Source: Deltaproteobacteria bacterium SG8_13 (GTDB taxonomy: Bacteria > Desulfobacterota > Desulfobacteria > Desulfobacterales > SG8-13). Taken from it: a stretch of 64,000 nucleotides of DNA. The stretch is from assembly GCA_001303025.1 (NCBI GenBank), contig LJNK01000017.1:91942-155941 (forward strand), read 5' to 3'. Below the pieces are notes generated by a model, which saw only the letters and a list, made by a program, of their open reading frames with translations, was not told the origin of the DNA and made no database searches. Shown here piece by piece: positions 1 to 64,000 of the stretch. Position 1 is the first letter of the stretch. Every line of letters starts with the position of its first letter. Position numbers and translations under genes: made by a program.

Positions 1-243
1 CTGTTCACCGCGGCCATAGCCTCCCAGGGCGATAAACGCATAAGGGTTCTGACTGATCCCGATCCGGGGACCGACCTCGCTGTTTTCGAATTGCTCCCTG
101 AAATATTCATCCAGGATCCGGGTGTGCTGCGTAAGGAAGCCGGCCACCGCTCCTTTCTGAAAAGAGGCGATCAGATCGTCACGCCTTTTCTGCAGCAGGG
201 CGGCGGCATTTTCATAAAGGTTTTGTCGTCTCTTTACCTGCAC
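1..243 (-). CDS. glnD: [Protein-PII] uridylyltransferase GlnD, N-terminal part (runs off left edge)
   Basis: Reverse-strand translation from GTG at 243 with upstream GGAGAA gives ...NAAALLQKRRDDLIASFQKGAVAGFLTQHTRILDEYFREQF...YAFIALGGYGRGEQ, the GlnD nucleotidyltransferase entry motif; adjacent to glnE. Confidence 0.75.
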   Translation of the reverse strand, partial: MQVKRRQNLYENAAALLQKRRDDLIASFQKGAVAGFLTQHTRILDEYFREQFENSEVGPRIGISQNPYAFIALGGYGRGEQ

Positions 244-452
244 ACCGTTCTCCTCGAATCGATAATTTGACCCACCTTACATTGCAACCTGCGTGCCATC
301 GAGTCATTGTGTTCGAACTGCCTGAATTTACATACACAATAAATATGGCTGCAGGCTGTCCGGAAAACCGGAGGCACTACAAAATTGTCACAAATCGCCC
401 CCAAAAGAAACAATTTTGTATGGGAGTGAAAAAAGCGAAATCGACCGGCTGT

Positions 453-3323
453 CTATGCGGCCGGGAAGAACTCGGACCAGATTCGGGTCACGGCCGCCTG
501 CAGCCGCTGCACACGCTGCAGCGATACCCGGGCAGGCTGCTGCTGCAATCCCAGCCGGTGAGCCATGGCACGGTAGATGAGATAGGCATGCTTGAGTCGG
601 TGGGCACTGATTTCGTTGATCACGCCGGTTTCCAGCAGGGTTTGGATCAGGCGAACATTGTCGGTCCACTCCAGCAGCTGGGGGTGCGCATGGGATGTAA
701 GCAGCACCAGGTATTGGACCAAAAATTCGATATCGACGATTCCGCCAACGGATTGCTTCAGATCAAAAAGATCCGGTTCCGGCTTCAGCAGCTCGCGTCG
801 CATCCGCTGGCGCATTTGAAAGACTTCTTTGCGCAGTTTTTCCTCGTCTCGAGGCACGGCCAGCACTTCTTTGCGAATCTGTCCGAAGTGCTGCATGAGC
901 CGCAAGTCGCCGCCCACAGCCCGGGCGCGTATCAATGCCTGATGTTCCCAGGTCCAGGCCTCGTGGAGCTGATAATCCCGGAATCCTTCGATGTGGCTGA
1001 CCAGGATGCCGGAACTGCCGCTCGGGCGCAGGCGCATGTCGGTATCATATAGTGTGCCGACCCGAGTCGATGCCGTAAGGATATGAATGACCCGCTGTCC
1101 CAGGCGTGCAAAAAACTGGCTGTTTTCAATCGGCCGATCGGTTTCGAAGGTCTGTCCCTCCGCTCCCGCATGAAGAAATACCAGGTCCAGGTCGGAGTCA
1201 TAACCGAGCTCGAGGCCGCCGAGCTTACCGTAGGCGATAACGGCAAATCCCCTGCCGGTGGACCGTTGACCGGACAGCTCACACACCGGAAGTCCGTGTT
1301 TGGCGCTCAGGTATTTCCAGGCCAGATCCAGCACCTCTTTCAGGGCCACCTCGGCGATATCGGACAGGTGATCGCTGACCCGCATCAGCGCCAGTACCTC
1401 GGTGACGTCGGCGGCGGCCACCCGCAAGACGTTGACCTGCTTGAAAACGCGCAATTCCTCCATCTGCAGCTCCAGGTCGTCGGGCAGCCGCTCGAGTCGC
1501 TGCCGGATTTCCTCCTGCAGCGACTGCCGGGATGGAGGCGAGTAGAGGGTGCGTGGATCCAGCAGTTCGTCCAACAGCAAGGGGTGGCGGGACAAAAAGG
1601 TTGCCAGCAGCGAGCTGGCGCTCACCAGGCGGACCAGGTGAACCAGGGAGTTGGTATTTTCCAGCAGCAGCGCCAGGTAGGATACCCGGCCTTCGATGGC
1701 TTTGAGCAGGTCCAGGATACGGTCGAGCGTGGGCACGGGATTTGCGCATTCGCCCGTGGATCGGAGCAGCAGCGGAACCAGCCGGGCGAGTCGATCCCGG
1801 CCCTCCTGACCCATAGACCGCAGGGCCGGATCACTGCGAAAAGATTCGATGAGCGCCAGCGCCTCGCCGGGGTTGTCAAATCCGGCTTCGGCCAGGATTT
1901 TTTCCCGTTGGTCCGGCTCGGATTCACCCAGCCAGAAGTCGGCGGGGATGCGACGATCGGCGTCCTCCGACTCTTCTTCGGCCGATTGCAGCAGCATTGC
2001 GAAGTGGTGGTGGACGATATTGCGGTGCTCCTGCAGCCGGGCCTCGAACGTCTTCTGATCGCTGAAACCCATGGCGTGTGCCAGGCGCAGCCGATCCGGC
2101 CCTTCGTCCGGGACCCTGTGGGTCTGCTGATCGGCAACCTGCTGCAGGCGATTTTCGAGGATACGCAAAAATGTATACGCCTGGCCCAGTTCATAGGATA
2201 CGCTACGCGGGATAACCCCTGCCTGTGCGAGAATCGTCAGCACCTTCAGCAAGCTGCGCTCCTGGAGGGTGGAAACGACTCCGCCGCGGATCAGCTGAAA
2301 AACCTGGGCGAAAAATTCGATCTCCCGAATCCCTCCCCGGCCGAGCTTGATGTCGTTTTCCATCCCCTTGCGGCGAATCTCCAGGTTGATTTTCTGCTTC
2401 ATTTTCCGCAGGGACTCAAAGGCGCCGAAATCGAGATAGCGGCGGTAGACAAAGGGATTGAGCCGATTCAGCAGATCACTGCCGGCGGTTTTGTCACCGG
2501 CGACCACCCGTGCCTTGATCCAGGCATAGCGCTCCCACTCCCTGCCCTGCAGCGCGTAGTATTGTTCCATGGCCTCGAAGTTCATGGCGATCGGGCCGTT
2601 CTCGCCAAACGGACGCAGGCGCATGTCGACCCGAAACACGATTCCGTCGGCAGTTTTGCGGCCGAGCACCTGAAGCAAACGGCGGCTCAGGCGTGAAAAG
2701 TACGCCTCACTGCTGATGTTTTCCTTGTTCCCGGCAGTCATACCGGCTTCCGGGTAGGCGAAAACCAGGTCGATGTCCGAAGAAAAGTTCAGTTCCTTCC
2801 CGCCGAGCTTGCCCATACCGATTACCACCAGCTGCTGCTCGCCGCCGCCCTCCCCCATCGGAGGACCGAAGCGGCTGCGAAGCCATCGGTGAAGCAGCCC
2901 GAGGCTCACGTCGATACACGCATCGGCCAAACGGGTCATATCGTCCATGGTTTCGGCCAGGTCGGCGCGGCCGGAAAGATCCCGCCAGGCGATGCGCACC
3001 ATTTCGCGGCGGCGAAACCGCCGAAGCACAGCGGCCAGCTGCTCTTCGCTTTCAACCTCGTCGGCCTGCTGTTCCAATCGGCGCCGGGCTTCTTCACCGC
3101 TGTATGAACGGGCCAGATCACCGCTTTCAATCAGATCGGCGAGCATCGCCGGTGCCTGAATACAGCTGCGGGAGATGAATTCACTGAAGGGAAACACCTG
3201 TGCGCAGTCTTCTTTGAACTGTTTTTCGTCCGCAAAGGCGATCTGCGCCGATTCGGCCGCATTCTGCAGACTTTGCCACTGCTGGGAAAATGGTTCGGTC
3301 AGTTCGGGCGGGAGAGGCTTCAT
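453..3323 (-). CDS. glnE: Bifunctional [glutamine synthetase] adenylyltransferase/deadenylyltransferase
   Basis: 956 aa with two nucleotidyltransferase modules (GMGKLGGKELNFSSDIDLVF and AYGKLGGLELGYDSDLDLVFLH). Confidence 0.95.
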   Translation of the reverse strand: MKPLPPELTEPFSQQWQSLQNAAESAQIAFADEKQFKEDCAQVFPFSEFISRSCIQAPAMLADLIESGDLARSYSGEEARRRLEQQADEVESEEQLAAVLRRFRRREMVRIAWRDLSGRADLAETMDDMTRLADACIDVSLGLLHRWLRSRFGPPMGEGGGEQQLVVIGMGKLGGKELNFSSDIDLVFAYPEAGMTAGNKENISSEAYFSRLSRRLLQVLGRKTADGIVFRVDMRLRPFGENGPIAMNFEAMEQYYALQGREWERYAWIKARVVAGDKTAGSDLLNRLNPFVYRRYLDFGAFESLRKMKQKINLEIRRKGMENDIKLGRGGIREIEFFAQVFQLIRGGVVSTLQERSLLKVLTILAQAGVIPRSVSYELGQAYTFLRILENRLQQVADQQTHRVPDEGPDRLRLAHAMGFSDQKTFEARLQEHRNIVHHHFAMLLQSAEEESEDADRRIPADFWLGESEPDQREKILAEAGFDNPGEALALIESFRSDPALRSMGQEGRDRLARLVPLLLRSTGECANPVPTLDRILDLLKAIEGRVSYLALLLENTNSLVHLVRLVSASSLLATFLSRHPLLLDELLDPRTLYSPPSRQSLQEEIRQRLERLPDDLELQMEELRVFKQVNVLRVAAADVTEVLALMRVSDHLSDIAEVALKEVLDLAWKYLSAKHGLPVCELSGQRSTGRGFAVIAYGKLGGLELGYDSDLDLVFLHAGAEGQTFETDRPIENSQFFARLGQRVIHILTASTRVGTLYDTDMRLRPSGSSGILVSHIEGFRDYQLHEAWTWEHQALIRARAVGGDLRLMQHFGQIRKEVLAVPRDEEKLRKEVFQMRQRMRRELLKPEPDLFDLKQSVGGIVDIEFLVQYLVLLTSHAHPQLLEWTDNVRLIQTLLETGVINEISAHRLKHAYLIYRAMAHRLGLQQQPARVSLQRVQRLQAAVTRIWSEFFPAA

Positions 3324-3342
3324 GGGATAAGGCCCGCCAGGC

Positions 3343-4137
3343 CTACAGCATGTTGATGCGGCCCTGCCGGATCAGGCTCAGCGCGCCTTGGACCTGTTCG
3401 GGCTGGCTCAATGTAAAAAAGGAATAGCCGAACTTGTCCAGTTCTACCCTGATTCCGGCGGTCTGCTTGAAGGATTCGGGTGTTCCTCGAACCGTTATTC
3501 GAAGGGATTTGTCCTGGGGTTGAATTTTGACGGTCCAGAAAATCTCTGGCGTTTCGTCGAATTTGGCCGCGCGGGGCTCATAGCAGAGCTCTCCGGGGAA
3601 CTCTTTTCTGACCTCGGAAAGCAGTTGTTCCCCCAAAGAGCGCATCTCGGCCGGCAGTTCGCTTAAAAACAGTTTGTCACCGGTGGAAAGCGCGTTGGAC
3701 AGCTCGATTTCAGAGGTGTTTTCGGCTTTCGCAGGTGCGGCGGCGAGCGGCGCCTTCGGACGAAATTCCCGGGATTTGCCCTTTCGTGCCGCCGCCGGTG
3801 CAGCGGCTGCGGTCTTCACCGCTCTTACGGTCTCTCCGCTGAGCAGGATCACCTGGTCGGTGCTGCCGATATTCAACAGCCGGCTGGCATTCGGATCAAA
3901 GGTCAGGCTTTGCGTCTGCAGGTCGTAGTCGAAGGTGGATTCGAGCAGCAGCACGCTGAAGGGCCCCGATGTGGAATTGCACTCCCCCAAGGTGGCGGCT
4001 TCCTCGGGTTTCAATGTCGCCTTCCACAATCCCTGTTCGATACGTTTGGCCCCGTCGATGGTGATCGTTACTTTCAGTCCCATAGTTTGTGTCTCCGGAT
4101 CACTGGCGCTGTAAAAATAGGCTTTCAGGCCGGCCAT
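3343..4137 (-). CDS. Hypothetical protein (start may be internal Met near 4083)
   Basis: 264-aa ORF just downstream of the glnE start on the same strand; Ala/Lys-rich linker between two putative domains. Confidence 0.6.
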   Translation of the reverse strand: MAGLKAYFYSASDPETQTMGLKVTITIDGAKRIEQGLWKATLKPEEAATLGECNSTSGPFSVLLLESTFDYDLQTQSLTFDPNASRLLNIGSTDQVILLSGETVRAVKTAAAAPAAARKGKSREFRPKAPLAAAPAKAENTSEIELSNALSTGDKLFLSELPAEMRSLGEQLLSEVRKEFPGELCYEPRAAKFDETPEIFWTVKIQPQDKSLRITVRGTPESFKQTAGIRVELDKFGYSFFTLSQPEQVQGALSLIRQGRINML

Positions 4138-4643
4138 GGTGCAGCGACGACATGACGACCTGCTGCTATCGGATTTTTCTTATCCCATGTCGGGCCTAAA
4201 ATCAACTGCTCAAGAGGGTTGATCCCATTTTTCACAACGCCGGGGCAACCGGTGCCCGACAGCATTTCCTTACACTTTTGGAAATAAAACGCCCCGAATT
4301 TTACAAAAATGTAAGGTCGGATCGACATGGCCGTGACCCCGGCCGTGTCACCGGGGGACGAATCGATCCGGGCAGCCGGAGGCAAACCGGCCGAACACAA
4401 CCATTTGCCGACCGCAAAAGCGTCGGCAGGTCACACGATACCGCCCCGCTGTCTATTGCCCATCAATGGCACAGCTATTGCTAATACACAAAGGCGGAGG
4501 CCTTCCGGGTCGGCTGGCCCGGGGTCGGACAGACACCCCGGGCGGCAACATTGTTCTGCTGCCGGCTACCCGGCCAAGCCAGGCTGCGGTGCCGCAAGCT
4601 CCTGGATCCGGAGCTTTGAGATCCATCGTAGCGGAAAGGACGC

Positions 4644-5387
4644 ATGAACCCGAGACTGCACTACCTGCAGCATGTTGATTTCGAAGGACCGGGAACTATC
4701 CGCACCTGGGCGGAAGCCGCCGGATGCCGGTTCACCGGAAGCCGTCTGCACCGAAATGATCCCCTGCCTTCCATGGAGAGCTTCGACTGGCTGGTGGTCA
4801 TGGGCGGCCCGATGAATGTTTACGAAGAAACTCAATACCCGTGGCTGGCAAGAGAAAAGGCCTTCATCGGTCGGGCGATCGAACATAAAAAAGTGCTGCT
4901 CGGCATCTGCCTGGGCGCCCAACTGATTGCCGACGCGCTCGGTGCCCGGATATCTGAAAACCGGCACAAAGAAATCGGCTGGTATCCGGTATACCGGATC
5001 CCCGCGCCGGGACAACTGCCGCAGGTATCGGCCCTTGCGGACACCTTCGAAGGTCTGCATTGGCACGCGGACACCTTCGAGCTGCCCGAAGGGGCAGTGC
5101 ACCTGGCGCGAAGCGAGGCTTGCGATAACCAGGCCTTTTTGTTCGGCGACCGCGTCCTGGGGCTTCAATTTCACCTTGAGATGACCGCTGAGGGACTGCA
5201 GCGCCTGGTGCAATTCTGCAGCCGCGACATCACCGGCAACCCGTATGTGCAGTCACCGGAAAAAATGCTGGCAAACCCGCTGCGGTTTCAACGGGCCAAC
5301 CGTATACTGAAAGGGCTATTGGACGGCCTGGCCGCTGCAGATGCGGTCGGTTCCGCAAATTCTATAAACGCGATTCAGCCTGACTAA
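4644..5387 (+). CDS. Class I glutamine amidotransferase-like protein (GMP-synthase-type GATase)
   Basis: Contains WLVVMGGPMNVYEE, LLGICLGAQLIADALGA and LGLQFHLEM motifs. Confidence 0.85.
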   Translation: MNPRLHYLQHVDFEGPGTIRTWAEAAGCRFTGSRLHRNDPLPSMESFDWLVVMGGPMNVYEETQYPWLAREKAFIGRAIEHKKVLLGICLGAQLIADALGARISENRHKEIGWYPVYRIPAPGQLPQVSALADTFEGLHWHADTFELPEGAVHLARSEACDNQAFLFGDRVLGLQFHLEMTAEGLQRLVQFCSRDITGNPYVQSPEKMLANPLRFQRANRILKGLLDGLAAADAVGSANSINAIQPD

Positions 5388-5650
5388 CATATTTCCTTGC
5401 AGGCTAAGCTGTAATTACACTGCCGGCCTCTCGCGGCCCGATTGGCGCCCATCCCGGAAGATAGCGCTTGACAAGAAACGAACGAAAATCTAATAGAAAA
5501 CAGCCGCATCCGGACAAAGCCAAACCGGCACCGACCCTGGATATCGCTCCGGGAATTTGCTGCTGAATGCGTCTGCTTTCCCTTGCCGGGAAACGGCGCC
5601 TTTTTTTTCGCTGTCCGGCGGCTCTGACAACCAGACAGGGTTTACGAAAA

Positions 5651-6055
5651 ATGGGAAAACAGTTCATACCGAAAATTACGGTCTTCCACTGTATTAACGT
5701 GTTCGGCGACGGAGAATTTCTGCTGCCGCCGGAAAAGCAGGATGCAGCGGTCGAATTCATCAAGCTGCCGTGTTCGAGTATGGTCAAGGACGTTTTCCTG
5801 CTGCGGGCATTTGAATCCGGTGCAGACGCCGTGCTGGTCCTGGTTTGCCCCGAGGGCGCCTGCCGCTACGTCGAGGGCAACCTGAGGGCCAAAAAGCGGG
5901 TGGGGTGGGTGAAAAACCTGCTGGATGAAATCGGTCTGGACGGCGGCCGGTTGGCACTGTTCAATGTCGCCGCCGATGACGCGGCAGCGGTCGAGCAGAT
6001 CATCGTTCAGACCCTGTCACAGTTGGCCGATCTGGGACCGAGTCCGGCAGCCTGA
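5651..6055 (+). CDS. Hydrogenase iron-sulfur subunit, MvhD-like
   Basis: KLPCSSMVKDVFLLRAFESGADAVLVLVCPEGACRYVEGN matches the MvhD pattern; directly upstream of metV/metF-like genes. Confidence 0.75.
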   Translation: MGKQFIPKITVFHCINVFGDGEFLLPPEKQDAAVEFIKLPCSSMVKDVFLLRAFESGADAVLVLVCPEGACRYVEGNLRAKKRVGWVKNLLDEIGLDGGRLALFNVAADDAAAVEQIIVQTLSQLADLGPSPAA

Positions 6056-6137
6056 ACCCGCGGGGCGACTCGCCGGAGAAAATCGGTCGGTATCGCATCC
6101 CGCACGGCTCTACAATTTTCGCTAAGGGAGTTGACAT

Positions 6138-6806
6138 ATGATCGTAGGAGAACAGAAATCGATTGCGGAAATCAAAAACATCGTATCCCCTTATAAAAAG
6201 GTTTTGATTCTCGGCTGTGGGACCTGTGTCAAAACCTGTTTTGCCGGAGGTGAGGACGAGGTTGCCGTTCTCGCATCGGCGTTGCGGCTGGCGTTTAAAA
6301 AGGACGGCCGCCGAATCGAGGTGGAAGAGTTCACCGTTGAGCGTCAATGTGAGGATGAATTCGTCCAGGAAAGCGCTGAAGCCATAGCCCGCAACGAATC
6401 GGTGCTGTCTCTGGCCTGCGGCGCAGGCGTGCAGGCCATTGCGCGTCGTTACGAAAAAACGCCGGTGCTGCCGGGTGTGAATACGACCTTTCTCGGCGTT
6501 CTGGAAAAACATGGCCTTTTCACCGAAGAGTGTTCGGGGTGCGGGGATTGCCAGCTCGCCGTGTTCGGGGCGGTCTGCCCGTTCACCCGATGTGCCAAAA
6601 AGCTTCTCAACGGCCCCTGCGGCGGAAGCCAGGAAGGAAAGTGCGAAGTCGATCCGGATACCGAATGCGCATGGAGCCTTATTATCTATCGACTGAAGCT
6701 GCTGGGCCAACTTGACAACCTGAGAGCCTACGTTCCGCCGAAGAACTGGTGTGCAAGCGGCGCATGCGGTCCGCGGAAACTCATCAGAGAGGATCACGTT
6801 CTATGA
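6138..6806 (+). CDS. Methylenetetrahydrofolate reductase C-terminal-domain protein (MetV-like, zinc/FeS cysteines)
   Basis: CGTCVKTC, ECSGCGDCQL..CPFTRCAKKLLNGPCGGSQEGKCEVD motifs. Confidence 0.85.
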   Translation: MIVGEQKSIAEIKNIVSPYKKVLILGCGTCVKTCFAGGEDEVAVLASALRLAFKKDGRRIEVEEFTVERQCEDEFVQESAEAIARNESVLSLACGAGVQAIARRYEKTPVLPGVNTTFLGVLEKHGLFTEECSGCGDCQLAVFGAVCPFTRCAKKLLNGPCGGSQEGKCEVDPDTECAWSLIIYRLKLLGQLDNLRAYVPPKNWCASGACGPRKLIREDHVL

Positions 6807-7738
6807 AAAGCAATTCTACCGGCAGACTGGAAAAGATCTTGACCGGCGGAGGTTTTGCGGTCACCGCCGAATGCGGGCCGCCCCGTGGTGCCGATGCAGA
6901 GGTGGTCCGCAAAAAAGCGGAAGCGCTCAAAGGCTGCGTGGACGCAGTGAACGTCACCGACAACCAGACCGCCATCGTCAGAATGTCGAGCATTGCCGCC
7001 AGCACCCACCTGCTGGCAATGGGGCTGGAACCGGTTATGCAGATGGTGACCCGGGACCGCAACCGCATTGCCCTGCAGTCAGACATCCTGGGAGCCTGGT
7101 CCCTGGGAATTCGGAACATCCTGTGCCTTTCCGGAGATCACCAGACCTTCGGCAGCCACCCCGAAGCGCTGAACGTGTTTGACATCGACTCGATGAACCT
7201 GCTGCGGATGGTTTTGGAAATGCGCGAGGACGGCAAGGACATGAGCGGTTTCGAACTGAAAACACCGCCGCGCATGTTCATCGGCGCCGCCGCCAACCCG
7301 TTTGCCGACCCGTTCGAATATCGCGTGATCCGCCTGGCGAAAAAAATCGATGCCGGCGCGGATTTTATCCAGACCCAGTGTGTCTACAACATGGACCGCT
7401 TCAGGGATTGGATTCATATGGCCCGGGAGGAGGGCCTGACCGAAAAAGTTCACATTATGGCCGGAGTGACGCCGCTGAAATCAGAAGGTATGGCCCGGTA
7501 CATGGCAAAGCGGGTGGCGGGAATGGACGTTCCCGAACCGCTCATCAAACGGATGGGGGCAGTGCCGAAAAGCAAGGCTTCCGAAGAAGGTGTGACCATC
7601 TGCCTGGAAACCATTGCCCAGCTGCGCGAGATCAAAGGTGTGCACGGCATTCATATCATGGCCATCGAATGGGAAGAGATCGTCGGCGAAATCGTCGAAT
7701 CCGCCGGCCTGCTTCCCCGACCACAGCCAGAATCATAA
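6803..7738 (+). CDS. Methylenetetrahydrofolate reductase (MetF-like)
   Basis: ECGPPRGAD, DNQTAIVRMSS, QMVTRDRNRIALQSD, NILCLSGDH, ADFIQTQCVYN motifs; overlaps the preceding ORF by 4 bp. Confidence 0.85.
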   Translation: MKSNSTGRLEKILTGGGFAVTAECGPPRGADAEVVRKKAEALKGCVDAVNVTDNQTAIVRMSSIAASTHLLAMGLEPVMQMVTRDRNRIALQSDILGAWSLGIRNILCLSGDHQTFGSHPEALNVFDIDSMNLLRMVLEMREDGKDMSGFELKTPPRMFIGAAANPFADPFEYRVIRLAKKIDAGADFIQTQCVYNMDRFRDWIHMAREEGLTEKVHIMAGVTPLKSEGMARYMAKRVAGMDVPEPLIKRMGAVPKSKASEEGVTICLETIAQLREIKGVHGIHIMAIEWEEIVGEIVESAGLLPRPQPES

Positions 7739-7755
7739 GGAGTCAGGGTCGAATT

Positions 7756-9174
7756 ATGCCCAAAAAGTTTCACATACACACCAGGGAAACCGCACCCCGG
7801 TTTCACCCCGTCGGCAAATACGCCACGGTGGAGTTCAGGGAGAATTGCGCCGGCAGCTGCCGAATGTGCGTGAAGAAAAAATGTGTCTACAATATCTTCA
7901 CCGAAAATGTTCTGCACATGAGCGCCATGCAGGAGCCCGAATACCTGTACACCTGCATGAGCTGTTTTCGGTGTATCCAGGAGTGCACCAAGGGTATTTT
8001 TTCGCGAACGATCAACCCCGACTACCGCTCGCTCGGTGACGATTACTGGCGTTCGGACATCCTGCACCGGCTCTGGTACCAGGCGCACATGGGGAAAATC
8101 CCGGTATCCGGTGCCGGCTACCGCGGCCCGTTCGTCGCCACCGGCTTCGATTCCATGTGGACCGACATGTCCGAAATCGTTCGTCCCACGCGCGATGGCA
8201 TACACGGTCGGGAATACATCAACACCTGCTTCGAGCTTTCCAGGCGGGTCCCCACCTTGAAATTCAACGAAGACATGTCCCTGGCCTCGTCCGTGCCGTC
8301 GATTCTGGAGGTCCCGATCCCCCTGCTGTTTCAACCGCCGGCGGACCTGATCGCAACTGACTCCGTTCTGCTGGCGGCGGCCAAGGCCGCACAGACGATC
8401 GGTACGCTGATGTTTATCGACGCCGGGGACTACACCGAGGCACTGGCCCCGTATGCGCAGCACCTGATCCCACGGCTGACGGTTGATAACTACAAAGACC
8501 ATCGGGCCTTGACAGGTCAAAGCCCGGCCGTGGAGCTGGCCGACGCACCCGGGGTGGAAAACGTTCTCGCCGATCTGCGCGGGCGGCACCCGGAAAAAAC
8601 CCTTCTGGTGGGCATGCCGGTAGACGCCCGGGCCGCAGACCGGTCCCTTGCACTGGCGCAGGCCGACGTGGACAGCCTTCATTTTACTGCGGACAATCAC
8701 GGTAAAGAAGTGGGCAGCGACAACCCGCGGTTTTTAAAAGAGATGATTCGCGAAATTCATCTCAAGCTGGTGGAGCAGTCGCTGCGCCAGAAGATCAACC
8801 TGGTTTTTGCCGGCGGTATCGCCATGGCCGAGCACGTGGCCAAGGCAGTGATCTGCGGCGCGGACGGCGTGGCGATCGACACCATTCTGCTGGTCGCGCT
8901 GGAGTGCCGGCTGTGCTACCGCTGCACCAAGGGACTTTCCTGCCCGGTCGCCCTGGATGAAGAATTTGACACCGATTGGGCCGCCCAGCGGATCGTTAAC
9001 CTGGTCGGCGCCTGGCACAGCCAGCTGATAGAGGTCATGGGCGCCATGGGCATTCGGGAAGTCAGGCGGCTGCGCGGCGAGGTGGGCCGGTCCATGTGGT
9101 TTGAAGATCTCGAACGGGAACACTTCGGCCCGATTTTCGGTGAGAGAAAGGTAGCTGGATTGGGAGTATCATGA
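7756..9174 (+). CDS. Glutamate-synthase-like FMN-domain protein (paralog 1)
   Basis: Cys-rich N terminus and C-terminal synthase-type barrel with VFAGGIAMAEHVAKAVICGADGVAIDT...CRLCYRCTKG. Confidence 0.75.
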   Translation: MPKKFHIHTRETAPRFHPVGKYATVEFRENCAGSCRMCVKKKCVYNIFTENVLHMSAMQEPEYLYTCMSCFRCIQECTKGIFSRTINPDYRSLGDDYWRSDILHRLWYQAHMGKIPVSGAGYRGPFVATGFDSMWTDMSEIVRPTRDGIHGREYINTCFELSRRVPTLKFNEDMSLASSVPSILEVPIPLLFQPPADLIATDSVLLAAAKAAQTIGTLMFIDAGDYTEALAPYAQHLIPRLTVDNYKDHRALTGQSPAVELADAPGVENVLADLRGRHPEKTLLVGMPVDARAADRSLALAQADVDSLHFTADNHGKEVGSDNPRFLKEMIREIHLKLVEQSLRQKINLVFAGGIAMAEHVAKAVICGADGVAIDTILLVALECRLCYRCTKGLSCPVALDEEFDTDWAAQRIVNLVGAWHSQLIEVMGAMGIREVRRLRGEVGRSMWFEDLEREHFGPIFGERKVAGLGVS

Positions 9175-10721
9175 GCAAAGAGAACAAGAGACGGAAACTG
9201 CCGGAAACCAGACTCGCTCCCTCGCGGTTTCGCAACACGATCGGAAAATACACCATCAAAAGAAGCTCGAGCTGCACTTCCTGCGGCCTGTGCGCAGAGC
9301 TCTGCCCTTACGGGGTTCACCCCCGCTATAAAAATTTCGGGCGGCCCCTGCGCCCCGTAGAGCACAAGTGCATCGGCTTTGCGTGCCGCAGCAACGACTA
9401 TTATTGCATAGACCGCTGTCCGGAACAGGCCCTGACCCTGCGCTTGAATCCGGTCCTGGAAACACTGGGGGATTACCGCTGGACCGCCGAGATGCTGCTC
9501 GCCCACTGGGAGATGGCCGAAACCGGACAGCTTCCGGTCGTCGGCCTGGAGTACGATCTGGGCAATTCGGGCGGCGGCTTCGACAAGATCCGCTTCCAGC
9601 ATCCGCAGCCGGACGCCTACCTGGACATCGACGATGCGGATATCGACATGAGCATCGAACTCAACAAGCGCGGAGACGGACGCCCGCGGCGATCGATCTC
9701 GATTCCCTGCTACGGTGGCGGCATGTCTTACGGTTCGATGGCCCTGTCGGCGCTGGTGGGAAGAGCCAAGGCGGCCAAAGCCCTTGACACCCTCACGTGC
9801 ACCGGTGAGGGGGGGTATCCCCAGGAATTCGTCCCCTATGCCGATTATGTCATCACCCAGGTGGCCACCGGACTGTTCGGCGTTCGGGAGGAAACCATTT
9901 TGTATACACCGGTGGTGGAGTTCAAATACGCCCAGGGCGCCAAGCCGGGCCTGGGAGGCCACCTGCTTGGGGACAAGGTCACCCCGGAAGTCGCCGCCAT
10001 GCGCGAAACGGTGGTCGGCAGCTCCCTTTTTTCGCCGTTTCCCTTCCACAGCGTCTATTCGGTGGAAGATCACAAGAAGCACGTTGACTGGGTGAAGGAA
10101 ATCAACCCGGATGTCCTGGTTTCGGTAAAAGTCTCCACTCCCACCGACGTCGACATGGTAGCGGTGGGCAGCTACTACGCCGGAGCCCACATCGTGCACA
10201 TTGACGGCAGTTACGGCGGTACCGGTGCCGCTCCGGACATCGCAAAGAAAAACATCGCCATGCCCATTGAGTATGCGATCCCCAAGGTCCATCAGTTTCT
10301 CAAAGAGGAGGGGGTTCGGGACGAAATCTGCCTGATTGCCAGCGGCGGCATCCGCAATGCAATGGACGTGGCCAAGGCGATCGCACTGGGCGCCGACGGT
10401 GCCGTGATCGGTACGGCGGAAATCGTCGCACTGGAGTGCGTGCGCTGCGGAAACTGCGAAAGCGGCCGGGGATGCGCCCGGGGAATCGCGTCCACGGACG
10501 AAGAGCTCGGACACATGATTTCCGAAGATTATGCCGCGCAGCGCATCGTCAACATGTACATGGCCTGGCGCAAACAGTGGTGCGCACTGCTTCGCGAGCT
10601 TGGAATGCGAAGCATCAAAGAACTGGTGGGCAGATCGGATTTGCTGGTGCATCTCGACTACCTGGAGGAAACCGAGCGCGCCGGGTACAAACCGGCGCCA
10701 CAGCAGCATGTAATCATCTAA
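9171..10721 (+). CDS. Glutamate synthase, FMN-binding (central) domain protein (paralog 2)
   Basis: 4Fe-4S motif CTSCGLCAELCPYGV, GAKPGLGGHLLGDKVTPEVA, GGTGAAP, IASGGIRNAMDVAKAIALGADGAVIGT. Confidence 0.88.
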   Translation: MSKENKRRKLPETRLAPSRFRNTIGKYTIKRSSSCTSCGLCAELCPYGVHPRYKNFGRPLRPVEHKCIGFACRSNDYYCIDRCPEQALTLRLNPVLETLGDYRWTAEMLLAHWEMAETGQLPVVGLEYDLGNSGGGFDKIRFQHPQPDAYLDIDDADIDMSIELNKRGDGRPRRSISIPCYGGGMSYGSMALSALVGRAKAAKALDTLTCTGEGGYPQEFVPYADYVITQVATGLFGVREETILYTPVVEFKYAQGAKPGLGGHLLGDKVTPEVAAMRETVVGSSLFSPFPFHSVYSVEDHKKHVDWVKEINPDVLVSVKVSTPTDVDMVAVGSYYAGAHIVHIDGSYGGTGAAPDIAKKNIAMPIEYAIPKVHQFLKEEGVRDEICLIASGGIRNAMDVAKAIALGADGAVIGTAEIVALECVRCGNCESGRGCARGIASTDEELGHMISEDYAAQRIVNMYMAWRKQWCALLRELGMRSIKELVGRSDLLVHLDYLEETERAGYKPAPQQHVII

Positions 10722-10775
10722 CGTTTGTTATTTTGACAGAAGCTGATTTCGGCAAGTAAAAGGAAACCCTCTGGC

Positions 10776-13436
10776 ATGCAGACCCAAGAAGATTCTCTGA
10801 TAAACAATATCTTGCGATCCCGGGGCAAAATCCCCCGTTTGGAGTCGATCGGCAAAAAACCGGCCGAAGAAGGCGGGTGCGGTGTTACCGGTTTTATCTC
10901 TTCCATTCCCGTCAGGGGCCGGCATATCTACGAGCCTTCCATACAGATGCACAACCGGGGCAACGGCAAGGGCGGCGGGATCGCAGCTGTCGGGCTGTCC
11001 GCCGAGGCACTGGGCGTCAGTCAGGAAGTGCTCGACAGCCACTACCTGCTTCAGATCGCACTGCTCGATCCGGATTGCCGGCCGCAGGTGGAAGCAGCCA
11101 ACATACAACCGGTTCTCGAGGTCCACAAGGCTGCGGCGATAGACACCGTCGATGACTACCGGCAGGTTCAGGGTCTTGAGGTCCGGCCGCCGGATGTGTG
11201 GCGATATTTCGTGCGGGTGAAAAAGGAGGCCCTGGAGCGCTTTGTCGAGGAAAACTGTCTCCAGGATCTGGATCCCCGCAGAGCAGAGGATGAGTTCATT
11301 TATCAGAATTCGGTCCGGATCAACCAGAAATTCTACGCATCGCTGGGAGACCAGCAGGCCTTTGTTTTGTCGCACGGCCGCAACATGATGATCCTGAAGA
11401 TTGTCGGCTATGCGGAGAAGGTTGTCGAGTACTACCAGCTGGAGGATTTTAAGGCCCACGGGTGGATCGCTCACCAGCGCTACCCCACCAAGGGCCGTGT
11501 GTGGCATCCCGGCGGGGCGCACCCGTTCATCGGTCTGGACGAGGCCCTGGTTCACAACGGCGATTTTGCAAACTACCATGCCGTGAGCGAATATCTGCGC
11601 CAGCACAACATCTACCCGCAGTTTCTCACCGACACGGAGGTGTCGGTCCTGCTGCTGGATCTGCTCAACCGGACCTTCGGCTATCCGATGGAGTACATTA
11701 TCGAAGCCCTGGCACCGACCACCGAATACGATTTCGACCGCCTGCCATCGGAAAAACAGCGCATCTATCGTGCGATTCAATCCAGCCACATCGGCGCTTC
11801 ACCGGACGGCCCGTGGTTTTTCATCATCGCCCGCAACGATCCGTACCGGAAAAACTTCCAGCTTATCGGCATCACCGACACCTCCATGCTGCGCCCCCAG
11901 GTGTTCGCCCTGCAGGACGGGGAGGTTCAGATCGGCCTGATTTGCTCCGAAAAACAGGCCATCGACGCCACCCTCCAGAGCCTGGCGGCCGAAGACGACC
12001 GCTTCTGTCCGGTCGCCGATAAATACTGGAATGCGCGCGGCGGCAGCGCCACCGACGGCGGCGCCTTTATCTTCACGGTCAGCGATGCCGGAAAAGAAGA
12101 TGGCTCCAAACAGCTGGTGTGCACCAACAAGTTCGGGGAAGTGGTGTCGGCTCCGGAAAACCAGGTTCCGCTGACGCTGCAGGACACCCGGGCGGTGTCG
12201 GCGCAGGCCGGCGAAATCGATCGGGCGGTTGCCGACGGGTTGGCCGAGGCGGACCTGTCAACACTCACCGCCTATAGCATCCGGCAGATGGCCGATTGGG
12301 ATTATGCCTCCCTGCGGCACTTTTGCAGCGTCCTTGTTTCCCGTGCCGACCGAAGCGATGCGGACAAAACCAAGGCCATCGATGTACTAACCGCCCTCAA
12401 CGACCGGTATTATTCGACCGGAGAAAAAAAGCGCAGCGGTGTTCTTCACACCGTGCGCCAAAGCTTGACGGAGCTCTTCAGCAGCTCACCGAAAATAGGT
12501 GGAAACGGCTCCAGCCGTTACCGCTATATTGACCGAAAGCTGCGGCCATCGCTGACAGCTCCGGACAGCCGCGACCAGGTGCTGGTACTCAACGCCCGGG
12601 AGTTCGAGCCGGAAGGCGACCACTGCGACGCCCGCTTGATTGTCGAAGCCTACCAAAAGGGCTGGAAGAATTTCATATGCTACGGCTACAAAGGGCAGCG
12701 ATTTACCGGCTGCGGTCTGGCGAATGCAACCGAAGGCGTGCGCATCGATGTCTATGACAGTTCCGGAGACTACCTGGCTTCGGGCATCGACGGCCTGGAG
12801 ATTCACGTCCATGGCAACGCCCAGGATCAACTCGGCCAGATCATGAAAAGTGGCAAGCTCGTCATCCACGGCGATGTGGGTCAGACGTTCATGTACGGGG
12901 CCAAGGGCGGAGAAGTATACGTGCTGGGAAATGCCGCCGGCCGACCGCTGATCAATGCCGTGGGTCGTCCCCGCGTGGTGATCAACGGCACCTGCCTCGA
13001 TTACCTGGCGGAATCGTTCATGGCCGGCGACCCGCACAAGGGCGGTGGTTTTGTGATTCTAAACGGCATGCAGTTCGATCACAACGGCGTGCTGCATCCC
13101 CAGCCGACGCCGTACCCGGGATCCAACCTCTTCTCGCTGGCCTCCGGCGGCGCCATCTACCTGCGGGACCCCCACGCAGTGCTGGTGGACGAGCAGCTCA
13201 ACGGCGGAGAATTCGTGGATCTCAGCCCGGCTGACTGGGAGCTGATACTGCCCTATCTGCAGGAAAACGAAAAACTGTTCGGCATCTCGGTCGAAAAGGA
13301 TCTGCTCTGCGTGGACGGCAAGGCCAGGGATTACAAATCTGTGTACCGGAAGGTCCAGGCAGTGCGGCTCGACGTGCTGGCAAAGGCCTCTGCGGAATCC
13401 GAGGAGTGGGGGGAGGATTGGCGCGACAGCGCATAG
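10776..13436 (+). CDS. Glutamate synthase amidotransferase class II domain fused to GXGXG domain (GltB1/GltB3-like)
   Basis: CGVTGFISSI N-terminal nucleophile region, AHQRYPTKGRVWHPGGAHPFIGLDEALVHNGDFANY, C-terminal GDVGQTFMYGAKGGEVYVLGNAAGRP. Confidence 0.87.
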   Translation: MQTQEDSLINNILRSRGKIPRLESIGKKPAEEGGCGVTGFISSIPVRGRHIYEPSIQMHNRGNGKGGGIAAVGLSAEALGVSQEVLDSHYLLQIALLDPDCRPQVEAANIQPVLEVHKAAAIDTVDDYRQVQGLEVRPPDVWRYFVRVKKEALERFVEENCLQDLDPRRAEDEFIYQNSVRINQKFYASLGDQQAFVLSHGRNMMILKIVGYAEKVVEYYQLEDFKAHGWIAHQRYPTKGRVWHPGGAHPFIGLDEALVHNGDFANYHAVSEYLRQHNIYPQFLTDTEVSVLLLDLLNRTFGYPMEYIIEALAPTTEYDFDRLPSEKQRIYRAIQSSHIGASPDGPWFFIIARNDPYRKNFQLIGITDTSMLRPQVFALQDGEVQIGLICSEKQAIDATLQSLAAEDDRFCPVADKYWNARGGSATDGGAFIFTVSDAGKEDGSKQLVCTNKFGEVVSAPENQVPLTLQDTRAVSAQAGEIDRAVADGLAEADLSTLTAYSIRQMADWDYASLRHFCSVLVSRADRSDADKTKAIDVLTALNDRYYSTGEKKRSGVLHTVRQSLTELFSSSPKIGGNGSSRYRYIDRKLRPSLTAPDSRDQVLVLNAREFEPEGDHCDARLIVEAYQKGWKNFICYGYKGQRFTGCGLANATEGVRIDVYDSSGDYLASGIDGLEIHVHGNAQDQLGQIMKSGKLVIHGDVGQTFMYGAKGGEVYVLGNAAGRPLINAVGRPRVVINGTCLDYLAESFMAGDPHKGGGFVILNGMQFDHNGVLHPQPTPYPGSNLFSLASGGAIYLRDPHAVLVDEQLNGGEFVDLSPADWELILPYLQENEKLFGISVEKDLLCVDGKARDYKSVYRKVQAVRLDVLAKASAESEEWGEDWRDSA

Positions 13437-13606
13437 CCGACAACCTTCATTTAAAAAGCGGCGGAACACCCCGGCGGGTGCCGATCGCTTCTTGCCGATA
13501 CCGCAGCAACTATGCTACATAGGCATGCCGCCTCCGACCTGCCCGATGGATTGCCCAAACCGGCGGGGCGGAATCTACAGGCTGCAACGACAACCCCGGG
13601 ACATCC

Positions 13607-14740
13607 ATGAAAGCACTGCTGGCTTTAGAAGACGGACGCACCTTCCCCTGCCGGTCCTTCACCGGTCCCGGCCGGGCCTCCGGAGAAGTGGTCTTTAACA
13701 CCAGCATGACCGGATACCAGGAAGTGCTCACGGACCCTTCCTACAGCGGGCAGATGGTGACGATGACCTACCCCCTGGTGGGCAGCTACGGCGTCAACGC
13801 CGAGGATGTGGAGTCGGCTCGGATCCAGGTGGCAGCCTTCATCGTCAGGGAGTACCAGCGCCATCCGAGCAACTACCGCGCCACCGGCAGCCTGGCTGAC
13901 TATCTCAGCGGCCAGGGAGTCCTTGGAATCGAACAGCTGGACACGCGGGCGCTCACCCGCCACATTCGAAAGGCCGGCGCCATGAGGGCGGTGGCATCGA
14001 CCGAGGAACTCGACCCCGATCTGCTGGTAGCCGAAGCCAACCGTATCCCGACGATGTCCGGCCTCGACCTGACACAAGTTGTCACCACTGACACGCCCTA
14101 TCGGTGGGTCAGCGGCATGCCGCAGCCGATACCGGGGGGAATGGAGGCGCTGACCGCCGGGGTGTGGCAGCATAGAGGCCGCAAACCCGCGGTGGTGGCC
14201 TTCGACTTCGGCATCAAATACAACATTTTGCGCTGCCTGGTCGCCGAAGGATTCGAGATCGTTGCGGTCCCGTCGACTGCCGGGGCAGCAAAAATAGAGT
14301 CGATGGCGCCCGATGGCATATTCCTTTCCAACGGACCCGGGGATCCCGAACCGGTCACAGACGCCATCGATACCATCCGCAGCCTGCTCGACTACCGGCC
14401 GATTTTCGGGATTTGCCTCGGCCACCAGCTGCTCGGATTGGCGCTGGGAGCAACGACCTCGAAACTCAAGTTCGGCCACAGGGGCGCCAATCAGCCGGTA
14501 AAGAACCTGCGCAGCGGAAGGATCGAAATCACTTCCCAGAATCACGGATTCGTCGTCGACCTGGAGTCGATCCGCGGCGAGGATATCCAGATTACCCATA
14601 TCAACCTCAACGACAATACCCTGGAAGGTTTCCGGCACCTGAAACTGCCGGTATTCGCGGTGCAGTACCATCCCGAGGCGTCACCCGGACCCCATGATGC
14701 CCGGTATCTGTTCGGTGAGTTTCGAGATTTGATGACGTGA
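13607..14740 (+). CDS. carA: Carbamoyl-phosphate synthase small subunit
   Basis: MKALLALEDGRTFPCRSFTGPGRASGEVVFNTSMTGYQE; FLSNGPGDPEP; IFGICLGHQLLGLALGA. Confidence 0.96.
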   Translation: MKALLALEDGRTFPCRSFTGPGRASGEVVFNTSMTGYQEVLTDPSYSGQMVTMTYPLVGSYGVNAEDVESARIQVAAFIVREYQRHPSNYRATGSLADYLSGQGVLGIEQLDTRALTRHIRKAGAMRAVASTEELDPDLLVAEANRIPTMSGLDLTQVVTTDTPYRWVSGMPQPIPGGMEALTAGVWQHRGRKPAVVAFDFGIKYNILRCLVAEGFEIVAVPSTAGAAKIESMAPDGIFLSNGPGDPEPVTDAIDTIRSLLDYRPIFGICLGHQLLGLALGATTSKLKFGHRGANQPVKNLRSGRIEITSQNHGFVVDLESIRGEDIQITHINLNDNTLEGFRHLKLPVFAVQYHPEASPGPHDARYLFGEFRDLMT

Positions 14741-14886
14741 CGACACCGGCCATATGACCCTCCGGCCCGGACGCAGGGGGACGAGCGTGCGGCTGCAACC
14801 GGGTATGCCCGAGCAGGGCCCCGACCGCAGCGACAGATGATCGGCATTGGCCCGACCCGCCGCTGCGACGATAGAAACATGCGCTT

Positions 14887-17800
14887 ATGCCCAAAAGAAC
14901 GGACATCCAAAAAATCCTGATCATCGGCGCAGGTCCGATTATCATCAGCCAGGCCTGCGAGTTCGATTACTCCGGCACGCAGGCCTGCAAGGCGCTCAAG
15001 GAAGAGGGCTTTGAGGTCATTCTGGTCAACAGCAATCCGGCCACGATCATGACCGATCCGGAGACAGCCGACCGGGTTTACATCGAGCCCGTGACTGCCG
15101 AGACCGTGGCGATGATTATCGAGAAAGAGCGCCCGGATGCCCTGCTGCCGACCCTGGGCGGGCAGACCGGACTCAACACGGCCGTCGAAACCGCCCGGCT
15201 GGGCGTGCTGGAGACGTACCGGGTCGAAATGATCGGTGCCTCCCTCGAATCGATTCAAAAAGCCGAAAACCGTGACAGCTTCCGCGACGCCATGCACCGG
15301 ATCGGCCTGAAGATACCCGACAGCGGGATCGCCACCGATATGGTGCAGGTAATGGAAATTGCAGAGCAGATCGGATTTCCGATTATCGTGCGTCCCAGCT
15401 TCACGCTGGGCGGCACCGGCGGAGGGGTGGCGTTCAATCCGGAAGATCTGGAAGTCCTCGCCAGGGCCGGACTGGATGCCAGCCTCATCCACCAGGTCAT
15501 GCTCGAGCAGTCGGTTCTGGGATGGAAGGAATTCGAGCTGGAGGTCATGCGGGACCACAACGACAACGTGGTTATCGTATGCCCCATCGAAAATCTGGAC
15601 CCCATGGGCATTCACACCGGAGACAGCATCACCGTTGCTCCGGCCCAGACCCTTTCCGACCGGGAATACCAGATGATGCGCGATGCCTCCATTGCCATTA
15701 TGCGGGAAATCGGGGTGGACACGGGCGGCTCCAACGTGCAGTTTGCCATCAACCCGCAAGACGGCGATATGATCGTTGTGGAAATGAATCCGCGGGTATC
15801 GCGCAGCTCCGCCCTGGCGTCGAAGGCGACCGGGTTTCCGATTGCCAAGATTGCCGCCAAGCTGGCCGTGGGATACACGCTGGACGAAATCCCCAACGAC
15901 GTCACCGGTGAAACCTATGCTTCCTTCGAGCCGACCATCGACTACTGCGTGGTAAAAATTCCACGCTGGACGTTCGAAAAATTCCCCGAAACCGCAGACG
16001 TGCTCACCACGGCGATGAAATCGGTGGGGGAGACCATGTCCATCGGCCGGACCTTCAAGGAAGCCCTCCAGAAAGGGTTGCGTTCCCTGGAAATAGGCCG
16101 GTACGGTTTCGGCGCCGACGGCAAGGATATCGGCGATTGGCAGGGAACCGAACCTTCACTGCCGTCTGGCTCCGAGATCGAACAGAAACTGGCCGTACCC
16201 AACTCCCAACGGATCTTTTACCTGCGCTACGCACTGCTGGCGGGCATGTCCATCGAAGCGATTTACGAGCTGACCCGCATCGATCCCTGGTTTCTGCACC
16301 AGCTCGCAGACATCGTCGCCATGGAGCGCAAACTGCAGGCGGCCGGAAGCCTTTCCGCGGAGCTGCTGCGCGAGGCCAAGGCTTGCGGCTTTTCCGACAT
16401 TCAACTGGCCCACCTGACCGGCACCGACGATGACCGCATCCGCAGCCTGCGCAGCGAGCTGGGGGTACAGCCCGTTTACAAGCTGGTGGACACGTGCGCG
16501 GCCGAGTTCAAGGCGGCAACCCCCTACTACTACTCCACTTACGAAACCGAGAACGAGGCCCGCGTTTCGGATACCAAGAAGGTGATGATCCTCGGCGGCG
16601 GTCCGAACCGCATCGGCCAGGGAATCGAGTTCGACTACTGCTGCGTGCACGCCTCTTTCGCGCTGCGGGAAGAAGGGGTGGAGAGCATCATGGTAAACAG
16701 CAACCCGGAGACTGTCAGCACCGATTACGACACCTCCGACAAACTCTACTTCGAACCGCTCACCAAGGAAGATGTGCTGCAGATCATCGAAACCGAAAAG
16801 CCCGACGGGGTCATCGTCCAGTTTGGCGGCCAGACGCCGCTGAACCTGTCCACGGCGTTGCACCGGGCCGGGGTGCCCATTCTCGGCACGCAGCCCGCAA
16901 GCATCGACCGGGCGGAAAACCGGGAGCAGTTCCAGGCCATGCTCAGGAAGCTGAAACTGGTTCAACCGGACAACGGAACGGCTGTCTCGGTAGACCGGGC
17001 CCTGGAGATTGCCGAGGAAATCGGCTATCCGGTGATCGTCCGTCCCTCTTACGTGCTGGGCGGCCGGGCCATGAAAATCGTCTACGGTACCACCGAGCTG
17101 GAAAGCTACGCGCGGCTGGCCATCATGGCCTCACCGGAGCACCCCATTTTGATCGACAAGTTTCTGGAAGACGCCGTTGAAGTCGACGTGGATGCGATCT
17201 CCGACGGCCAGGTCACCATCATCGGCGGCATCATGGAACACATCGAAGCCGCCGGCGTGCACTCCGGTGATTCGGCCTGCGTGCTGCCGCCCCACAGCAT
17301 TTCCGAAGAAATGCTTGAAGAAATCGCGGCGGCCACCCGGTCCATGGCCGCCGAGCTGAATGTCGTCGGCCTGATGAACGTGCAATACGCCATCAAGGGA
17401 AGCCAGCTCTACGTGCTGGAGGTCAACCCCAGGGCTTCGCGAACCATACCGTTCGTCAGCAAGGCCAGCGGGGTGCCGCTGGCCAAACTGGCTACCAAGG
17501 TCATGTTGGGCCGCAGCCTGTCATCGCTTGGTCTCACCAGCGAGAGAAAGCCGTCCCATGTATCGGTGAAAGAGGCCGTGCTGCCTTTCGACCGGTTCCC
17601 CGACGTAGACACCCTGCTGGGCCCGGAGATGAAATCGACCGGCGAAGTGATGGGTATCGACGCCGAATTCGGAACCGCCTATGCCAAAGCGCAGCTGGGC
17701 GCCCGGCAGAAGCTGCCGCAGTCCGGCACCGTGTTTATCAGCGTAAAAGAAGGGGACAAGCAGGCCGTGCTGCCGGTGGCCCGGCAGTTTCACCGGATCG

Positions 17801-18117
17801 GATTCAACATCATGGCCACCCGGGGAACCGCCCGGCTGCTGGACGAACACGACATTCCCACCGCAAAGGTGAAAAAAGTGTCCATGGGACGACCGCACGT
17901 GGTGGATGCGATCAAAAACGGCGAGGTGCAACTGGTGATCAACACCGGCAAGGGGGACACCCCCCGCAAAGACGGCTACATGATTCGTCGAGCGGCGATC
18001 AAATACGACATCCCCTACACCACGACCATCGCCGGAGCGATGGCCATATGTCGGGGAATCACCGCCCTCAAGGAGCGCAAAGCCTCCGTGACGGCGCTGC
18101 AGGATTACCACCAATAA
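14887..18117 (+). CDS. carB: Carbamoyl-phosphate synthase large subunit
   Basis: 1076 aa, starts [37 protein letters not shown]; two ATP-grasp halves. Confidence 0.97.
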
Positions 18118-18205
18118 AGGCGTCGCGCTGCTGCCAGCGCCGCTGGAGGCGCCGGGTCGCGAAACCGGCAAATAACAGCGAAAGGATTTCAAACCGGCAA
18201 CGCTT

Positions 18206-19627
18206 ATGGAATTCGACGACAAACCCCGCGAGGCCTGCGGGATATTCGGAATTCACGGTCACCCGGAAGCATCCCGGCTGACCTATTTCGGGTTGTATGC
18301 CCTGCAGCACCGCGGCCAGGAAAGTGCCGGCATCGCCGTGCTGCAGGACGGCGACATCGCATCTCACAAGGGGATGGGTATCGTTCCGGACGTTTTCGAT
18401 CTGCAGCACATGGAGCAGCTGCACGGACTCAACGCCATCGGCCATGTGCGCTACTCCACCACCGGCAGCTCGATCCTCTCCAATGCCCAGCCGTTTGTGG
18501 TGCATCACAGCAACAAATCCTATGCGGTCGCTCACAACGGCAACCTGGTGAACGCGCACACGCTGAAAAAACAGCTGGAGGGTTCCGGCTCGATACTGCA
18601 GACCACCATGGACACGGAGATCTTCCTGCACCTGTTCGTAAAGAACCTGAAGCTGGGGTTCGAAGGTGCGCTGATGGAGACCGTGCAGCGTATCAAGGGG
18701 GCCTTTTCCATGATCCTGCTGACCTGCAAGGGTGAGGTGATCGGTTTCAAGGATCCAAACGGTTTCCGGCCGTTGAGCCTCGGCAAACTCAACGGCCACT
18801 ATGTTCTCGCTTCGGAAACCTGCGCCTTTGACCTCGTGGAGGCGCAGTACGTTCGTGAAATCGAACCCGGCGAGGTGGTCATTATCAGCGACAAGGGCAT
18901 CAAAAGCTTTAATCCGCACCCCCGCACCTGCCGGTCGCTGTGCATATTCGAATTCATCTACTTTGCGAGGCCCGACAGCATCATCGACGGTCTGAACGTA
19001 TACCAGATCCGCAAGGCCCATGGTAAACGGCTGGCCGAAGAGGCCCCGGTAAAAGCCGACCTGGTGATGCCCTTCCCCGACTCGGGCACCTACGCCGCCA
19101 TCGGTTACTCCGAGCAATCCGGTATTCCCTTTGAGATGGGCATGATCAGAAACCACTATGTCGGCCGGACGTTCATCCAGCCCACCCAGAGCATGCGGGA
19201 CTTCGGTGTCCGCATCAAGCTCAATCCGGTCAAAGAACTGCTCCAGGGCAAGGACATCATCATCATCGAGGACTCCATCATTCGCGGCACTACCGTCAAA
19301 ACCCGGGTCAAGGCCCTTCGCGAACTGGGGGTCAACAAAGTGCACATGCGGGTCGCCGGTCCCCCCCATCGCTTTCCCTGCCACTACGGGATCGACTTTC
19401 CCACCAAGGGCGAACTGATCGCCCATCGGATGAGCGTCGAAAAACTCAAAGATCATCTCGGCCTGGATTCGCTGCACTACCTGAGCATCGAAGGGCTGCT
19501 GGAATCGACCGGAGTTGCCAGCCCGGAAAACACTTTCTGCAAAGCATGCTTCGATGGATGCTACCCGGTGGAGTTCGACAAGCAATTATCCAAAGACTGT
19601 CTTGAAAGAATCGAAACAATCGGTTAA
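18206..19627 (+). CDS. purF: Amidophosphoribosyltransferase
   Basis: CGIFGIHGHPEASRLTYFGLYALQHRGQESAGI; IIIIEDSIIRGTT PRPP-binding motif. Confidence 0.96.
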   Translation: MEFDDKPREACGIFGIHGHPEASRLTYFGLYALQHRGQESAGIAVLQDGDIASHKGMGIVPDVFDLQHMEQLHGLNAIGHVRYSTTGSSILSNAQPFVVHHSNKSYAVAHNGNLVNAHTLKKQLEGSGSILQTTMDTEIFLHLFVKNLKLGFEGALMETVQRIKGAFSMILLTCKGEVIGFKDPNGFRPLSLGKLNGHYVLASETCAFDLVEAQYVREIEPGEVVIISDKGIKSFNPHPRTCRSLCIFEFIYFARPDSIIDGLNVYQIRKAHGKRLAEEAPVKADLVMPFPDSGTYAAIGYSEQSGIPFEMGMIRNHYVGRTFIQPTQSMRDFGVRIKLNPVKELLQGKDIIIIEDSIIRGTTVKTRVKALRELGVNKVHMRVAGPPHRFPCHYGIDFPTKGELIAHRMSVEKLKDHLGLDSLHYLSIEGLLESTGVASPENTFCKACFDGCYPVEFDKQLSKDCLERIETIG

Positions 19628-19713
19628 AATACGGTAGGTTTACACAAAATTGCCGACGATGCCAAAAAGGCCGGGGTCGGTGACGGGTTGATTTCTTTCA
19701 ATGTGAGGCGACC

Positions 19714-20226
19714 ATGATCGAATCGAAATACCTGAAAGAAAACATCGAGAATATCCAGAAATTGATGGCGATCCCCGCATTGAAGAATTTTGAAACCAAA
19801 GCGCTCGGAAAGCTGCTCCGGTTAAGCAAAATCCGGCAATACGATCACGGCGAACGCATCATCAAGGAAGGGGATCTGGACCCCTGGCTCTATTTCCTGC
19901 TGTCCGGGAAAATCCGTATCGGCAAGGCGGGACACGACATCGGCACCATCGACCGCAAAGGGGAAATCTTCGGTGAGATGCGGATCATCGACAGCCTGAG
20001 CCGGTCGGCGTCGGTCTTCGCCGTCGGCAAGACGGTTTGCCTGGCGGTGGACACCTCTGCGGGAGAACGACTCTCTGCCGAAGGCTCCCGGGATGAAAAG
20101 CTTGATTTTCTGCTGTTGCTGTACCGGATTTTTGCCGAGTATATGTCGATACGGCTCCGGTTGACCAATGATGAGCTGATCAAGGCCAAAAAGCGGGTCG
20201 AACAGCTTCAGAGAAAGGCCGGTTGA
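19714..20226 (+). CDS. Cyclic nucleotide-binding domain protein
   Basis: GERIIKEGDLDPWLYFLLSGKIRI...GEIFGEMRIIDSLSRSASVFA. Confidence 0.8.
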   Translation: MIESKYLKENIENIQKLMAIPALKNFETKALGKLLRLSKIRQYDHGERIIKEGDLDPWLYFLLSGKIRIGKAGHDIGTIDRKGEIFGEMRIIDSLSRSASVFAVGKTVCLAVDTSAGERLSAEGSRDEKLDFLLLLYRIFAEYMSIRLRLTNDELIKAKKRVEQLQRKAG

Positions 20227-20299
20227 CACCGGTTGGCGCTGCAGCCGCAACCGGATGGCAACCCGGCCGGGCGGGCAGCTGACAACCAGACGATCGGTT

Positions 20300-20644
20300 C
20301 TACTTTTTTCGGACCGATTCCACGTTCATCAGGCGGTTGCCTTCAAAGCGCAGCACATACAACCCATCCTTGTCGTAAATCCACTCTTCGATGTACAGAA
20401 TCACCTTGCTTCCCTGGGATCGGTAGCGGCTGTGTCGCCGGTCATAGAGTCGATCGGAATCGGATATTTCCACCTCCCCGACCATCTCCCGGGAGATGGG
20501 TTCTCCGCAAGTCTGCAGGACTTCGTATTTCAGGTAACCGGGTGAAACCAGGTCGCTGCCGCAGCGAATACCCTGGCTGGAGAAAGCGGACAGCGCGGCG
20601 GGCAGTCCAAGGAGAATACAGAAAATCAACAGCATCCGTTTCAT
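20300..20644 (-). CDS. DUF2845-like secreted protein
   Basis: Signal peptide then FSSQGIRCGSDLVSPGYLKYEVLQTCGEPI. Confidence 0.65.
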   Translation of the reverse strand: MKRMLLIFCILLGLPAALSAFSSQGIRCGSDLVSPGYLKYEVLQTCGEPISREMVGEVEISDSDRLYDRRHSRYRSQGSKVILYIEEWIYDKDGLYVLRFEGNRLMNVESVRKK

Positions 20645-20671
20645 CGGTAGCGACCCGTTACGGTTGAAATC

Positions 20672-20959
20672 ATGAAAACCCTTCGCCAGCAGATGATGGC
20701 GCTACTGGCCGGCGCCGAGCTGAGTGCCGCAGAGCTCGCCTCTGCGTTGCGGATCAAAGAGAAAGAGGTCTGTGAGCACCTGGCCCACGTCTCTCGATCG
20801 CTGTCTGCCGCGGGCAAAAAGCTGAAGATACGGCCCGGTTCCTGCCGCAAATGCGGCTATGTATTCGCAGACCGCCGGCGTTTTACCCGCCCCAGTCGCT
20901 GCCCGCGCTGTAAGAGCACCTATCTCGAAGAGCCCCTGTTTCAAATCAGCAGCGACTAG
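20672..20959 (+). CDS. Predicted transcriptional regulator: N-terminal HTH plus C-terminal zinc ribbon
   Basis: SCRKCGYVFADRRRFTRPSRCPRCKSTYLEEP. Confidence 0.7.
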   Translation: MKTLRQQMMALLAGAELSAAELASALRIKEKEVCEHLAHVSRSLSAAGKKLKIRPGSCRKCGYVFADRRRFTRPSRCPRCKSTYLEEPLFQISSD

Positions 20960-21651
20960 CCCTGCTTCAACGATTCATCCAGCGCCGCCCTGGCAAGCAG
21001 CCGGGTCGAATCGAGGGTGGGCAGCGGACAATCAGCAGGATCGACGATCAGCGGGATCTCCGTGCAGCCGAGCACGGCTGCGTCGCAGCCGCGGTTTTTC
21101 AGGCGCTGAAAAACCGAATAAAAATACCGTCTCGAATCTTCCGTAAATATGCCGTTCACCAGCTCGTCGAAGATAATGCGGTCAATTTCCTGCCTCTCGG
21201 CGTCATCTGGAATTTCCAGCGAGAGCCCGAACGGTTCAACGGCCCCGGGATAGACCGGGCCGGTCATCAGATATTTGGTGCCGGCCAGCGCCAGGCATTT
21301 GTATCCCTGCCGAACGGCAACTCGGCCCACCTCCTCGGCAATGTGGAGCCAGGGGATGGGGGATTGGTCGAGGACCCGGTCGAAAGCCTGGTGAATGGTG
21401 TTGTCCGGACAGATGGCAAAGTCGGCGCCGATCTTCGCCAGCTTGCGGGCCGAAGAGAGCATCAGATCCGCTACAGCGTCCCAGTTGCCCTCGTGGATGT
21501 GCACCATATAGGCAGCCAGCGGGTGGGTGTGCATCGACACTTCCGGATGCATGTGGCGGCCCATGCGCGCCGGCGCCTCTGTGCAAAGGGTCCGGTAACA
21601 CAGCGCCGCACCTTCGGCGCTGCAGGCCACGATACCGATGTGTTTCGACAT
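20956..21651 (-). CDS. Aspartate/glutamate racemase family protein
   Basis: Both catalytic-Cys motifs present: FAICPDNT and AVLGCTEIPLIV. Confidence 0.88.
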   Translation of the reverse strand: MSKHIGIVACSAEGAALCYRTLCTEAPARMGRHMHPEVSMHTHPLAAYMVHIHEGNWDAVADLMLSSARKLAKIGADFAICPDNTIHQAFDRVLDQSPIPWLHIAEEVGRVAVRQGYKCLALAGTKYLMTGPVYPGAVEPFGLSLEIPDDAERQEIDRIIFDELVNGIFTEDSRRYFYSVFQRLKNRGCDAAVLGCTEIPLIVDPADCPLPTLDSTRLLARAALDESLKQG

Positions 21652-21664
21652 GCCGCAACCGCCT

Positions 21665-21967
21665 TTACGTGCCGCAGCACTTTTTGTATTTTTTCCCGCT
21701 GCCGCACGGACACGGCTCGTTTCGCCCGACTTTCTTCTCGGCCGCCACTGGCTTGGGCCAGTTCATCAGGATTTCCAGGGCGGAAATATCCTCTTCCTTG
21801 TCCGGCTGCAAATCGATTTTGTACTTCCAGCCGTTTTTTTCAAAAATCGAAGCGACCTCTTTCATTCTTTTCTTGGTCTGCACGTTCACAACAGCCGGAT
21901 TGTTCTCGGTGCCCAGCTTGGCCGGCCTTTGTCCGTCAAATATTTTTTCCATCTTTTCACCACCCAT
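21665..21967 (-). CDS. SEC-C metal-binding motif protein
   Basis: C-terminal [21 protein letters not shown]. Confidence 0.85.
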
Positions 21968-22079
21968 TATGATTCAAGGTTTATCCGGATTCCGGAGCCT
22001 CGGCCCCGGCGGCAAGTTTCGGTCGGCCGGCAGCGGTTCCTTGCCCTCGATCGGATACGGCTGCCTGCCGGTTGCGGTT

Positions 22080-22574
22080 TTACCTGCGCTTTTGAAATAC
22101 CAAAAACCCCGCCAGCACCAATAGGGTGCCGCCGTAAACCATCTGTGCCCTGCCGGTGCCATAGGATGCATTCAGGTCTGTAAAAAATTCCGCCAGGGTG
22201 TACCAGCGCATCGGCCCGTGCCCCCCACTGCCGTAGATCGGAAGTTGTGTCACCAGAACCAGGCCCAGGCACACCGCCGCCACCGTGCAAACCCTCACCG
22301 CCTGCCTTTTTATCAACCGGATACCGAGCGCGATTGCAACCGATATTCCATAGAATACGACTGTGTAGATGAGGGCGTGAAGCCCCAATAAGACGATGAA
22401 ACTCATCGATTCGGCCGTATGTCCGGGCAGAAACAGTTTTGGGGTAACATAACCCATACCTGCCACAAAAAAAACCGCCGGCATAAACATTACGACCACG
22501 AAAAGAAAAAACATCACCGGGACTGTCATCGCCAGTGCCGTGAAAACAATCCACTTGATCGTCCGATAATCCAT
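22080..22574 (-). CDS. Hypothetical membrane protein
   Basis: Four hydrophobic segments in a 164-aa ORF. Confidence 0.55.
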   Translation of the reverse strand: MDYRTIKWIVFTALAMTVPVMFFLFVVVMFMPAVFFVAGMGYVTPKLFLPGHTAESMSFIVLLGLHALIYTVVFYGISVAIALGIRLIKRQAVRVCTVAAVCLGLVLVTQLPIYGSGGHGPMRWYTLAEFFTDLNASYGTGRAQMVYGGTLLVLAGFLVFQKRR

Positions 22575-22937
22575 CGTTTTTAAATAAACCAGCGCATGCC
22601 GCGTTCAACCACCGATGCTCCAGAGTCGGTGAGCCGGCCACCGTATCATCCAACCCGTTTCGGCCCGGTTAGGAAGATGGGGTTCAGTTTTATACCGCCT
22701 CATTGCGGCCGGGAACCTGCCATCCGGTCTGCTTTCCTGGGCCGCAGGGACCGCATTTCGAAACGCTCGCGCTTTTTTTGCCGGCAACTTGCACGCCGGA
22801 CAGTGAACAATACCCGTCAATTATATCTCATTGCCGCAGACAAGGGCATCGTTATCTTCGAAAGGGCTTGGGGCTAAGCAGTCGCTGTGAACGGCCGGCC
22901 GGCGGCTCGAGTCGATGGCGGCTGGATGCAAACCGGC

Positions 22938-23903
22938 TTAGTCAACGATTTGCACCGTTTGCTGTCGCTGTCGGTTGACCGTCAGCTGCGTGACGTCCGG
23001 ACGGGAGTAATGCCCCACCGGATCGAAATTCTGACGTTCTTCCCGCACTCGCCGATGCTCCAGCACCGCCACAATCAGGCGCTCTTCTCCGACCACCGGC
23101 TCAACCACCCAGCAGCCGTCCGGGCCGGCGATGCACGAACCGCCGTTGGCAAGGGGTCCGTCGATGTCGGCGGTGATGGCGGCGAGATGAGGCGTGTCCG
23201 CCGGAAAGTCGCTCGCCTGCATAAACCCGGAAACCGACACCACATAGGAACGCGCCTCGATGGCGATAAAGCGGGTGCTGTCCTGCGTATTGTGCAATCC
23301 GCCCGGCCAGATAGCCACGTGCAGGTCCTCCCCTTGCGCATAGAGAGCCGCCCTGGCCAGCGGCATCCAGTTCTCCCAGCAATTGAGCCCGCCAACGGTG
23401 AAAGGTCCCAGACGGTGAACCCGCAATCCATGACCGTCACCGGGCGACCAGGTCAACCTTTCTTCATAGGTTGGCATCAGCTTGCGGTGCACCGACTGGA
23501 CAACGCCCTCCGGCGAAATGTATACCAGGCTGGCATAGAGGCTGTGACCGCCGCGGTCCGCCGGACGCTCGATGATTCCCAACACCACTGCGATCTGAAC
23601 TTTCGCAGCGGCACGGCACAGCGCATCCAGGTGGCCGGCTTCGATTTGAACGGCCTGCTGCATATAGTGGGCATGAATTTCCTTCTGCATCGGCGAGTTG
23701 AACCGGGCGCCGTCGGTTCTCTCGATCCAGAAAGGATAACCCGGCAGCAGCGCTTCACCGAACACCACCAGGTGACAGCCCTTTTCAACTGCCGTGTGGA
23801 CCTGTGCCAGAATCTTCTCCAAGGTTTTCGAGCGGTTCAGCCAGATCGGGGCGATTTGAGCCAGCCCGACCGTCAGCGAGTCCGTGGGTTGGTTTCGAGT
23901 CAT
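22938..23903 (-). CDS. Carbon-nitrogen hydrolase / nitrilase family
   Basis: GEALLPGYPFW, RKLMPTYEERLTWSPGDG, GGLNCWENWMPLARAALYAQG (nitrilase Glu-Lys-Cys triad). Confidence 0.88.
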   Translation of the reverse strand: MTRNQPTDSLTVGLAQIAPIWLNRSKTLEKILAQVHTAVEKGCHLVVFGEALLPGYPFWIERTDGARFNSPMQKEIHAHYMQQAVQIEAGHLDALCRAAAKVQIAVVLGIIERPADRGGHSLYASLVYISPEGVVQSVHRKLMPTYEERLTWSPGDGHGLRVHRLGPFTVGGLNCWENWMPLARAALYAQGEDLHVAIWPGGLHNTQDSTRFIAIEARSYVVSVSGFMQASDFPADTPHLAAITADIDGPLANGGSCIAGPDGCWVVEPVVGEERLIVAVLEHRRVREERQNFDPVGHYSRPDVTQLTVNRQRQQTVQIVD

Positions 23904-24034
23904 CGGTTGTGCACCTCCAATGCCGCCGCATTTCATGGACGCTTTTCAGTCAACGGGAAACCTGTTGCAGGAAGCAACCCCCGCTGCAGCGACCATGCCG
24001 GCTCCGTATCATCGCTGGGCTGCAGATCGCCGGT

Positions 24035-24418
24035 CTACTTCGCCTCGTCGACCATGGCAATGGTTTTTTCTTCAACCTCCCCGGCAACTTGCACCAAGGC
24101 GGCATCTTGAGAAAGGGTCGACAGCATCTGCACCGGTTTGATGAGGCCGATCTTTGTCTGGTTTTGTTCTGTAAATACCGAAATGCGGCAGGGCAGCGCC
24201 ATGTTCAGCCGCATATCGGTCGAAAGTACCTTTACGGCCTGCCCCGGATTGCAGACCTCGAAAACCTTGCATTGCTCAGGGAATTCAAACCCCTTGCTTC
24301 GCAGCGTCGCCGCCAGGTCGTGAATGTGCAGAACGCCGAAACCGTGGCGTTTGACAGCCGATTCAAGATCTGCAGCGGCCTGGTCGAATGATTTGTCACT
24401 TTCAACAATATAGTACAT
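24035..24418 (-). CDS. DUF302 family protein
   Basis: YIVESDKSFDQAAADLESAVKRHGFGVLHIHDLAATLRSKG...CKVFEVCNPGQAVKVL...LPCRISVF. Confidence 0.8.
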   Translation of the reverse strand: MYYIVESDKSFDQAAADLESAVKRHGFGVLHIHDLAATLRSKGFEFPEQCKVFEVCNPGQAVKVLSTDMRLNMALPCRISVFTEQNQTKIGLIKPVQMLSTLSQDAALVQVAGEVEEKTIAMVDEAK

Positions 24419-24487
24419 GCATCCCCTCGCTATGCCCGCGGTCCTGCAGGCGGAATAAAAAGCCGCATCCCGCCTGCATCGCAATAC

Positions 24488-24982
24488 CTACGGTTGATTC
24501 TGCCGAACTGTTTGAAGCGACCCACCGGCCCTTTTCTCAAAATAGATCTCAAGCAACGTTTTCCATTCTTTAATAAATTCCTCGTAGGCCGCTGCGGTAA
24601 ACTGCCCGACAAAACGATTCCCGCTGTCTGACAACCCGATATAGGTGTAGGTCACTTCCACCCGGGTTGTCCGGCGATCGAGTGCATCGCATGTAACGGA
24701 AATGACCCCCACTTTTTCACCCGGCTCTATTTTGTAGTATTGCACCCGGCAGGCCTCGGGGTCGTAATGTTTAACGATCCATATCGCCTCGGTCGCCGCG
24801 TGGTCGTGGCTTTTGGTCAAAAACACGTAGTCGTCTTGCAATCGGGCGGTCCCCATCACGTTTTCATAGTCCCAGTCGGGAACCCACCGCCGTTCCCCTT
24901 CCGGGCTGAATAGCGGAAACAGGTCCTCTGCTGACTGGCTGATGACAAAGGTTGCCTTGTGGGAGGTGGATTTTGCATTCAT
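24488..24982 (-). CDS. SRPBCC-like protein
   Basis: FPLFSPEGERRWVPDWDYENVMG...RVQYYKIEPGEKVGVISVTC. Confidence 0.65.
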   Translation of the reverse strand: MNAKSTSHKATFVISQSAEDLFPLFSPEGERRWVPDWDYENVMGTARLQDDYVFLTKSHDHAATEAIWIVKHYDPEACRVQYYKIEPGEKVGVISVTCDALDRRTTRVEVTYTYIGLSDSGNRFVGQFTAAAYEEFIKEWKTLLEIYFEKRAGGSLQTVRQNQP

Positions 24983-25239
24983 AAGGCTTCTCGCCGGCTG
25001 ATGGCCGCGACAGGTGCTGCCGCTCGCCGTTGCGGTCACTGCATTCGCTGCAAAGGCGCTGGGGGATTCTGCCGGTCGGCAAGCGGCGGAAAACCAGTCA
25101 TGTCCCCGGGCTGAAAATTCCGGATCGATCGAATACGCCTGCGCACCGGACATGCCCGGTGATCTTTTGCCAGCGCACGACGCCGGCCCGGGGGCCTCAA
25201 ACTTGGCTCTTCCCTGAATTGCCGGCTGTCGATTCCCGG

Positions 25240-25704
25240 TCAGCCTGTCGATCGGGCTTCGATCTCTTTTCGATCCATTACGGCCAGCTCAAGCACGATC
25301 CGCCCCCATCCGCCGCATTGGACACCGACATCGAAGCACCCGGCCCGCTTGAACCGCATCTGATTGGGATCGATCCCCGCGTAGAACAGTTCGTTTGCGG
25401 CAAAGATCATCGAGGTGGCGGCGTTGAGGGCGTAAACACAGACCTTTTTAGGGCACAGGCGGGTCAGAAGGTTGCCGGCTCCGTCGAAATAGAGCTTGTC
25501 TCCGATCCGGTGCCGGCTGTTGCAGCCGTGTGATTCGACCACTTCGACGACGATGGTTTTGTCCATCAACGCCGGTGCCTTGGATAGTATATCTTCATTT
25601 CGCGGATCTGTTTGGAAGATCTCCATTTCATCGTCCGTGTACCCGAGGTGCTTTTTCATTACACCCCATTTGACGCTTCTCCAGGCCAAATCCCGTATCC
25701 CCAT
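25240..25704 (-). CDS. TIGR04076-like protein
   Basis: IVVEVVESHGCNSRHRIGDKLYFDG...RLCPKKVCVYAL pattern. Confidence 0.55.
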   Translation of the reverse strand: MGIRDLAWRSVKWGVMKKHLGYTDDEMEIFQTDPRNEDILSKAPALMDKTIVVEVVESHGCNSRHRIGDKLYFDGAGNLLTRLCPKKVCVYALNAATSMIFAANELFYAGIDPNQMRFKRAGCFDVGVQCGGWGRIVLELAVMDRKEIEARSTG

Positions 25705-25822
25705 GTTTGCCTCCTCGTGGTGCTTTGCTACTCTAATACCATGTGCCTATCGCTGTTTCCGGTGCACCCGGCTCACTGGATCGGCGATGCGTCTTTCTTC
25801 CGCCCCGCTGTCGTTTTCCCCG

Positions 25823-26176
25823 TCACCGCGTGATCGAATCGATGTAGTCCCTGATGGCAACCGCATTGTTGAGTCGCCGTTCCTTGGAACTGTAGACGAA
25901 GGTAACGGTACCCCGGTGAAGGCGATCGAGCAGCTCTTTCATCAACACAGGCTTGGTTTCCAGCTCTTCGAAATAGCGCGCCTTGAACACCGGCCATTTT
26001 TCAGGACTATGATCATACCAGCGCCGCAGCTCGGTGGAAGGGGCAAGCTCTTTCGGCCAAAAATCGATTCTGGCTCTTTCTTTTGAAATACCCCTGGGCC
26101 ACAGCCGATCCACCAGGATGCGCTGGCCATCTTCTTCGTCGGGGGCTTCATATGCCCTTTTGATTTTTATCTGCAT
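25823..26176 (-). CDS. DUF488 family protein (YeaO-like)
   Basis: IKIKRAYEAPDEEDGQRILVDRLWPRGISKERARIDFWPKELAPSTELRRWY. Confidence 0.9.
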   Translation of the reverse strand: MQIKIKRAYEAPDEEDGQRILVDRLWPRGISKERARIDFWPKELAPSTELRRWYDHSPEKWPVFKARYFEELETKPVLMKELLDRLHRGTVTFVYSSKERRLNNAVAIRDYIDSITR

Positions 26177-26225
26177 CGGTATCTGTCCTCAGGCCGCCAC
26201 ACGCCGGCCGACGCTGTGTTACTCG

Positions 26226-26741
26226 CTAGGTTGCCTCGTCGAACTCATCCCTGTATCGAGCGACGCCGGTCACCCCTTCCATCCGGTCGCTGTCAAACAT
26301 CAGTGCCATAAATGCGTTATCCGGCACCCCTTTCCACTGGCACTCGAAATGGTGCTCGGAGGCCGGTGTAAATCCGAATCGAGGGTAGTAAGCCGGGTGT
26401 CCCAGCACGATCACGAAGGGGCAGGCGCTGTTGCGAAGTATTTCGAGACCGGCTTCGACCAACCGGCTGCCGACCCCCTGGCGCTGGTGCGCCGGCATCA
26501 CCGCCATAGGCGCCAGTCCCATGCCCGTAACCGCTCCCTTTTCGGATTGGATGCTCACCGGGCTGAACAATATGTGGCCGATCAACTGATCTTCGGACAC
26601 GGCCACCAGCGAAAGCGCATCCGGGCAGGCTGCGCGAATCGCATCGACAATGTTCGCCTCTGTCGGCTGGCCAAAAGCGGCTTCATTGATCGCACGCACC
26701 GCCCGGATATCTGAAGACTGCTCTGTTCGTATGGTGATCAT
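26226..26741 (-). CDS. GNAT family N-acetyltransferase (YhbS-like)
   Basis: LAPMAVMPAHQRQGVGSRLVEAGLEILR; VLGHPAYYPRFGF. Confidence 0.88.
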   Translation of the reverse strand: MITIRTEQSSDIRAVRAINEAAFGQPTEANIVDAIRAACPDALSLVAVSEDQLIGHILFSPVSIQSEKGAVTGMGLAPMAVMPAHQRQGVGSRLVEAGLEILRNSACPFVIVLGHPAYYPRFGFTPASEHHFECQWKGVPDNAFMALMFDSDRMEGVTGVARYRDEFDEAT

Positions 26742-26752
26742 GACGGCTTCCG

Positions 26753-27184
26753 CTACGGCCTTGGCTGGCGGGGTGCCAGTCGATCTTTCCTGCCTATCAC
26801 CCAGCAGCGTTCATGCTTGGTGTACCCGATGGGTCCATAATACCCATCAGCACCGGGTGCGGCAAGAAGAATAATGGCGCATCGTTCCTTCAGCTGCTCC
26901 CGGGTCAGTTGTTGCAGTTTCAGTCCGATCCCCTTTTTTTGGTAAGCTTCATCGACGGCCAGATCCGACAAATAGCAGCAATAATGAAAATCGGTGACAG
27001 AACGGGCGGCACCGACCAGTTTTTGCCCATGCCATGCAGTCACCATCAGGTCGCTGTTTTCGAGCATCCCCTCAATGCAGGCCAAATCGTCGATCGGTCT
27101 TCTTTCGCTCAGGGTGGAGCGGCGCAACAGTTCGATAAATACCTGCACGTCGACGGCCTTGTTGATCTCGTAGGTAATTCGCAT
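26753..27184 (-). CDS. GNAT family N-acetyltransferase
   Basis: LSDLAVDEAYQKKGIGLKLQQLTREQL...LLAAPGADGYYGPIGY. Confidence 0.87.
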   Translation of the reverse strand: MRITYEINKAVDVQVFIELLRRSTLSERRPIDDLACIEGMLENSDLMVTAWHGQKLVGAARSVTDFHYCCYLSDLAVDEAYQKKGIGLKLQQLTREQLKERCAIILLAAPGADGYYGPIGYTKHERCWVIGRKDRLAPRQPRP

Positions 27185-27303
27185 GGCCTGCGGCCTCCCA
27201 TTTTATGTCGAATCGAGCGGGCAGGCATCCGGTGTGCGGCGGCACGGTCCCCCCCGAGAGCCAGGTGCCCGCTTTGCCTCGACAGCCTTTGGGCAATTGC
27301 AGC

Positions 27304-28005
27304 TCATGGGCTTGCGTCGAGATCCCAGAATGCCCCTTTCAGCCCGAGGCTGTCAAACAGCTCTTGGATATCCTGTTGGCCGGGGCGCTGCCAGTCGTGC
27401 TCAAGGCGGCCTGCATACCATCTGCGGGCAAGCTCCCAAAGCTGTTGGATCGGCATGGCATATCCGGTCTTCACCTTCAGCCGCGACAGCCATCGGTCCA
27501 AATGGGCCTTCGAACGGAAGGCAAGGATCGTTGCTCACGTATAGCCGATGTTTTCCCAGAACCGCGCTGCAGGGACGACAAAATGAACGATCCAGTCCGA
27601 CGCTACCGATCGCCCGTGCCGAATTACAACGTCCAGTTTCTCGCTGCACTCTCCACACCCGCACGGAGCGTGTCCTGTGGCATCTTTGCCGAGGATGGCG
27701 GCGATGCCGAAGATATCCCACACTCAGTTGCCCCAGTAACGCTTAATTTCCAGCTCGGCCGTAAAATTGGTTGGAAGGCCGGAAAACGGATGCGCCATCC
27801 AGATCAGGCGCGAACCGGGTGCCAGTGCAATATGGTGGGCTTCTGCCAGTCTTTCATAAGCGCTCTCGGTCGCTGCAATAGAACAGTTGAAATGACCGGC
27901 CGTTTCCGACGAGGTCGGTGGGCGGGTGGTCCTGGCAAACGTTGTATAGATGAAGTGACGGATATCGAGATCGGAAACACTTTTTGGAGGACTTGTACGG
28001 CTCAT
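27304..28005 (-). CDS. Putative selenoprotein: alkylmercury (organomercurial) lyase MerB-like protein with two in-frame UGA codons (27724-27726, 27535-27537)
   Basis: ORF-track pieces 28005-27724, 27723-27535 and 27501-27304 are in one frame: MSRTSPPKSVSDLDIRHFIYTTFARTTRPP...MAHPFSGLPTNFTAELEIKRYWGN-U-VWDIFGIAAILGKDATGHAPCGCGECSEKLDVVIRHG...VHFVVPAARFWENIGYT-U-ATILAFRSKAHLDRWL...AFWDLDASP*. TGAs fall at residues 94 and 157, matching the recalled MerB Cys96...Cys159 spacing of 63, with Asp97 matching Asp99. Confidence 0.82.
27506..27522 (-). promoter_or_regulatory. Candidate bacterial SECIS hairpin downstream of the second UGA
   Basis: GCCTTC-CGTTC-GAAGGC perfect 6-bp stem; apical loop begins 18 nt after the UGA and has G at loop position 2. 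Confidence 0.55.
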
Positions 28006-28124
28006 CCGGGTTGCTTCCCTTTCCGGCTGCCCGAGCAGGTGGATGCCTTTACCTGCATGGCCGGTGCACAGCGTTCGCGCTCTCTGACACTGGCGGGTGC
28101 CATCTCTGCTGGCTCACAACGTCA

Positions 28125-28466
28125 TCACCGTTCGGAATCGGTGTTGAAGGCGGCCATAACTTTTTTTGCCAGTTCCGCATCGATTTGACGGATTTCCGCA
28201 ACGAGCTTTTCGATCCCCGGCTCATTGACGTTGTCCGCGCGGGATCTCTGCTGCAGTTGATCGACCAGACTCAGCTCACCGGAAATCCTGGTTCGCTTCT
28301 CAAGCAGATAATTGAACTGCGCATCGCAAGCCGGTATCGGGCTCGGATAGGAGCCGATTTGCTCATTGAGCCGATCCCTTTCCGCTTCCAGGTGGTCTCG
28401 GACCCTCGCCAGCAACCTTACCCCGGTGCTTTCGGCAGACGAATTGGTGCGGTTTTGCGTCGACAT
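28125..28466 (-). CDS. Hypothetical coiled-coil protein
   Basis: Charged helical 113-aa ORF. Confidence 0.5.
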   Translation of the reverse strand: MSTQNRTNSSAESTGVRLLARVRDHLEAERDRLNEQIGSYPSPIPACDAQFNYLLEKRTRISGELSLVDQLQQRSRADNVNEPGIEKLVAEIRQIDAELAKKVMAAFNTDSER

Positions 28467-28588
28467 GGCTGCCTGTAACATAAAACCGAATGAACGCGAT
28501 TCAATACATGTCACGCCCGTCAGCGCACAGACCGTCACCGAAAACGAAAACGAGCCGTCTCCACAGCAACTGGCGCCAGGTTGGGCTG

Positions 28589-29191
28589 CTACCGCTTTTG
28601 GATAACGGTATCATCGATGTGGGTTCCCAGGTTTTCTGACAGGCGCCTGGTGATCTTTTCCATGGTGGCCTGCGGCCGGTCAAACCCGTAAACGGATAAC
28701 GGGAAATTCAGCGGTTTCTGAATTTCCCATATTTCTTCGTGCCGGTCCGGGGAAAAGAGCCGGGCCGGATTTCCCACCGCAACCCAGCCGACGGGCACAA
28801 CGGCGCCCGGTTCGATCCGTGTGTGTAAATGAACCACCGCATGGACTCGCACCTCAGCGCCCTTGCCCAGGCGGGCGCTGTGGAAAATGGCTGCACCGGT
28901 TGCGATAAACACTTCGTCCTCGACGCTGCAGCCGACAACATGTGCATTCGGGCCGATCAAGCAGAAATTCCCGATCGTTGCAAAATGGCTGGCAGTGCTC
29001 CGCACGACCGCATTTTCAAATACGATCCCGTGTTCACCGAACTCGATTCGGCCGCCTTCGGCGATAATGGAAGCGCCGTGCATCACCCGGCAGTGCGGGC
29101 CGATGGTCACATCACCGCAAATGGTTGCAGTCGGTGCAATAAAGGCGGAAGGGTGAATGACAGGGGCTTTGCCATTGTGAGAGATGAGCAT
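28589..29191 (-). CDS. Gamma-carbonic-anhydrase/hexapeptide-repeat acyltransferase-like protein
   Basis: Repeating I-G/A-D hexapeptides: AFIAPTATICGDVTIGPHCRVMHGASIIAEGG...VVPVGWVAVGNPARLF. Confidence 0.88.
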   Translation of the reverse strand: MLISHNGKAPVIHPSAFIAPTATICGDVTIGPHCRVMHGASIIAEGGRIEFGEHGIVFENAVVRSTASHFATIGNFCLIGPNAHVVGCSVEDEVFIATGAAIFHSARLGKGAEVRVHAVVHLHTRIEPGAVVPVGWVAVGNPARLFSPDRHEEIWEIQKPLNFPLSVYGFDRPQATMEKITRRLSENLGTHIDDTVIQKR

Positions 29192-29247
29192 CGGTACCTC
29201 CCTTTATCGGCCTGCTGCCCTGCATCACCCGAACGGAAGGCATCGAA

Positions 29248-29967
29248 TTAGCGAGCTGGCAGCGAGCGCGTGTTGGACGGTTTTTCGCGTTTGGCATCAT
29301 TGGCCTCGCCTTCCCTACCGCCCTGTTTTTTAGCCAGAACGTAAAAACCCAGGTCGACTCTTTCCCCCGACACTTCTTCAAACAACGCCAGTCTTCGCAC
29401 CATGCGTCTGACCAGGTCGGCAATCCAGCCGGCAGAGCTGTCAGCGTAAAGCAGGATGCCGCCGGGGCGGCACACCCGTGTAAATTCCGTAAAGCACGGC
29501 ATCGTGTTTTGTGCCAGGAGCAGATCGACCGATGCATCTTTGAGCGGGATGGCAAAAGAGTCTGCCTGCACAAAATAGTGTTTGGCCGGGGACTCTTTCG
29601 CGAGCTCTCGCGCCTGCACCAGCATTGCAGGCACGATGTCAAACGCCATAAAGGTGGCGTGCGGGAAATGTGCGGCAGCCTGTCCGGCGGCATAGCCCGT
29701 TCCCGTTCCGCAGTCTGCGACAACAGAGATCTGCCTGCCGGCGATTCGTTCGGCCCTGCCCAGGCCTTCGGCCATCGCCAGACCGTAGCGGCCCTCGAAG
29801 CAGTCGATGATGTGCCGGTATCGATCACCATAGGCTCGTCCGAAACAAAACGAGACCAGGGAACGGGTAAACCGGATTTTCGCAATTCGGGGAATCAGCA
29901 GCGGCGGGGTAACAATGCTGAACAGAATTTGGGAAACGAACAAGGCAAGACGGTTTAAGGGACTCAC
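29248..29967 (-). CDS. Class I SAM-dependent methyltransferase
   Basis: VVADCGTGTGYAAGQAAAHFPHATFMAFDIVPAML. Confidence 0.85.
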   Translation of the reverse strand: MSPLNRLALFVSQILFSIVTPPLLIPRIAKIRFTRSLVSFCFGRAYGDRYRHIIDCFEGRYGLAMAEGLGRAERIAGRQISVVADCGTGTGYAAGQAAAHFPHATFMAFDIVPAMLVQARELAKESPAKHYFVQADSFAIPLKDASVDLLLAQNTMPCFTEFTRVCRPGGILLYADSSAGWIADLVRRMVRRLALFEEVSGERVDLGFYVLAKKQGGREGEANDAKREKPSNTRSLPAR

Positions 29968-30028
29968 GGTAATCCCCCCTTGCGAGCCTTTTACAATGGG
30001 ATGGCTTTCGGTTTGCGATCTTGCCGGA

Positions 30029-30415
30029 CTACGTACCCCGGACCTGATATCTGCCCGCGGTCAATGCGCTGTTGGCTTTTGCCTGCAACGCGGCCGGCAG
30101 CAAAATGTAATCGGTATCGAAAGTAGAAATTGCGAAGATACCGATATCAGCCGCAGCCAGCGCCGCCGATATGCCGGCAAGGATTCCCGTTTCCGAAAAA
30201 TCGATTGGACCGAGCACCTTGTAGCACGCCCAGCCCGCACTCCTTTCACCGCCGGACAGCTCGATGGCGGATTCACAGACAACCGACAATTCATCATCGG
30301 TTTTCCCGATCCAAAAAAACGAACTGTCGAAAACAGCGGCAGGTATCTTGTGATTGGGCTCAAACCGGTAGATCGTGAAGTCTCGATCCAGCACTTTTAT
30401 TGCAAGCTCAGGCAT
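30029..30415 (-). CDS. ACT-domain protein
   Basis: GPIDFSETGILAGISAALAAADIGIFAISTFDTDYILL. Confidence 0.85.
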   Translation of the reverse strand: MPELAIKVLDRDFTIYRFEPNHKIPAAVFDSSFFWIGKTDDELSVVCESAIELSGGERSAGWACYKVLGPIDFSETGILAGISAALAAADIGIFAISTFDTDYILLPAALQAKANSALTAGRYQVRGT

Positions 30416-30429
30416 GACACACCTTTTTT

Positions 30430-30714
30430 TTACAGATATTTTTCCTTCAAATTACCGGCGGTTTGAACGACCTGCGCAATTATCGCCCGGCGCCGGGTCC
30501 AATGATGGCGTTTCACGCATCCGCGCGCGTCCGTAATTTTGCATGCCTTGCCATCTTTGAGTTCACAATGGGGCTGTCCGCTTGCTTTGAGCAGCTCTGC
30601 CGCTTTCATAGCGTTTGACAGATCGACAGCCAAACCCGTCCCACAGGCGATATCGATAACCGCAGGGTTTTCGAATAAAACGGATTTTGCCACTTCCTGG
30701 TTTCGGGACGCCAT
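30430..30714 (-). CDS. Hypothetical protein
   Basis: 94-aa ORF in line with flanking minus-strand genes. Confidence 0.45.
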   Translation of the reverse strand: MASRNQEVAKSVLFENPAVIDIACGTGLAVDLSNAMKAAELLKASGQPHCELKDGKACKITDARGCVKRHHWTRRRAIIAQVVQTAGNLKEKYL

Positions 30715-30796
30715 CCGCGCTTTCGACTCAACCGCCAGTTCGCGAAACTGATCAGCACCGATCGTCTCGGCACTCCCTCCCCCCCGGAAGCGTTGG

Positions 30797-31198
30797 CTAT
30801 TGATGTCGCTTTCGCAGTTTCAAAGCGATAGTTCCGGCCACGGTGATATCGAAACTGACGCATACCACCGGATACCAGCTGGGAACAAAGGCCTGTTGAA
30901 ACACGAGATGCAATAGGACATCCCACAAAATATGCGCAGCCCAGCCAAGTGATAGAAACCAGGGGGAAACCCGCAGTCCGAGCACCGCAACCAGTGTGAA
31001 GATCGCCGCCCCGATGATTTCTATCATCAACCACGCGTAGCTGGCAACGGTGACGGAAAAAGCCACGTAAAGCAGCGCAGCCACGACCAGGCCGAGGCAG
31101 TATATCTGCAGTTCCCGCCGATGTCCTCCTGCTTTTGCAAACGAGATGAACAAAACGGCGAGCGCGACACCCAGTAAGAGTTGAAACACTTTGTCCAT
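30797..31198 (-). CDS. Hypothetical membrane protein
   Basis: 133 aa with several hydrophobic segments. Confidence 0.6.
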   Translation of the reverse strand: MDKVFQLLLGVALAVLFISFAKAGGHRRELQIYCLGLVVAALLYVAFSVTVASYAWLMIEIIGAAIFTLVAVLGLRVSPWFLSLGWAAHILWDVLLHLVFQQAFVPSWYPVVCVSFDITVAGTIALKLRKRHQ

Positions 31199-31343
31199 GG
31201 CACACAGTCAGCGCCGCAGCTCGAAGATACGGCAAGTGCGGCGACGTCGGTCGGGCGCCTGCATTCCACCCCCTGGGCGGTCGCGGCCAAAGGCTGCAGG
31301 CAGCAGCTCTGCCGGCCCGGCGAACGAAAGGATATGCCGCGCG

Positions 31344-32117
31344 CTAGCGCCGGTAGGCGGTGACTTTTTCCCCGTGTGTTTCAAAGTAAGCAAATTGCTT
31401 CGTCGCACGGTAAAATGCGCGGGTGCATCCCTCGCAAATTCTATCGTGCAATTCCACGGTCAGGATATCTACCGCATCGATCCACTCGGATGCGTTTTCC
31501 AGCACATTCTTTTCGCCACCTTCGATATCCATCTTTAGCAGATCGATCTTTTCTATGCCGTATTTGTCCATCAGCGAATTGATGGTAATGCAATCGATTT
31601 GCTGTCCCGTCGACTCCGTGGTATTCGGGGTCTCTGTGATCGCAAATCCCCAGCAGCCGGTGGTTCGACGGTGTATGGCCCTGGTCTCAACCGCACCCCA
31701 GATCGCGGCTTTAACCGCGACAATATTGCTGTATTTTTCTGTGTTTTTGCAGAGCAGCTCGAAATTGCTCTCTTCCGGCTCAACGGCAACAATGCGTGCA
31801 TCGGGATATTTATCGGCAAAAAATACCGCAGACGCTCCGATATAGGCGCCTGCATCTATGATGACCCTGGGGGCCGAGCAGCGGATGGCATCGTATTCTT
31901 TATGGTGCAGGCAGCTGAGCGCTGCAATCAAATCCGAGGTATTTGTCCGGATGTAGATATCCGTACCCCCCAGCTGTATCCTGCGCACCCTCTCTCGCCG
32001 CAAGAGCCTGTCCAGCAGGCACAGAAAGGAAGCAAATCCTTGGATGGCTTTGTAATTGTTGTAGGTCTGCCGCAACTCTGGTTGGAATAATTTTCTCATA
32101 TCCAACGCCCTCTGCAT
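31344..32117 (-). CDS. FkbM family methyltransferase
   Basis: VIIDAGAYIGASAVFFADKYPDARIVAVEPEESNFELLCKN...IDLLKMDIEGGEKNVL. Confidence 0.9.
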   Translation of the reverse strand: MQRALDMRKLFQPELRQTYNNYKAIQGFASFLCLLDRLLRRERVRRIQLGGTDIYIRTNTSDLIAALSCLHHKEYDAIRCSAPRVIIDAGAYIGASAVFFADKYPDARIVAVEPEESNFELLCKNTEKYSNIVAVKAAIWGAVETRAIHRRTTGCWGFAITETPNTTESTGQQIDCITINSLMDKYGIEKIDLLKMDIEGGEKNVLENASEWIDAVDILTVELHDRICEGCTRAFYRATKQFAYFETHGEKVTAYRR

Positions 32118-32220
32118 TTGTGAAAAACCGTCAGCGTTTTTTGGCCTTCTCCCGCGATTCTCGGCGATCGATCGCCGAACAACTCGCTGACACGAAGGAC
32201 CCGCGCTCTTTTATCTCGTT

Positions 32221-32781
32221 TTATTTTGTCGAAGCCTTTTGCAGGTGCAGCAGCGACTTCACGTTGCCCCGCAGTTCGGACAGCTGCAGCGTAATGAGGA
32301 TCTCCTCGCATGCTACGATAGCCTGAAACACCGCTGCACACCGGAACGGCCAGGGATTTTCGACAATAAACAAAATGACGACAGCCGCACTCATGACAAC
32401 TGCAGCAACCTTCGCCCCCCAGGTGTGGTAGCTCGGAACCCGGCGAAATTTGGCCAGCCCGGCCAGTATCGGAAGAACGTACGATCCGATCACGATCGAC
32501 ACCCAGACCGCTTCCTCTTTGACAATGTCGGGCCACAACCACCAGGCGCACACCGGAACGCTAAGGTAGGTGGCCATATCGCCCCAGCTGTCCAGCCGGG
32601 TGCCCAGGTCAGAGGTAATGTGCAGCCTTCTGGAAATGTACCCGTCGACGGCATCCGACAGCAAAGACAGTATCAGCAACCCGAGAAACAGCCCTTTGTG
32701 GCCGGTTCGGGCCAGGTAGAGCAGAAAAGGTGCGGCTAGAATGCGAAACCCGCTCAGCACATTGGGGACGGCCTGTATCAT
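32221..32781 (-). CDS. CDP-alcohol phosphatidyltransferase family protein
   Basis: PNVLSGFRILAAPFLLYLA...DAVDGYISRRLHITSDLGTRLDSWGD (DG..AR..G..D...D-like motif). Confidence 0.88.
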   Translation of the reverse strand: MIQAVPNVLSGFRILAAPFLLYLARTGHKGLFLGLLILSLLSDAVDGYISRRLHITSDLGTRLDSWGDMATYLSVPVCAWWLWPDIVKEEAVWVSIVIGSYVLPILAGLAKFRRVPSYHTWGAKVAAVVMSAAVVILFIVENPWPFRCAAVFQAIVACEEILITLQLSELRGNVKSLLHLQKASTK

Positions 32782-32920
32782 GATCCGGCAGATGGGTAAA
32801 AGGCGCTCTCTGTGTCCAGGCGCGTAAAGTTGCATCCGCGCCCTGGCAGGCACCTCGAGCTTTAGTTGTTAGGTTCAGTGCAGTATCTATGGGCGCATGT
32901 CATAAAACCGATGTTGCCAT

Positions 32921-33535
32921 TTAATCAAACGGGAAGCGAATCCAAAGCCATGCGAGGATCAGCGCGTACATGACGCGTTGAATAAGCCCCTGGTAGGCGT
33001 CGAAGGCCACCATGCACAGCGGAAGAGCGAAACAAAGCACGGCAAGGGCTATGGCGATAATGCGCGGCCGAAATGACGTTGCACTCGCCGCAACCCACAG
33101 CAAGCCGATGGTGATCGATATGCCCGCCAGCGTTGCGAGTACAGAATGGAGCTGGTGGGCCACCACGCTGTACTCCGCTGCAGGCCAAAGGGGTTTGTGG
33201 GCAAATATGCCGGCCAGGGCCACAAACAGCCCGAACGCCATGAAGGCAATTCCGGGCCTGCTGAACCTGCGGATACCGTCTGTGATGATACCGCAACCAA
33301 GAGCAAGAAATCCGGCGGCCATTACCCAGCTGTTCTGGGTGTTCTGCGCTCCGAGCTGGCTGATGAGATTGCCGATGATGCTGTATCCCTCGACGGTGTA
33401 CCAGGGGCCTGCCAGCGCGGCCGATGTAAATACGACTATACCGATGCGGGTGGGGCTCATGGGCAGCACCGAAGGAGAGCAGCGCCCGACAACGGCCGGG
33501 CTTTTCTTCCTGAAAGAATCCATGCAGCCGTGCAT
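32921..33535 (-). CDS. DUF998-like membrane protein
   Basis: Six hydrophobic segments, YSIIGNLISQLGAQNTQNSWVM. Confidence 0.65.
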   Translation of the reverse strand: MHGCMDSFRKKSPAVVGRCSPSVLPMSPTRIGIVVFTSAALAGPWYTVEGYSIIGNLISQLGAQNTQNSWVMAAGFLALGCGIITDGIRRFSRPGIAFMAFGLFVALAGIFAHKPLWPAAEYSVVAHQLHSVLATLAGISITIGLLWVAASATSFRPRIIAIALAVLCFALPLCMVAFDAYQGLIQRVMYALILAWLWIRFPFD

Positions 33536-33644
33536 GAAACCGTTTGCACTTCCCGCCGGTCCTGCCCGCTCACACGCCTGACCGGCGAAAGAAAGACGCA
33601 GCCTGTGGTGGCTCCAAATCCGTTTTTATGTTTTCCCCCATTCC

Positions 33645-34520
33645 TCAGGGAGACGGTTTCAGGGCAATCCGTGTGTAATAAGCAAGGTGGTCGGATGCAT
33701 CCCAATGCTCGCGAGAGACGATTCCAGCATCCCGCACTTCAAAATAGCGGTAATCGACCAGCACGTAGTCGATGCGCCCGATCCCCAAAAATGTTCCCGT
33801 GTTTCTCGCTTTTTTAGCACTTTCGGTGTCCACTGCCACCGCTGAATCGATAAAGTGCGGCGCAAGCAGTTCCAGTCTCCGGTCGGCGGGATCCATGTTC
33901 AGGTCGCCGATGAGAACAACCGGATTCGGGATCTTTTCGACAGCTCTCATTATACCCCTGAAGGACGAACGATCCTGCCGGTCGCGAGCAGTATGGATAC
34001 TGAAAAATGTTGCCGGTTGATCGCCGATGTCCGTGGTGCAGACCAGGGCGCTTTTCGTATTCCCATTTTCCGACGTAATTTGAATCCGTTTGGATTTCAA
34101 AATGGGGTATTTGGATAAAATTGCCACCCCCCACCATCTCGGGCGTTCGTTGTCGGTCTCGTGCCACGCGAAGGCGTAATTCATGTCGAGCGCACTGGCC
34201 AACCGGCGAGCCTGCCCGGGTCCACGCACCTCCTGCAAACCGACGATATCGGGGTCAACGGATTGGATAGCCGCAACGATCGGCGGCAGATTTTCTTCTC
34301 GCTGGGTGAGGATGTAAGGGTCGACCCCTCGGTCGGCCCCACCGTATCCAACCCTGATGTTGTAGCTCATCACGGTCAGTTGTTTGGGTGCCGATGGAAT
34401 GCCTGCCGGCAGTTCCTTGCGGATATCGCGGACAGTCTGGCACCCGGAAAAAAACAGGAGCAGGGCTATCGAAATAACGAATCGGCGTTTGACCCCGTTA
34501 ATTGCGCTGGAAAACGGCAT
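33645..34520 (-). CDS. Endonuclease/exonuclease/phosphatase family lipoprotein
   Basis: LTVMSYNIRVGYGG...DIVGLQEVRG...VVLIGDLNMDPADRR...WDASDHLAYYTRI. Confidence 0.9.
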   Translation of the reverse strand: MPFSSAINGVKRRFVISIALLLFFSGCQTVRDIRKELPAGIPSAPKQLTVMSYNIRVGYGGADRGVDPYILTQREENLPPIVAAIQSVDPDIVGLQEVRGPGQARRLASALDMNYAFAWHETDNERPRWWGVAILSKYPILKSKRIQITSENGNTKSALVCTTDIGDQPATFFSIHTARDRQDRSSFRGIMRAVEKIPNPVVLIGDLNMDPADRRLELLAPHFIDSAVAVDTESAKKARNTGTFLGIGRIDYVLVDYRYFEVRDAGIVSREHWDASDHLAYYTRIALKPSP

Positions 34521-34625
34521 GTATCGACGATCCCCTCAATCACGTCGCTTGCAATGATATGCATGACAGCATGCCCCGAAGCGGTCGGCTTCATCCCCGC
34601 GGACATGATTCGGTTTTGCCCATCG

Positions 34626-34937
34626 TTAGTCGGCCTTCAAGGAAACCCGTTTTTGGACGTAATCCGAGACCACGTCTCTGGCATACTCGAGAACCTGTTG
34701 GGGTGAGTCGTCGGATTCGCAAAAATCGGGCGTTTCGATGATATCCGCTACCATCTCCTCCCACCACGGGGCGCTCAGAATCAGCTCCACCCCTTCAGCA
34801 TTCAGCCCCGCACCGACCATCTCCTGTTTCGTTGGTCCCTGAAACTCGATGAGGACCGGGTCCTTTGCCTTCTTGGGTCCCAGCTGCACTCTTTCCCTCA
34901 GATAAGCCATAATAGCGCTAAGTTCCTCAAGTGTCAT
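34626..34937 (-). CDS. Hypothetical protein
   Basis: 103-aa ORF with good start context, in line with the array strand. Confidence 0.55.
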   Translation of the reverse strand: MTLEELSAIMAYLRERVQLGPKKAKDPVLIEFQGPTKQEMVGAGLNAEGVELILSAPWWEEMVADIIETPDFCESDDSPQQVLEYARDVVSDYVQKRVSLKAD

Positions 34938-35125
34938 GCTTTCCCTCCAGTTGTGAGCCCCCTATCGTTGAAGGCCAGATACCCATTGACTTTGTGATAG
35001 CAACATGTTGCACACGACACTGATTTCATTCAATCAAACCGGAAAGATTCGCGAATTATTGGCACCGGCACTGCAAACGGTGGCAATCGGGCACGTCGAA
35101 ACAGCCGTTTGCACGCGAGGCGCTG

Positions 35126-35614
35126 TTATGTTTCAAGCCATTTGTACATGACCAGCGCATCCACGTAACCCAGCCGGGGATGATTAAACGCCTTTGGCAG
35201 GCGGCCAACCGTATCAAATCCAAGTCTATTCCACAGTCGAATTGCACCTTCATTGCTTGCGGCTACAAAATTAAACTGCATCGCCTTGTAGCCTAGTTCA
35301 ATTGCAGTTTTCTGTGAATGCTCGCACATTGCCGTGGCTGCGCCCTGCCCCCTTGCCTTTGATGCGACCATGTAGCCGCAGTTGCACACGTGGCTGCCGG
35401 GGCCGGAGTGATTCGTCTTTATGTAGTAGGTTCCAACCAGCTCTCCGTCTTTTTCGGCCACAAAGGTTTTGCGGGGCAAATCCATCCACATCTTTTCGGC
35501 TTCTTCTTTGGATGTGTTTTGCGGATATGCGTACGTTTCCCCGGCAGATGCAATCTCTTGGAAAATAGGCCAGATGTCTGTAAAATCGGATCGTTTCGCT
35601 TCTCTTATTCTCAT
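35126..35614 (-). CDS. GNAT family N-acetyltransferase
   Basis: VCNCGYMVASKARGQGAATAMCEHSQKTAIELGYKAMQFNFVAASNEGAIRLWNRLGFDTVGRLP. Confidence 0.92.
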   Translation of the reverse strand: MRIREAKRSDFTDIWPIFQEIASAGETYAYPQNTSKEEAEKMWMDLPRKTFVAEKDGELVGTYYIKTNHSGPGSHVCNCGYMVASKARGQGAATAMCEHSQKTAIELGYKAMQFNFVAASNEGAIRLWNRLGFDTVGRLPKAFNHPRLGYVDALVMYKWLET

Positions 35615-35842
35615 CGTGCGCCTTTCGCTCGCAACCTTACGGTCTGGTCCGATCGGTTGCAACAATGCCCGGCGGTTCGGATATCCGGTCCCATGCCGTC
35701 GACCGCCGCCGATTCTCCCCTTGGCGTTTGCACCAGATCCCGCGACCCGGCGATATGCGCTCTGACGCTCTATCGCATCAGGGTTTGTATCTGTTTTTGG
35801 TTTATGATGCCGCCCTTCACCTGAGGCTCCATCTGCGCTGCA

Positions 35843-36418
35843 TTAACCGGTCTCCCAATCCAACCGGTTGATCAGCCATCGATTATTTTCTTTTATCATG
35901 GAAATATAATGCGTTAAGCGCCAACCGGTATTCACATAGACGGCAGTGACACTCGCGGTGTTTTGACGGATCGTTATTGTCGGGTTTATAAGGCGGAAGC
36001 GGACGAAATAATTTCCGCTCAGGTTTTCCCGGCACATCGGGAAAAACGATCGATCTCCTCTCTGCAGTTGAGTCCAAAATTTCGGAAGGGCCCTGGAAAG
36101 CTCTTGCTTCGAAAGCATGACGCTGCTCGCGTGGTGGTATATTCCTTTGTCGTGAAGACATTCCAGGTACTTCGTGAGGTCAAAATTTCTCCTTGCGTCC
36201 TGATATTCGATTAAAAGCGCTACTATTTTTTCTTCTTCTTTATCTTTGGCTGCGTAGTTCTCCAACGTTGTATTGGAGCAGGCATAAATGACGATCATCA
36301 TGCAAAAAGCAGACAATACCGGTGTATTCGAATATCTTGTGCACATTGCGATTTGCCCAGACATTCTGTTGTCACCAGAAATACTTGCAGCGATTAACAA
36401 GGCATTGATTTCGTTCAT
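35843..36418 (-). CDS. Hypothetical SnoaL/NTF2-like (possible lipoprotein); start uncertain
   Basis: MMIVIYACSNTTLENYAAKDKEEEKIVALLIEYQDARRNFDLTKYLECLHDKGIYHH... Confidence 0.55.
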   Translation of the reverse strand: MNEINALLIAASISGDNRMSGQIAMCTRYSNTPVLSAFCMMIVIYACSNTTLENYAAKDKEEEKIVALLIEYQDARRNFDLTKYLECLHDKGIYHHASSVMLSKQELSRALPKFWTQLQRGDRSFFPMCRENLSGNYFVRFRLINPTITIRQNTASVTAVYVNTGWRLTHYISMIKENNRWLINRLDWETG

Positions 36419-36936
36419 CGCCGATGAGGCGGCCGGGAAATGCCCCCCCCCCCGCGTCTGTCAAACTTTTCAGTGCTTTTCGCTCTCCCAACGGCCCGCC
36501 TGTCAAGAAATATATTCTGCTTGTTGTGTTTTTCCAGACTTTTCTCAAAACATGCATAATTGTTCTTTTCTGGCTCGAATGCCTAAACCATCCCGTCTTC
36601 ACCCACTATGGAAGCAAACAGAAAAGAAAATACACCTACGTTCGCGCCTATGTCATAGGCCACCATGCCCGGCTTGGTAAATTTCCATATTATTTTTCTG
36701 ATTTCAGGCTCGTAGCCACCCAGATCGCAGGAGTGGGTAAGGTTAGAATGGAACAACGGATTTATGACGATAGTGCCCCCTTCCGGCGTTGAGATCTCCA
36801 CCAGGTCGTAGCTGGATAAATATTCAAAAACCGCAAGAATCCCCGGAAAATAGGCAATGCGGCGCTGAAACCTTTTAGGGATGGCCTGTCCGACACGATT
36901 GATGGCGGATAGCAGAAGGTTTCGCAAGCCCTGCAT
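36372..36936 (-). pseudogene. FkbM-family methyltransferase, broken by in-frame TAG (36583-36585) and a frameshift at a G11 tract (36443-36453)
   Basis: KPGMVAYDIGANVGVFSFLFASIVGEDGMV-TAG-AFEPEKNNYACFEKSLEKHNKQNIFLDRRAVGRAKSTEKFDRRGGG then frame change to AFPGRLIGDERNQC. Confidence 0.7.
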
Positions 36937-36999
36937 CGTTCTTCCCTTTTCAGGATACCGAACAGAAAACGGTGTGGCGGCCTTTTTCGTCCGCTGCAT

Positions 37000-37866
37000 T
37001 TATTTGTTAGCCGGCCACGGTGCCCCCGGCGGATAGGCGGAGAGTGCAGCATTTTCGGCCTCACAGTCTCGCAGCGGTTTTAGGCCTTTGGCCCGAACAG
37101 CTGCAAGTTCGGCCTTGGAAGCCTCTATTGCCGCACGAAAAGCCGGATCGGCGTGCAACCGAGCGACTGCGGCAGCACCGACAACCCGCCCCTCGATTAC
37201 ATCGCTTTGCCAGTGGACATTGCATATCACCCGGCTTTGTCCAAAGGCCCGCCCCCTGGCGAGGATCGCATCAGCCCGATCGGGGGCAATCTCACTTAGA
37301 ATCAGCGCCCATCCCCAGCCAATGGCGGTATGCCCGGAAGGATAGGAGCCGTCTTTTTTCAGGTGCGCTTCCTCACCCGGCGTACAGGTCGGTTCTTTGT
37401 TCACTAGAAATGGGCGGACACGATTGTAGTTGTTTTTAGCCCTGTAGGTGGCAAGACCCGCATCCGCAAGGGAGCGGCGCATCAGCATATAGAGATGCGG
37501 TGTGTCCTGCTCTGTGATCGGGGCCTTCAGTGCGCAGGAGAATGCCTCGGCGGCTGGCGGGAACATCAGGTTGGCGTCCTCGACCGCCAGGTCCCAGCGC
37601 GCAGTGCCGCGAAGGGTAAGGCTGCTGCGGCTTACCTCCTTGTCTAGTTCCAGAGAAGCCGAACCTTCGGCGGGAGGAGGAGGAATAAGTGCCAGGCTAT
37701 TGGGAAGCGCCTCGGTTGGCAGGTACCCCTGCAAAATACCGGGTCTGATTTCCGGTACGGGTTTGGGGCTGCTTTGGCTTTCGAATATCGCGCAGCCCGC
37801 AATTACCGCAATGCACGACAATGCAATAAAAACACTAACCGGTGAACCCTTGCGCAGATCGCTCAT
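37000..37866 (-). CDS. PAP2-family acid phosphatase (PhoN-like) lipoprotein
   Basis: NYNRVRPF, DGSYPSGHTAIGWGWALIL, GQSRVICNVHWQSDVIEGRVVG phosphatase motifs. Confidence 0.92.
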   Translation of the reverse strand: MSDLRKGSPVSVFIALSCIAVIAGCAIFESQSSPKPVPEIRPGILQGYLPTEALPNSLALIPPPPAEGSASLELDKEVSRSSLTLRGTARWDLAVEDANLMFPPAAEAFSCALKAPITEQDTPHLYMLMRRSLADAGLATYRAKNNYNRVRPFLVNKEPTCTPGEEAHLKKDGSYPSGHTAIGWGWALILSEIAPDRADAILARGRAFGQSRVICNVHWQSDVIEGRVVGAAAVARLHADPAFRAAIEASKAELAAVRAKGLKPLRDCEAENAALSAYPPGAPWPANK

Positions 37867-38025
37867 CAATAGATTACTCCTTTCAGTTGATATTGGAAAG
37901 TATACCACTGTACGGCTTTTGGCCCAAGAAAGATACATGCAAGCGGCAGTCTATTCACCTGCTGCCGGCCTGACGATCGGCGTCACGGCAGGCGCGCAAT
38001 CCGCATCGTTATGGCTGGCTGCCCC

Positions 38026-38997
38026 TCACACGACAATGACGACTTTTCCTCGGGCGCGACCTTCTGCCAGATAGCGGATGGCATCGGCAACCTCGCTCAA
38101 GGGGAAGGTCCTGTCGATGACCGGTGTGACTTTCCCGGTTTCAACAAGTTCCTTCAAGACCTGCAGGTCCTGCCTGCGTGGCATCGAAATGAAGGAGCAA
38201 AGCTTCTGACGCACGAACGGTGACAGCAAAAGCGCCCGGATCTGGCGGTCCGTGCCGCCGAGCCATCGTCCTCCCCCTTCCCCCCCGACGATCACGAGTG
38301 TGCCCCGGGGGGCCAGGGCCCGTCTGAGGACGGACAATGGGCGATTGCCGGCGGTGTCGAAGATGACGTCGTAATGCCGCAGCCCGTCAACGAAGTCCTC
38401 CCGGGTGTAATCGATCGTATGCTCAGCGCCGATCGAGCGGACCATGTCCGTCTTAGTCGTGCTGCAAACACCGGTGACTTCCGCTCCGAGCGCTTTGGCG
38501 ATCTGCACGGCGAACGTTCCCACGCCTCCTGCCGCACCGATGATCAACACCTTCTGCCCGGACTCGACCTTTCCCACGTCCCGAAGACCCTGAAGGGCAG
38601 TCAAAGCGGAGGTTGTGACAGCCGCCGCCTGCTCGAAGTCGAGGTTTGCCGGCTTTGACGCCAACTTGTCCTCTCTGGCACAGGCGTACTCGGCGAAAGC
38701 GCCTTCACCGGTACCGAACACCTCATCTCCCGGATGAAACCGGGTCACCCGCCTCCCGACCGCCGCTACGCGTCCAGCGAGATCGGTGCCGCGAACACGG
38801 ACCTTGGGCTTTCGCAGCCCGAAGCCCACGATGCGCACCAGGTAAGGCAAACCGGTCATCAGGTGCCACACACCTGGATCGACACCGGCCGCGTGAATGC
38901 GCACGAGCACGTCGTCATCGCCGATAGCAGGCTTGTCGATATCCCTGAATTTCAAAACGTCGGGTGAACCGTATATGTATTGAACAATCGCCTTCAT
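38026..38997 (-). CDS. Zinc-type alcohol dehydrogenase / quinone oxidoreductase family protein
   Basis: VLIIGAAGGVGTFAVQIAKALGAEVTGVCSTTK. Confidence 0.92.
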   Translation of the reverse strand: MKAIVQYIYGSPDVLKFRDIDKPAIGDDDVLVRIHAAGVDPGVWHLMTGLPYLVRIVGFGLRKPKVRVRGTDLAGRVAAVGRRVTRFHPGDEVFGTGEGAFAEYACAREDKLASKPANLDFEQAAAVTTSALTALQGLRDVGKVESGQKVLIIGAAGGVGTFAVQIAKALGAEVTGVCSTTKTDMVRSIGAEHTIDYTREDFVDGLRHYDVIFDTAGNRPLSVLRRALAPRGTLVIVGGEGGGRWLGGTDRQIRALLLSPFVRQKLCSFISMPRRQDLQVLKELVETGKVTPVIDRTFPLSEVADAIRYLAEGRARGKVVIVV

Positions 38998-39627
38998 CGT
39001 GCTGTCGACACTCTCTGGTGCTTGCGGGGGTCAGCCTGTCCCGGGTCTCGGCCGCTGCAATTTCGCTCGCCGGCGGCAGTCCTTTCCTTCTGCCGCAGAA
39101 ATTTCCTCCGCAAAGTGCATCGCAAGTTTGTCAACGCCCTGGTTCTCAAACAGCGGATCGATAATCATTCTATAAAACACCCAAAAGGACCTGCCAAGCC
39201 ATTTGGCCCTCTCATCTCCAGGATAGTTGACCGGGTCGATGCCAATACATCCCGAAACTCCAGCTGCTGTACTAATGATCTATAGGGTTCTGATATACAT
39301 ATCTGCGTAAAAATCTTTGATCGATGGGCAGGTTTCATCCCATCCATATATTGTTTATCGGGTAAGGCGCTCCATGCATCTTCGCGCAATAGCCGTCAAG
39401 CAGGTCAGATCGGGTTGAGATGCTGCGCGGAATTTTCGCGTCAGTTGAAGCGCCTGGTTAGCGCGGTGTCACGTCAATCTGCCGGGGGCAGCGGTGATAT
39501 GATGCGCTGCTATCATCCTTTTCCCCGCACAGCGGGGTAAGGTGAAAATTTCTTGGAAATTGCACTACCGCAACACCGCCCCTGCTGTTTGCCCTTATCC
39601 TATCCGAGCCGATACGACCAGCAGTGC

Positions 39628-40203
39628 TCAGATATTACAGGCGATAACAATATACTCATTTGCTTTATAGGAAACCTTGCCGACTTTATGAAACGGCAGT
39701 TTTAAATGTGCTTTTAACGAGCGTTGATTTTCCGAAGAGATGAAAGAAAAGCAGAAAGAATATCCTGCTTCTTTTGCCAATTTTAGGCCGTGCGAAAACA
39801 GGCCGGTTAAGACGTTTCGGCCCCGAAATGGCCTTGCGATGCAAACCGGACCGTAAAAGCAGGTCGTTTCCTCTGTCGGCCGCTGTTGCGCCGGCGGGAC
39901 CAGATAAGTTGAGAGATTTGCCACGATTTGATCGAGTATGGGAAACTGTGCGTTAAACACGGCGCTGGAGACACAGCAGTATCCGACAACCCGGCTCCGC
40001 ACTTTAGCCACCACCACGCCTAAATCGCGATTAAATTCCCTGAATTGACTTTCTGAAAAAGCGATGGACAAATAACCGTCTTTCAGTTGATCCGGCCCTA
40101 AATTGCCGCGCAGATTTTCAGACTGGATGATTGTTACCGGGAGGATATCGGATTCCGACATGGTTGCGGTCATTAGATCCATAGAGTCCTTTTCCATAGT
40201 CAT
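39628..40203 (-). CDS. GNAT-like acetyltransferase
   Basis: YGPVCIARPFRGRNVLTGLFSHGLKLAKEAGYSFCFSFISSENQRSLKAHLKLPFHKVG. Confidence 0.7.
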   Translation of the reverse strand: MTMEKDSMDLMTATMSESDILPVTIIQSENLRGNLGPDQLKDGYLSIAFSESQFREFNRDLGVVVAKVRSRVVGYCCVSSAVFNAQFPILDQIVANLSTYLVPPAQQRPTEETTCFYGPVCIARPFRGRNVLTGLFSHGLKLAKEAGYSFCFSFISSENQRSLKAHLKLPFHKVGKVSYKANEYIVIACNI

Positions 40204-40444
40204 TTTACAAACCACTGCCGTTTGGCCCGGAGCGACCCGGCGCCCTGGTATTTTGGCGCATACAGGATCACGCCGTAAAATGTGAGTTTTATGAAATATC
40301 CTTACTTTCTTATTGATAATTTACGGTCCGCTTTCATTTGCTGCAGATTCAACTGTAGAACTGAAGGTACCCTTGGAAAAATCGCTACGAGGTTTTTGGT
40401 CAGGGCAGGCGACTTGTTTGCCACATATTCCAACAACCGGCAGG

Positions 40445-40810
40445 CTAGATTGACAGCCAGGCTTCTGCTTCTACCTTTTGGTCTCTGTTAAACGCCTTGA
40501 TTTCAAGACCTGGGAACAAGGCGCCTTCGAATTCGCTTATTTTCTGTAACCAGGTCTTATCGGTCAATACCGCTGCGCGGTCGAACTTTTTCATAAGCCC
40601 AAACATCGAAGGAAGGCGAGAAAATTCTATTACGATCGCACCAAGCGACGGAAGATGAAAATCTATAATTTCATACAGCATTCTCCCATTTTCGATGTTC
40701 TCGGACTTTCGAACAAGTTTATCTAACGCGATTATCATTTCTTCAGTGTTCAACTTCCCACTCAATTGAATATCTAAACGATTCGCTCCATTGGGTGTTA
40801 CTGTAAACAT
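40445..40810 (-). CDS. STAS/SEC14 (SpoIIAA-like) protein
   Basis: RLDIQLSGKLNTEEMIIALDKLV...RAAVLTDKTWLQKISEFEGALFPGLEIKAFNRDQKVEAEAWLS. Confidence 0.8.
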   Translation of the reverse strand: MFTVTPNGANRLDIQLSGKLNTEEMIIALDKLVRKSENIENGRMLYEIIDFHLPSLGAIVIEFSRLPSMFGLMKKFDRAAVLTDKTWLQKISEFEGALFPGLEIKAFNRDQKVEAEAWLSI

Positions 40811-40936
40811 AGGATTTCTCCTGTTAGTGGAAAAAGCATATCGATAGCTGTTTGGATCGCAGCAGAACAACCCGTCAATTCTGATTACACTTGGTCATCG
40901 ATTTGTTCGTTGTCTCATCGCGGGTCGGAAATTCAC

Positions 40937-41542
40937 CTATACCAGTCTTTCCCCAAGCTTAAATGCCTTACCGAAATAGGTCTCAACTCCTCTGTGCTGA
41001 ATATCACCGGCGTACATGTCTCCAACGATTTTCCCGTTTAACGAATCAATAACAACCCCCTTGATCTGATTCGATGCCCAGTTGCAAAAATACCTGTAAA
41101 TTGGCGGTACGATGCCGGATGTGACAATGACAACTGCTTTCCGCTTTTTATCCGAGCGAGGAAGCGGACAACCGGTAATTGTTAAAACTTTTCTTTCAGG
41201 CTTTCCAAAGGTCCAGCAAATTCGTTCAAGAAATGCCATCATGACCGCCGTCGCATATCCCATGTGCACGGGAGTGCCGAAAATCAGAAGGTCAGCGTTC
41301 AGGAGATCCTCCTTTATATCGTCCATATCATCCTGGATTGTGCACTTGGCTACAGGACCGTTTGTTCGACTGTCCCGGCAAACAAGACAGTTTTTACAGA
41401 ATCGAATATCATGCTCAATTAAGTTGATCTTCTTGACACTGTAGTTTTTGGCTCTAGATTCGAACCCTTCTATAGCCTTATCTACGAGTGCATCGGTTGC
41501 TTTACCTAACCGCGGGCTTCCAACAATTGCAAGAAGATTCAC
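40937..41542 (-). CDS. Flavodoxin family protein / NAD(P)H-dependent FMN reductase-like
   Basis: AIVGSPRLGKATDALVDKAIEGF...CKNCLVCRDS...DLLIFGTPVHMGYATAVMMAFLER. Confidence 0.85.
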   Translation of the reverse strand: MNLLAIVGSPRLGKATDALVDKAIEGFESRAKNYSVKKINLIEHDIRFCKNCLVCRDSRTNGPVAKCTIQDDMDDIKEDLLNADLLIFGTPVHMGYATAVMMAFLERICWTFGKPERKVLTITGCPLPRSDKKRKAVVIVTSGIVPPIYRYFCNWASNQIKGVVIDSLNGKIVGDMYAGDIQHRGVETYFGKAFKLGERLV

Positions 41543-41567
41543 ACCTCATCTCCGATATTCGATATGT

Positions 41568-41635
41568 GCATTACAGCTGCCGCAAGGCGCGAGTCGCGGC
41601 GAATTTTACCGGCACCGCTCATGCTCGTGTTATGT
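41568..41635 (-). repeat. attC-like site (degenerate)
   Basis: GCATTACAGCTGCCGC...CCGCTCATGCTCGTGTTATGT at the PhzF 3' end. Confidence 0.5.
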
Positions 41636-42415
41636 TTGTATTTTGATTTTGCCCTCCAGAAATTTTACTGCCTTGCCGGAAATAAATACCCGATCGCCGA
41701 CACACTCGCAAGTTAACTCACCACCTCGTGTGGACACTTGTTTAACACGAAATCGTTTTGTACCCACCTTCGAAGCCCAGTACGGAGCGAGTTGCGTATA
41801 GGCGGAACCCGTGACGGGATCTTCGGGAATTCCGTATTTAGGGGCAAAGAACCGTGCAATAAAATCCCAACGATCTGATTTGGCGGTAATAGCGACACCG
41901 CGCAAATCAAGCTTCATCAGTTCATTAAAATCTGGAGATGCCGATTCAACATCTGCTTCACGTTCAAATACTGCGATTAGGTCCTCTGATTTCAGACATT
42001 CAATCGGTGCAGCAGTAAATGCTTTACCTATTTCTTCCGGAATATCACAGGAAACTGGCGGCTGCGCGGGAAAATCCATGGTCAGCCATTCATTATCCTG
42101 CGTTACGGTCAGGATTCCAGATTTGGAATCGAACTCAATCTTGTCCTTTCTACAGCCAAGAATCTGATATAAAACATAGGCCGCTGCCAAAGTAGCGTGG
42201 CCACATAAATCGACTTCGCTTTTCGGCGTAAACCATCTGATATGGAAACCATCGCCCTTTGGAACAAAAAACGCTGTTTCCGACAAATTGTTTTCTTCCG
42301 CAACAGATTGCATCAATCCATCAGGTAGCCACTCATCTAACGGGCAAACAGCCGCCGGATTGCCTGTAAATAATTCAGATGCAAATGCATCTATCTGATA
42401 TAGGGATATTTCCAT
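41630..42415 (-). CDS. PhzF family isomerase
   Basis: YQIDAFASELFTGNPAAVCPLDEWLPDGLMQSVAEENNLSETAFFV...DLCGHATLAAAYVL. Confidence 0.95.
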   Translation of the reverse strand: MEISLYQIDAFASELFTGNPAAVCPLDEWLPDGLMQSVAEENNLSETAFFVPKGDGFHIRWFTPKSEVDLCGHATLAAAYVLYQILGCRKDKIEFDSKSGILTVTQDNEWLTMDFPAQPPVSCDIPEEIGKAFTAAPIECLKSEDLIAVFEREADVESASPDFNELMKLDLRGVAITAKSDRWDFIARFFAPKYGIPEDPVTGSAYTQLAPYWASKVGTKRFRVKQVSTRGGELTCECVGDRVFISGKAVKFLEGKIKIQT

Positions 42416-42602
42416 CGGATTTTCTCCAGAAACCTTTCGCCTTCAAGATGCGTGAAAGACTCTTTTTACCAGGCGGTGAGACTTGCACGGGCTCTTTGCC
42501 GCTTCATTGGGATGATAGCCGGCTTACCCCCATTGAACCATTCGGCATCCTGCCATAACGATCTTATCAGCCTGAAAATTTACTTGCCCACCGTGTTACA
42601 TC

Positions 42603-42707
42603 CTACCCTTTTTTAGATTTCTTCTCCTTTTTCTCTTTTCGCTTTTCTTTCAATGTTTTTTCCGCCTTTTTCTTCTCTGTTTTTTGAGCATCTCTTCCTT
42701 TAGCCAT
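42603..42707 (-). CDS. Lysine-rich 34-aa small protein (not in the ORF track)
   Basis: ATG with upstream TAAGGGGGAATTC; translation MAKGRDAQKTEKKKAEKTLKEKRKEKKEKKSKKG*. Confidence 0.65.
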   Translation of the reverse strand: MAKGRDAQKTEKKKAEKTLKEKRKEKKEKKSKKG

Positions 42708-42804
42708 GAATTCCCCCTTATTTTGTTTTGGGTAATGTATTGATTATTTGCATTTCCGTCACACCCGGGCTGCAAGGAATCATTGGCGGCCGATTTGCAC
42801 AGTT

Positions 42805-42862
42805 CGGATACGGGCACAAATCAGCCGCAAGTTATCAGTCGGCTGCATTTGCCTTGTTATGT
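42805..42862 (-). repeat. attC site, 58 bp
   Basis: CGGATACGGGCACAAATCAGCCG...CGGCTGCATTTGCCTTGTTATGT. Confidence 0.75.
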
Positions 42863-43425
42863 AAGCTTACTCGATGGTCATCTTGCCATTCTTGCCGCAG
42901 GATAGCCCACAGCGCCACGTCTTCGAATTTCCCCCACTTTCGCACCCGCTGGCGCAGCAGTCCCTCTTGTTTGAACCCGTTTTTTTCAAGGACACGACCG
43001 GAAGCCGAATTTCGCAGCATGTGATACGCATAAAGCCGGTTTAAGTTGAGGCTCTTAAATCCGTATCGCACTGCCGCATGCACAGCTTCGCTCATGTACC
43101 CTCGTCCCCAGGACTCTACCGCCAGCCAGAAACTCAGCTCTCCCAGCGAATGCTCGCGGTCGATATCGCGCACCTGCACCAGACCATAAAACCGCCCTTC
43201 TGCCTTGTGTTCTATCGTGAAGGTGACGGAGCGCCCGGCCTTTCTTTCAGCCTGCTGGCGGGCCACGTATCGCTCGGCCGCATTTGCCGAATAGGGATGT
43301 GGAATGGAGATCATGGTATCAGCGATCTCACGAGCGCCGGCCGCCGCTTGAATTGCCTTCGTATCAGTTTTTTCCAGTGGGCGAAGCCGAAGACGCGGTG
43401 TTTCGAGGACAGGTTGTTCGATCAT
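42835..43425 (-). CDS. GNAT family N-acetyltransferase (RimJ/RimL type)
   Basis: LETPRLRLRPLEKTDTKAI...LGELSFWLAVESWGRGYMSEAVHAAVRYGFKSLNLNRLYAYHMLRNSASGRVLEKNGFKQEG. Confidence 0.93.
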   Translation of the reverse strand: MIEQPVLETPRLRLRPLEKTDTKAIQAAAGAREIADTMISIPHPYSANAAERYVARQQAERKAGRSVTFTIEHKAEGRFYGLVQVRDIDREHSLGELSFWLAVESWGRGYMSEAVHAAVRYGFKSLNLNRLYAYHMLRNSASGRVLEKNGFKQEGLLRQRVRKWGKFEDVALWAILRQEWQDDHRVSLHNKANAAD

Positions 43426-43444
43426 AAGGAACCGCTTTCAAGCC

Positions 43445-43522
43445 ACATAACGCAGAATTCTGCAGTTTGCGGGGCGCAGCGCAGCGGACGCCGCGCAAAT
43501 CCGGTGCAATGGCCGGTTCTGC
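43445..43522 (-). repeat. attC site, 78 bp
   Basis: ACATAACGCAGAATTCTGCAGTTTGCGGGGCG...CGCCGCGCAAATCCGGTGCAATGGCCGGTTCTGC. Confidence 0.72.
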
Positions 43523-43719
43523 GCTTAAATTGCCAACTACCATCGCTTTCCAATCTTTTGGATCATTGCACTTTATTTCTAATGATATCGAAAACAGATT
43601 ACCGATTGCTTTTCATGATTACAATTTTGTCCGGTTTACAGCTCAGGTGGTCCACCAGATCGAGACCACCGCCGTTACCGCAAGCTCGATTGGCTATTCG
43701 GCGAAGCCTGAGAGTTGAT

Positions 43720-44106
43720 CTATAATTTATCTTCCGTAGGCCTTGCGACTGCTTCGTACAGGAAATCAAAAAAGTCACAAGCCGAACCACCAATAATGTT
43801 TAGGGAATAGCAGAAATTTTCAATTGAACTATAGTGACCCGGCTGCAGATTATACGTAAACCCTATTGACATAAACGCAACCAAAGTAACCAGGTTCAAC
43901 AGCTCGATTGTCCGATTCATAAACATGGAAACCTTAACGGCTAAGGAAAGTATGAACCAGAGAATAACCGTTATCGTAAATTTGGGCTCGATCGCCCAGG
44001 ATTGATCGTTTCCTGGGATAAATACATAAGTAAAAAAAATAAATAAATACACCAATATATATATCAATCCGATTGCTTGCCTTGGCCTGTGGATATAAAA
44101 GGGCAT
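43720..44106 (-). CDS. Hypothetical membrane protein
   Basis: 128 aa with four hydrophobic segments. Confidence 0.55.
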   Translation of the reverse strand: MPFYIHRPRQAIGLIYILVYLFIFFTYVFIPGNDQSWAIEPKFTITVILWFILSLAVKVSMFMNRTIELLNLVTLVAFMSIGFTYNLQPGHYSSIENFCYSLNIIGGSACDFFDFLYEAVARPTEDKL

Positions 44107-44125
44107 TTTTCCTCTCGTTGATGTA

Positions 44126-44185
44126 GCGCAACACTGCCATCAGAGGCGTGTGGCACGAGCGTCCGCCTGAATGGCATTGTTAAGT
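44126..44185 (-). repeat. attC site, 60 bp
   Basis: GCGCAACACTGCCATCAGAGGCG...GTCCGCCTGAATGGCATTGTTAAGT. Confidence 0.85.
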
Positions 44186-44205
44186 GATTCTTGGTCTGCG
44201 TGGCT

Positions 44206-45129
44206 TCACCCGCCAATGTGAATCGGACCATGCTCTATATCAGGATCCATTCTCAGCACCATTCGGCCGCCAGAAAACACTCGCACGTTGCCGTCGGTCG
44301 CTGAAACGACGACCCCTGTGGCAGCGGTGCGGGCTGTGACGGCAGCCGCCGCCGCGTGTCGAGCGCCCAAGCCGACGGGTAACTCCACGTCCACCTTGAA
44401 GACTGCCAGGAAAACCCCGGCTGATTGGATGAAACCGTCGCCGCGGATGACGAAGGCGCCATCGAGCTTGGACAGCTCGACTATAGCATCGTGGATGTCC
44501 GGGTTCATAAGCGTCCGGTTGGACTTGTCGTGCCCCTGGAATGGATTGGGGATGAGTTGCTTAGAGCCTTCAAGCACCCTCAGGGAATCGCCAAGCATAA
44601 GCATGGCGCCAATCCGTTTCCCACGTCGGGCCGCCCTGCCGATCTTGCAGGCAATGGCGACCGCGAAGTCAAGGGCCTTGGGCCGAATCCCGTCCGTGAG
44701 CTTCACGAGATCCGTAATAACCAGTTCTTCAAGGTCCGGTTCCACCTCGGTCACAACAACCAGGTTTGCCTCGCCGGGGTAGACGTCTCGGCCCACTGCA
44801 CAGAGGACGAGTTCCCCGGCCGAGACACTGTTCGATTTGAGTGCGACAGAGAGGACATGGCGGATCTGTCTGTGTTTATCGATCGCGTGTAGCGGTAGAC
44901 GAAGTGTCACCAGCCCGGCTTCGGTTAGAGCATCGTATGTCCCGGGGTTTGCCGTGGCGGCGACGATACGGTATTGCCCTGTGAAACCCAAAAGGCGGTG
45001 AGCAAAGGCCCCGCTCTCGGTCACACAGATGATGATGTGAGCCTGTGCCGCCTCGGCTATGCGGACGACCATTTGAGCCCGGTCCACGTTAGAATAGATG
45101 TCTTTCCCAGGATAATCAGATTTGGTCAT
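44206..45129 (-). CDS. DisA_N-type diadenylate cyclase-like protein with N-terminal pyruvate-kinase-C-like domain (DacZ-like)
   Basis: C-terminal DGAFVIRGDGFIQSAGVFL...LPVGLGARHAAAAAVTARTAATGVVVSATDGNVRVFSGG; N-terminal AQMVVRIAEAAQAHIIICVTESGAFAHRLLGFTGQYRIVAATANPGTYDAL...VTLRLP. Confidence 0.82.
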   Translation of the reverse strand: MTKSDYPGKDIYSNVDRAQMVVRIAEAAQAHIIICVTESGAFAHRLLGFTGQYRIVAATANPGTYDALTEAGLVTLRLPLHAIDKHRQIRHVLSVALKSNSVSAGELVLCAVGRDVYPGEANLVVVTEVEPDLEELVITDLVKLTDGIRPKALDFAVAIACKIGRAARRGKRIGAMLMLGDSLRVLEGSKQLIPNPFQGHDKSNRTLMNPDIHDAIVELSKLDGAFVIRGDGFIQSAGVFLAVFKVDVELPVGLGARHAAAAAVTARTAATGVVVSATDGNVRVFSGGRMVLRMDPDIEHGPIHIGG

Positions 45130-45715
45130 ATTTCCCTCGACAAAGAGACGCTGCGCAGCAGGTTATTCACTTAAAACGCAGGAGCTGAGAGGTGCGCCGC
45201 TTGCGGCGCATTCTTCTCCAGCGACTTGGTCGCCTCAGCGATAAAAATCTTTGCGGTGCCCGACTTTCACATCCCAAACAGGGAGTTCATCATCGTGGAT
45301 CGAGCAGACAATTCGATATCACCCCTGGCCGATGCGATACTTTTCTTGGCCAGTCAATTTTTCGCAGTGCAGCGGCGGGGGTTGTCTTCAAGGGCCTTTC
45401 TACCGGCCTGATTCACAAGATCAGATACGGATCGACATGTCTCTATAGCCTTTAATTACAGATTCTTATAAATCACTGGGTATAGATAAATCGTGGCATG
45501 TTCAGCCGGTGTAGCCATCATGTCACCTCGTTGCTTTTGGAGGAAGTTATAACGCCATAACATTATAGCGTCAAACATTTTGGGAAGGCGACCGCGCGAG
45601 TTCAGTGGGTCTGGTTTTCGGCGCTTGCACCGACGTGGCGATTGCGTTGCCGGCAGCCACGGATCGACGCTCTGCAACCGAATCGACGCGAACCAGGGTC
45701 CACTGCACCGCGATG

Positions 45716-46264
45716 CTAGGCCGGAACCCTTCCATTGTAAAGTGACGCAACGAGATCGCCAAGCCTTGTGAAAAATTGATCCCTTACCTTTTCCACCTGA
45801 AGCGCTTCGGCATGGTCGATTGTTGCTTGGTCTTGGTCTGCGAATCTCGACGGCTCAACCTGCAAAGCAAAAGAGTTGACCTGACGCTCCCAGAACCAAC
45901 CAGGGGAACCGAACTGAACAAATTCGGGGGCGATCGATGGAACCTCGGCCAAGGAGCAAAGGAGACGGTTCCCTGATGTAGTGTCTTGCAGACACAGGGC
46001 CACATATGCGATTCGATATGTGACAGCACCGACATCTTTTGATGGAAGAGGTGCAAGGTTGTCGGCCGCTGGGGCTTTGGAATGTATGAAGTGGCCAAAG
46101 CAACTCTGAAGTGTAAAGCAGTACGCAAGTTTTGAAAGTCCGTCGACAATGTCGCGAATTGGAGCATCGATCTCATCCAGAACGAGCTTCCGTAAGGCCC
46201 GCTTCCGGTCCGCTTCAAAGTGCGGGTGATCGACAAACCGACGCGGCTGAGCGAACGTCTTCAT
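45716..46264 (-). CDS. Hypothetical protein
   Basis: 182-aa ORF, strand consistent with the array, contains CFTLQSCFGHFIHSK. Confidence 0.55.
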   Translation of the reverse strand: MKTFAQPRRFVDHPHFEADRKRALRKLVLDEIDAPIRDIVDGLSKLAYCFTLQSCFGHFIHSKAPAADNLAPLPSKDVGAVTYRIAYVALCLQDTTSGNRLLCSLAEVPSIAPEFVQFGSPGWFWERQVNSFALQVEPSRFADQDQATIDHAEALQVEKVRDQFFTRLGDLVASLYNGRVPA

Positions 46265-46432
46265 ATGGTTTCCTACGGTTTTTCGCGCCTACCGCTGGTG
46301 GTGCACAGCGGGCGGCAAGACCTGCAAGCGGGCAAGACCGCTATCGAAAAGCGCTTTATTTTCTCCCCGTCTGCCCGACTGCCCTGTTCTGTGGCGCATA
46401 ACCCACACTGCGCATTATGCCTTCTCCTTAGC

Positions 46433-46906
46433 TCAGACCAGTGCAACCCCGAGTGCAAGACCCAGTCCATAGAACAGGTGGTTGGCCAGGCTGGAAAGCG
46501 GCGCTCTGAGGCCTTCGGGAGATCGCCTGCCAAACAGTCCAAACCCCATGGATGGGAAAACGAAGAAGTAAGAGGCTACCGTTGTTGCGACTCCATAGGC
46601 AACCGCCCATACCGGTGATGCAGGTCCGCCGACCAGGATATCCCAACCGAGAACGTACGGGATCGCCAGAGCCACCCCGATGCTGTAATGCGTGATATAT
46701 CCGTAAAGCGTCTCGTTTCCGGCCTGCCGCATCTCGCTTGGGTGCTCATAGCTGAATCGCCCCCGTGCCCAGCCCACGGCCATCCTCCCAATCATCCCCA
46801 CTTCTATTTTCGAGAGCATCCCGGTTCGGGCGAAAATAAGGTTCAATGAATCCATCATCAGCGTCCCCAACACTCCAGCTACCACCCCTGTAACGACGAT
46901 ATCCAT
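46433..46906 (-). CDS. DUF2938 family membrane protein
   Basis: VVTGVVAGVLGTLMMDSLNLIFARTGMLSKIEVGMIGRMAVGWARGRFSYEHP. Confidence 0.8.
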   Translation of the reverse strand: MDIVVTGVVAGVLGTLMMDSLNLIFARTGMLSKIEVGMIGRMAVGWARGRFSYEHPSEMRQAGNETLYGYITHYSIGVALAIPYVLGWDILVGGPASPVWAVAYGVATTVASYFFVFPSMGFGLFGRRSPEGLRAPLSSLANHLFYGLGLALGVALV

Positions 46907-47077
46907 CGCCCCTCCATGGCTCGCGCATGCAGCACCAGGTTGCCTGAACTGGTCAGTCCGCCTATACTTCTGCAGTTAATACTACAGCCAGTGCTCAGAG
47001 CCACCTGCCGCTGCGCTGCGGTGGCGGGCGCTCGTAATGAGCGCCCGGCAGCAAGTGCTTGTCAACCTATAAAATCG

Positions 47078-47749
47078 TTATTCAGAATTTCTTCCAATAG
47101 AGAGTTTTTCTATTAAAATTGAGCTTGCGACAATAAAAATGAATAGATCAATAAAAACTGCAACCACGACTGATAGAAAGAAGGGGAAGTAACCAAACAC
47201 TCTCGATTCAATAAAATTGGAAAATGTAAAATCGAACTCGAGCAAAATATACGATACAACTGAAATCGTGACCAATGGAAAACTAAACTTAAAATTACCA
47301 ATCAAGCATTTTACACCGGTAATGATAGAAGCGATAATTTCCCTTTTTAAAAATACTAATGGATATATGTAAATTGTTGATATTTGCGTTACGAACGATA
47401 CGGCATTTTTTATCTCATCGACTTGTGGAAATAATATTATGCATAAAATTGTTGGCATTTTCACCAACACCGATGCAGCTATGAACCGAATCCAATATTT
47501 GTTGAAAACAGTGCGCCACGACGTGATTTTCCCGTTTAGTATAACTTCAGTGAATTGCCCGTATATAAGTGGGAAAACAATCAAAAATGCAAAAGAAAAT
47601 ATCCAAAATACGAATGGTTGATGACTTGATACCTCAATTCGATAAACATATATTCCTGTGACCAAAACAGAAGGAAACAGCAGCAAGAATAAATGGCTTT
47701 TTATAATCCTGAAGGTGTTTCGAAAATAACTACGGTACGCATCTATCAT
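47078..47749 (-). CDS. Hypothetical membrane protein (AT-rich)
   Basis: 223 aa, multiple TM segments, much lower GC than neighbours. Confidence 0.65.
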   Translation of the reverse strand: MIDAYRSYFRNTFRIIKSHLFLLLFPSVLVTGIYVYRIEVSSHQPFVFWIFSFAFLIVFPLIYGQFTEVILNGKITSWRTVFNKYWIRFIAASVLVKMPTILCIILFPQVDEIKNAVSFVTQISTIYIYPLVFLKREIIASIITGVKCLIGNFKFSFPLVTISVVSYILLEFDFTFSNFIESRVFGYFPFFLSVVVAVFIDLFIFIVASSILIEKLSIGRNSE

Positions 47750-47766
47750 CTCTATGTATTCGGTTT

Positions 47767-47824
47767 TTATAACGCGTTAATCAGCGACGCGGCTCTGTGT
47801 GTCCGCTGAATTAAAGTGTTGGCG
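47767..47824 (-). repeat. attC site, 58 bp
   Basis: TTATAACGCGTTAATCAGCGACGCGGCTCTGTGTGTCCGCTGAATTAAAGTGTTGGCG. Confidence 0.83.
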
Positions 47825-48964
47825 CAGGTATTCGATCACCTCCCGATCCAGCGGGAATTGGCCTGCCCACTTCCGGGTCTTTTCCGGTCCTTTGGATAGT
47901 TCCTCGCGTGGCACGACCACGTGCAGGCCGAAGGGGGTGTGCACTTTGACAGCATTATCGCCCGCCACCACATGAGACCCGTCCAGCTTCAAGGCGGCAG
48001 TACCTGAATTGATGATCAGCTTGCGATTAGCAAGACGGTCTTCTCTGGAGGGCACACAGACGCTTCGGCAGAAACCGCATACGGTGTAGTAGAACCAGTC
48101 AGGGTCGAAAACCGCCTGCCGATAGTTGTCGAGGCTGTTGACGGCATCCTGCATCTGGGGATCTGTCTTCTGCAGCCTACTGCACAGGGCGTCCAGTTCC
48201 TTCTTTTCCTCGGGCAGCGTGATGCCGAGGCGGTAAGGACTCCAGTTGGACCAGGTCTGAGAAGTTGCCAATCCCTCATATCCGGTGCAGCCGATCCAGC
48301 AACAGGTGTTAGGCCGTTTGCGTGATATGGTTTCAGTGATGCCCGCGACTGTGACCCGGGTTGATGCCTTGGGTTGAATCATTTCCACCGGACAGACCAG
48401 GCTGCACATCTTGCATCTGTCGCAGGGATGTTCTTCATCCGCAATGGGCGAATCGGGCGTCAAGGCAGCGGAAGTCAAAACACTCCCTAATTCCACCAGC
48501 GCGCCATATTGCCTTGTCAACAAATTACCGCTCCAGCCCAGACGCCCGATCCCGGCCGCAAGGGCCCCGTAGCGGTGCGAAAAATCTGGGTGAAACTCTG
48601 TCATCTCCGATATGTCGGTAGCGGCTTCCTCAGGTCGATAGTTGTTGTTGAGATCTACGGTTACGGCTTCGTATCCTTCCGATCTTAGTCGTTCGGTGAG
48701 CGCTTCGCCGATCGTATATAGTGACTGAGCTATGGCCTTTCGGTTGTCGCAGTGAGGGCGCCATTTCTTTTTGCTTATGAAGTCCTGCGTGATATCCCGG
48801 TCCAAAGAGAGCGCAAAAGAAATAACCGAATTTGCAGATGGCAGAAGGTAGCGCGGATCAGCGGAGGGCGGCCCGTCGGCAAGTATGTCTCTGCTGGTGA
48901 TACCAACCAGATCGGCACCGAGGCTTGCAGCCAGTGATTTCAGTCTCTTTTTTGCCGAATCCAC
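47777..48964 (-). CDS. Epoxyqueuosine-reductase-like 4Fe-4S protein
   Basis: LKSLAASLGADLVGITSRDIL...HPCDRCKMCSLVCPVEMIQP...FYYTVCGFCRSVCVPSRED. Confidence 0.8.
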   Translation of the reverse strand: MDSAKKRLKSLAASLGADLVGITSRDILADGPPSADPRYLLPSANSVISFALSLDRDITQDFISKKKWRPHCDNRKAIAQSLYTIGEALTERLRSEGYEAVTVDLNNNYRPEEAATDISEMTEFHPDFSHRYGALAAGIGRLGWSGNLLTRQYGALVELGSVLTSAALTPDSPIADEEHPCDRCKMCSLVCPVEMIQPKASTRVTVAGITETISRKRPNTCCWIGCTGYEGLATSQTWSNWSPYRLGITLPEEKKELDALCSRLQKTDPQMQDAVNSLDNYRQAVFDPDWFYYTVCGFCRSVCVPSREDRLANRKLIINSGTAALKLDGSHVVAGDNAVKVHTPFGLHVVVPREELSKGPEKTRKWAGQFPLDREVIEYLRQHFNSADTQSRVAD

Positions 48965-48992
48965 AGAGATCTCTCCTACGTGGTTAGCTGTC

Positions 48993-49089
48993 TGCCAACG
49001 CTCGACAATAACCGGCAGCCACGTAATGCGATCATCCGGATCGCATTTATGCCACCGATGTAACCGTCGGCTGGATTGAGCTGCTAGCC
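48993..49089 (-). repeat. attC-like site
   Basis: TGCCAACGCTCGAC...TAATGCGATcatcCGGATCGCATTTATG...GTCGGCTGGATTGAGCTGCTAGCC. Confidence 0.6.
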
Positions 49090-49938
49090 GCTTTTTTCCA
49101 TCTTTCTTTGTTGAAGCCAGTCATCGAGCCTGATTTTTGGGGCTCCCAAAATGTGATTAGACTCTGATGGATCGCCCCTTTCACCAATCTTTTCAAAGGC
49201 AGCCATAAAATCGCTGGCCATTTTCATCTGTTTCTGACCCTTTACTGAGGCAATAATGGATGCCAGCCAATACGGAATCGTAGATACCTTTTTAATCGCG
49301 GGATGAACAACACTACAGTATCGCTTTATCGCCTCGTGAAAAAGAATACCTTCAGGGCCGTGGATAATAAATCTTTTGTGAATTTCATCATCAAGACTAT
49401 AGGAAGCCGCAACCATCCTAGCATAGTCTTCTGCAGCAATGAGATGATAAGGATTCGGTTGTTTTCCAAATACGAAGGCTCGGTTTCCTCGCACGTATTT
49501 TGGCAATACTTCCATAAACCACGTAGGACAAAAAATACCATAAGGCACACCACAGCTGCGTATGGCTTGTTCGGCATAATATTTACGCTTTATCAGTGGT
49601 ACCCATATATTCTCCTCGGCAACAGATGTGCCCGAAATATATGTGATACGTTGTAGTTTTACCTTTGAAGCCACCGAAGAGACATTTTCCACGCCTAATT
49701 GTTCTATTTCTCCTGAGAGATTAATATGAACACCGAAACAGCCTTTCAACGCTTTTTCAATGCTTTCTAAATCGGTAACATTGCCTTCTACAATTTCGAA
49801 GTCATTTCCAAATCGTTCCGATGCTTTCTCAATATTTCGGACCATGAGTCGCACGAAAAATCTGTTTTGCTTCAAGTGATTTGCCACAGGCTCACCTAAA
49901 AGACCGGTTGAACCAATAACTAATATTCGTTTTGCCAT
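49084..49938 (-). CDS. NAD(P)-binding NmrA/atypical SDR family protein
   Basis: ILVIGSTGLLGEPVANHLKQNRFFVRLMVRNIEKA. Confidence 0.9.
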   Translation of the reverse strand: MAKRILVIGSTGLLGEPVANHLKQNRFFVRLMVRNIEKASERFGNDFEIVEGNVTDLESIEKALKGCFGVHINLSGEIEQLGVENVSSVASKVKLQRITYISGTSVAEENIWVPLIKRKYYAEQAIRSCGVPYGIFCPTWFMEVLPKYVRGNRAFVFGKQPNPYHLIAAEDYARMVAASYSLDDEIHKRFIIHGPEGILFHEAIKRYCSVVHPAIKKVSTIPYWLASIIASVKGQKQMKMASDFMAAFEKIGERGDPSESNHILGAPKIRLDDWLQQRKMEKSG

Positions 49939-49971
49939 GATATACCCTTCATCTCACACATATCAAAAAGT

Positions 49972-50033
49972 TGCGAACGCCGCGCTTCACCCCCCCCGGC
50001 TTTTTTGCGCCGGCTGCCAACGCATGGTTACAA
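49972..50033 (-). repeat. attC-like site
   Basis: TGCGAACGCCGCGCTTCACC...GCGCCGGCTGCCAACGCATGGTTACAA. Confidence 0.65.
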
Positions 50034-50048
50034 TTTTTCTTTGTCATC

Positions 50049-50987
50049 TCACCACAGGCCGAGTGTCATGCGATGGCCGCCATGAACGAACAGCAGCTGT
50101 CCTGTAATCCAGGCCGCCTGCTCTGAGGCGAAAAATACAACTGCATTAGCGATATCTTCAGGCCGACCGATTCTTTTCAAAGGGATATCCGTGACAAGGG
50201 CATCTTCCGCATCTGATGGAATATACCCCGATTGCACCGGTCCGGGCGATACGATATTCACCGTTATGCCATAAGGCCCCAACTCTGCGGCGGCACTGCG
50301 GCTGTAAGACTCCAGGGCATATTTGCTTGCACGATAAGATATTTCCATCGGAGCACCCCATGCACAATCCGCACTGATATTAATGATTCTGCCCCATCTT
50401 TTCTGTCTTTCGATGATTCGGCCGGCAAATTTACTCATCAGGATAGAGACAGCTCGGGAATTCACCGCAAAATGGCGATCATGACTTGCCTCGTCGATCG
50501 TCGTTGTGGCTGGCCCTTTTTCCCAAACTTCTGTTTTTTCTCCCAATGTACTGTCAGGAAGAAAGGTGTCCGCGGTATATTCAGCTGCATTATTCACAAG
50601 GATATCAACGTGACCGAATGTCTTTTCTGCCTGTTCGAATAAGCGATGGACATTCTCAGCTTCACGAAGGTCACCCTCCCAAGATCCCACACTGCCACCG
50701 GCATCTCGAATTGATGCCATCACTTCATCGGCCGTTTTCGCCTGTTGTTTGAAAAAAAACGTCAATCCTGGCTTTTGCACATCATTAATTTTTTTATCTT
50801 TATCCGATAATTCGGCAGGCATGCGAAAGTAATGAATAAACACCTTGGCACCGTGGGTAGCAAGTGCTCGTGCGATGGCCGCACCGATACCGAAAGGATT
50901 ATTCCCTCCAGTGATCAGGGCCACTTTGTCCTTCAAACCAGGATCGATCACTTTATCTTTGTCCGTTCTTAAGGATTCTAACAGCAC
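50049..50987 (-). CDS. SDR family oxidoreductase
   Basis: KVALITGGNNPFGIGAAIARALATHGAKVFIHY...DILVNNAAEYTADT...YRASKYALESYSRSAAAELGPYGITVNIVSPGPVQSG. Confidence 0.93.
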   Translation of the reverse strand: MLLESLRTDKDKVIDPGLKDKVALITGGNNPFGIGAAIARALATHGAKVFIHYFRMPAELSDKDKKINDVQKPGLTFFFKQQAKTADEVMASIRDAGGSVGSWEGDLREAENVHRLFEQAEKTFGHVDILVNNAAEYTADTFLPDSTLGEKTEVWEKGPATTTIDEASHDRHFAVNSRAVSILMSKFAGRIIERQKRWGRIINISADCAWGAPMEISYRASKYALESYSRSAAAELGPYGITVNIVSPGPVQSGYIPSDAEDALVTDIPLKRIGRPEDIANAVVFFASEQAAWITGQLLFVHGGHRMTLGLW

Positions 50988-51150
50988 CCGTCATCGACAG
51001 CGAAAAGCAGGGCAAGAAACAAACGACACCTTTTGCCGTCCGCGTGTACGTGATCATTACGTCTAAAAAGACTTTTCGAATCAAGCCGATGAGTATCGCA
51101 TCCCGCCCCATGTCCTACGTACTTTGCCGGTACTGCCGAAAACAGAGATC

Positions 51151-51885
51151 TTATGGAACGGTCTGCTTGACCGGGCGCACCAGAATTTCCTCGACCAATA
51201 CATTTGGAGGCTGTGCAAAGGAATAAACCAGTGCTTGCGCCACATTCTCGGATGTCAAGGCATCCAGTCTTTCGCGGCGTTCACGCTTGACCTCGTCCGG
51301 GACCTTGTGTCCCCACTCGGTCCAGGTTGCCCCTGGTTCGATCACCGACACGCGAATGCCGTCCGCCCCCAGTTCCTTGCGCAAAGCGTCATGAAAGCCG
51401 ACCACGGCGAATTTTGTGGCGCAATAGACCGACCAGCCTTCATAGCCGTAACGCCCTCCCACACTTGATACGGACGAGATCATAGCTCCAGTGCGCCCTT
51501 TCATGAGCGCAATGGCTGCTTTGGTGCAATTCAATACGCCGAATAGATTGACATCAATCATCGTGACCCAGTCGTCGGGTTCGCTATCTGCAAATTGACC
51601 AAAAATGCCCACACCCGCATTATTGAACAACAGATCAAGACCACCAAATTGCTCTTTTACCTTCGCAAACAGGTTGCGCACCTGTTCGGGGTTGCTGACA
51701 TCGGTTTGAATCGCGATTGCCTTTTGTCCCAGTTCTTCCGCCAGTGCCTCAATGCGCGATTTGCGCCGAGCCGCAAGAAAGACATTCATCCCTTCTTCAA
51801 CCAACAAACGGGCGGCGGCTTCGCCAATGCCGCTTGAAGCGCCGGTAATCAAAGCGATTTTTCCAGTAAGGTTCTGCATCTGCAT
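51151..51885 (-). CDS. SDR family NAD(P)-dependent oxidoreductase
   Basis: KIALITGASSGIGEAAARLLVEEGMNVFLAARR...LFNNAGVG...YCATKFAVVGFHDALRKEL. Confidence 0.95.
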   Translation of the reverse strand: MQMQNLTGKIALITGASSGIGEAAARLLVEEGMNVFLAARRKSRIEALAEELGQKAIAIQTDVSNPEQVRNLFAKVKEQFGGLDLLFNNAGVGIFGQFADSEPDDWVTMIDVNLFGVLNCTKAAIALMKGRTGAMISSVSSVGGRYGYEGWSVYCATKFAVVGFHDALRKELGADGIRVSVIEPGATWTEWGHKVPDEVKRERRERLDALTSENVAQALVYSFAQPPNVLVEEILVRPVKQTVP

Positions 51886-51932
51886 GAGTTATCTCCTTTG
51901 TAAATGCCTCTATATTCTTTACGCGCATCGGC

Positions 51933-52090
51933 CGCGAGACGAGCGGAAGGTTCTCCGCGTAAAGCAGCGCGACAACGGCGCGATTTGCGCAGGTTCTTTC
52001 CACTCCATTGAAATGATAGCCGGCGCTGTGCGCCGGTGTTCATCTCAATGGCTTCATCTTGCGGGCGATAGCGTGGTGCGCGGCACTACC
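51933..52090. repeat. ~160-bp hairpin-containing dispersed repeat, copy A
   Basis: CGCGAGACGAGCGGAAGGTTCT...CCATTGAAATGATAGCCGGCGCTGTGCGCCGGTGTTCATCTCAATGG...GGGCGATAGCGTGGTGCGCGGC. Confidence 0.8.
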
Positions 52091-52211
52091 CGGTTGAGCT
52101 GAACAGCGGGCGTTACCCCTGTCGGCAACCCTCAGATCTTCACAAAGAACCCGGCAGGTTTCTCCCAGTCAGGTGCATCCGCCTGGTTACGCGACCTTTT
52201 GTTCTGCCGAC

Positions 52212-52556
52212 TTATTCGAGCCAGACCTGCCACCGGGCCAGTGTGTAGAGAAGGCCCGCAACAAACAGACTGCCGAAGATCTGTTTGTTGTAACGAGCCA
52301 ACCATAGCGGAAGGTAAATGTCAAAATTGTCCTGCCGTTCGTCAGTGTAGCGTGCGGCAACAGCAGTAAGAGGGCAGCGCCAGTGGTTGGCTACGATGAT
52401 GAAGACCTCAACGAATACGATAGCGATCAACATGACCGCCGTGCGGAACTCGCCGCGCCAGGCATAAACGGGGATAGCCAGGATGCAGCCGGCGAATAAA
52501 GCCCAGGCGGTTGTGTGGGCCATCTTTATGATACGAAGGGCTGCTTTCGGACTCAT
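52212..52556 (-). CDS. Hypothetical membrane protein
   Basis: 114 aa, three hydrophobic segments; RIIKMAHTTAWALFAGCILAIPVYAW. Confidence 0.7.
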   Translation of the reverse strand: MSPKAALRIIKMAHTTAWALFAGCILAIPVYAWRGEFRTAVMLIAIVFVEVFIIVANHWRCPLTAVAARYTDERQDNFDIYLPLWLARYNKQIFGSLFVAGLLYTLARWQVWLE

Positions 52557-52602
52557 TTTTGCGCATTCGCGACATGTAAAGGATCAAACTCACCCTTTAT
52601 CC

Positions 52603-52662
52603 GCATAACGCAGCTAATCTGCCGCGCGGATTTTTGCGTCGGCTGAATTCGCCTTGTTATAC
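52603..52662 (-). repeat. attC site, 60 bp
   Basis: GCATAACGCAGCTAATCTGCCGCGCGGATTTTTGCGTCGGCTGAATTCGCCTTGTTATAC; gene stop lies within. Confidence 0.83.
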
Positions 52663-53384
52663 TTCCCCCAATTATAAACTATTGCACCTTCTTTGCAGCC
52701 ATCAACGCAAGTTCCGCAGAGAATGCATTCCGTGTTCTCCATCATATTCCGATTAACCATTTTCTCTACTGGAAGACTCATTGGACAGTTTTCAGTGCAG
52801 GTATGACAATGCTTACAAAGATCAGAGACGGATACTAACTGCAAAGACATCAATTGAAAACTATTTCTAACCTTCCTTGCTAATATCATAAAAGGAGCCA
52901 TCCAACATAAATGATGGCAGAATGATCGTTTCCCAATAACAAAAGCAGGAAAAACAATAAGTAGAAAAAGGACAATATTGTAGGCTATAAAACTCTGGAA
53001 ATCTGCGATGGAGAGGCCATATGTTGTCTGATAAAAAAAATCTATCTGTTTATAACCACCCGCCTTTATGGCAAATAGCACAATACTACAAATCCAGGGT
53101 ATCCATATAAACCATTTGACTGAATCACCTTTGGTCACTTTTTTATCTTTTGCAAGAAAAATCGACTCCTGGCAACCAGCAGCGGGACATACCCATCCGC
53201 AATATCCTCTACCCACAAACAAAGCGCTAATAAACATGAGCAAAAAAATAACAAAACTACCGTTAACTACGCCCATAGAGCTTGCCCGAACGATGAGCAC
53301 GGGGGAGAGATAATAAAAGGTGGCAGGGAAAAGGAAGAAAGAAAACAAGATTATGCCTTTTCGTATTTTCTGCCGTTTTTTCAT
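52614..53384 (-). CDS. 4Fe-4S-binding membrane protein (NapH/CcoG-like)
   Basis: GRGYCGWVCPAAGCQE, CKHCHTCTENCPMSLPV, ECILCGTCVDGCKEGAI; stop lies inside the attC. Confidence 0.9.
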   Translation of the reverse strand: MKKRQKIRKGIILFSFFLFPATFYYLSPVLIVRASSMGVVNGSFVIFLLMFISALFVGRGYCGWVCPAAGCQESIFLAKDKKVTKGDSVKWFIWIPWICSIVLFAIKAGGYKQIDFFYQTTYGLSIADFQSFIAYNIVLFLLIVFPAFVIGKRSFCHHLCWMAPFMILARKVRNSFQLMSLQLVSVSDLCKHCHTCTENCPMSLPVEKMVNRNMMENTECILCGTCVDGCKEGAIVYNWGKYNKANSADAKIRAAD

Positions 53385-53442
53385 TTAATTCCTATAAATA
53401 CAAAAAATATCGCCGGCGGCGAGCGGCGGAAGTACAGATCGT

Positions 53443-53511
53443 GATTAACCCATTGGCCTTTACGATGAGAGCCTCAAGTTTCTCACAGTTTGCTACAGCG
53501 AATGGGTAGCA
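53443..53511 (-). repeat. attC-like site
   Basis: GATTAACCCATTGGCCTTTACGATGA...CAGCGAATGGGTAGCA; CCTTTACGATRA block shared with 57.8/58.5 kb sites. Confidence 0.6.
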
Positions 53512-53546
53512 AACGTTCGGTCTCGCTTTATTGAGTCTACATAATC

Positions 53547-53747
53547 TCAATTTTTCCGTCGCCCTGAGCCTCGGGCCACCGCCCAGCACTTTTTGCAAGT
53601 AACATCCTTTAGATTCTCTGTTGCTATGCCCTCAACCTGTGCGCGATGTGCCGCTTCACGGTCACGTGGATTGCATGCTACCATCCCGTCTTTGTCCAGG
53701 AAATGTAGATCTTGTTTTCTTGTTTTCCCTCTATGCCTTGTTTTCAT
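53547..53747 (-). CDS. Small putative zinc-binding protein
   Basis: LHFLDKDGMVACNPRDREAAHRAQVEGIATENLKDVTCKKCWAV; ends in CxxC; flanked by attC-like sites. Confidence 0.6.
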   Translation of the reverse strand: MKTRHRGKTRKQDLHFLDKDGMVACNPRDREAAHRAQVEGIATENLKDVTCKKCWAVARGSGRRKN

Positions 53748-53754
53748 TTTAGTT

Positions 53755-53815
53755 TGCCAACGGATGCTTCACGCGCGGTGGCTTTTTACCGTCGCAGAGA
53801 AAGCAAGGGATATGT
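53755..53815 (-). repeat. attC-like site
   Basis: TGCCAACGGATGCTTCACGCGCGG...CCGTCGCAGAGAAAGCAAGGGATATGT imperfect stem. Confidence 0.6.
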
Positions 53816-53915
53816 CCATAGCTCTTTTCTTATCAGGTTTTTTTTCCATAAAGCTCAGACTCATGTGCACTCCCACCCCACATGAGCTTTTACTGTTTCT
53901 TTATGAATGTTGCTC

Positions 53916-54947
53916 TCACTCGGATATGTGTTTTTCCCAAAACTTCACTGCGCTTTCTGTCCATCCTTCAGCGCCCGTACCGATGCCAAGTCCGAAACCA
54001 TGACTTACATTCCGATACTTATGATACTCGACTTCTATTCCGGCATTGCGCATGGCATCGACACGCTTTTCGACAGTGGATACATTAACGATTCCGTCGT
54101 TGTCGCCTTGCACCACGAAAGTTGGCGGATCATTGCGGGTGAAGGACGAATGACCGGTATATGCCATAACTACGACGCGAGGTCTCGGGAGATCATAACC
54201 GCCGTATCCGGAAGGACCGTATGAACCGATATTTGCCGCCATTCTTGCCCCCGCTGAACTACCCCACACGGAGTAGTCTTTCGTACTTACGCCTAATGAT
54301 ACAGCATTTTTGAAGATATAGGATATAGCTGCGGCCAGATCTTCGCAGGCTCTCTGCTCACCTCCCACGCGGTATTGCAGGGCAAAGGCATTGTATCCTT
54401 TCCTGCTAAGTTGTGTAGCGTGAGGGAAACCTTCATGAACCGAACCGACATAGGAAAAACCCCCTCCAGGGCACACGATGGCGAACGGAGCCCCGTGTTT
54501 GCCCTTAAAGAAGAAAATGCCGGTGTTCCTTTTCGCTGGGTATTCCTGCTTTTGCCGCTCCGTGTAGAAGCTGTAGAAGATAATTTTTCCTTCGGCCATT
54601 TGGTCAATCATGTAATTGATCGTGTCCACCACAGCTTCCGGTTCTACGTGGCTATGATACGGCAAGAGAGACCCCACACGACTCAGCTGCATATTTTCGT
54701 CGTATGCACGATGGTCCAGCGGCAGTATAAACTGCCCAAAGCCTTTAAAGGACGGATGATTCAAGACATCCCTAACAGAGCTGTTGGTATTCATGTGCCC
54801 CTTGATTTTGGAGACAACAACGGCCTCCGGCTTATTGGAAACGTGATCATCAGCGGCTGAAACCCTAAGGGACTGGCAGAGAAAGACCACTATGAGCAGC
54901 GGCAAGGACACGCGTATTAGTCTATTTATTCTCAATTCCTTGGACAT
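53916..54947 (-). CDS. Alpha/beta hydrolase (acetyl-esterase/BD-FAE-like), secreted
   Basis: APFAIVCPGGGFSYVGSVHEGFPHATQLSRKGYNAFALQYRVGG...YSVWGSSAGARMAANIG...HGFGLG. Confidence 0.92.
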   Translation of the reverse strand: MSKELRINRLIRVSLPLLIVVFLCQSLRVSAADDHVSNKPEAVVVSKIKGHMNTNSSVRDVLNHPSFKGFGQFILPLDHRAYDENMQLSRVGSLLPYHSHVEPEAVVDTINYMIDQMAEGKIIFYSFYTERQKQEYPAKRNTGIFFFKGKHGAPFAIVCPGGGFSYVGSVHEGFPHATQLSRKGYNAFALQYRVGGEQRACEDLAAAISYIFKNAVSLGVSTKDYSVWGSSAGARMAANIGSYGPSGYGGYDLPRPRVVVMAYTGHSSFTRNDPPTFVVQGDNDGIVNVSTVEKRVDAMRNAGIEVEYHKYRNVSHGFGLGIGTGAEGWTESAVKFWEKHISE

Positions 54948-55015
54948 AACGTGGGCACTCCCTGCTGAGATGAAGCGGAGCGAAATCTTAGTCCGCGTTC
55001 ATGCCATGGTTAGGA
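54944..55015 (-). repeat. attC site, 72 bp
   Basis: ACATAACGTGGGCACTCCCTGCTGAGATGAAGCGGAGCGAAATCTTAGTCCGCGTTCATGCCATGGTTAGGA. Confidence 0.8.
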
Positions 55016-55092
55016 AGTTTTTAAGAAATGCGGTCGATATTCCTGAATATAAGTTCCGGTCTTGACCTTTTGCCGGCCGCGAAATTTATAAT

Positions 55093-55467
55093 CTACTTTT
55101 TATCCTTTAATAAGGTGTTGAGATCGGCGAAAGGTTTATGGGTGAAATTTGGTTTCTGTTCACTGCCCGGCGGTTCCTCTTCATCCCATTCCTGATCCAG
55201 ATATCTCGAGTGTTCATTGTCGTGACAGTAAAGACACAGAAGCTCCCAGTTGCGGCCGTCGGGCGGATTGTTATCGTGGTTGTGGTCCTTATGATGGACC
55301 GTGAGTTCTCGAAGTTTCTTGCCTTGAAAATCGCGCCCACACTTCGCACAGATCCAGGGGTAGATCTTGAGCGCCTGCTCCCGATACCCACGCTCACGGT
55401 TGCGCCGAGCCTCGGCTACAATCCGGTCCATTCTGTCTTTGTCTAATCGTGTTTTGTTCGATGACAT
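55093..55467 (-). CDS. YajD family HNH nuclease
   Basis: ALKIYPWICAKCGRDFQGKKLRELTVHHKDHNHDNNPPDGRNWELLCLYCHDNEHSRYLD...KPFADLNTLLKDKK. Confidence 0.93.
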   Translation of the reverse strand: MSSNKTRLDKDRMDRIVAEARRNRERGYREQALKIYPWICAKCGRDFQGKKLRELTVHHKDHNHDNNPPDGRNWELLCLYCHDNEHSRYLDQEWDEEEPPGSEQKPNFTHKPFADLNTLLKDKK

Positions 55468-55500
55468 ACATTCACCACCGTGTTACATCATTTATGTCAA

Positions 55501-55560
55501 GCCTAACGTCAAAGCTCAGTGGCGCCGCGAAGCGGCTTCCACTGCAGTGTCTTGTTTTGG
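55501..55560 (-). repeat. attC site, 60 bp
   Basis: GCCTAACGTCAAAGCTCAGTGGCGCCGCGAAGCGGCTTCCACTGCAGTGTCTTGTTTTGG; stem CAGTGGcGCCGC/GCGGCttCCACTG. Confidence 0.82.
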
Positions 55561-55581
55561 GCCCAGACCACTATCCATTCG

Positions 55582-56121
55582 TCACCAGTATGCCGGATTG
55601 TCTAACGCCTTCGCGCATGAACAGCGGCCAAGTATTCTCTCAATTGAATCCTCTGTAAGTGATTGCCCAAGCCATCCCTCAGGCTGCGAAAGCTCAAATG
55701 GAGCTTCGACCATATCCTGCGAAAGTGGGTGGAACCCAACTTTGGAGTAGAAGCCTGGATCTCCATATGTGGTCACGATCCTCACACCTCGTTTCTTCAT
55801 TTCCCGCAGACCGTGAGCGATCATTGATTGTCCTATGCCCATGCCTTGATGATCACTATGGACGGCAACAGGGGCCAAGATGAATACATCTATATTCTTC
55901 TCGAAGGTCAATCGACTAAAAAATAAGGCACCAACCATTTGCTCGCTGTGAACAGCTACAAATCCGTATAGATCCCGACTGTCAGTACCGGCAATCAGAT
56001 CCTTAGTCAGATTGCCGATCAGGGCCCCTTCCGATGCACCTTCAGACTTGGTGAAAACCGAACGAAAAAGACCTTCTATTGCGGAAGCATCACTTGGTTT
56101 ATGAGGCCTGAATTCTATCAT
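55582..56121 (-). CDS. GNAT family N-acetyltransferase
   Basis: LAPVAVHSDHQGMGIGQSMIAHGLREMKKRGVRIVTTYGDPGFYSKVGFHPLS. Confidence 0.93.
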   Translation of the reverse strand: MIEFRPHKPSDASAIEGLFRSVFTKSEGASEGALIGNLTKDLIAGTDSRDLYGFVAVHSEQMVGALFFSRLTFEKNIDVFILAPVAVHSDHQGMGIGQSMIAHGLREMKKRGVRIVTTYGDPGFYSKVGFHPLSQDMVEAPFELSQPEGWLGQSLTEDSIERILGRCSCAKALDNPAYW

Positions 56122-56169
56122 TGATACCCAAGGAGCCGTGAGAGGCGTTAATTCTACGACAGCAACAGC

Positions 56170-56242
56170 ACATAACGACTTGAGCTCACCGGCGGCAAAG
56201 ACGCGAAGCGGATGTGGTGTTCGGTGAAGCGAATTTTTAGGT
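56170..56242 (-). repeat. attC site
   Basis: ACATAACGACTTGAGCTCACCGGCGGCAAAGACGCGAAGCGGATGTGG...TTTTTAGGT; right core degenerate. Confidence 0.7.
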
Positions 56243-56278
56243 GCACAGCCGCTGTTTTCCAAGAAGCACTGGGGTCAG

Positions 56279-56634
56279 TTACTCGTCCAAAACAGTCTCG
56301 AAACCACCAAATATCAGGTGCTTTCCGTCAAAGGGCATGTCAGCCATACCCGCGCCTTAAACTCAGGGTCTTCCATGGCCTTTTGCATCCCCTCATTTCG
56401 AACGTCTCGAGACGGCCAGGTAATCCAAGAGAATACAAGCGATTCACCCTCTTTGGCTTTGACCGCAATTGGAAAGGAGGTCACCGCCACGTCGGGAACC
56501 TGTTCTCCCCAGTTCTCGACATAAGTCAGAGCGCCTTGGTTCTTGAGGGCCTAAGCAGCCTTTTTGGCATGATCTAAATACTTTTCTTTGTTCTCATTCG
56601 GAACTGCTGCAACCCATCCATCGACCCAGGACAT
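56279..56634 (-). pseudogene. DUF1428 (YbaA-like) protein broken by in-frame TAG (56551-56553) and a downstream frameshift
   Basis: MSWVDGWVAAVPNENKEKYLDHAKKAA-TAG-ALKNQGALTYVENWGEQVPDVAVTSFPIAVKAKEGESLVFSWITWPSRDVRNEGMQKAMEDPEFKAR, then another frame: MADMPFDGKHLIFGGFETVLDE*. Confidence 0.8.
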
Positions 56635-56644
56635 GGTTTTCTTC

Positions 56645-57640
56645 TTATTGGTTGACTGCCGCCATTCCTTCAGGGTCGTACCGGTCCCCGAGCACCTGCC
56701 CGGCCAACTGGTTGAGCACTCCGAGGTCTTCTTCGGTAAGCCGGCAGGCCAGCGCGCCCAGGTTGGACTCCAAATTGGCGAGTCTGGTGGTGCCAGGAAT
56801 AGCGACAACATGATCCCCCTGGCCCAATACCCAGGCCAAAGCAACCTGCGCTGCAACGCATCCCCTTTGGGCAGCAATCTCCTTGATGGCCTCCACTAGT
56901 TTGAGGTTGGACTCGATATTGCCTGGCTGAAATCGAGGCTGCATCTGAGCGCGGAAATCTGTCTCGTCAGTGGGCCGCTCACCCGGCGAGGTGTAGCAGC
57001 CTGTCAACATTCCCCGGCCTAAGGGGGAGTAGGCGACCAGGCTTATGCCGAGCGCCGCACAGGTGGGCAGGATATCGCGCTCGACGTCCCGGCTAAAAAT
57101 CGAGTACTCAGTCTGGAGCGCGGTAACCGGATGGACCGAATTCGCCCGCTCAATCGTCTTGGCCGAGGCCTCTGACAACCCAATTGTCCTAATCTTGCCT
57201 TCTTGAACCAACTTCGCCATCTCGCCTACCGTCTCCTCGATAGGGGTGGCTGGATCCACACGGTGAAGATAGTACAGATCAATCTTTTCGGTACCGAGAC
57301 GCTGAAGGCTCTTTTCGCAAGAGCTCCGGACATTTGCCGGAGAGCCGTCCACCCCCACAAAGGCGCCCGTGGCCGGATCCCGCTGTGGGCCAAACTTGGT
57401 GGCCAGGACAATCTGGTCCCAACGCCCGGCAAACGCCTTGCCCAATAACTGCTCATTTCGACCCTGGCCATAGATTTCCGCGGTATCAAAATGAGTGACA
57501 CCCAAATCCACTGCCTTGTGGAGAAGATTAATGGCTTCCGCTTCCTGCGCGGGCGGCCCATAGAACTCAGATAGCCCCATGCAGCCAAGCCCGATGGCCG
57601 ATACGGATATTCGTGATTTCCCAAGATTGCGTTCAATCAT
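56645..57640 (-). CDS. Aldo/keto reductase
   Basis: VSAIGLGCMGLSEFYG...THFDTAEIYGQGRNEQLLGKAF...IDLYYLHRVDPATPIEETVGEM. Confidence 0.96.
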   Translation of the reverse strand: MIERNLGKSRISVSAIGLGCMGLSEFYGPPAQEAEAINLLHKAVDLGVTHFDTAEIYGQGRNEQLLGKAFAGRWDQIVLATKFGPQRDPATGAFVGVDGSPANVRSSCEKSLQRLGTEKIDLYYLHRVDPATPIEETVGEMAKLVQEGKIRTIGLSEASAKTIERANSVHPVTALQTEYSIFSRDVERDILPTCAALGISLVAYSPLGRGMLTGCYTSPGERPTDETDFRAQMQPRFQPGNIESNLKLVEAIKEIAAQRGCVAAQVALAWVLGQGDHVVAIPGTTRLANLESNLGALACRLTEEDLGVLNQLAGQVLGDRYDPEGMAAVNQ

Positions 57641-57798
57641 TGCGTCCCTCCCTTTATCGCACTTCGATTAGGGGTCAAGTCTGCTCTATGGGATGCTCCC
57701 CCGATTTCCTTGGAATTGGTGAGTTACATATTGTTCAAGTCACTGTCACAAAATGCAGACTTAACCCTTACTCCATATTCACCATCCCGGATTGCTGA

Positions 57799-57904
57799 CA
57801 CCTACCCTTTGAGCTAAGCAGCAGGCGATCCAAATGGCGCTAACCATTGAACCTTTACGATAATCCCGCAAGTTGTTTCTGCCTTCTCCAGCGATTGGTT
57901 AGGG
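57799..57904 (-). repeat. attC site, ~106 bp
   Basis: Right core GTTAGGG; left core degenerate (ACCTACC); homologous to 58524-58629. Confidence 0.8.
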
Positions 57905-58501
57905 CTGTTTTAATAACTTGTAAGTTACTTTTCCTTGATCTACTGCAATGTACTTCTTCTCTTTAAGTTTTGTGATCAAGTTGTCTAATTCTTTTTCATC
58001 TAGCTTCTTCGCAAATAAAGAATTAATCGTATTGGCCAGGGTCTTTACCTTTCGTGGTCGGGATTGACCTCTCCCTGCAAGATTTTTCACAATTGCCTCT
58101 ATTGTTTCATCTTCGTTGGCTGCGTTCGATATTCGCAATAGGGGAATTTCGGCCAAATCTTTCTCTCGTTGTAAGTGTATTTTTTGAGCTCTCAAATGTT
58201 TAATTAGTGGATCAAACCCAGTGTCTTTCGAAATTATATGAAAATACCCGTTTGGGTCTTCTAATGAAAGCTTCCCAATGTAATAAGCAATGTGGAAATC
58301 CAGAGAATTTTTCCCAGTGCCTGAAATTTTGATGTATTTAGCATCTTCTCCAAATTCCTGCATAGCAGTTGCCAGATCGAAAGGGACTTTGGTCTGGTTC
58401 TCACCAACGAACACAAATATTTTAAAGGGATGATTATTCAGTATTTCTAAATTTTTCGGCTGTATATTTTCAAAATCAATCAAAACATAGTTTGTTGGCA
58501 A
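57899..58501 (-). CDS. NYN/PIN-like domain protein
   Basis: YVLIDFENIQPKNLEIL...KISGTGKNSLDFHIAYYIGKL...FHIISKDTGFDPLIKHLRA. Confidence 0.85.
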   Translation of the reverse strand: MPTNYVLIDFENIQPKNLEILNNHPFKIFVFVGENQTKVPFDLATAMQEFGEDAKYIKISGTGKNSLDFHIAYYIGKLSLEDPNGYFHIISKDTGFDPLIKHLRAQKIHLQREKDLAEIPLLRISNAANEDETIEAIVKNLAGRGQSRPRKVKTLANTINSLFAKKLDEKELDNLITKLKEKKYIAVDQGKVTYKLLKQP

Positions 58502-58523
58502 TTGACCCTCCCGAATTTTGTTG

Positions 58524-58629
58524 CCCTAACTTTTGAGCTGAGCAGCAGGCGCACCGAAAGACGAATTTTCTCAGGCCTTTACGATAAACTGCGCAAGTTG
58601 TCCCTGTCTGCTCCAGCGATTGGTTAGCC
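58524..58629 (-). repeat. attC site, 106 bp
   Basis: CCCTAAC...GTTAGCC; shares GAGCTRAGCAGCAGGCG..CCTTTACGATAA..GCAAGTTG..CTCCAGCGATTGGTTAG with 57799-57904. Confidence 0.88.
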
Positions 58630-59085
58630 GCCGGTGCTTTTGGACACTCGAGATTCCCACCAATTAGGCAGCTCTGGGTTGATCCACCGCCAACCAAGAC
58701 CATGGTACGATGGCTTTCGAATTTGCACAACAATCACCACCACTGTTGTAAAAAGCGAGACCGACACCGTGACCTGCCATCCGGGTATGCCCAGCGCGAC
58801 AGTTGCCACGGCCAGAACGACAAACACAGCAGCCCATGCAAGCTCAAGAGACCGCGCCATGCGCACGACATTGCAGAACAGGAAGAAATGTCCGAGCACG
58901 AAGCCGACCACGAATCCGCACCACCAGACTGCAGTCGCGAGCGCGAACGCGGCCGTCAAACCGACGGCGAGGATGATCACGTCGAGCACCGACAGCTGGA
59001 AGCCTGGAGCGAAGTCGTGCTTTGTATTTTTTTTGGACACAGGCCTCTCGTTCACCGGAATGTCTATGGCAGGCCACGCCACCAA
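58624..59085 (-). CDS. Hypothetical membrane protein
   Basis: 153 aa, several hydrophobic segments; shares a cassette with the next ORF. Confidence 0.6.
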   Translation of the reverse strand: MVAWPAIDIPVNERPVSKKNTKHDFAPGFQLSVLDVIILAVGLTAAFALATAVWWCGFVVGFVLGHFFLFCNVVRMARSLELAWAAVFVVLAVATVALGIPGWQVTVSVSLFTTVVVIVVQIRKPSYHGLGWRWINPELPNWWESRVSKSTGG

Positions 59086-59384
59086 AGGATACTAAACCCA
59101 ACAGCCACGGTGAGGACCGTGTACACCAAGGCCAAAACCCTATACCGCCGAACTGCTCGTCGATATACATCTGGTTCAGTGTATGCCCCGCCGTATTCGT
59201 CAGCGTCCCACATGTGCAGACTATAGGCGAGCCGCCAGCCGACGAGCGCGGCGAATACCAAGCAGATGGCCACCCATGCCCAACCTAGCAGGGTCTTGAG
59301 AGGGAGCCCGGCGAAGGTGGCGAACATGGCCGCGAAGAAAATCGGGGTGCCAAGGAAAGGCACTCCGCCGTGTCCGTTCGGCAT
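59064..59384 (-). CDS. Hypothetical membrane protein
   Basis: 106 aa, two to three TM segments; overlaps the downstream ORF by 22 bp. Confidence 0.55.
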   Translation of the reverse strand: MPNGHGGVPFLGTPIFFAAMFATFAGLPLKTLLGWAWVAICLVFAALVGWRLAYSLHMWDADEYGGAYTEPDVYRRAVRRYRVLALVYTVLTVAVGFSILWWRGLP

Positions 59385-59410
59385 GGCTTGAAATGACCTC
59401 CGATTATGGC

Positions 59411-59481
59411 GGCTAACGTGGCCATCACCGGTGAGAACTCAGCGAAGCGGAATTCCCGTCCGAGTGCATGGCATTGTTCTG
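59411..59481 (-). repeat. attC site, 71 bp
   Basis: GGCTAACGTGGCCATCACC...GGAATTCCCGTCCGAGTGCATGGCATTGTTCTGT. Confidence 0.87.
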
Positions 59482-59488
59482 TGCCGCT

Positions 59489-60346
59489 CTATACCTTATT
59501 GGCAATGACTGCAAATTCGCTTGATTTCCGATCATACGGAGATCCCGCTACGTCAGAATAAAACTCCTTAACTGAAAAATTTGCCTCCGTAAATTCCCTC
59601 TCAAGATCTTCAGGTGCAAAATGTTGTAGCCAATTGTACACTTGTCTGGTGTGTTCAAACTCAATAATTGTGTATTTGTCCAACACTACCTTGTCTTCAT
59701 TGTATTTGAATGTATTTTGAAAGCCATAGTACTTATTTGGTGACCAAAATCCGTTGAGCTGATTCACTTCATAGGTCGCGGTCTCTTCCCTTTGTTCAAA
59801 TGCCGATAGGGAATAAACATCAAGTAGGACCAAACCGCTCGGTTTTAAGATCTTATGGAATTTGCTCAAAAGCTCTTTTCTTTGCGTAGGGCTGAGGGCG
59901 CAGAAATCGCACATAATCATCAGGACAAGGTCGAACCGGTCATCTGTTTCAAACTCCAAGTAATTCTGATTCACGTAACTGATGTTTAATTGCTCGCGGG
60001 CTGCAAAATCCTTTGCATACTCGATGGACCTTCCCGAGAAATCGATACCTGTCACAATTGCTCCGTATTTCGCCAAACGGGCTGCGTACAATCCAGGACC
60101 ACAGCCAAAATCGGCTATTTTAGATTCCTCGCCGATGTTGAACTCAGTTGCGATCCATTTCACCGATCTGTTGATGAATTCCGCGTTTCGCGAAGAAACG
60201 TCGATGGCTTCGTTGAGGTGGAACGAAAGCATCTGCCTTGATGTATGTTCATCGGTCCATAGATCACTTGCAGTGTAAAACTGGAACGGTTCTGGCCGTT
60301 CGTTAATCCTCTCCAACTCTTCAAACATTCTCTTTCCCCATTTCAT
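59489..60346 (-). CDS. Class I SAM-dependent methyltransferase
   Basis: SKIADFGCGPGLYAARLAKYGAIVTGIDFSGRSIEYAK. Confidence 0.92.
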   Translation of the reverse strand: MKWGKRMFEELERINERPEPFQFYTASDLWTDEHTSRQMLSFHLNEAIDVSSRNAEFINRSVKWIATEFNIGEESKIADFGCGPGLYAARLAKYGAIVTGIDFSGRSIEYAKDFAAREQLNISYVNQNYLEFETDDRFDLVLMIMCDFCALSPTQRKELLSKFHKILKPSGLVLLDVYSLSAFEQREETATYEVNQLNGFWSPNKYYGFQNTFKYNEDKVVLDKYTIIEFEHTRQVYNWLQHFAPEDLEREFTEANFSVKEFYSDVAGSPYDRKSSEFAVIANKV

Positions 60347-60349
60347 TAG

Positions 60350-60436
60350 ACAGAACGCCCACAATGAGGGGCTTTTTAATGCGTAGCGAGGAACGAGCGC
60401 AGCATTAAAATGTCCCACTCTATTGTGATGTTATAC
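60350..60436 (-). repeat. attC site, 87 bp
   Basis: ACAGAAC...GTTATAC ends; CACAATGAGGGGCTTTTTAATGCG pairs with CGCAGCATTAAAATGTCCCACTCTATTGTG. Confidence 0.85.
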
Positions 60437-60492
60437 GATAGTCTTCCATGTTTTTAGATCATCCTATGAGCTATTAGAAAGCATGAAAATGA

Positions 60493-60753
60493 TCAGATAT
60501 GGTATCCAAAATACCTAGACTTTGATTTCCTAAATTTAGGGCAAAAATTTCTTTTGTGGGGAGATGAAGATGAACACCACTGCCCACAACCATAATATCC
60601 GCGATTATTATGAATAATTTTTTTACATTGAGAGCATCTTCTCGTAATTTCATCTTTGAAAAATTCTACAAGGTTCCCGCAATGCGAACATTCAATATCG
60701 AATATCGCATCAAATCCCCACTCTTCAAAATTATTACCCGAACATTTTCTCAT
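60493..60753 (-). CDS. Small zinc-ribbon protein
   Basis: IECSHCGNLVEFFKDEITRRCSQCKKIIHNNRGYYGCGQWCSSSSPHKRNFCPKF. Confidence 0.7.
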   Translation of the reverse strand: MRKCSGNNFEEWGFDAIFDIECSHCGNLVEFFKDEITRRCSQCKKIIHNNRGYYGCGQWCSSSSPHKRNFCPKFRKSKSRYFGYHI

Positions 60754-60785
60754 ATTGAATACCCTGCATTTGAATGCTATTGTTT

Positions 60786-61160
60786 TTATTTGCTTTTAAA
60801 CGCCTTTTGCAGCTTTTTTAATAATCTGATTATGCTGGCCTCCTCCCCTTCTGATAGTAAAGACGTAAATTCGGTGCTTGATTCATGAAAAACCTGCATG
60901 CAATCTTTCCAGATAGCAAGGCCTTCAGGTGTTTCTGAAAGCAAAGTCAGGCGGCGATCATGGGGGGCGACCATAACTCTAATCCACTTATTTTCGAATA
61001 GAATTTTTACAATTTTCGAGACGTTTGATTTCTCGAATAGAAGCGTCTCCCCAAGCTCTTTTTGACTGATTGGTCCATGCCAAATGATTTCGTTTAAAAC
61101 GCTAAACTGTTGCTGTTTCAATGCAGTCCCGTTAGCCGCTTTTTTGTTATTTTTCTTCAT
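60786..61160 (-). CDS. MarR family transcriptional regulator
   Basis: QQQFSVLNEIIWHGPISQKELGETLLFEKSNVSKIVKILFENKWIRVMVAPHDRRLTLLSETPEG. Confidence 0.9.
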   Translation of the reverse strand: MKKNNKKAANGTALKQQQFSVLNEIIWHGPISQKELGETLLFEKSNVSKIVKILFENKWIRVMVAPHDRRLTLLSETPEGLAIWKDCMQVFHESSTEFTSLLSEGEEASIIRLLKKLQKAFKSK

Positions 61161-61281
61161 GCTTTGCTATACTTCAAAACTGGTATTTAGTTGCCATTTC
61201 AACTAATATCCGATAACAGTTTCCGTGTCAACTATTTTTTATTAAAGGGCGGATTTTTCGGAATGAATTATATTTAAATTA

Positions 61282-61520
61282 GTATAACGCCCGCGAGATG
61301 AGCGGAAGGTTCTTAGTATAATGCGGCGCTTCAGCGGTGTGTTATGCGGAGGTTTTTTCCTCTCCATTGAGATGATAGCCGGCGCTGTGCGCCGGGTAGC
61401 AGCTCAATGGTGTCAGCTCGGGGGCGATAGCGTGGCGCGCAGCGCCGCGCTATCGACCAAGCTCACCGGCGGCAATGGAGTACAGCGGAATTGCCGTCCG
61501 GGTGCAGCGCCTTGTTCGCC
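61282..61520 (-). repeat. Composite attC with embedded ~160-bp repeat
   Basis: Left core GTATAAC (61282-61288), right core GTTCGCC (61514-61520); interior matches 51933-52090. Confidence 0.65.
61292..61455. repeat. ~160-bp hairpin-containing dispersed repeat, copy B
   Basis: CGCGAGATGAGCGGAAGGTTCT...CCATTGAGATGATAGCCGGCGCTGTGCGCCGGGTAGCAGCTCAATGG...GGGCGATAGCGTGGCGCGCAGC. Confidence 0.8.
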
Positions 61521-61536
61521 CATGTTTGTGTGTCCG

Positions 61537-62901
61537 TCACTCTTTCATCAAATACTTGGCCACGGCTTGATAGGCAGGCAACGAGGTTGGGTCAATCTGT
61601 GCGTTCTTAGCCGTGGGAAAAGACGCGAATCGCACGATGACCATCTCGGCGGTTGGGTCCACATAGATCGTTTGTCCATGAACACCACGTGCAGCAAAAG
61701 CACCATGATTGTTATGGAAAAGCCACCACATACTCCGGTAACTACCGCCTTTAAGCGTTTTGTAGCCAGCCTTGGCAAAGGCTTTCTTATCGCCACCGGC
61801 TCGGATGTTCTCCATGACCTCTTTCGGGAACAACCGTTGCCCATTGATCTTTCCGCAGTTAAGCATTAGAAGCCCCAGGCGCCCCAAATCTCGCAGGCCG
61901 GCACTGAGTCCGCCGCCCGCAAAAGGTGTTCCCTTGGCGTCCACGGTCATATATCCATCCTGCTCCGTGCCCATTCTGCTCCAGATGCGCTCGGACAGCA
62001 GGTGCGCAAGATCCTTGCCTGTGACCCGCGATATAATCCAGCCAAGTGCGTCCGTGTTGATTGTCCTGTAGCCGAAAGCCTCACCGTGGACGCCGTCCTG
62101 CTTGACGGTTTGTAAATATTCAAAATAGCCGTTTGGGCCTTCATAACCCCTTGGTTTCGGTAATGGGCTTGCCGCTTTTGAATAGACCCAGATATCCGCC
62201 TTTGGGTCGGAGTAGTCCTCGCTGTAGTCAAGAGCCGTGGTCATGTCCATGACCTGGCGCACAGTCGCGCTGCCAAACGCGCTGTCCTTGAGTTCCGGGA
62301 TGATTGAGGAGACCTTGACTGTATCGTCGAGCCGTCCCTCAACCACTAGGATCTCGGCTAGGAGTCCGGTAATGGACTTGGTCATCGACATGGCGGCATG
62401 CTTGCCCATCTCGTCGAGACAGCCAAAGAATTTTTCATAAACGACTCTGCCCTTGTGAATTATGAGAATACCGTCGGTATAATTTGCCGAGAGGGATTCC
62501 TTCCATGTCATCGGTTTTCCGCCACCCATTGGCTTGAAGGTCACGGCGTCAATGCCGTCATCGATTTCGTACTCTAGCGGGACCGACGGGCCGATGCCTC
62601 TACTCACTAGCTTTGTGGGCATCAATTCCCGAATGTGGCATACCGTCCATCGCAACTTTGGGAAGCTAAAGAAATCAGATTCCGGCTGCATAATCAACTT
62701 CTCAGGCGGCGGCGGGAACCCCGTCATCCAATCTAACCTCTTTGGATCAGACTCCTCAGCGTTCAACGGGTTGCCGGCCTGCACCGATGTGTTCGCCAAA
62801 CCTGCAAACAAAGCAAGCACTCCTATCAACACTACAAGTGAATTACGAATCAAATGCGACACGGCAGCCTTCCATTCCTGATTCAGGGCTATTATGTTCA
62901 T
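61537..62901 (-). CDS. Serine hydrolase (beta-lactamase/PBP-fold)
   Basis: AAMSMTKSITGLLAEILVVEGRLDDTVKVSSIIPEL (SxxK), MTTALDYSEDYSDP, RGVHGQTIYVDP. Confidence 0.92.
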   Translation of the reverse strand: MNIIALNQEWKAAVSHLIRNSLVVLIGVLALFAGLANTSVQAGNPLNAEESDPKRLDWMTGFPPPPEKLIMQPESDFFSFPKLRWTVCHIRELMPTKLVSRGIGPSVPLEYEIDDGIDAVTFKPMGGGKPMTWKESLSANYTDGILIIHKGRVVYEKFFGCLDEMGKHAAMSMTKSITGLLAEILVVEGRLDDTVKVSSIIPELKDSAFGSATVRQVMDMTTALDYSEDYSDPKADIWVYSKAASPLPKPRGYEGPNGYFEYLQTVKQDGVHGEAFGYRTINTDALGWIISRVTGKDLAHLLSERIWSRMGTEQDGYMTVDAKGTPFAGGGLSAGLRDLGRLGLLMLNCGKINGQRLFPKEVMENIRAGGDKKAFAKAGYKTLKGGSYRSMWWLFHNNHGAFAARGVHGQTIYVDPTAEMVIVRFASFPTAKNAQIDPTSLPAYQAVAKYLMKE

Positions 62902-62981
62902 TTCAAGCGAATGTCAGAGCACCCCCAAGCTTAGCTGTCAGGTCCCGCTCCCTTTTTTTGGTTGCTTCTTCGTCGGTTGTT

Positions 62982-63761
62982 CTAGTCGAGTTCCTGAACA
63001 CCACCTCCGCTTACGGTCAGCACCTGCCCACTTACCCAGCTTGCGGCAGGGGAACAAAGATAAAGCGCGCCATAAGCGATATCACCAACTTCGCCAAGAC
63101 GGGAGAGCGGGGTATGTTTGAGCATGGCATTCTCGACCTCGGGGGTTAAGACGCTTGCCAACGCGTCGGTCTTGATGGCCCCCGGGGCGATCGCGTTGAC
63201 GCGAATTCGCTTAGGCCCCAAGTCAAACGCGATGTTTCGCGTCAGATGGCTAAGCGCGGCCTTCGATGAACCGTAGGCAGCCATCTTCACATTCTTGTTC
63301 TCCGCCGACATGGACGAGATGTTCAGAATGGCTCCCCCTCCTGCGGTTTCCATGTGAGGCGCACACAGTTGGCAAAGCCGAAATACCGAGAACACATTCA
63401 GCCTGTAGGCCCACACAAAAGTATCCATCGACATATCAAAAGGTTTCGGCCCACCTCCCCCCGCATTGTTCACAAGTAATGTGATTTTGCCGAAGGCGTC
63501 GAGAGCCGCCTTGACCAAGCTCTCCAAGTCCTCGTCCTTGGTCACATTACAGGCCACGGCGATAGCTTTGCCTCCGGCATCCTTTATCCCTTGAGCTACC
63601 TGATCGGCATTTTGCTCCTTAAGGTCGCTCACAACAACAGCAGCGCCTGCTTGGGCAAACAACTCAGCAATACCTCGCCCAATCCCAGCACCAGCCCCGG
63701 TTACAATCGCGACATGGTCTTCAAGTCTGAAAGCTTCCAAGATTTTGTAATCCAAGATCAC
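62982..63761 (-). CDS. SDR family oxidoreductase
   Basis: HVAIVTGAGAGIGRGIAELFAQAGAAVVVSD...LLVNNAGGGG...YGSSKAALSHLTRNIAFDLGPKRIRVNAIAPGAIKTDAL. Confidence 0.95.
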   Translation of the reverse strand: MILDYKILEAFRLEDHVAIVTGAGAGIGRGIAELFAQAGAAVVVSDLKEQNADQVAQGIKDAGGKAIAVACNVTKDEDLESLVKAALDAFGKITLLVNNAGGGGPKPFDMSMDTFVWAYRLNVFSVFRLCQLCAPHMETAGGGAILNISSMSAENKNVKMAAYGSSKAALSHLTRNIAFDLGPKRIRVNAIAPGAIKTDALASVLTPEVENAMLKHTPLSRLGEVGDIAYGALYLCSPAASWVSGQVLTVSGGGVQELD

Positions 63762-63849
63762 TTCTCCTCTCTCATTGGTGTCAAGTTTCTCTTAGACATA
63801 TCCGGTATAGGGGGGCGCCTCACAGGGCAGCCCCTCACTCGTGCTAACG

Positions 63850-63909
63850 GGCGAACGCCTGAATTAAGCCGCGCCGCGAAGCGGCGTCAGCTTGAATGAG
63901 TTGTTGGGC
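63850..63909 (-). repeat. attC site, 60 bp, aadA1-attC-like
   Basis: GGCGAACGCCTGAATTAAGCCGCGCCGCGAAGCGGCGTCAGCTTGAATGAGTTGTTGGGC; resembles the reverse complement of the class 1 integron aadA1 attC (from memory). Confidence 0.9.
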
Positions 63910-63955
63910 ATGATTGGATTTTCCCCACTTTCTGAGTCGCCCGGTAATCCCCTCA

Positions 63956-64000
63956 TCACCGCGTCATCAGCGCGAACACGCCCCAGCCCAGGTATTCACG
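63956..64000 (-). CDS. C-terminal fragment of the next cassette gene (runs off right edge)
   Basis: ...REYLGWGVFALMTR* on the minus strand, just right of an attC. Confidence 0.4.
   Translation of the reverse strand, partial: REYLGWGVFALMTR

Follow-up and report, generated by a model that had tools for sequence, protein, structure and literature searches.

A repeated unit in an integron array of Deltaproteobacteria bacterium SG8_13 is probably a gene-less cassette that folds on the bottom strand

Two copies of a repeat of about 160 bp lie in an integron cassette array of Deltaproteobacteria bacterium SG8_13, and the locus raises the question of what this repeat is and how it came to its places. 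The window (the whole stretch of DNA that was analysed, 64,000 nucleotides) forms the terminal part of contig C72 in a draft genome of 3.8 Mb; all array genes in it are on the minus strand, so that plus (+) denotes the bottom strand of the array. An earlier note on the window had described the repeat at 51.9 and 61.3 kb as a hairpin element associated with attC sites. Both copies are present with the motifs quoted there and are 80% identical to each other over 156 nt.

The 61.3-kb copy is a full copy of a gene-less unit at 61288..61453 (+; covariance model score 141.7 bits), its limits taken from comparison of the family. Read on the bottom strand, it consists of the 5' strand of P1, P2, P3, the 3' strand of P1, and P4. 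It is preceded by TATAA^C at 61283..61288 (+), the start of the next cassette (R box, bottom strand) with the left crossover, and followed at 61454..61520 (+) by the upstream cassette's ordinary attC (bottom strand), and so it lies, as the earlier note had read it, between the cores of one attC. Without the unit this attC would read ..AAC GACCAAGCTCACC..GTTCGCC; its empty relatives (L008, L013) read AAC-GACCAAGCTCACC, and the unit is placed between AA and C of this sequence. The adjoining cassette gene encodes a MarR-family regulator (60786..61160, minus strand; Pfam PF12802/PF01047), that on the other side a serine hydrolase with a beta-lactamase fold (61537..62901, minus strand; Pfam PF00144, E 3e-28).

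The second full copy (51929..52089, +; 118.3 bits) has a degenerate P4 at its right end and the left core CAT^C, and is adjoined by a cassette gene for a short-chain dehydrogenase (51151..51885, minus strand; Pfam PF00106, E 1.6e-59). Its other flank (52090..52190, +), an attC-like remainder of the upstream cassette (gene 52212-52556) that ends at GTTAC, is related to the attCs at 57801 and 58525 (family D3) and failed the automated attC test. These two attC sites (57801-57902 and 58525-58627; families D3, D13) are closely similar and bound neighbouring cassettes; their sequences suggest a recent duplication or a shared origin. The truncated relative reported at 42.5 kb (42503..42537, +) resembles arm P3 alone (79-86% over 29 nt); the covariance model does not match it at E<=0.01, and it is therefore a relic at most. 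Across the genome the unit is not abundant outside the integron: two full copies and one fragment were found. The fragment, outside the window on contig C1 (14126-14180; L027 3127-3181) of the same genome (G000), comprises the end of P3, the 3' strand of P1, and P4, and is followed by a short inverted repeat, GGGAATTAATTCCC, which resembles the region before the integrase on C80; a search for an integrase near the fragment itself found none.

On the plus strand P1 encloses P2 and P3 and is followed directly by P4 and then by the ordinary attC hairpin. Folded as single-stranded DNA, the 61.3-kb copy reaches -57.2 kcal/mol on this strand against -32.7 for shuffled sequences (z -8.2), which is far above chance; on the minus strand z = -3.4. 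The structure is conserved: in an alignment of nine compact copies 94.3% of cells are paired, 16 of the 58 pairs (33 cells) have changed on both sides with pairing kept, and neither any of 500 shuffles nor any register shift comes near the observed covariation, which bears out the hairpin proposed earlier. In P2, GGTTC stands opposite GGTTC with invariant wobble (G-U) pairs that are possible on one strand alone. The bottom strand, the one known to be recombined by the integron integrase (IntI), gives the more stable fold in 38 of 42 copies. Full copies are typically 120-350 bp long (median 173; one deleted copy 69); the G024-type unit is longer, about 250-350 bp, with the plan unchanged, and P2 and P3 differ greatly between subfamilies. 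No ORF is carried, and the body amounts to the P4 hairpin. Gene-less cassettes are a known exception to the rule that cassettes carry ORFs.

The boundaries of the unit are exact. Comparison of the family gives one unit, YA(A/T)^[C...A(A/T)]^C, and both of its ends fall on the crossover of the integron integrase, which is A^C on the bottom strand and G^TT or G^AT on the top strand. Left ends read NAA^ or YAT^ in 40 of 41 copies (35 AA, 5 AT), and the YAA^C left core is found in 35 of the 41 copies that have a left flank. In all 36 scorable copies the unit's opening base is paired with the one just before P4 (32 C-G, 4 compensated T-A); this pair places the left end at A^C, the bottom-strand cut of IntI, and defines the unit as [C..AA] or [C..AT]. 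On the top strand the unit starts with TT or AT after G and ends in G, as any cassette does. The cut made by IntI in the attC bottom strand falls between A and C (PMC2727003); GAT cores are tolerated and cleaved by IntI1 (PMC10127599), and the consensus of secondary sites is GWTMW/GNT (PMC4618277). R'/R'' boxes are perfect in L098 and L063 (GTTAAGC..GCTTAAC); most others have GAT..ATC, and four have A^TT. The T-A boundary pair in L190, L193, L197, L209, and L126 gives an A^TT crossover core instead of G^TT. To our knowledge, integron integrases are not expected to use such a core, the G being thought essential; the A^TT core of these copies is not predicted by current knowledge and counts against movement by IntI.

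That the unit has been inserted is the right reading of the locus, since homologous empty attCs exist and identity of the element stops at fixed boundaries. A single attC of 239 bp is ruled out, because the insert is absent from empty attC relatives and is found again at other sites. As to an expanded attC subfamily, the 239 bp are an ordinary attC of about 70 nt plus a gene-less cassette, and it is the site of that cassette which is expanded and branched. No target-site duplication was found; the empty attC relatives, and the ORF interrupted in L168 once restored, have no duplicated bases. Orientation is constant, with P1-P2-P3-P4 on the bottom strand in all copies of the arrays examined.

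Not all copies sit in attC sites: about half abut an ordinary attC, and others lie at attI, in an ORF, or at neither. By a pairing-probability test, conservative because its background includes integron DNA, 24 of 46 right flanks are attC-like at 5% background (2.3 expected) and 15 of 46 at 1% (binomial about 1e-19). Four copies (L090, L197, L126, L182) adjoin attI next to an integrase gene or what remains of one. The L090 unit borders the attI CAGTGTTAATA.., with the integrase gene starting 206 bp on; the same attI carries ordinary first cassettes at the same boundary in L117 and L147, ending GTATAA^ and GGCTAA^. The unit in L197 lies 252 bp before an intact IntI gene, that in L126, highly divergent in sequence, 233 bp before an IntI ORF, and that in L182 adjoins an IntI remnant; in L114 a remnant of the unit (P4 and part of P1/P3) is at attI. 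The integrase ORF of L126 (875-2362; 495 aa) is extended at its N-terminus by some 180 aa ahead of the integrase-like part. An ORF is interrupted by the unit in L168; removal of the unit from the sequence at CATAT^C restores the frame, and the top-strand site G^ATAT fits the published GWTMW consensus. Several right flanks (e.g., L162, L163, L165, L168) are neither attC nor attI, which counts against a cassette.

A search of 390 genomes of the order with the covariance model recovered the unit in 30, which belong to 19 of the 150 genera sampled; beyond this order-wide sample, members come from one Spirochaetales MAG (L098) and from a deltaproteobacterial MAG of groundwater (L081, L126). The unit is mobile between lineages: L098 and L063, the latter from the order of the window, agree at 95.2% of 165 aligned positions, their flanks are unrelated, and identity stops at the boundaries of the unit. 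Misbinning of the Spirochaetales MAG is possible, as the contig is 4 kb long and 1 of 198 genomes of that phylum is positive. At least nine copies are present in G024. Genome G155 has six covariance model matches (L063, L162, L202-L205), some of them partial, and its 97% complete draft gave no integrase match at E<=1e-50, which counts against movement by IntI. An integrase is present in 22 of 30 genomes with the unit and 35 of 60 without it (p 0.25), and, among good genomes alone, in 15 of 17 and 30 of 50 (p 0.04); the association is thus weak, perhaps in part from draft arrays that have lost, or been separated from, intI.

Five loci from genomes of family f22 (L042, L043, L045, L058, L061) match the G024-type unit over its first ~70 nt, which follow a YAAC-like core, and then continue into a different repeated sequence (TATCGTTCCCTTGTTTGACGTAAATTTT..); they are possibly a second, modular family of gene-less cassettes. 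An IS110 element considered as partner of the L006/L030 copy was rejected, the IS gene lying beyond the attC and the ends not being shared. A phylum-wide search with a 19-nt pattern gave matches near the control level, and in a pattern scan of genome contigs true members were mixed with chance matches (e.g., Pantoea, Pseudonocardia). Plasmid searches returned the ordinary attC part alone or nothing, and the viral contigs searched one chance match and otherwise none.

The repeat is probably an integron cassette without a gene, mobilised by IntI through its bottom strand. With ends at the integrase crossover, it is one cassette, flanked either by two others or by attI and the first gene cassette. 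P4 would be the whole of the cassette body, and P1 enclosing P2 and P3 would be the unit's own recombination site. IntI would excise the unit in circular form, with P4 and P1 stacked into one long stem and the cut site at its middle. The enzyme would then insert the folded bottom strand at attI or an attC junction and, less often, at a secondary site of type G^WT. How IntI would recognise it is not obvious, because an unpaired central spacer is absent (the pairing of P1 begins at the first base of the unit and runs into the core) and an asymmetric bulge is on the arm opposite to that of known attC sites. The lack of a central spacer and the size of the recombination site, which in most full copies measures about 140-250 nt and mostly exceeds the 57-142 nt of attC sites, are the reasons not to file it as an ordinary attC.

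Insertion 3' of a short target (YAWC), fixed orientation, folded ends, and a target core that resembles the right-end core would also be shown by a non-autonomous, MITE-like transposon targeting the RYYYAAC core of attC and attI, perhaps mobilised in single-stranded form by an HUH transposase, or by an enzyme of IS110/IS1111 type that acts in trans; the copy inside the ORF of L168 and the several copies in G155, a genome without detected IntI, fit this as well, and attC-targeting IS1111 elements are known (PMC11187229). We nevertheless find it improbable: among about 50 copies there is no transposase-bearing relative with these ends, a transposase (DEDD) gene would not fit into units of 120-350 bp, target duplication and subterminal repeats are lacking, P1 closes exactly at the IntI cut, and the attI insertions are exactly on the cassette boundary. 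The attC-targeting MITE of the earlier note was correct as to insertion; with exact attI copies beside the integrase gene and all boundaries on the IntI crossover, the behaviour is that of a cassette, and MITE is not the best word.

The covarying multi-arm fold, with the invariant G-U pairs of P2 that exist on one strand only, could reflect the function of a structured RNA transcribed against the array and carried in a gene-less cassette, in which promoters or regulators can ride (PMC11014356). To this we give little credence, as no Rfam match reached the gathering threshold, no promoter- or terminator-like site was seen at the 61.3-kb copy, and P2 and P3 differ so much between subfamilies; the strand bias does not separate an RNA from a cassette, because the favoured strand is also the one that IntI recombines. 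A promoter expressing the next gene would be compatible with a gene-less cassette as to movement and a rival as to benefit. Both window copies are directly upstream of a cassette gene, and promoter activity has been shown for Vibrio gene-less cassettes (PMC6557892); the conserved features are stems, however, rather than a linear promoter, and no sigma-70-like site was predicted in the 61.3-kb region (in-silico prediction fails for such cassettes according to PMC6557892). This benefit is unlikely, less so than the transposon or the RNA.

Among known systems, group IIC-attC introns are structured elements in attC sites, much longer and with a conserved intron core; the unit is likewise structured and in attC, but without an Rfam intron match. 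IS1111 elements that target attC (PMC11187229) share with the unit the position in attC, the single orientation, and the lack of target duplication; each of them is a full insertion sequence that carries a transposase, a guide RNA, and subterminal repeats, of which the unit has none, and the unit also occupies attI at the cassette boundary. Gene-less cassettes of Vibrio superintegrons and oral metagenomes (PMC11014356, PMC6557892), several of which act as promoters, are alike in standing ORF-less in arrays within the usual cassette bounds; the unit, in contrast, is one structurally conserved family across many genera, mostly about 170 bp long, almost without a body besides the recombination site and with no in-silico promoter. 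Sites of the attC class are 57-142 nt long, with R and L boxes, a central spacer, extrahelical bases, and a terminal structure (PMC2727003). The unit shares with them the bottom-strand hairpin, the cut at the A^C core, and a variable terminal structure, and differs in length (about 140-250 nt), in its two-armed terminal structure, in having no unpaired central spacer, in a bulge on the other arm, and in long-range sequence conservation (GCGAGATGAGC). No description of a conserved, widespread family of such architecture was found in the open-access literature searched.

Integrons are viewed as gene-capturing platforms. A conserved family of gene-less cassettes suggests that integrons harbour parasites too, or a regulatory part that spreads. 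Tentatively, and with slightly less than an even chance in our judgement, the unit may be an integron satellite: a selfish element mobilised by IntI and spreading mainly for itself, whose only content is a branched, folded recombination site that lacks a central spacer and differs in class from both attC and attI. Under selection for its fold on the bottom strand, such an element would have diversified and passed from genus to genus, and probably from phylum to phylum. As its site lacks features thought to be general for attC recognition, the unit is a natural test of what the integrase needs, and it may be missed by annotation tools that look for canonical attC features and lengths.
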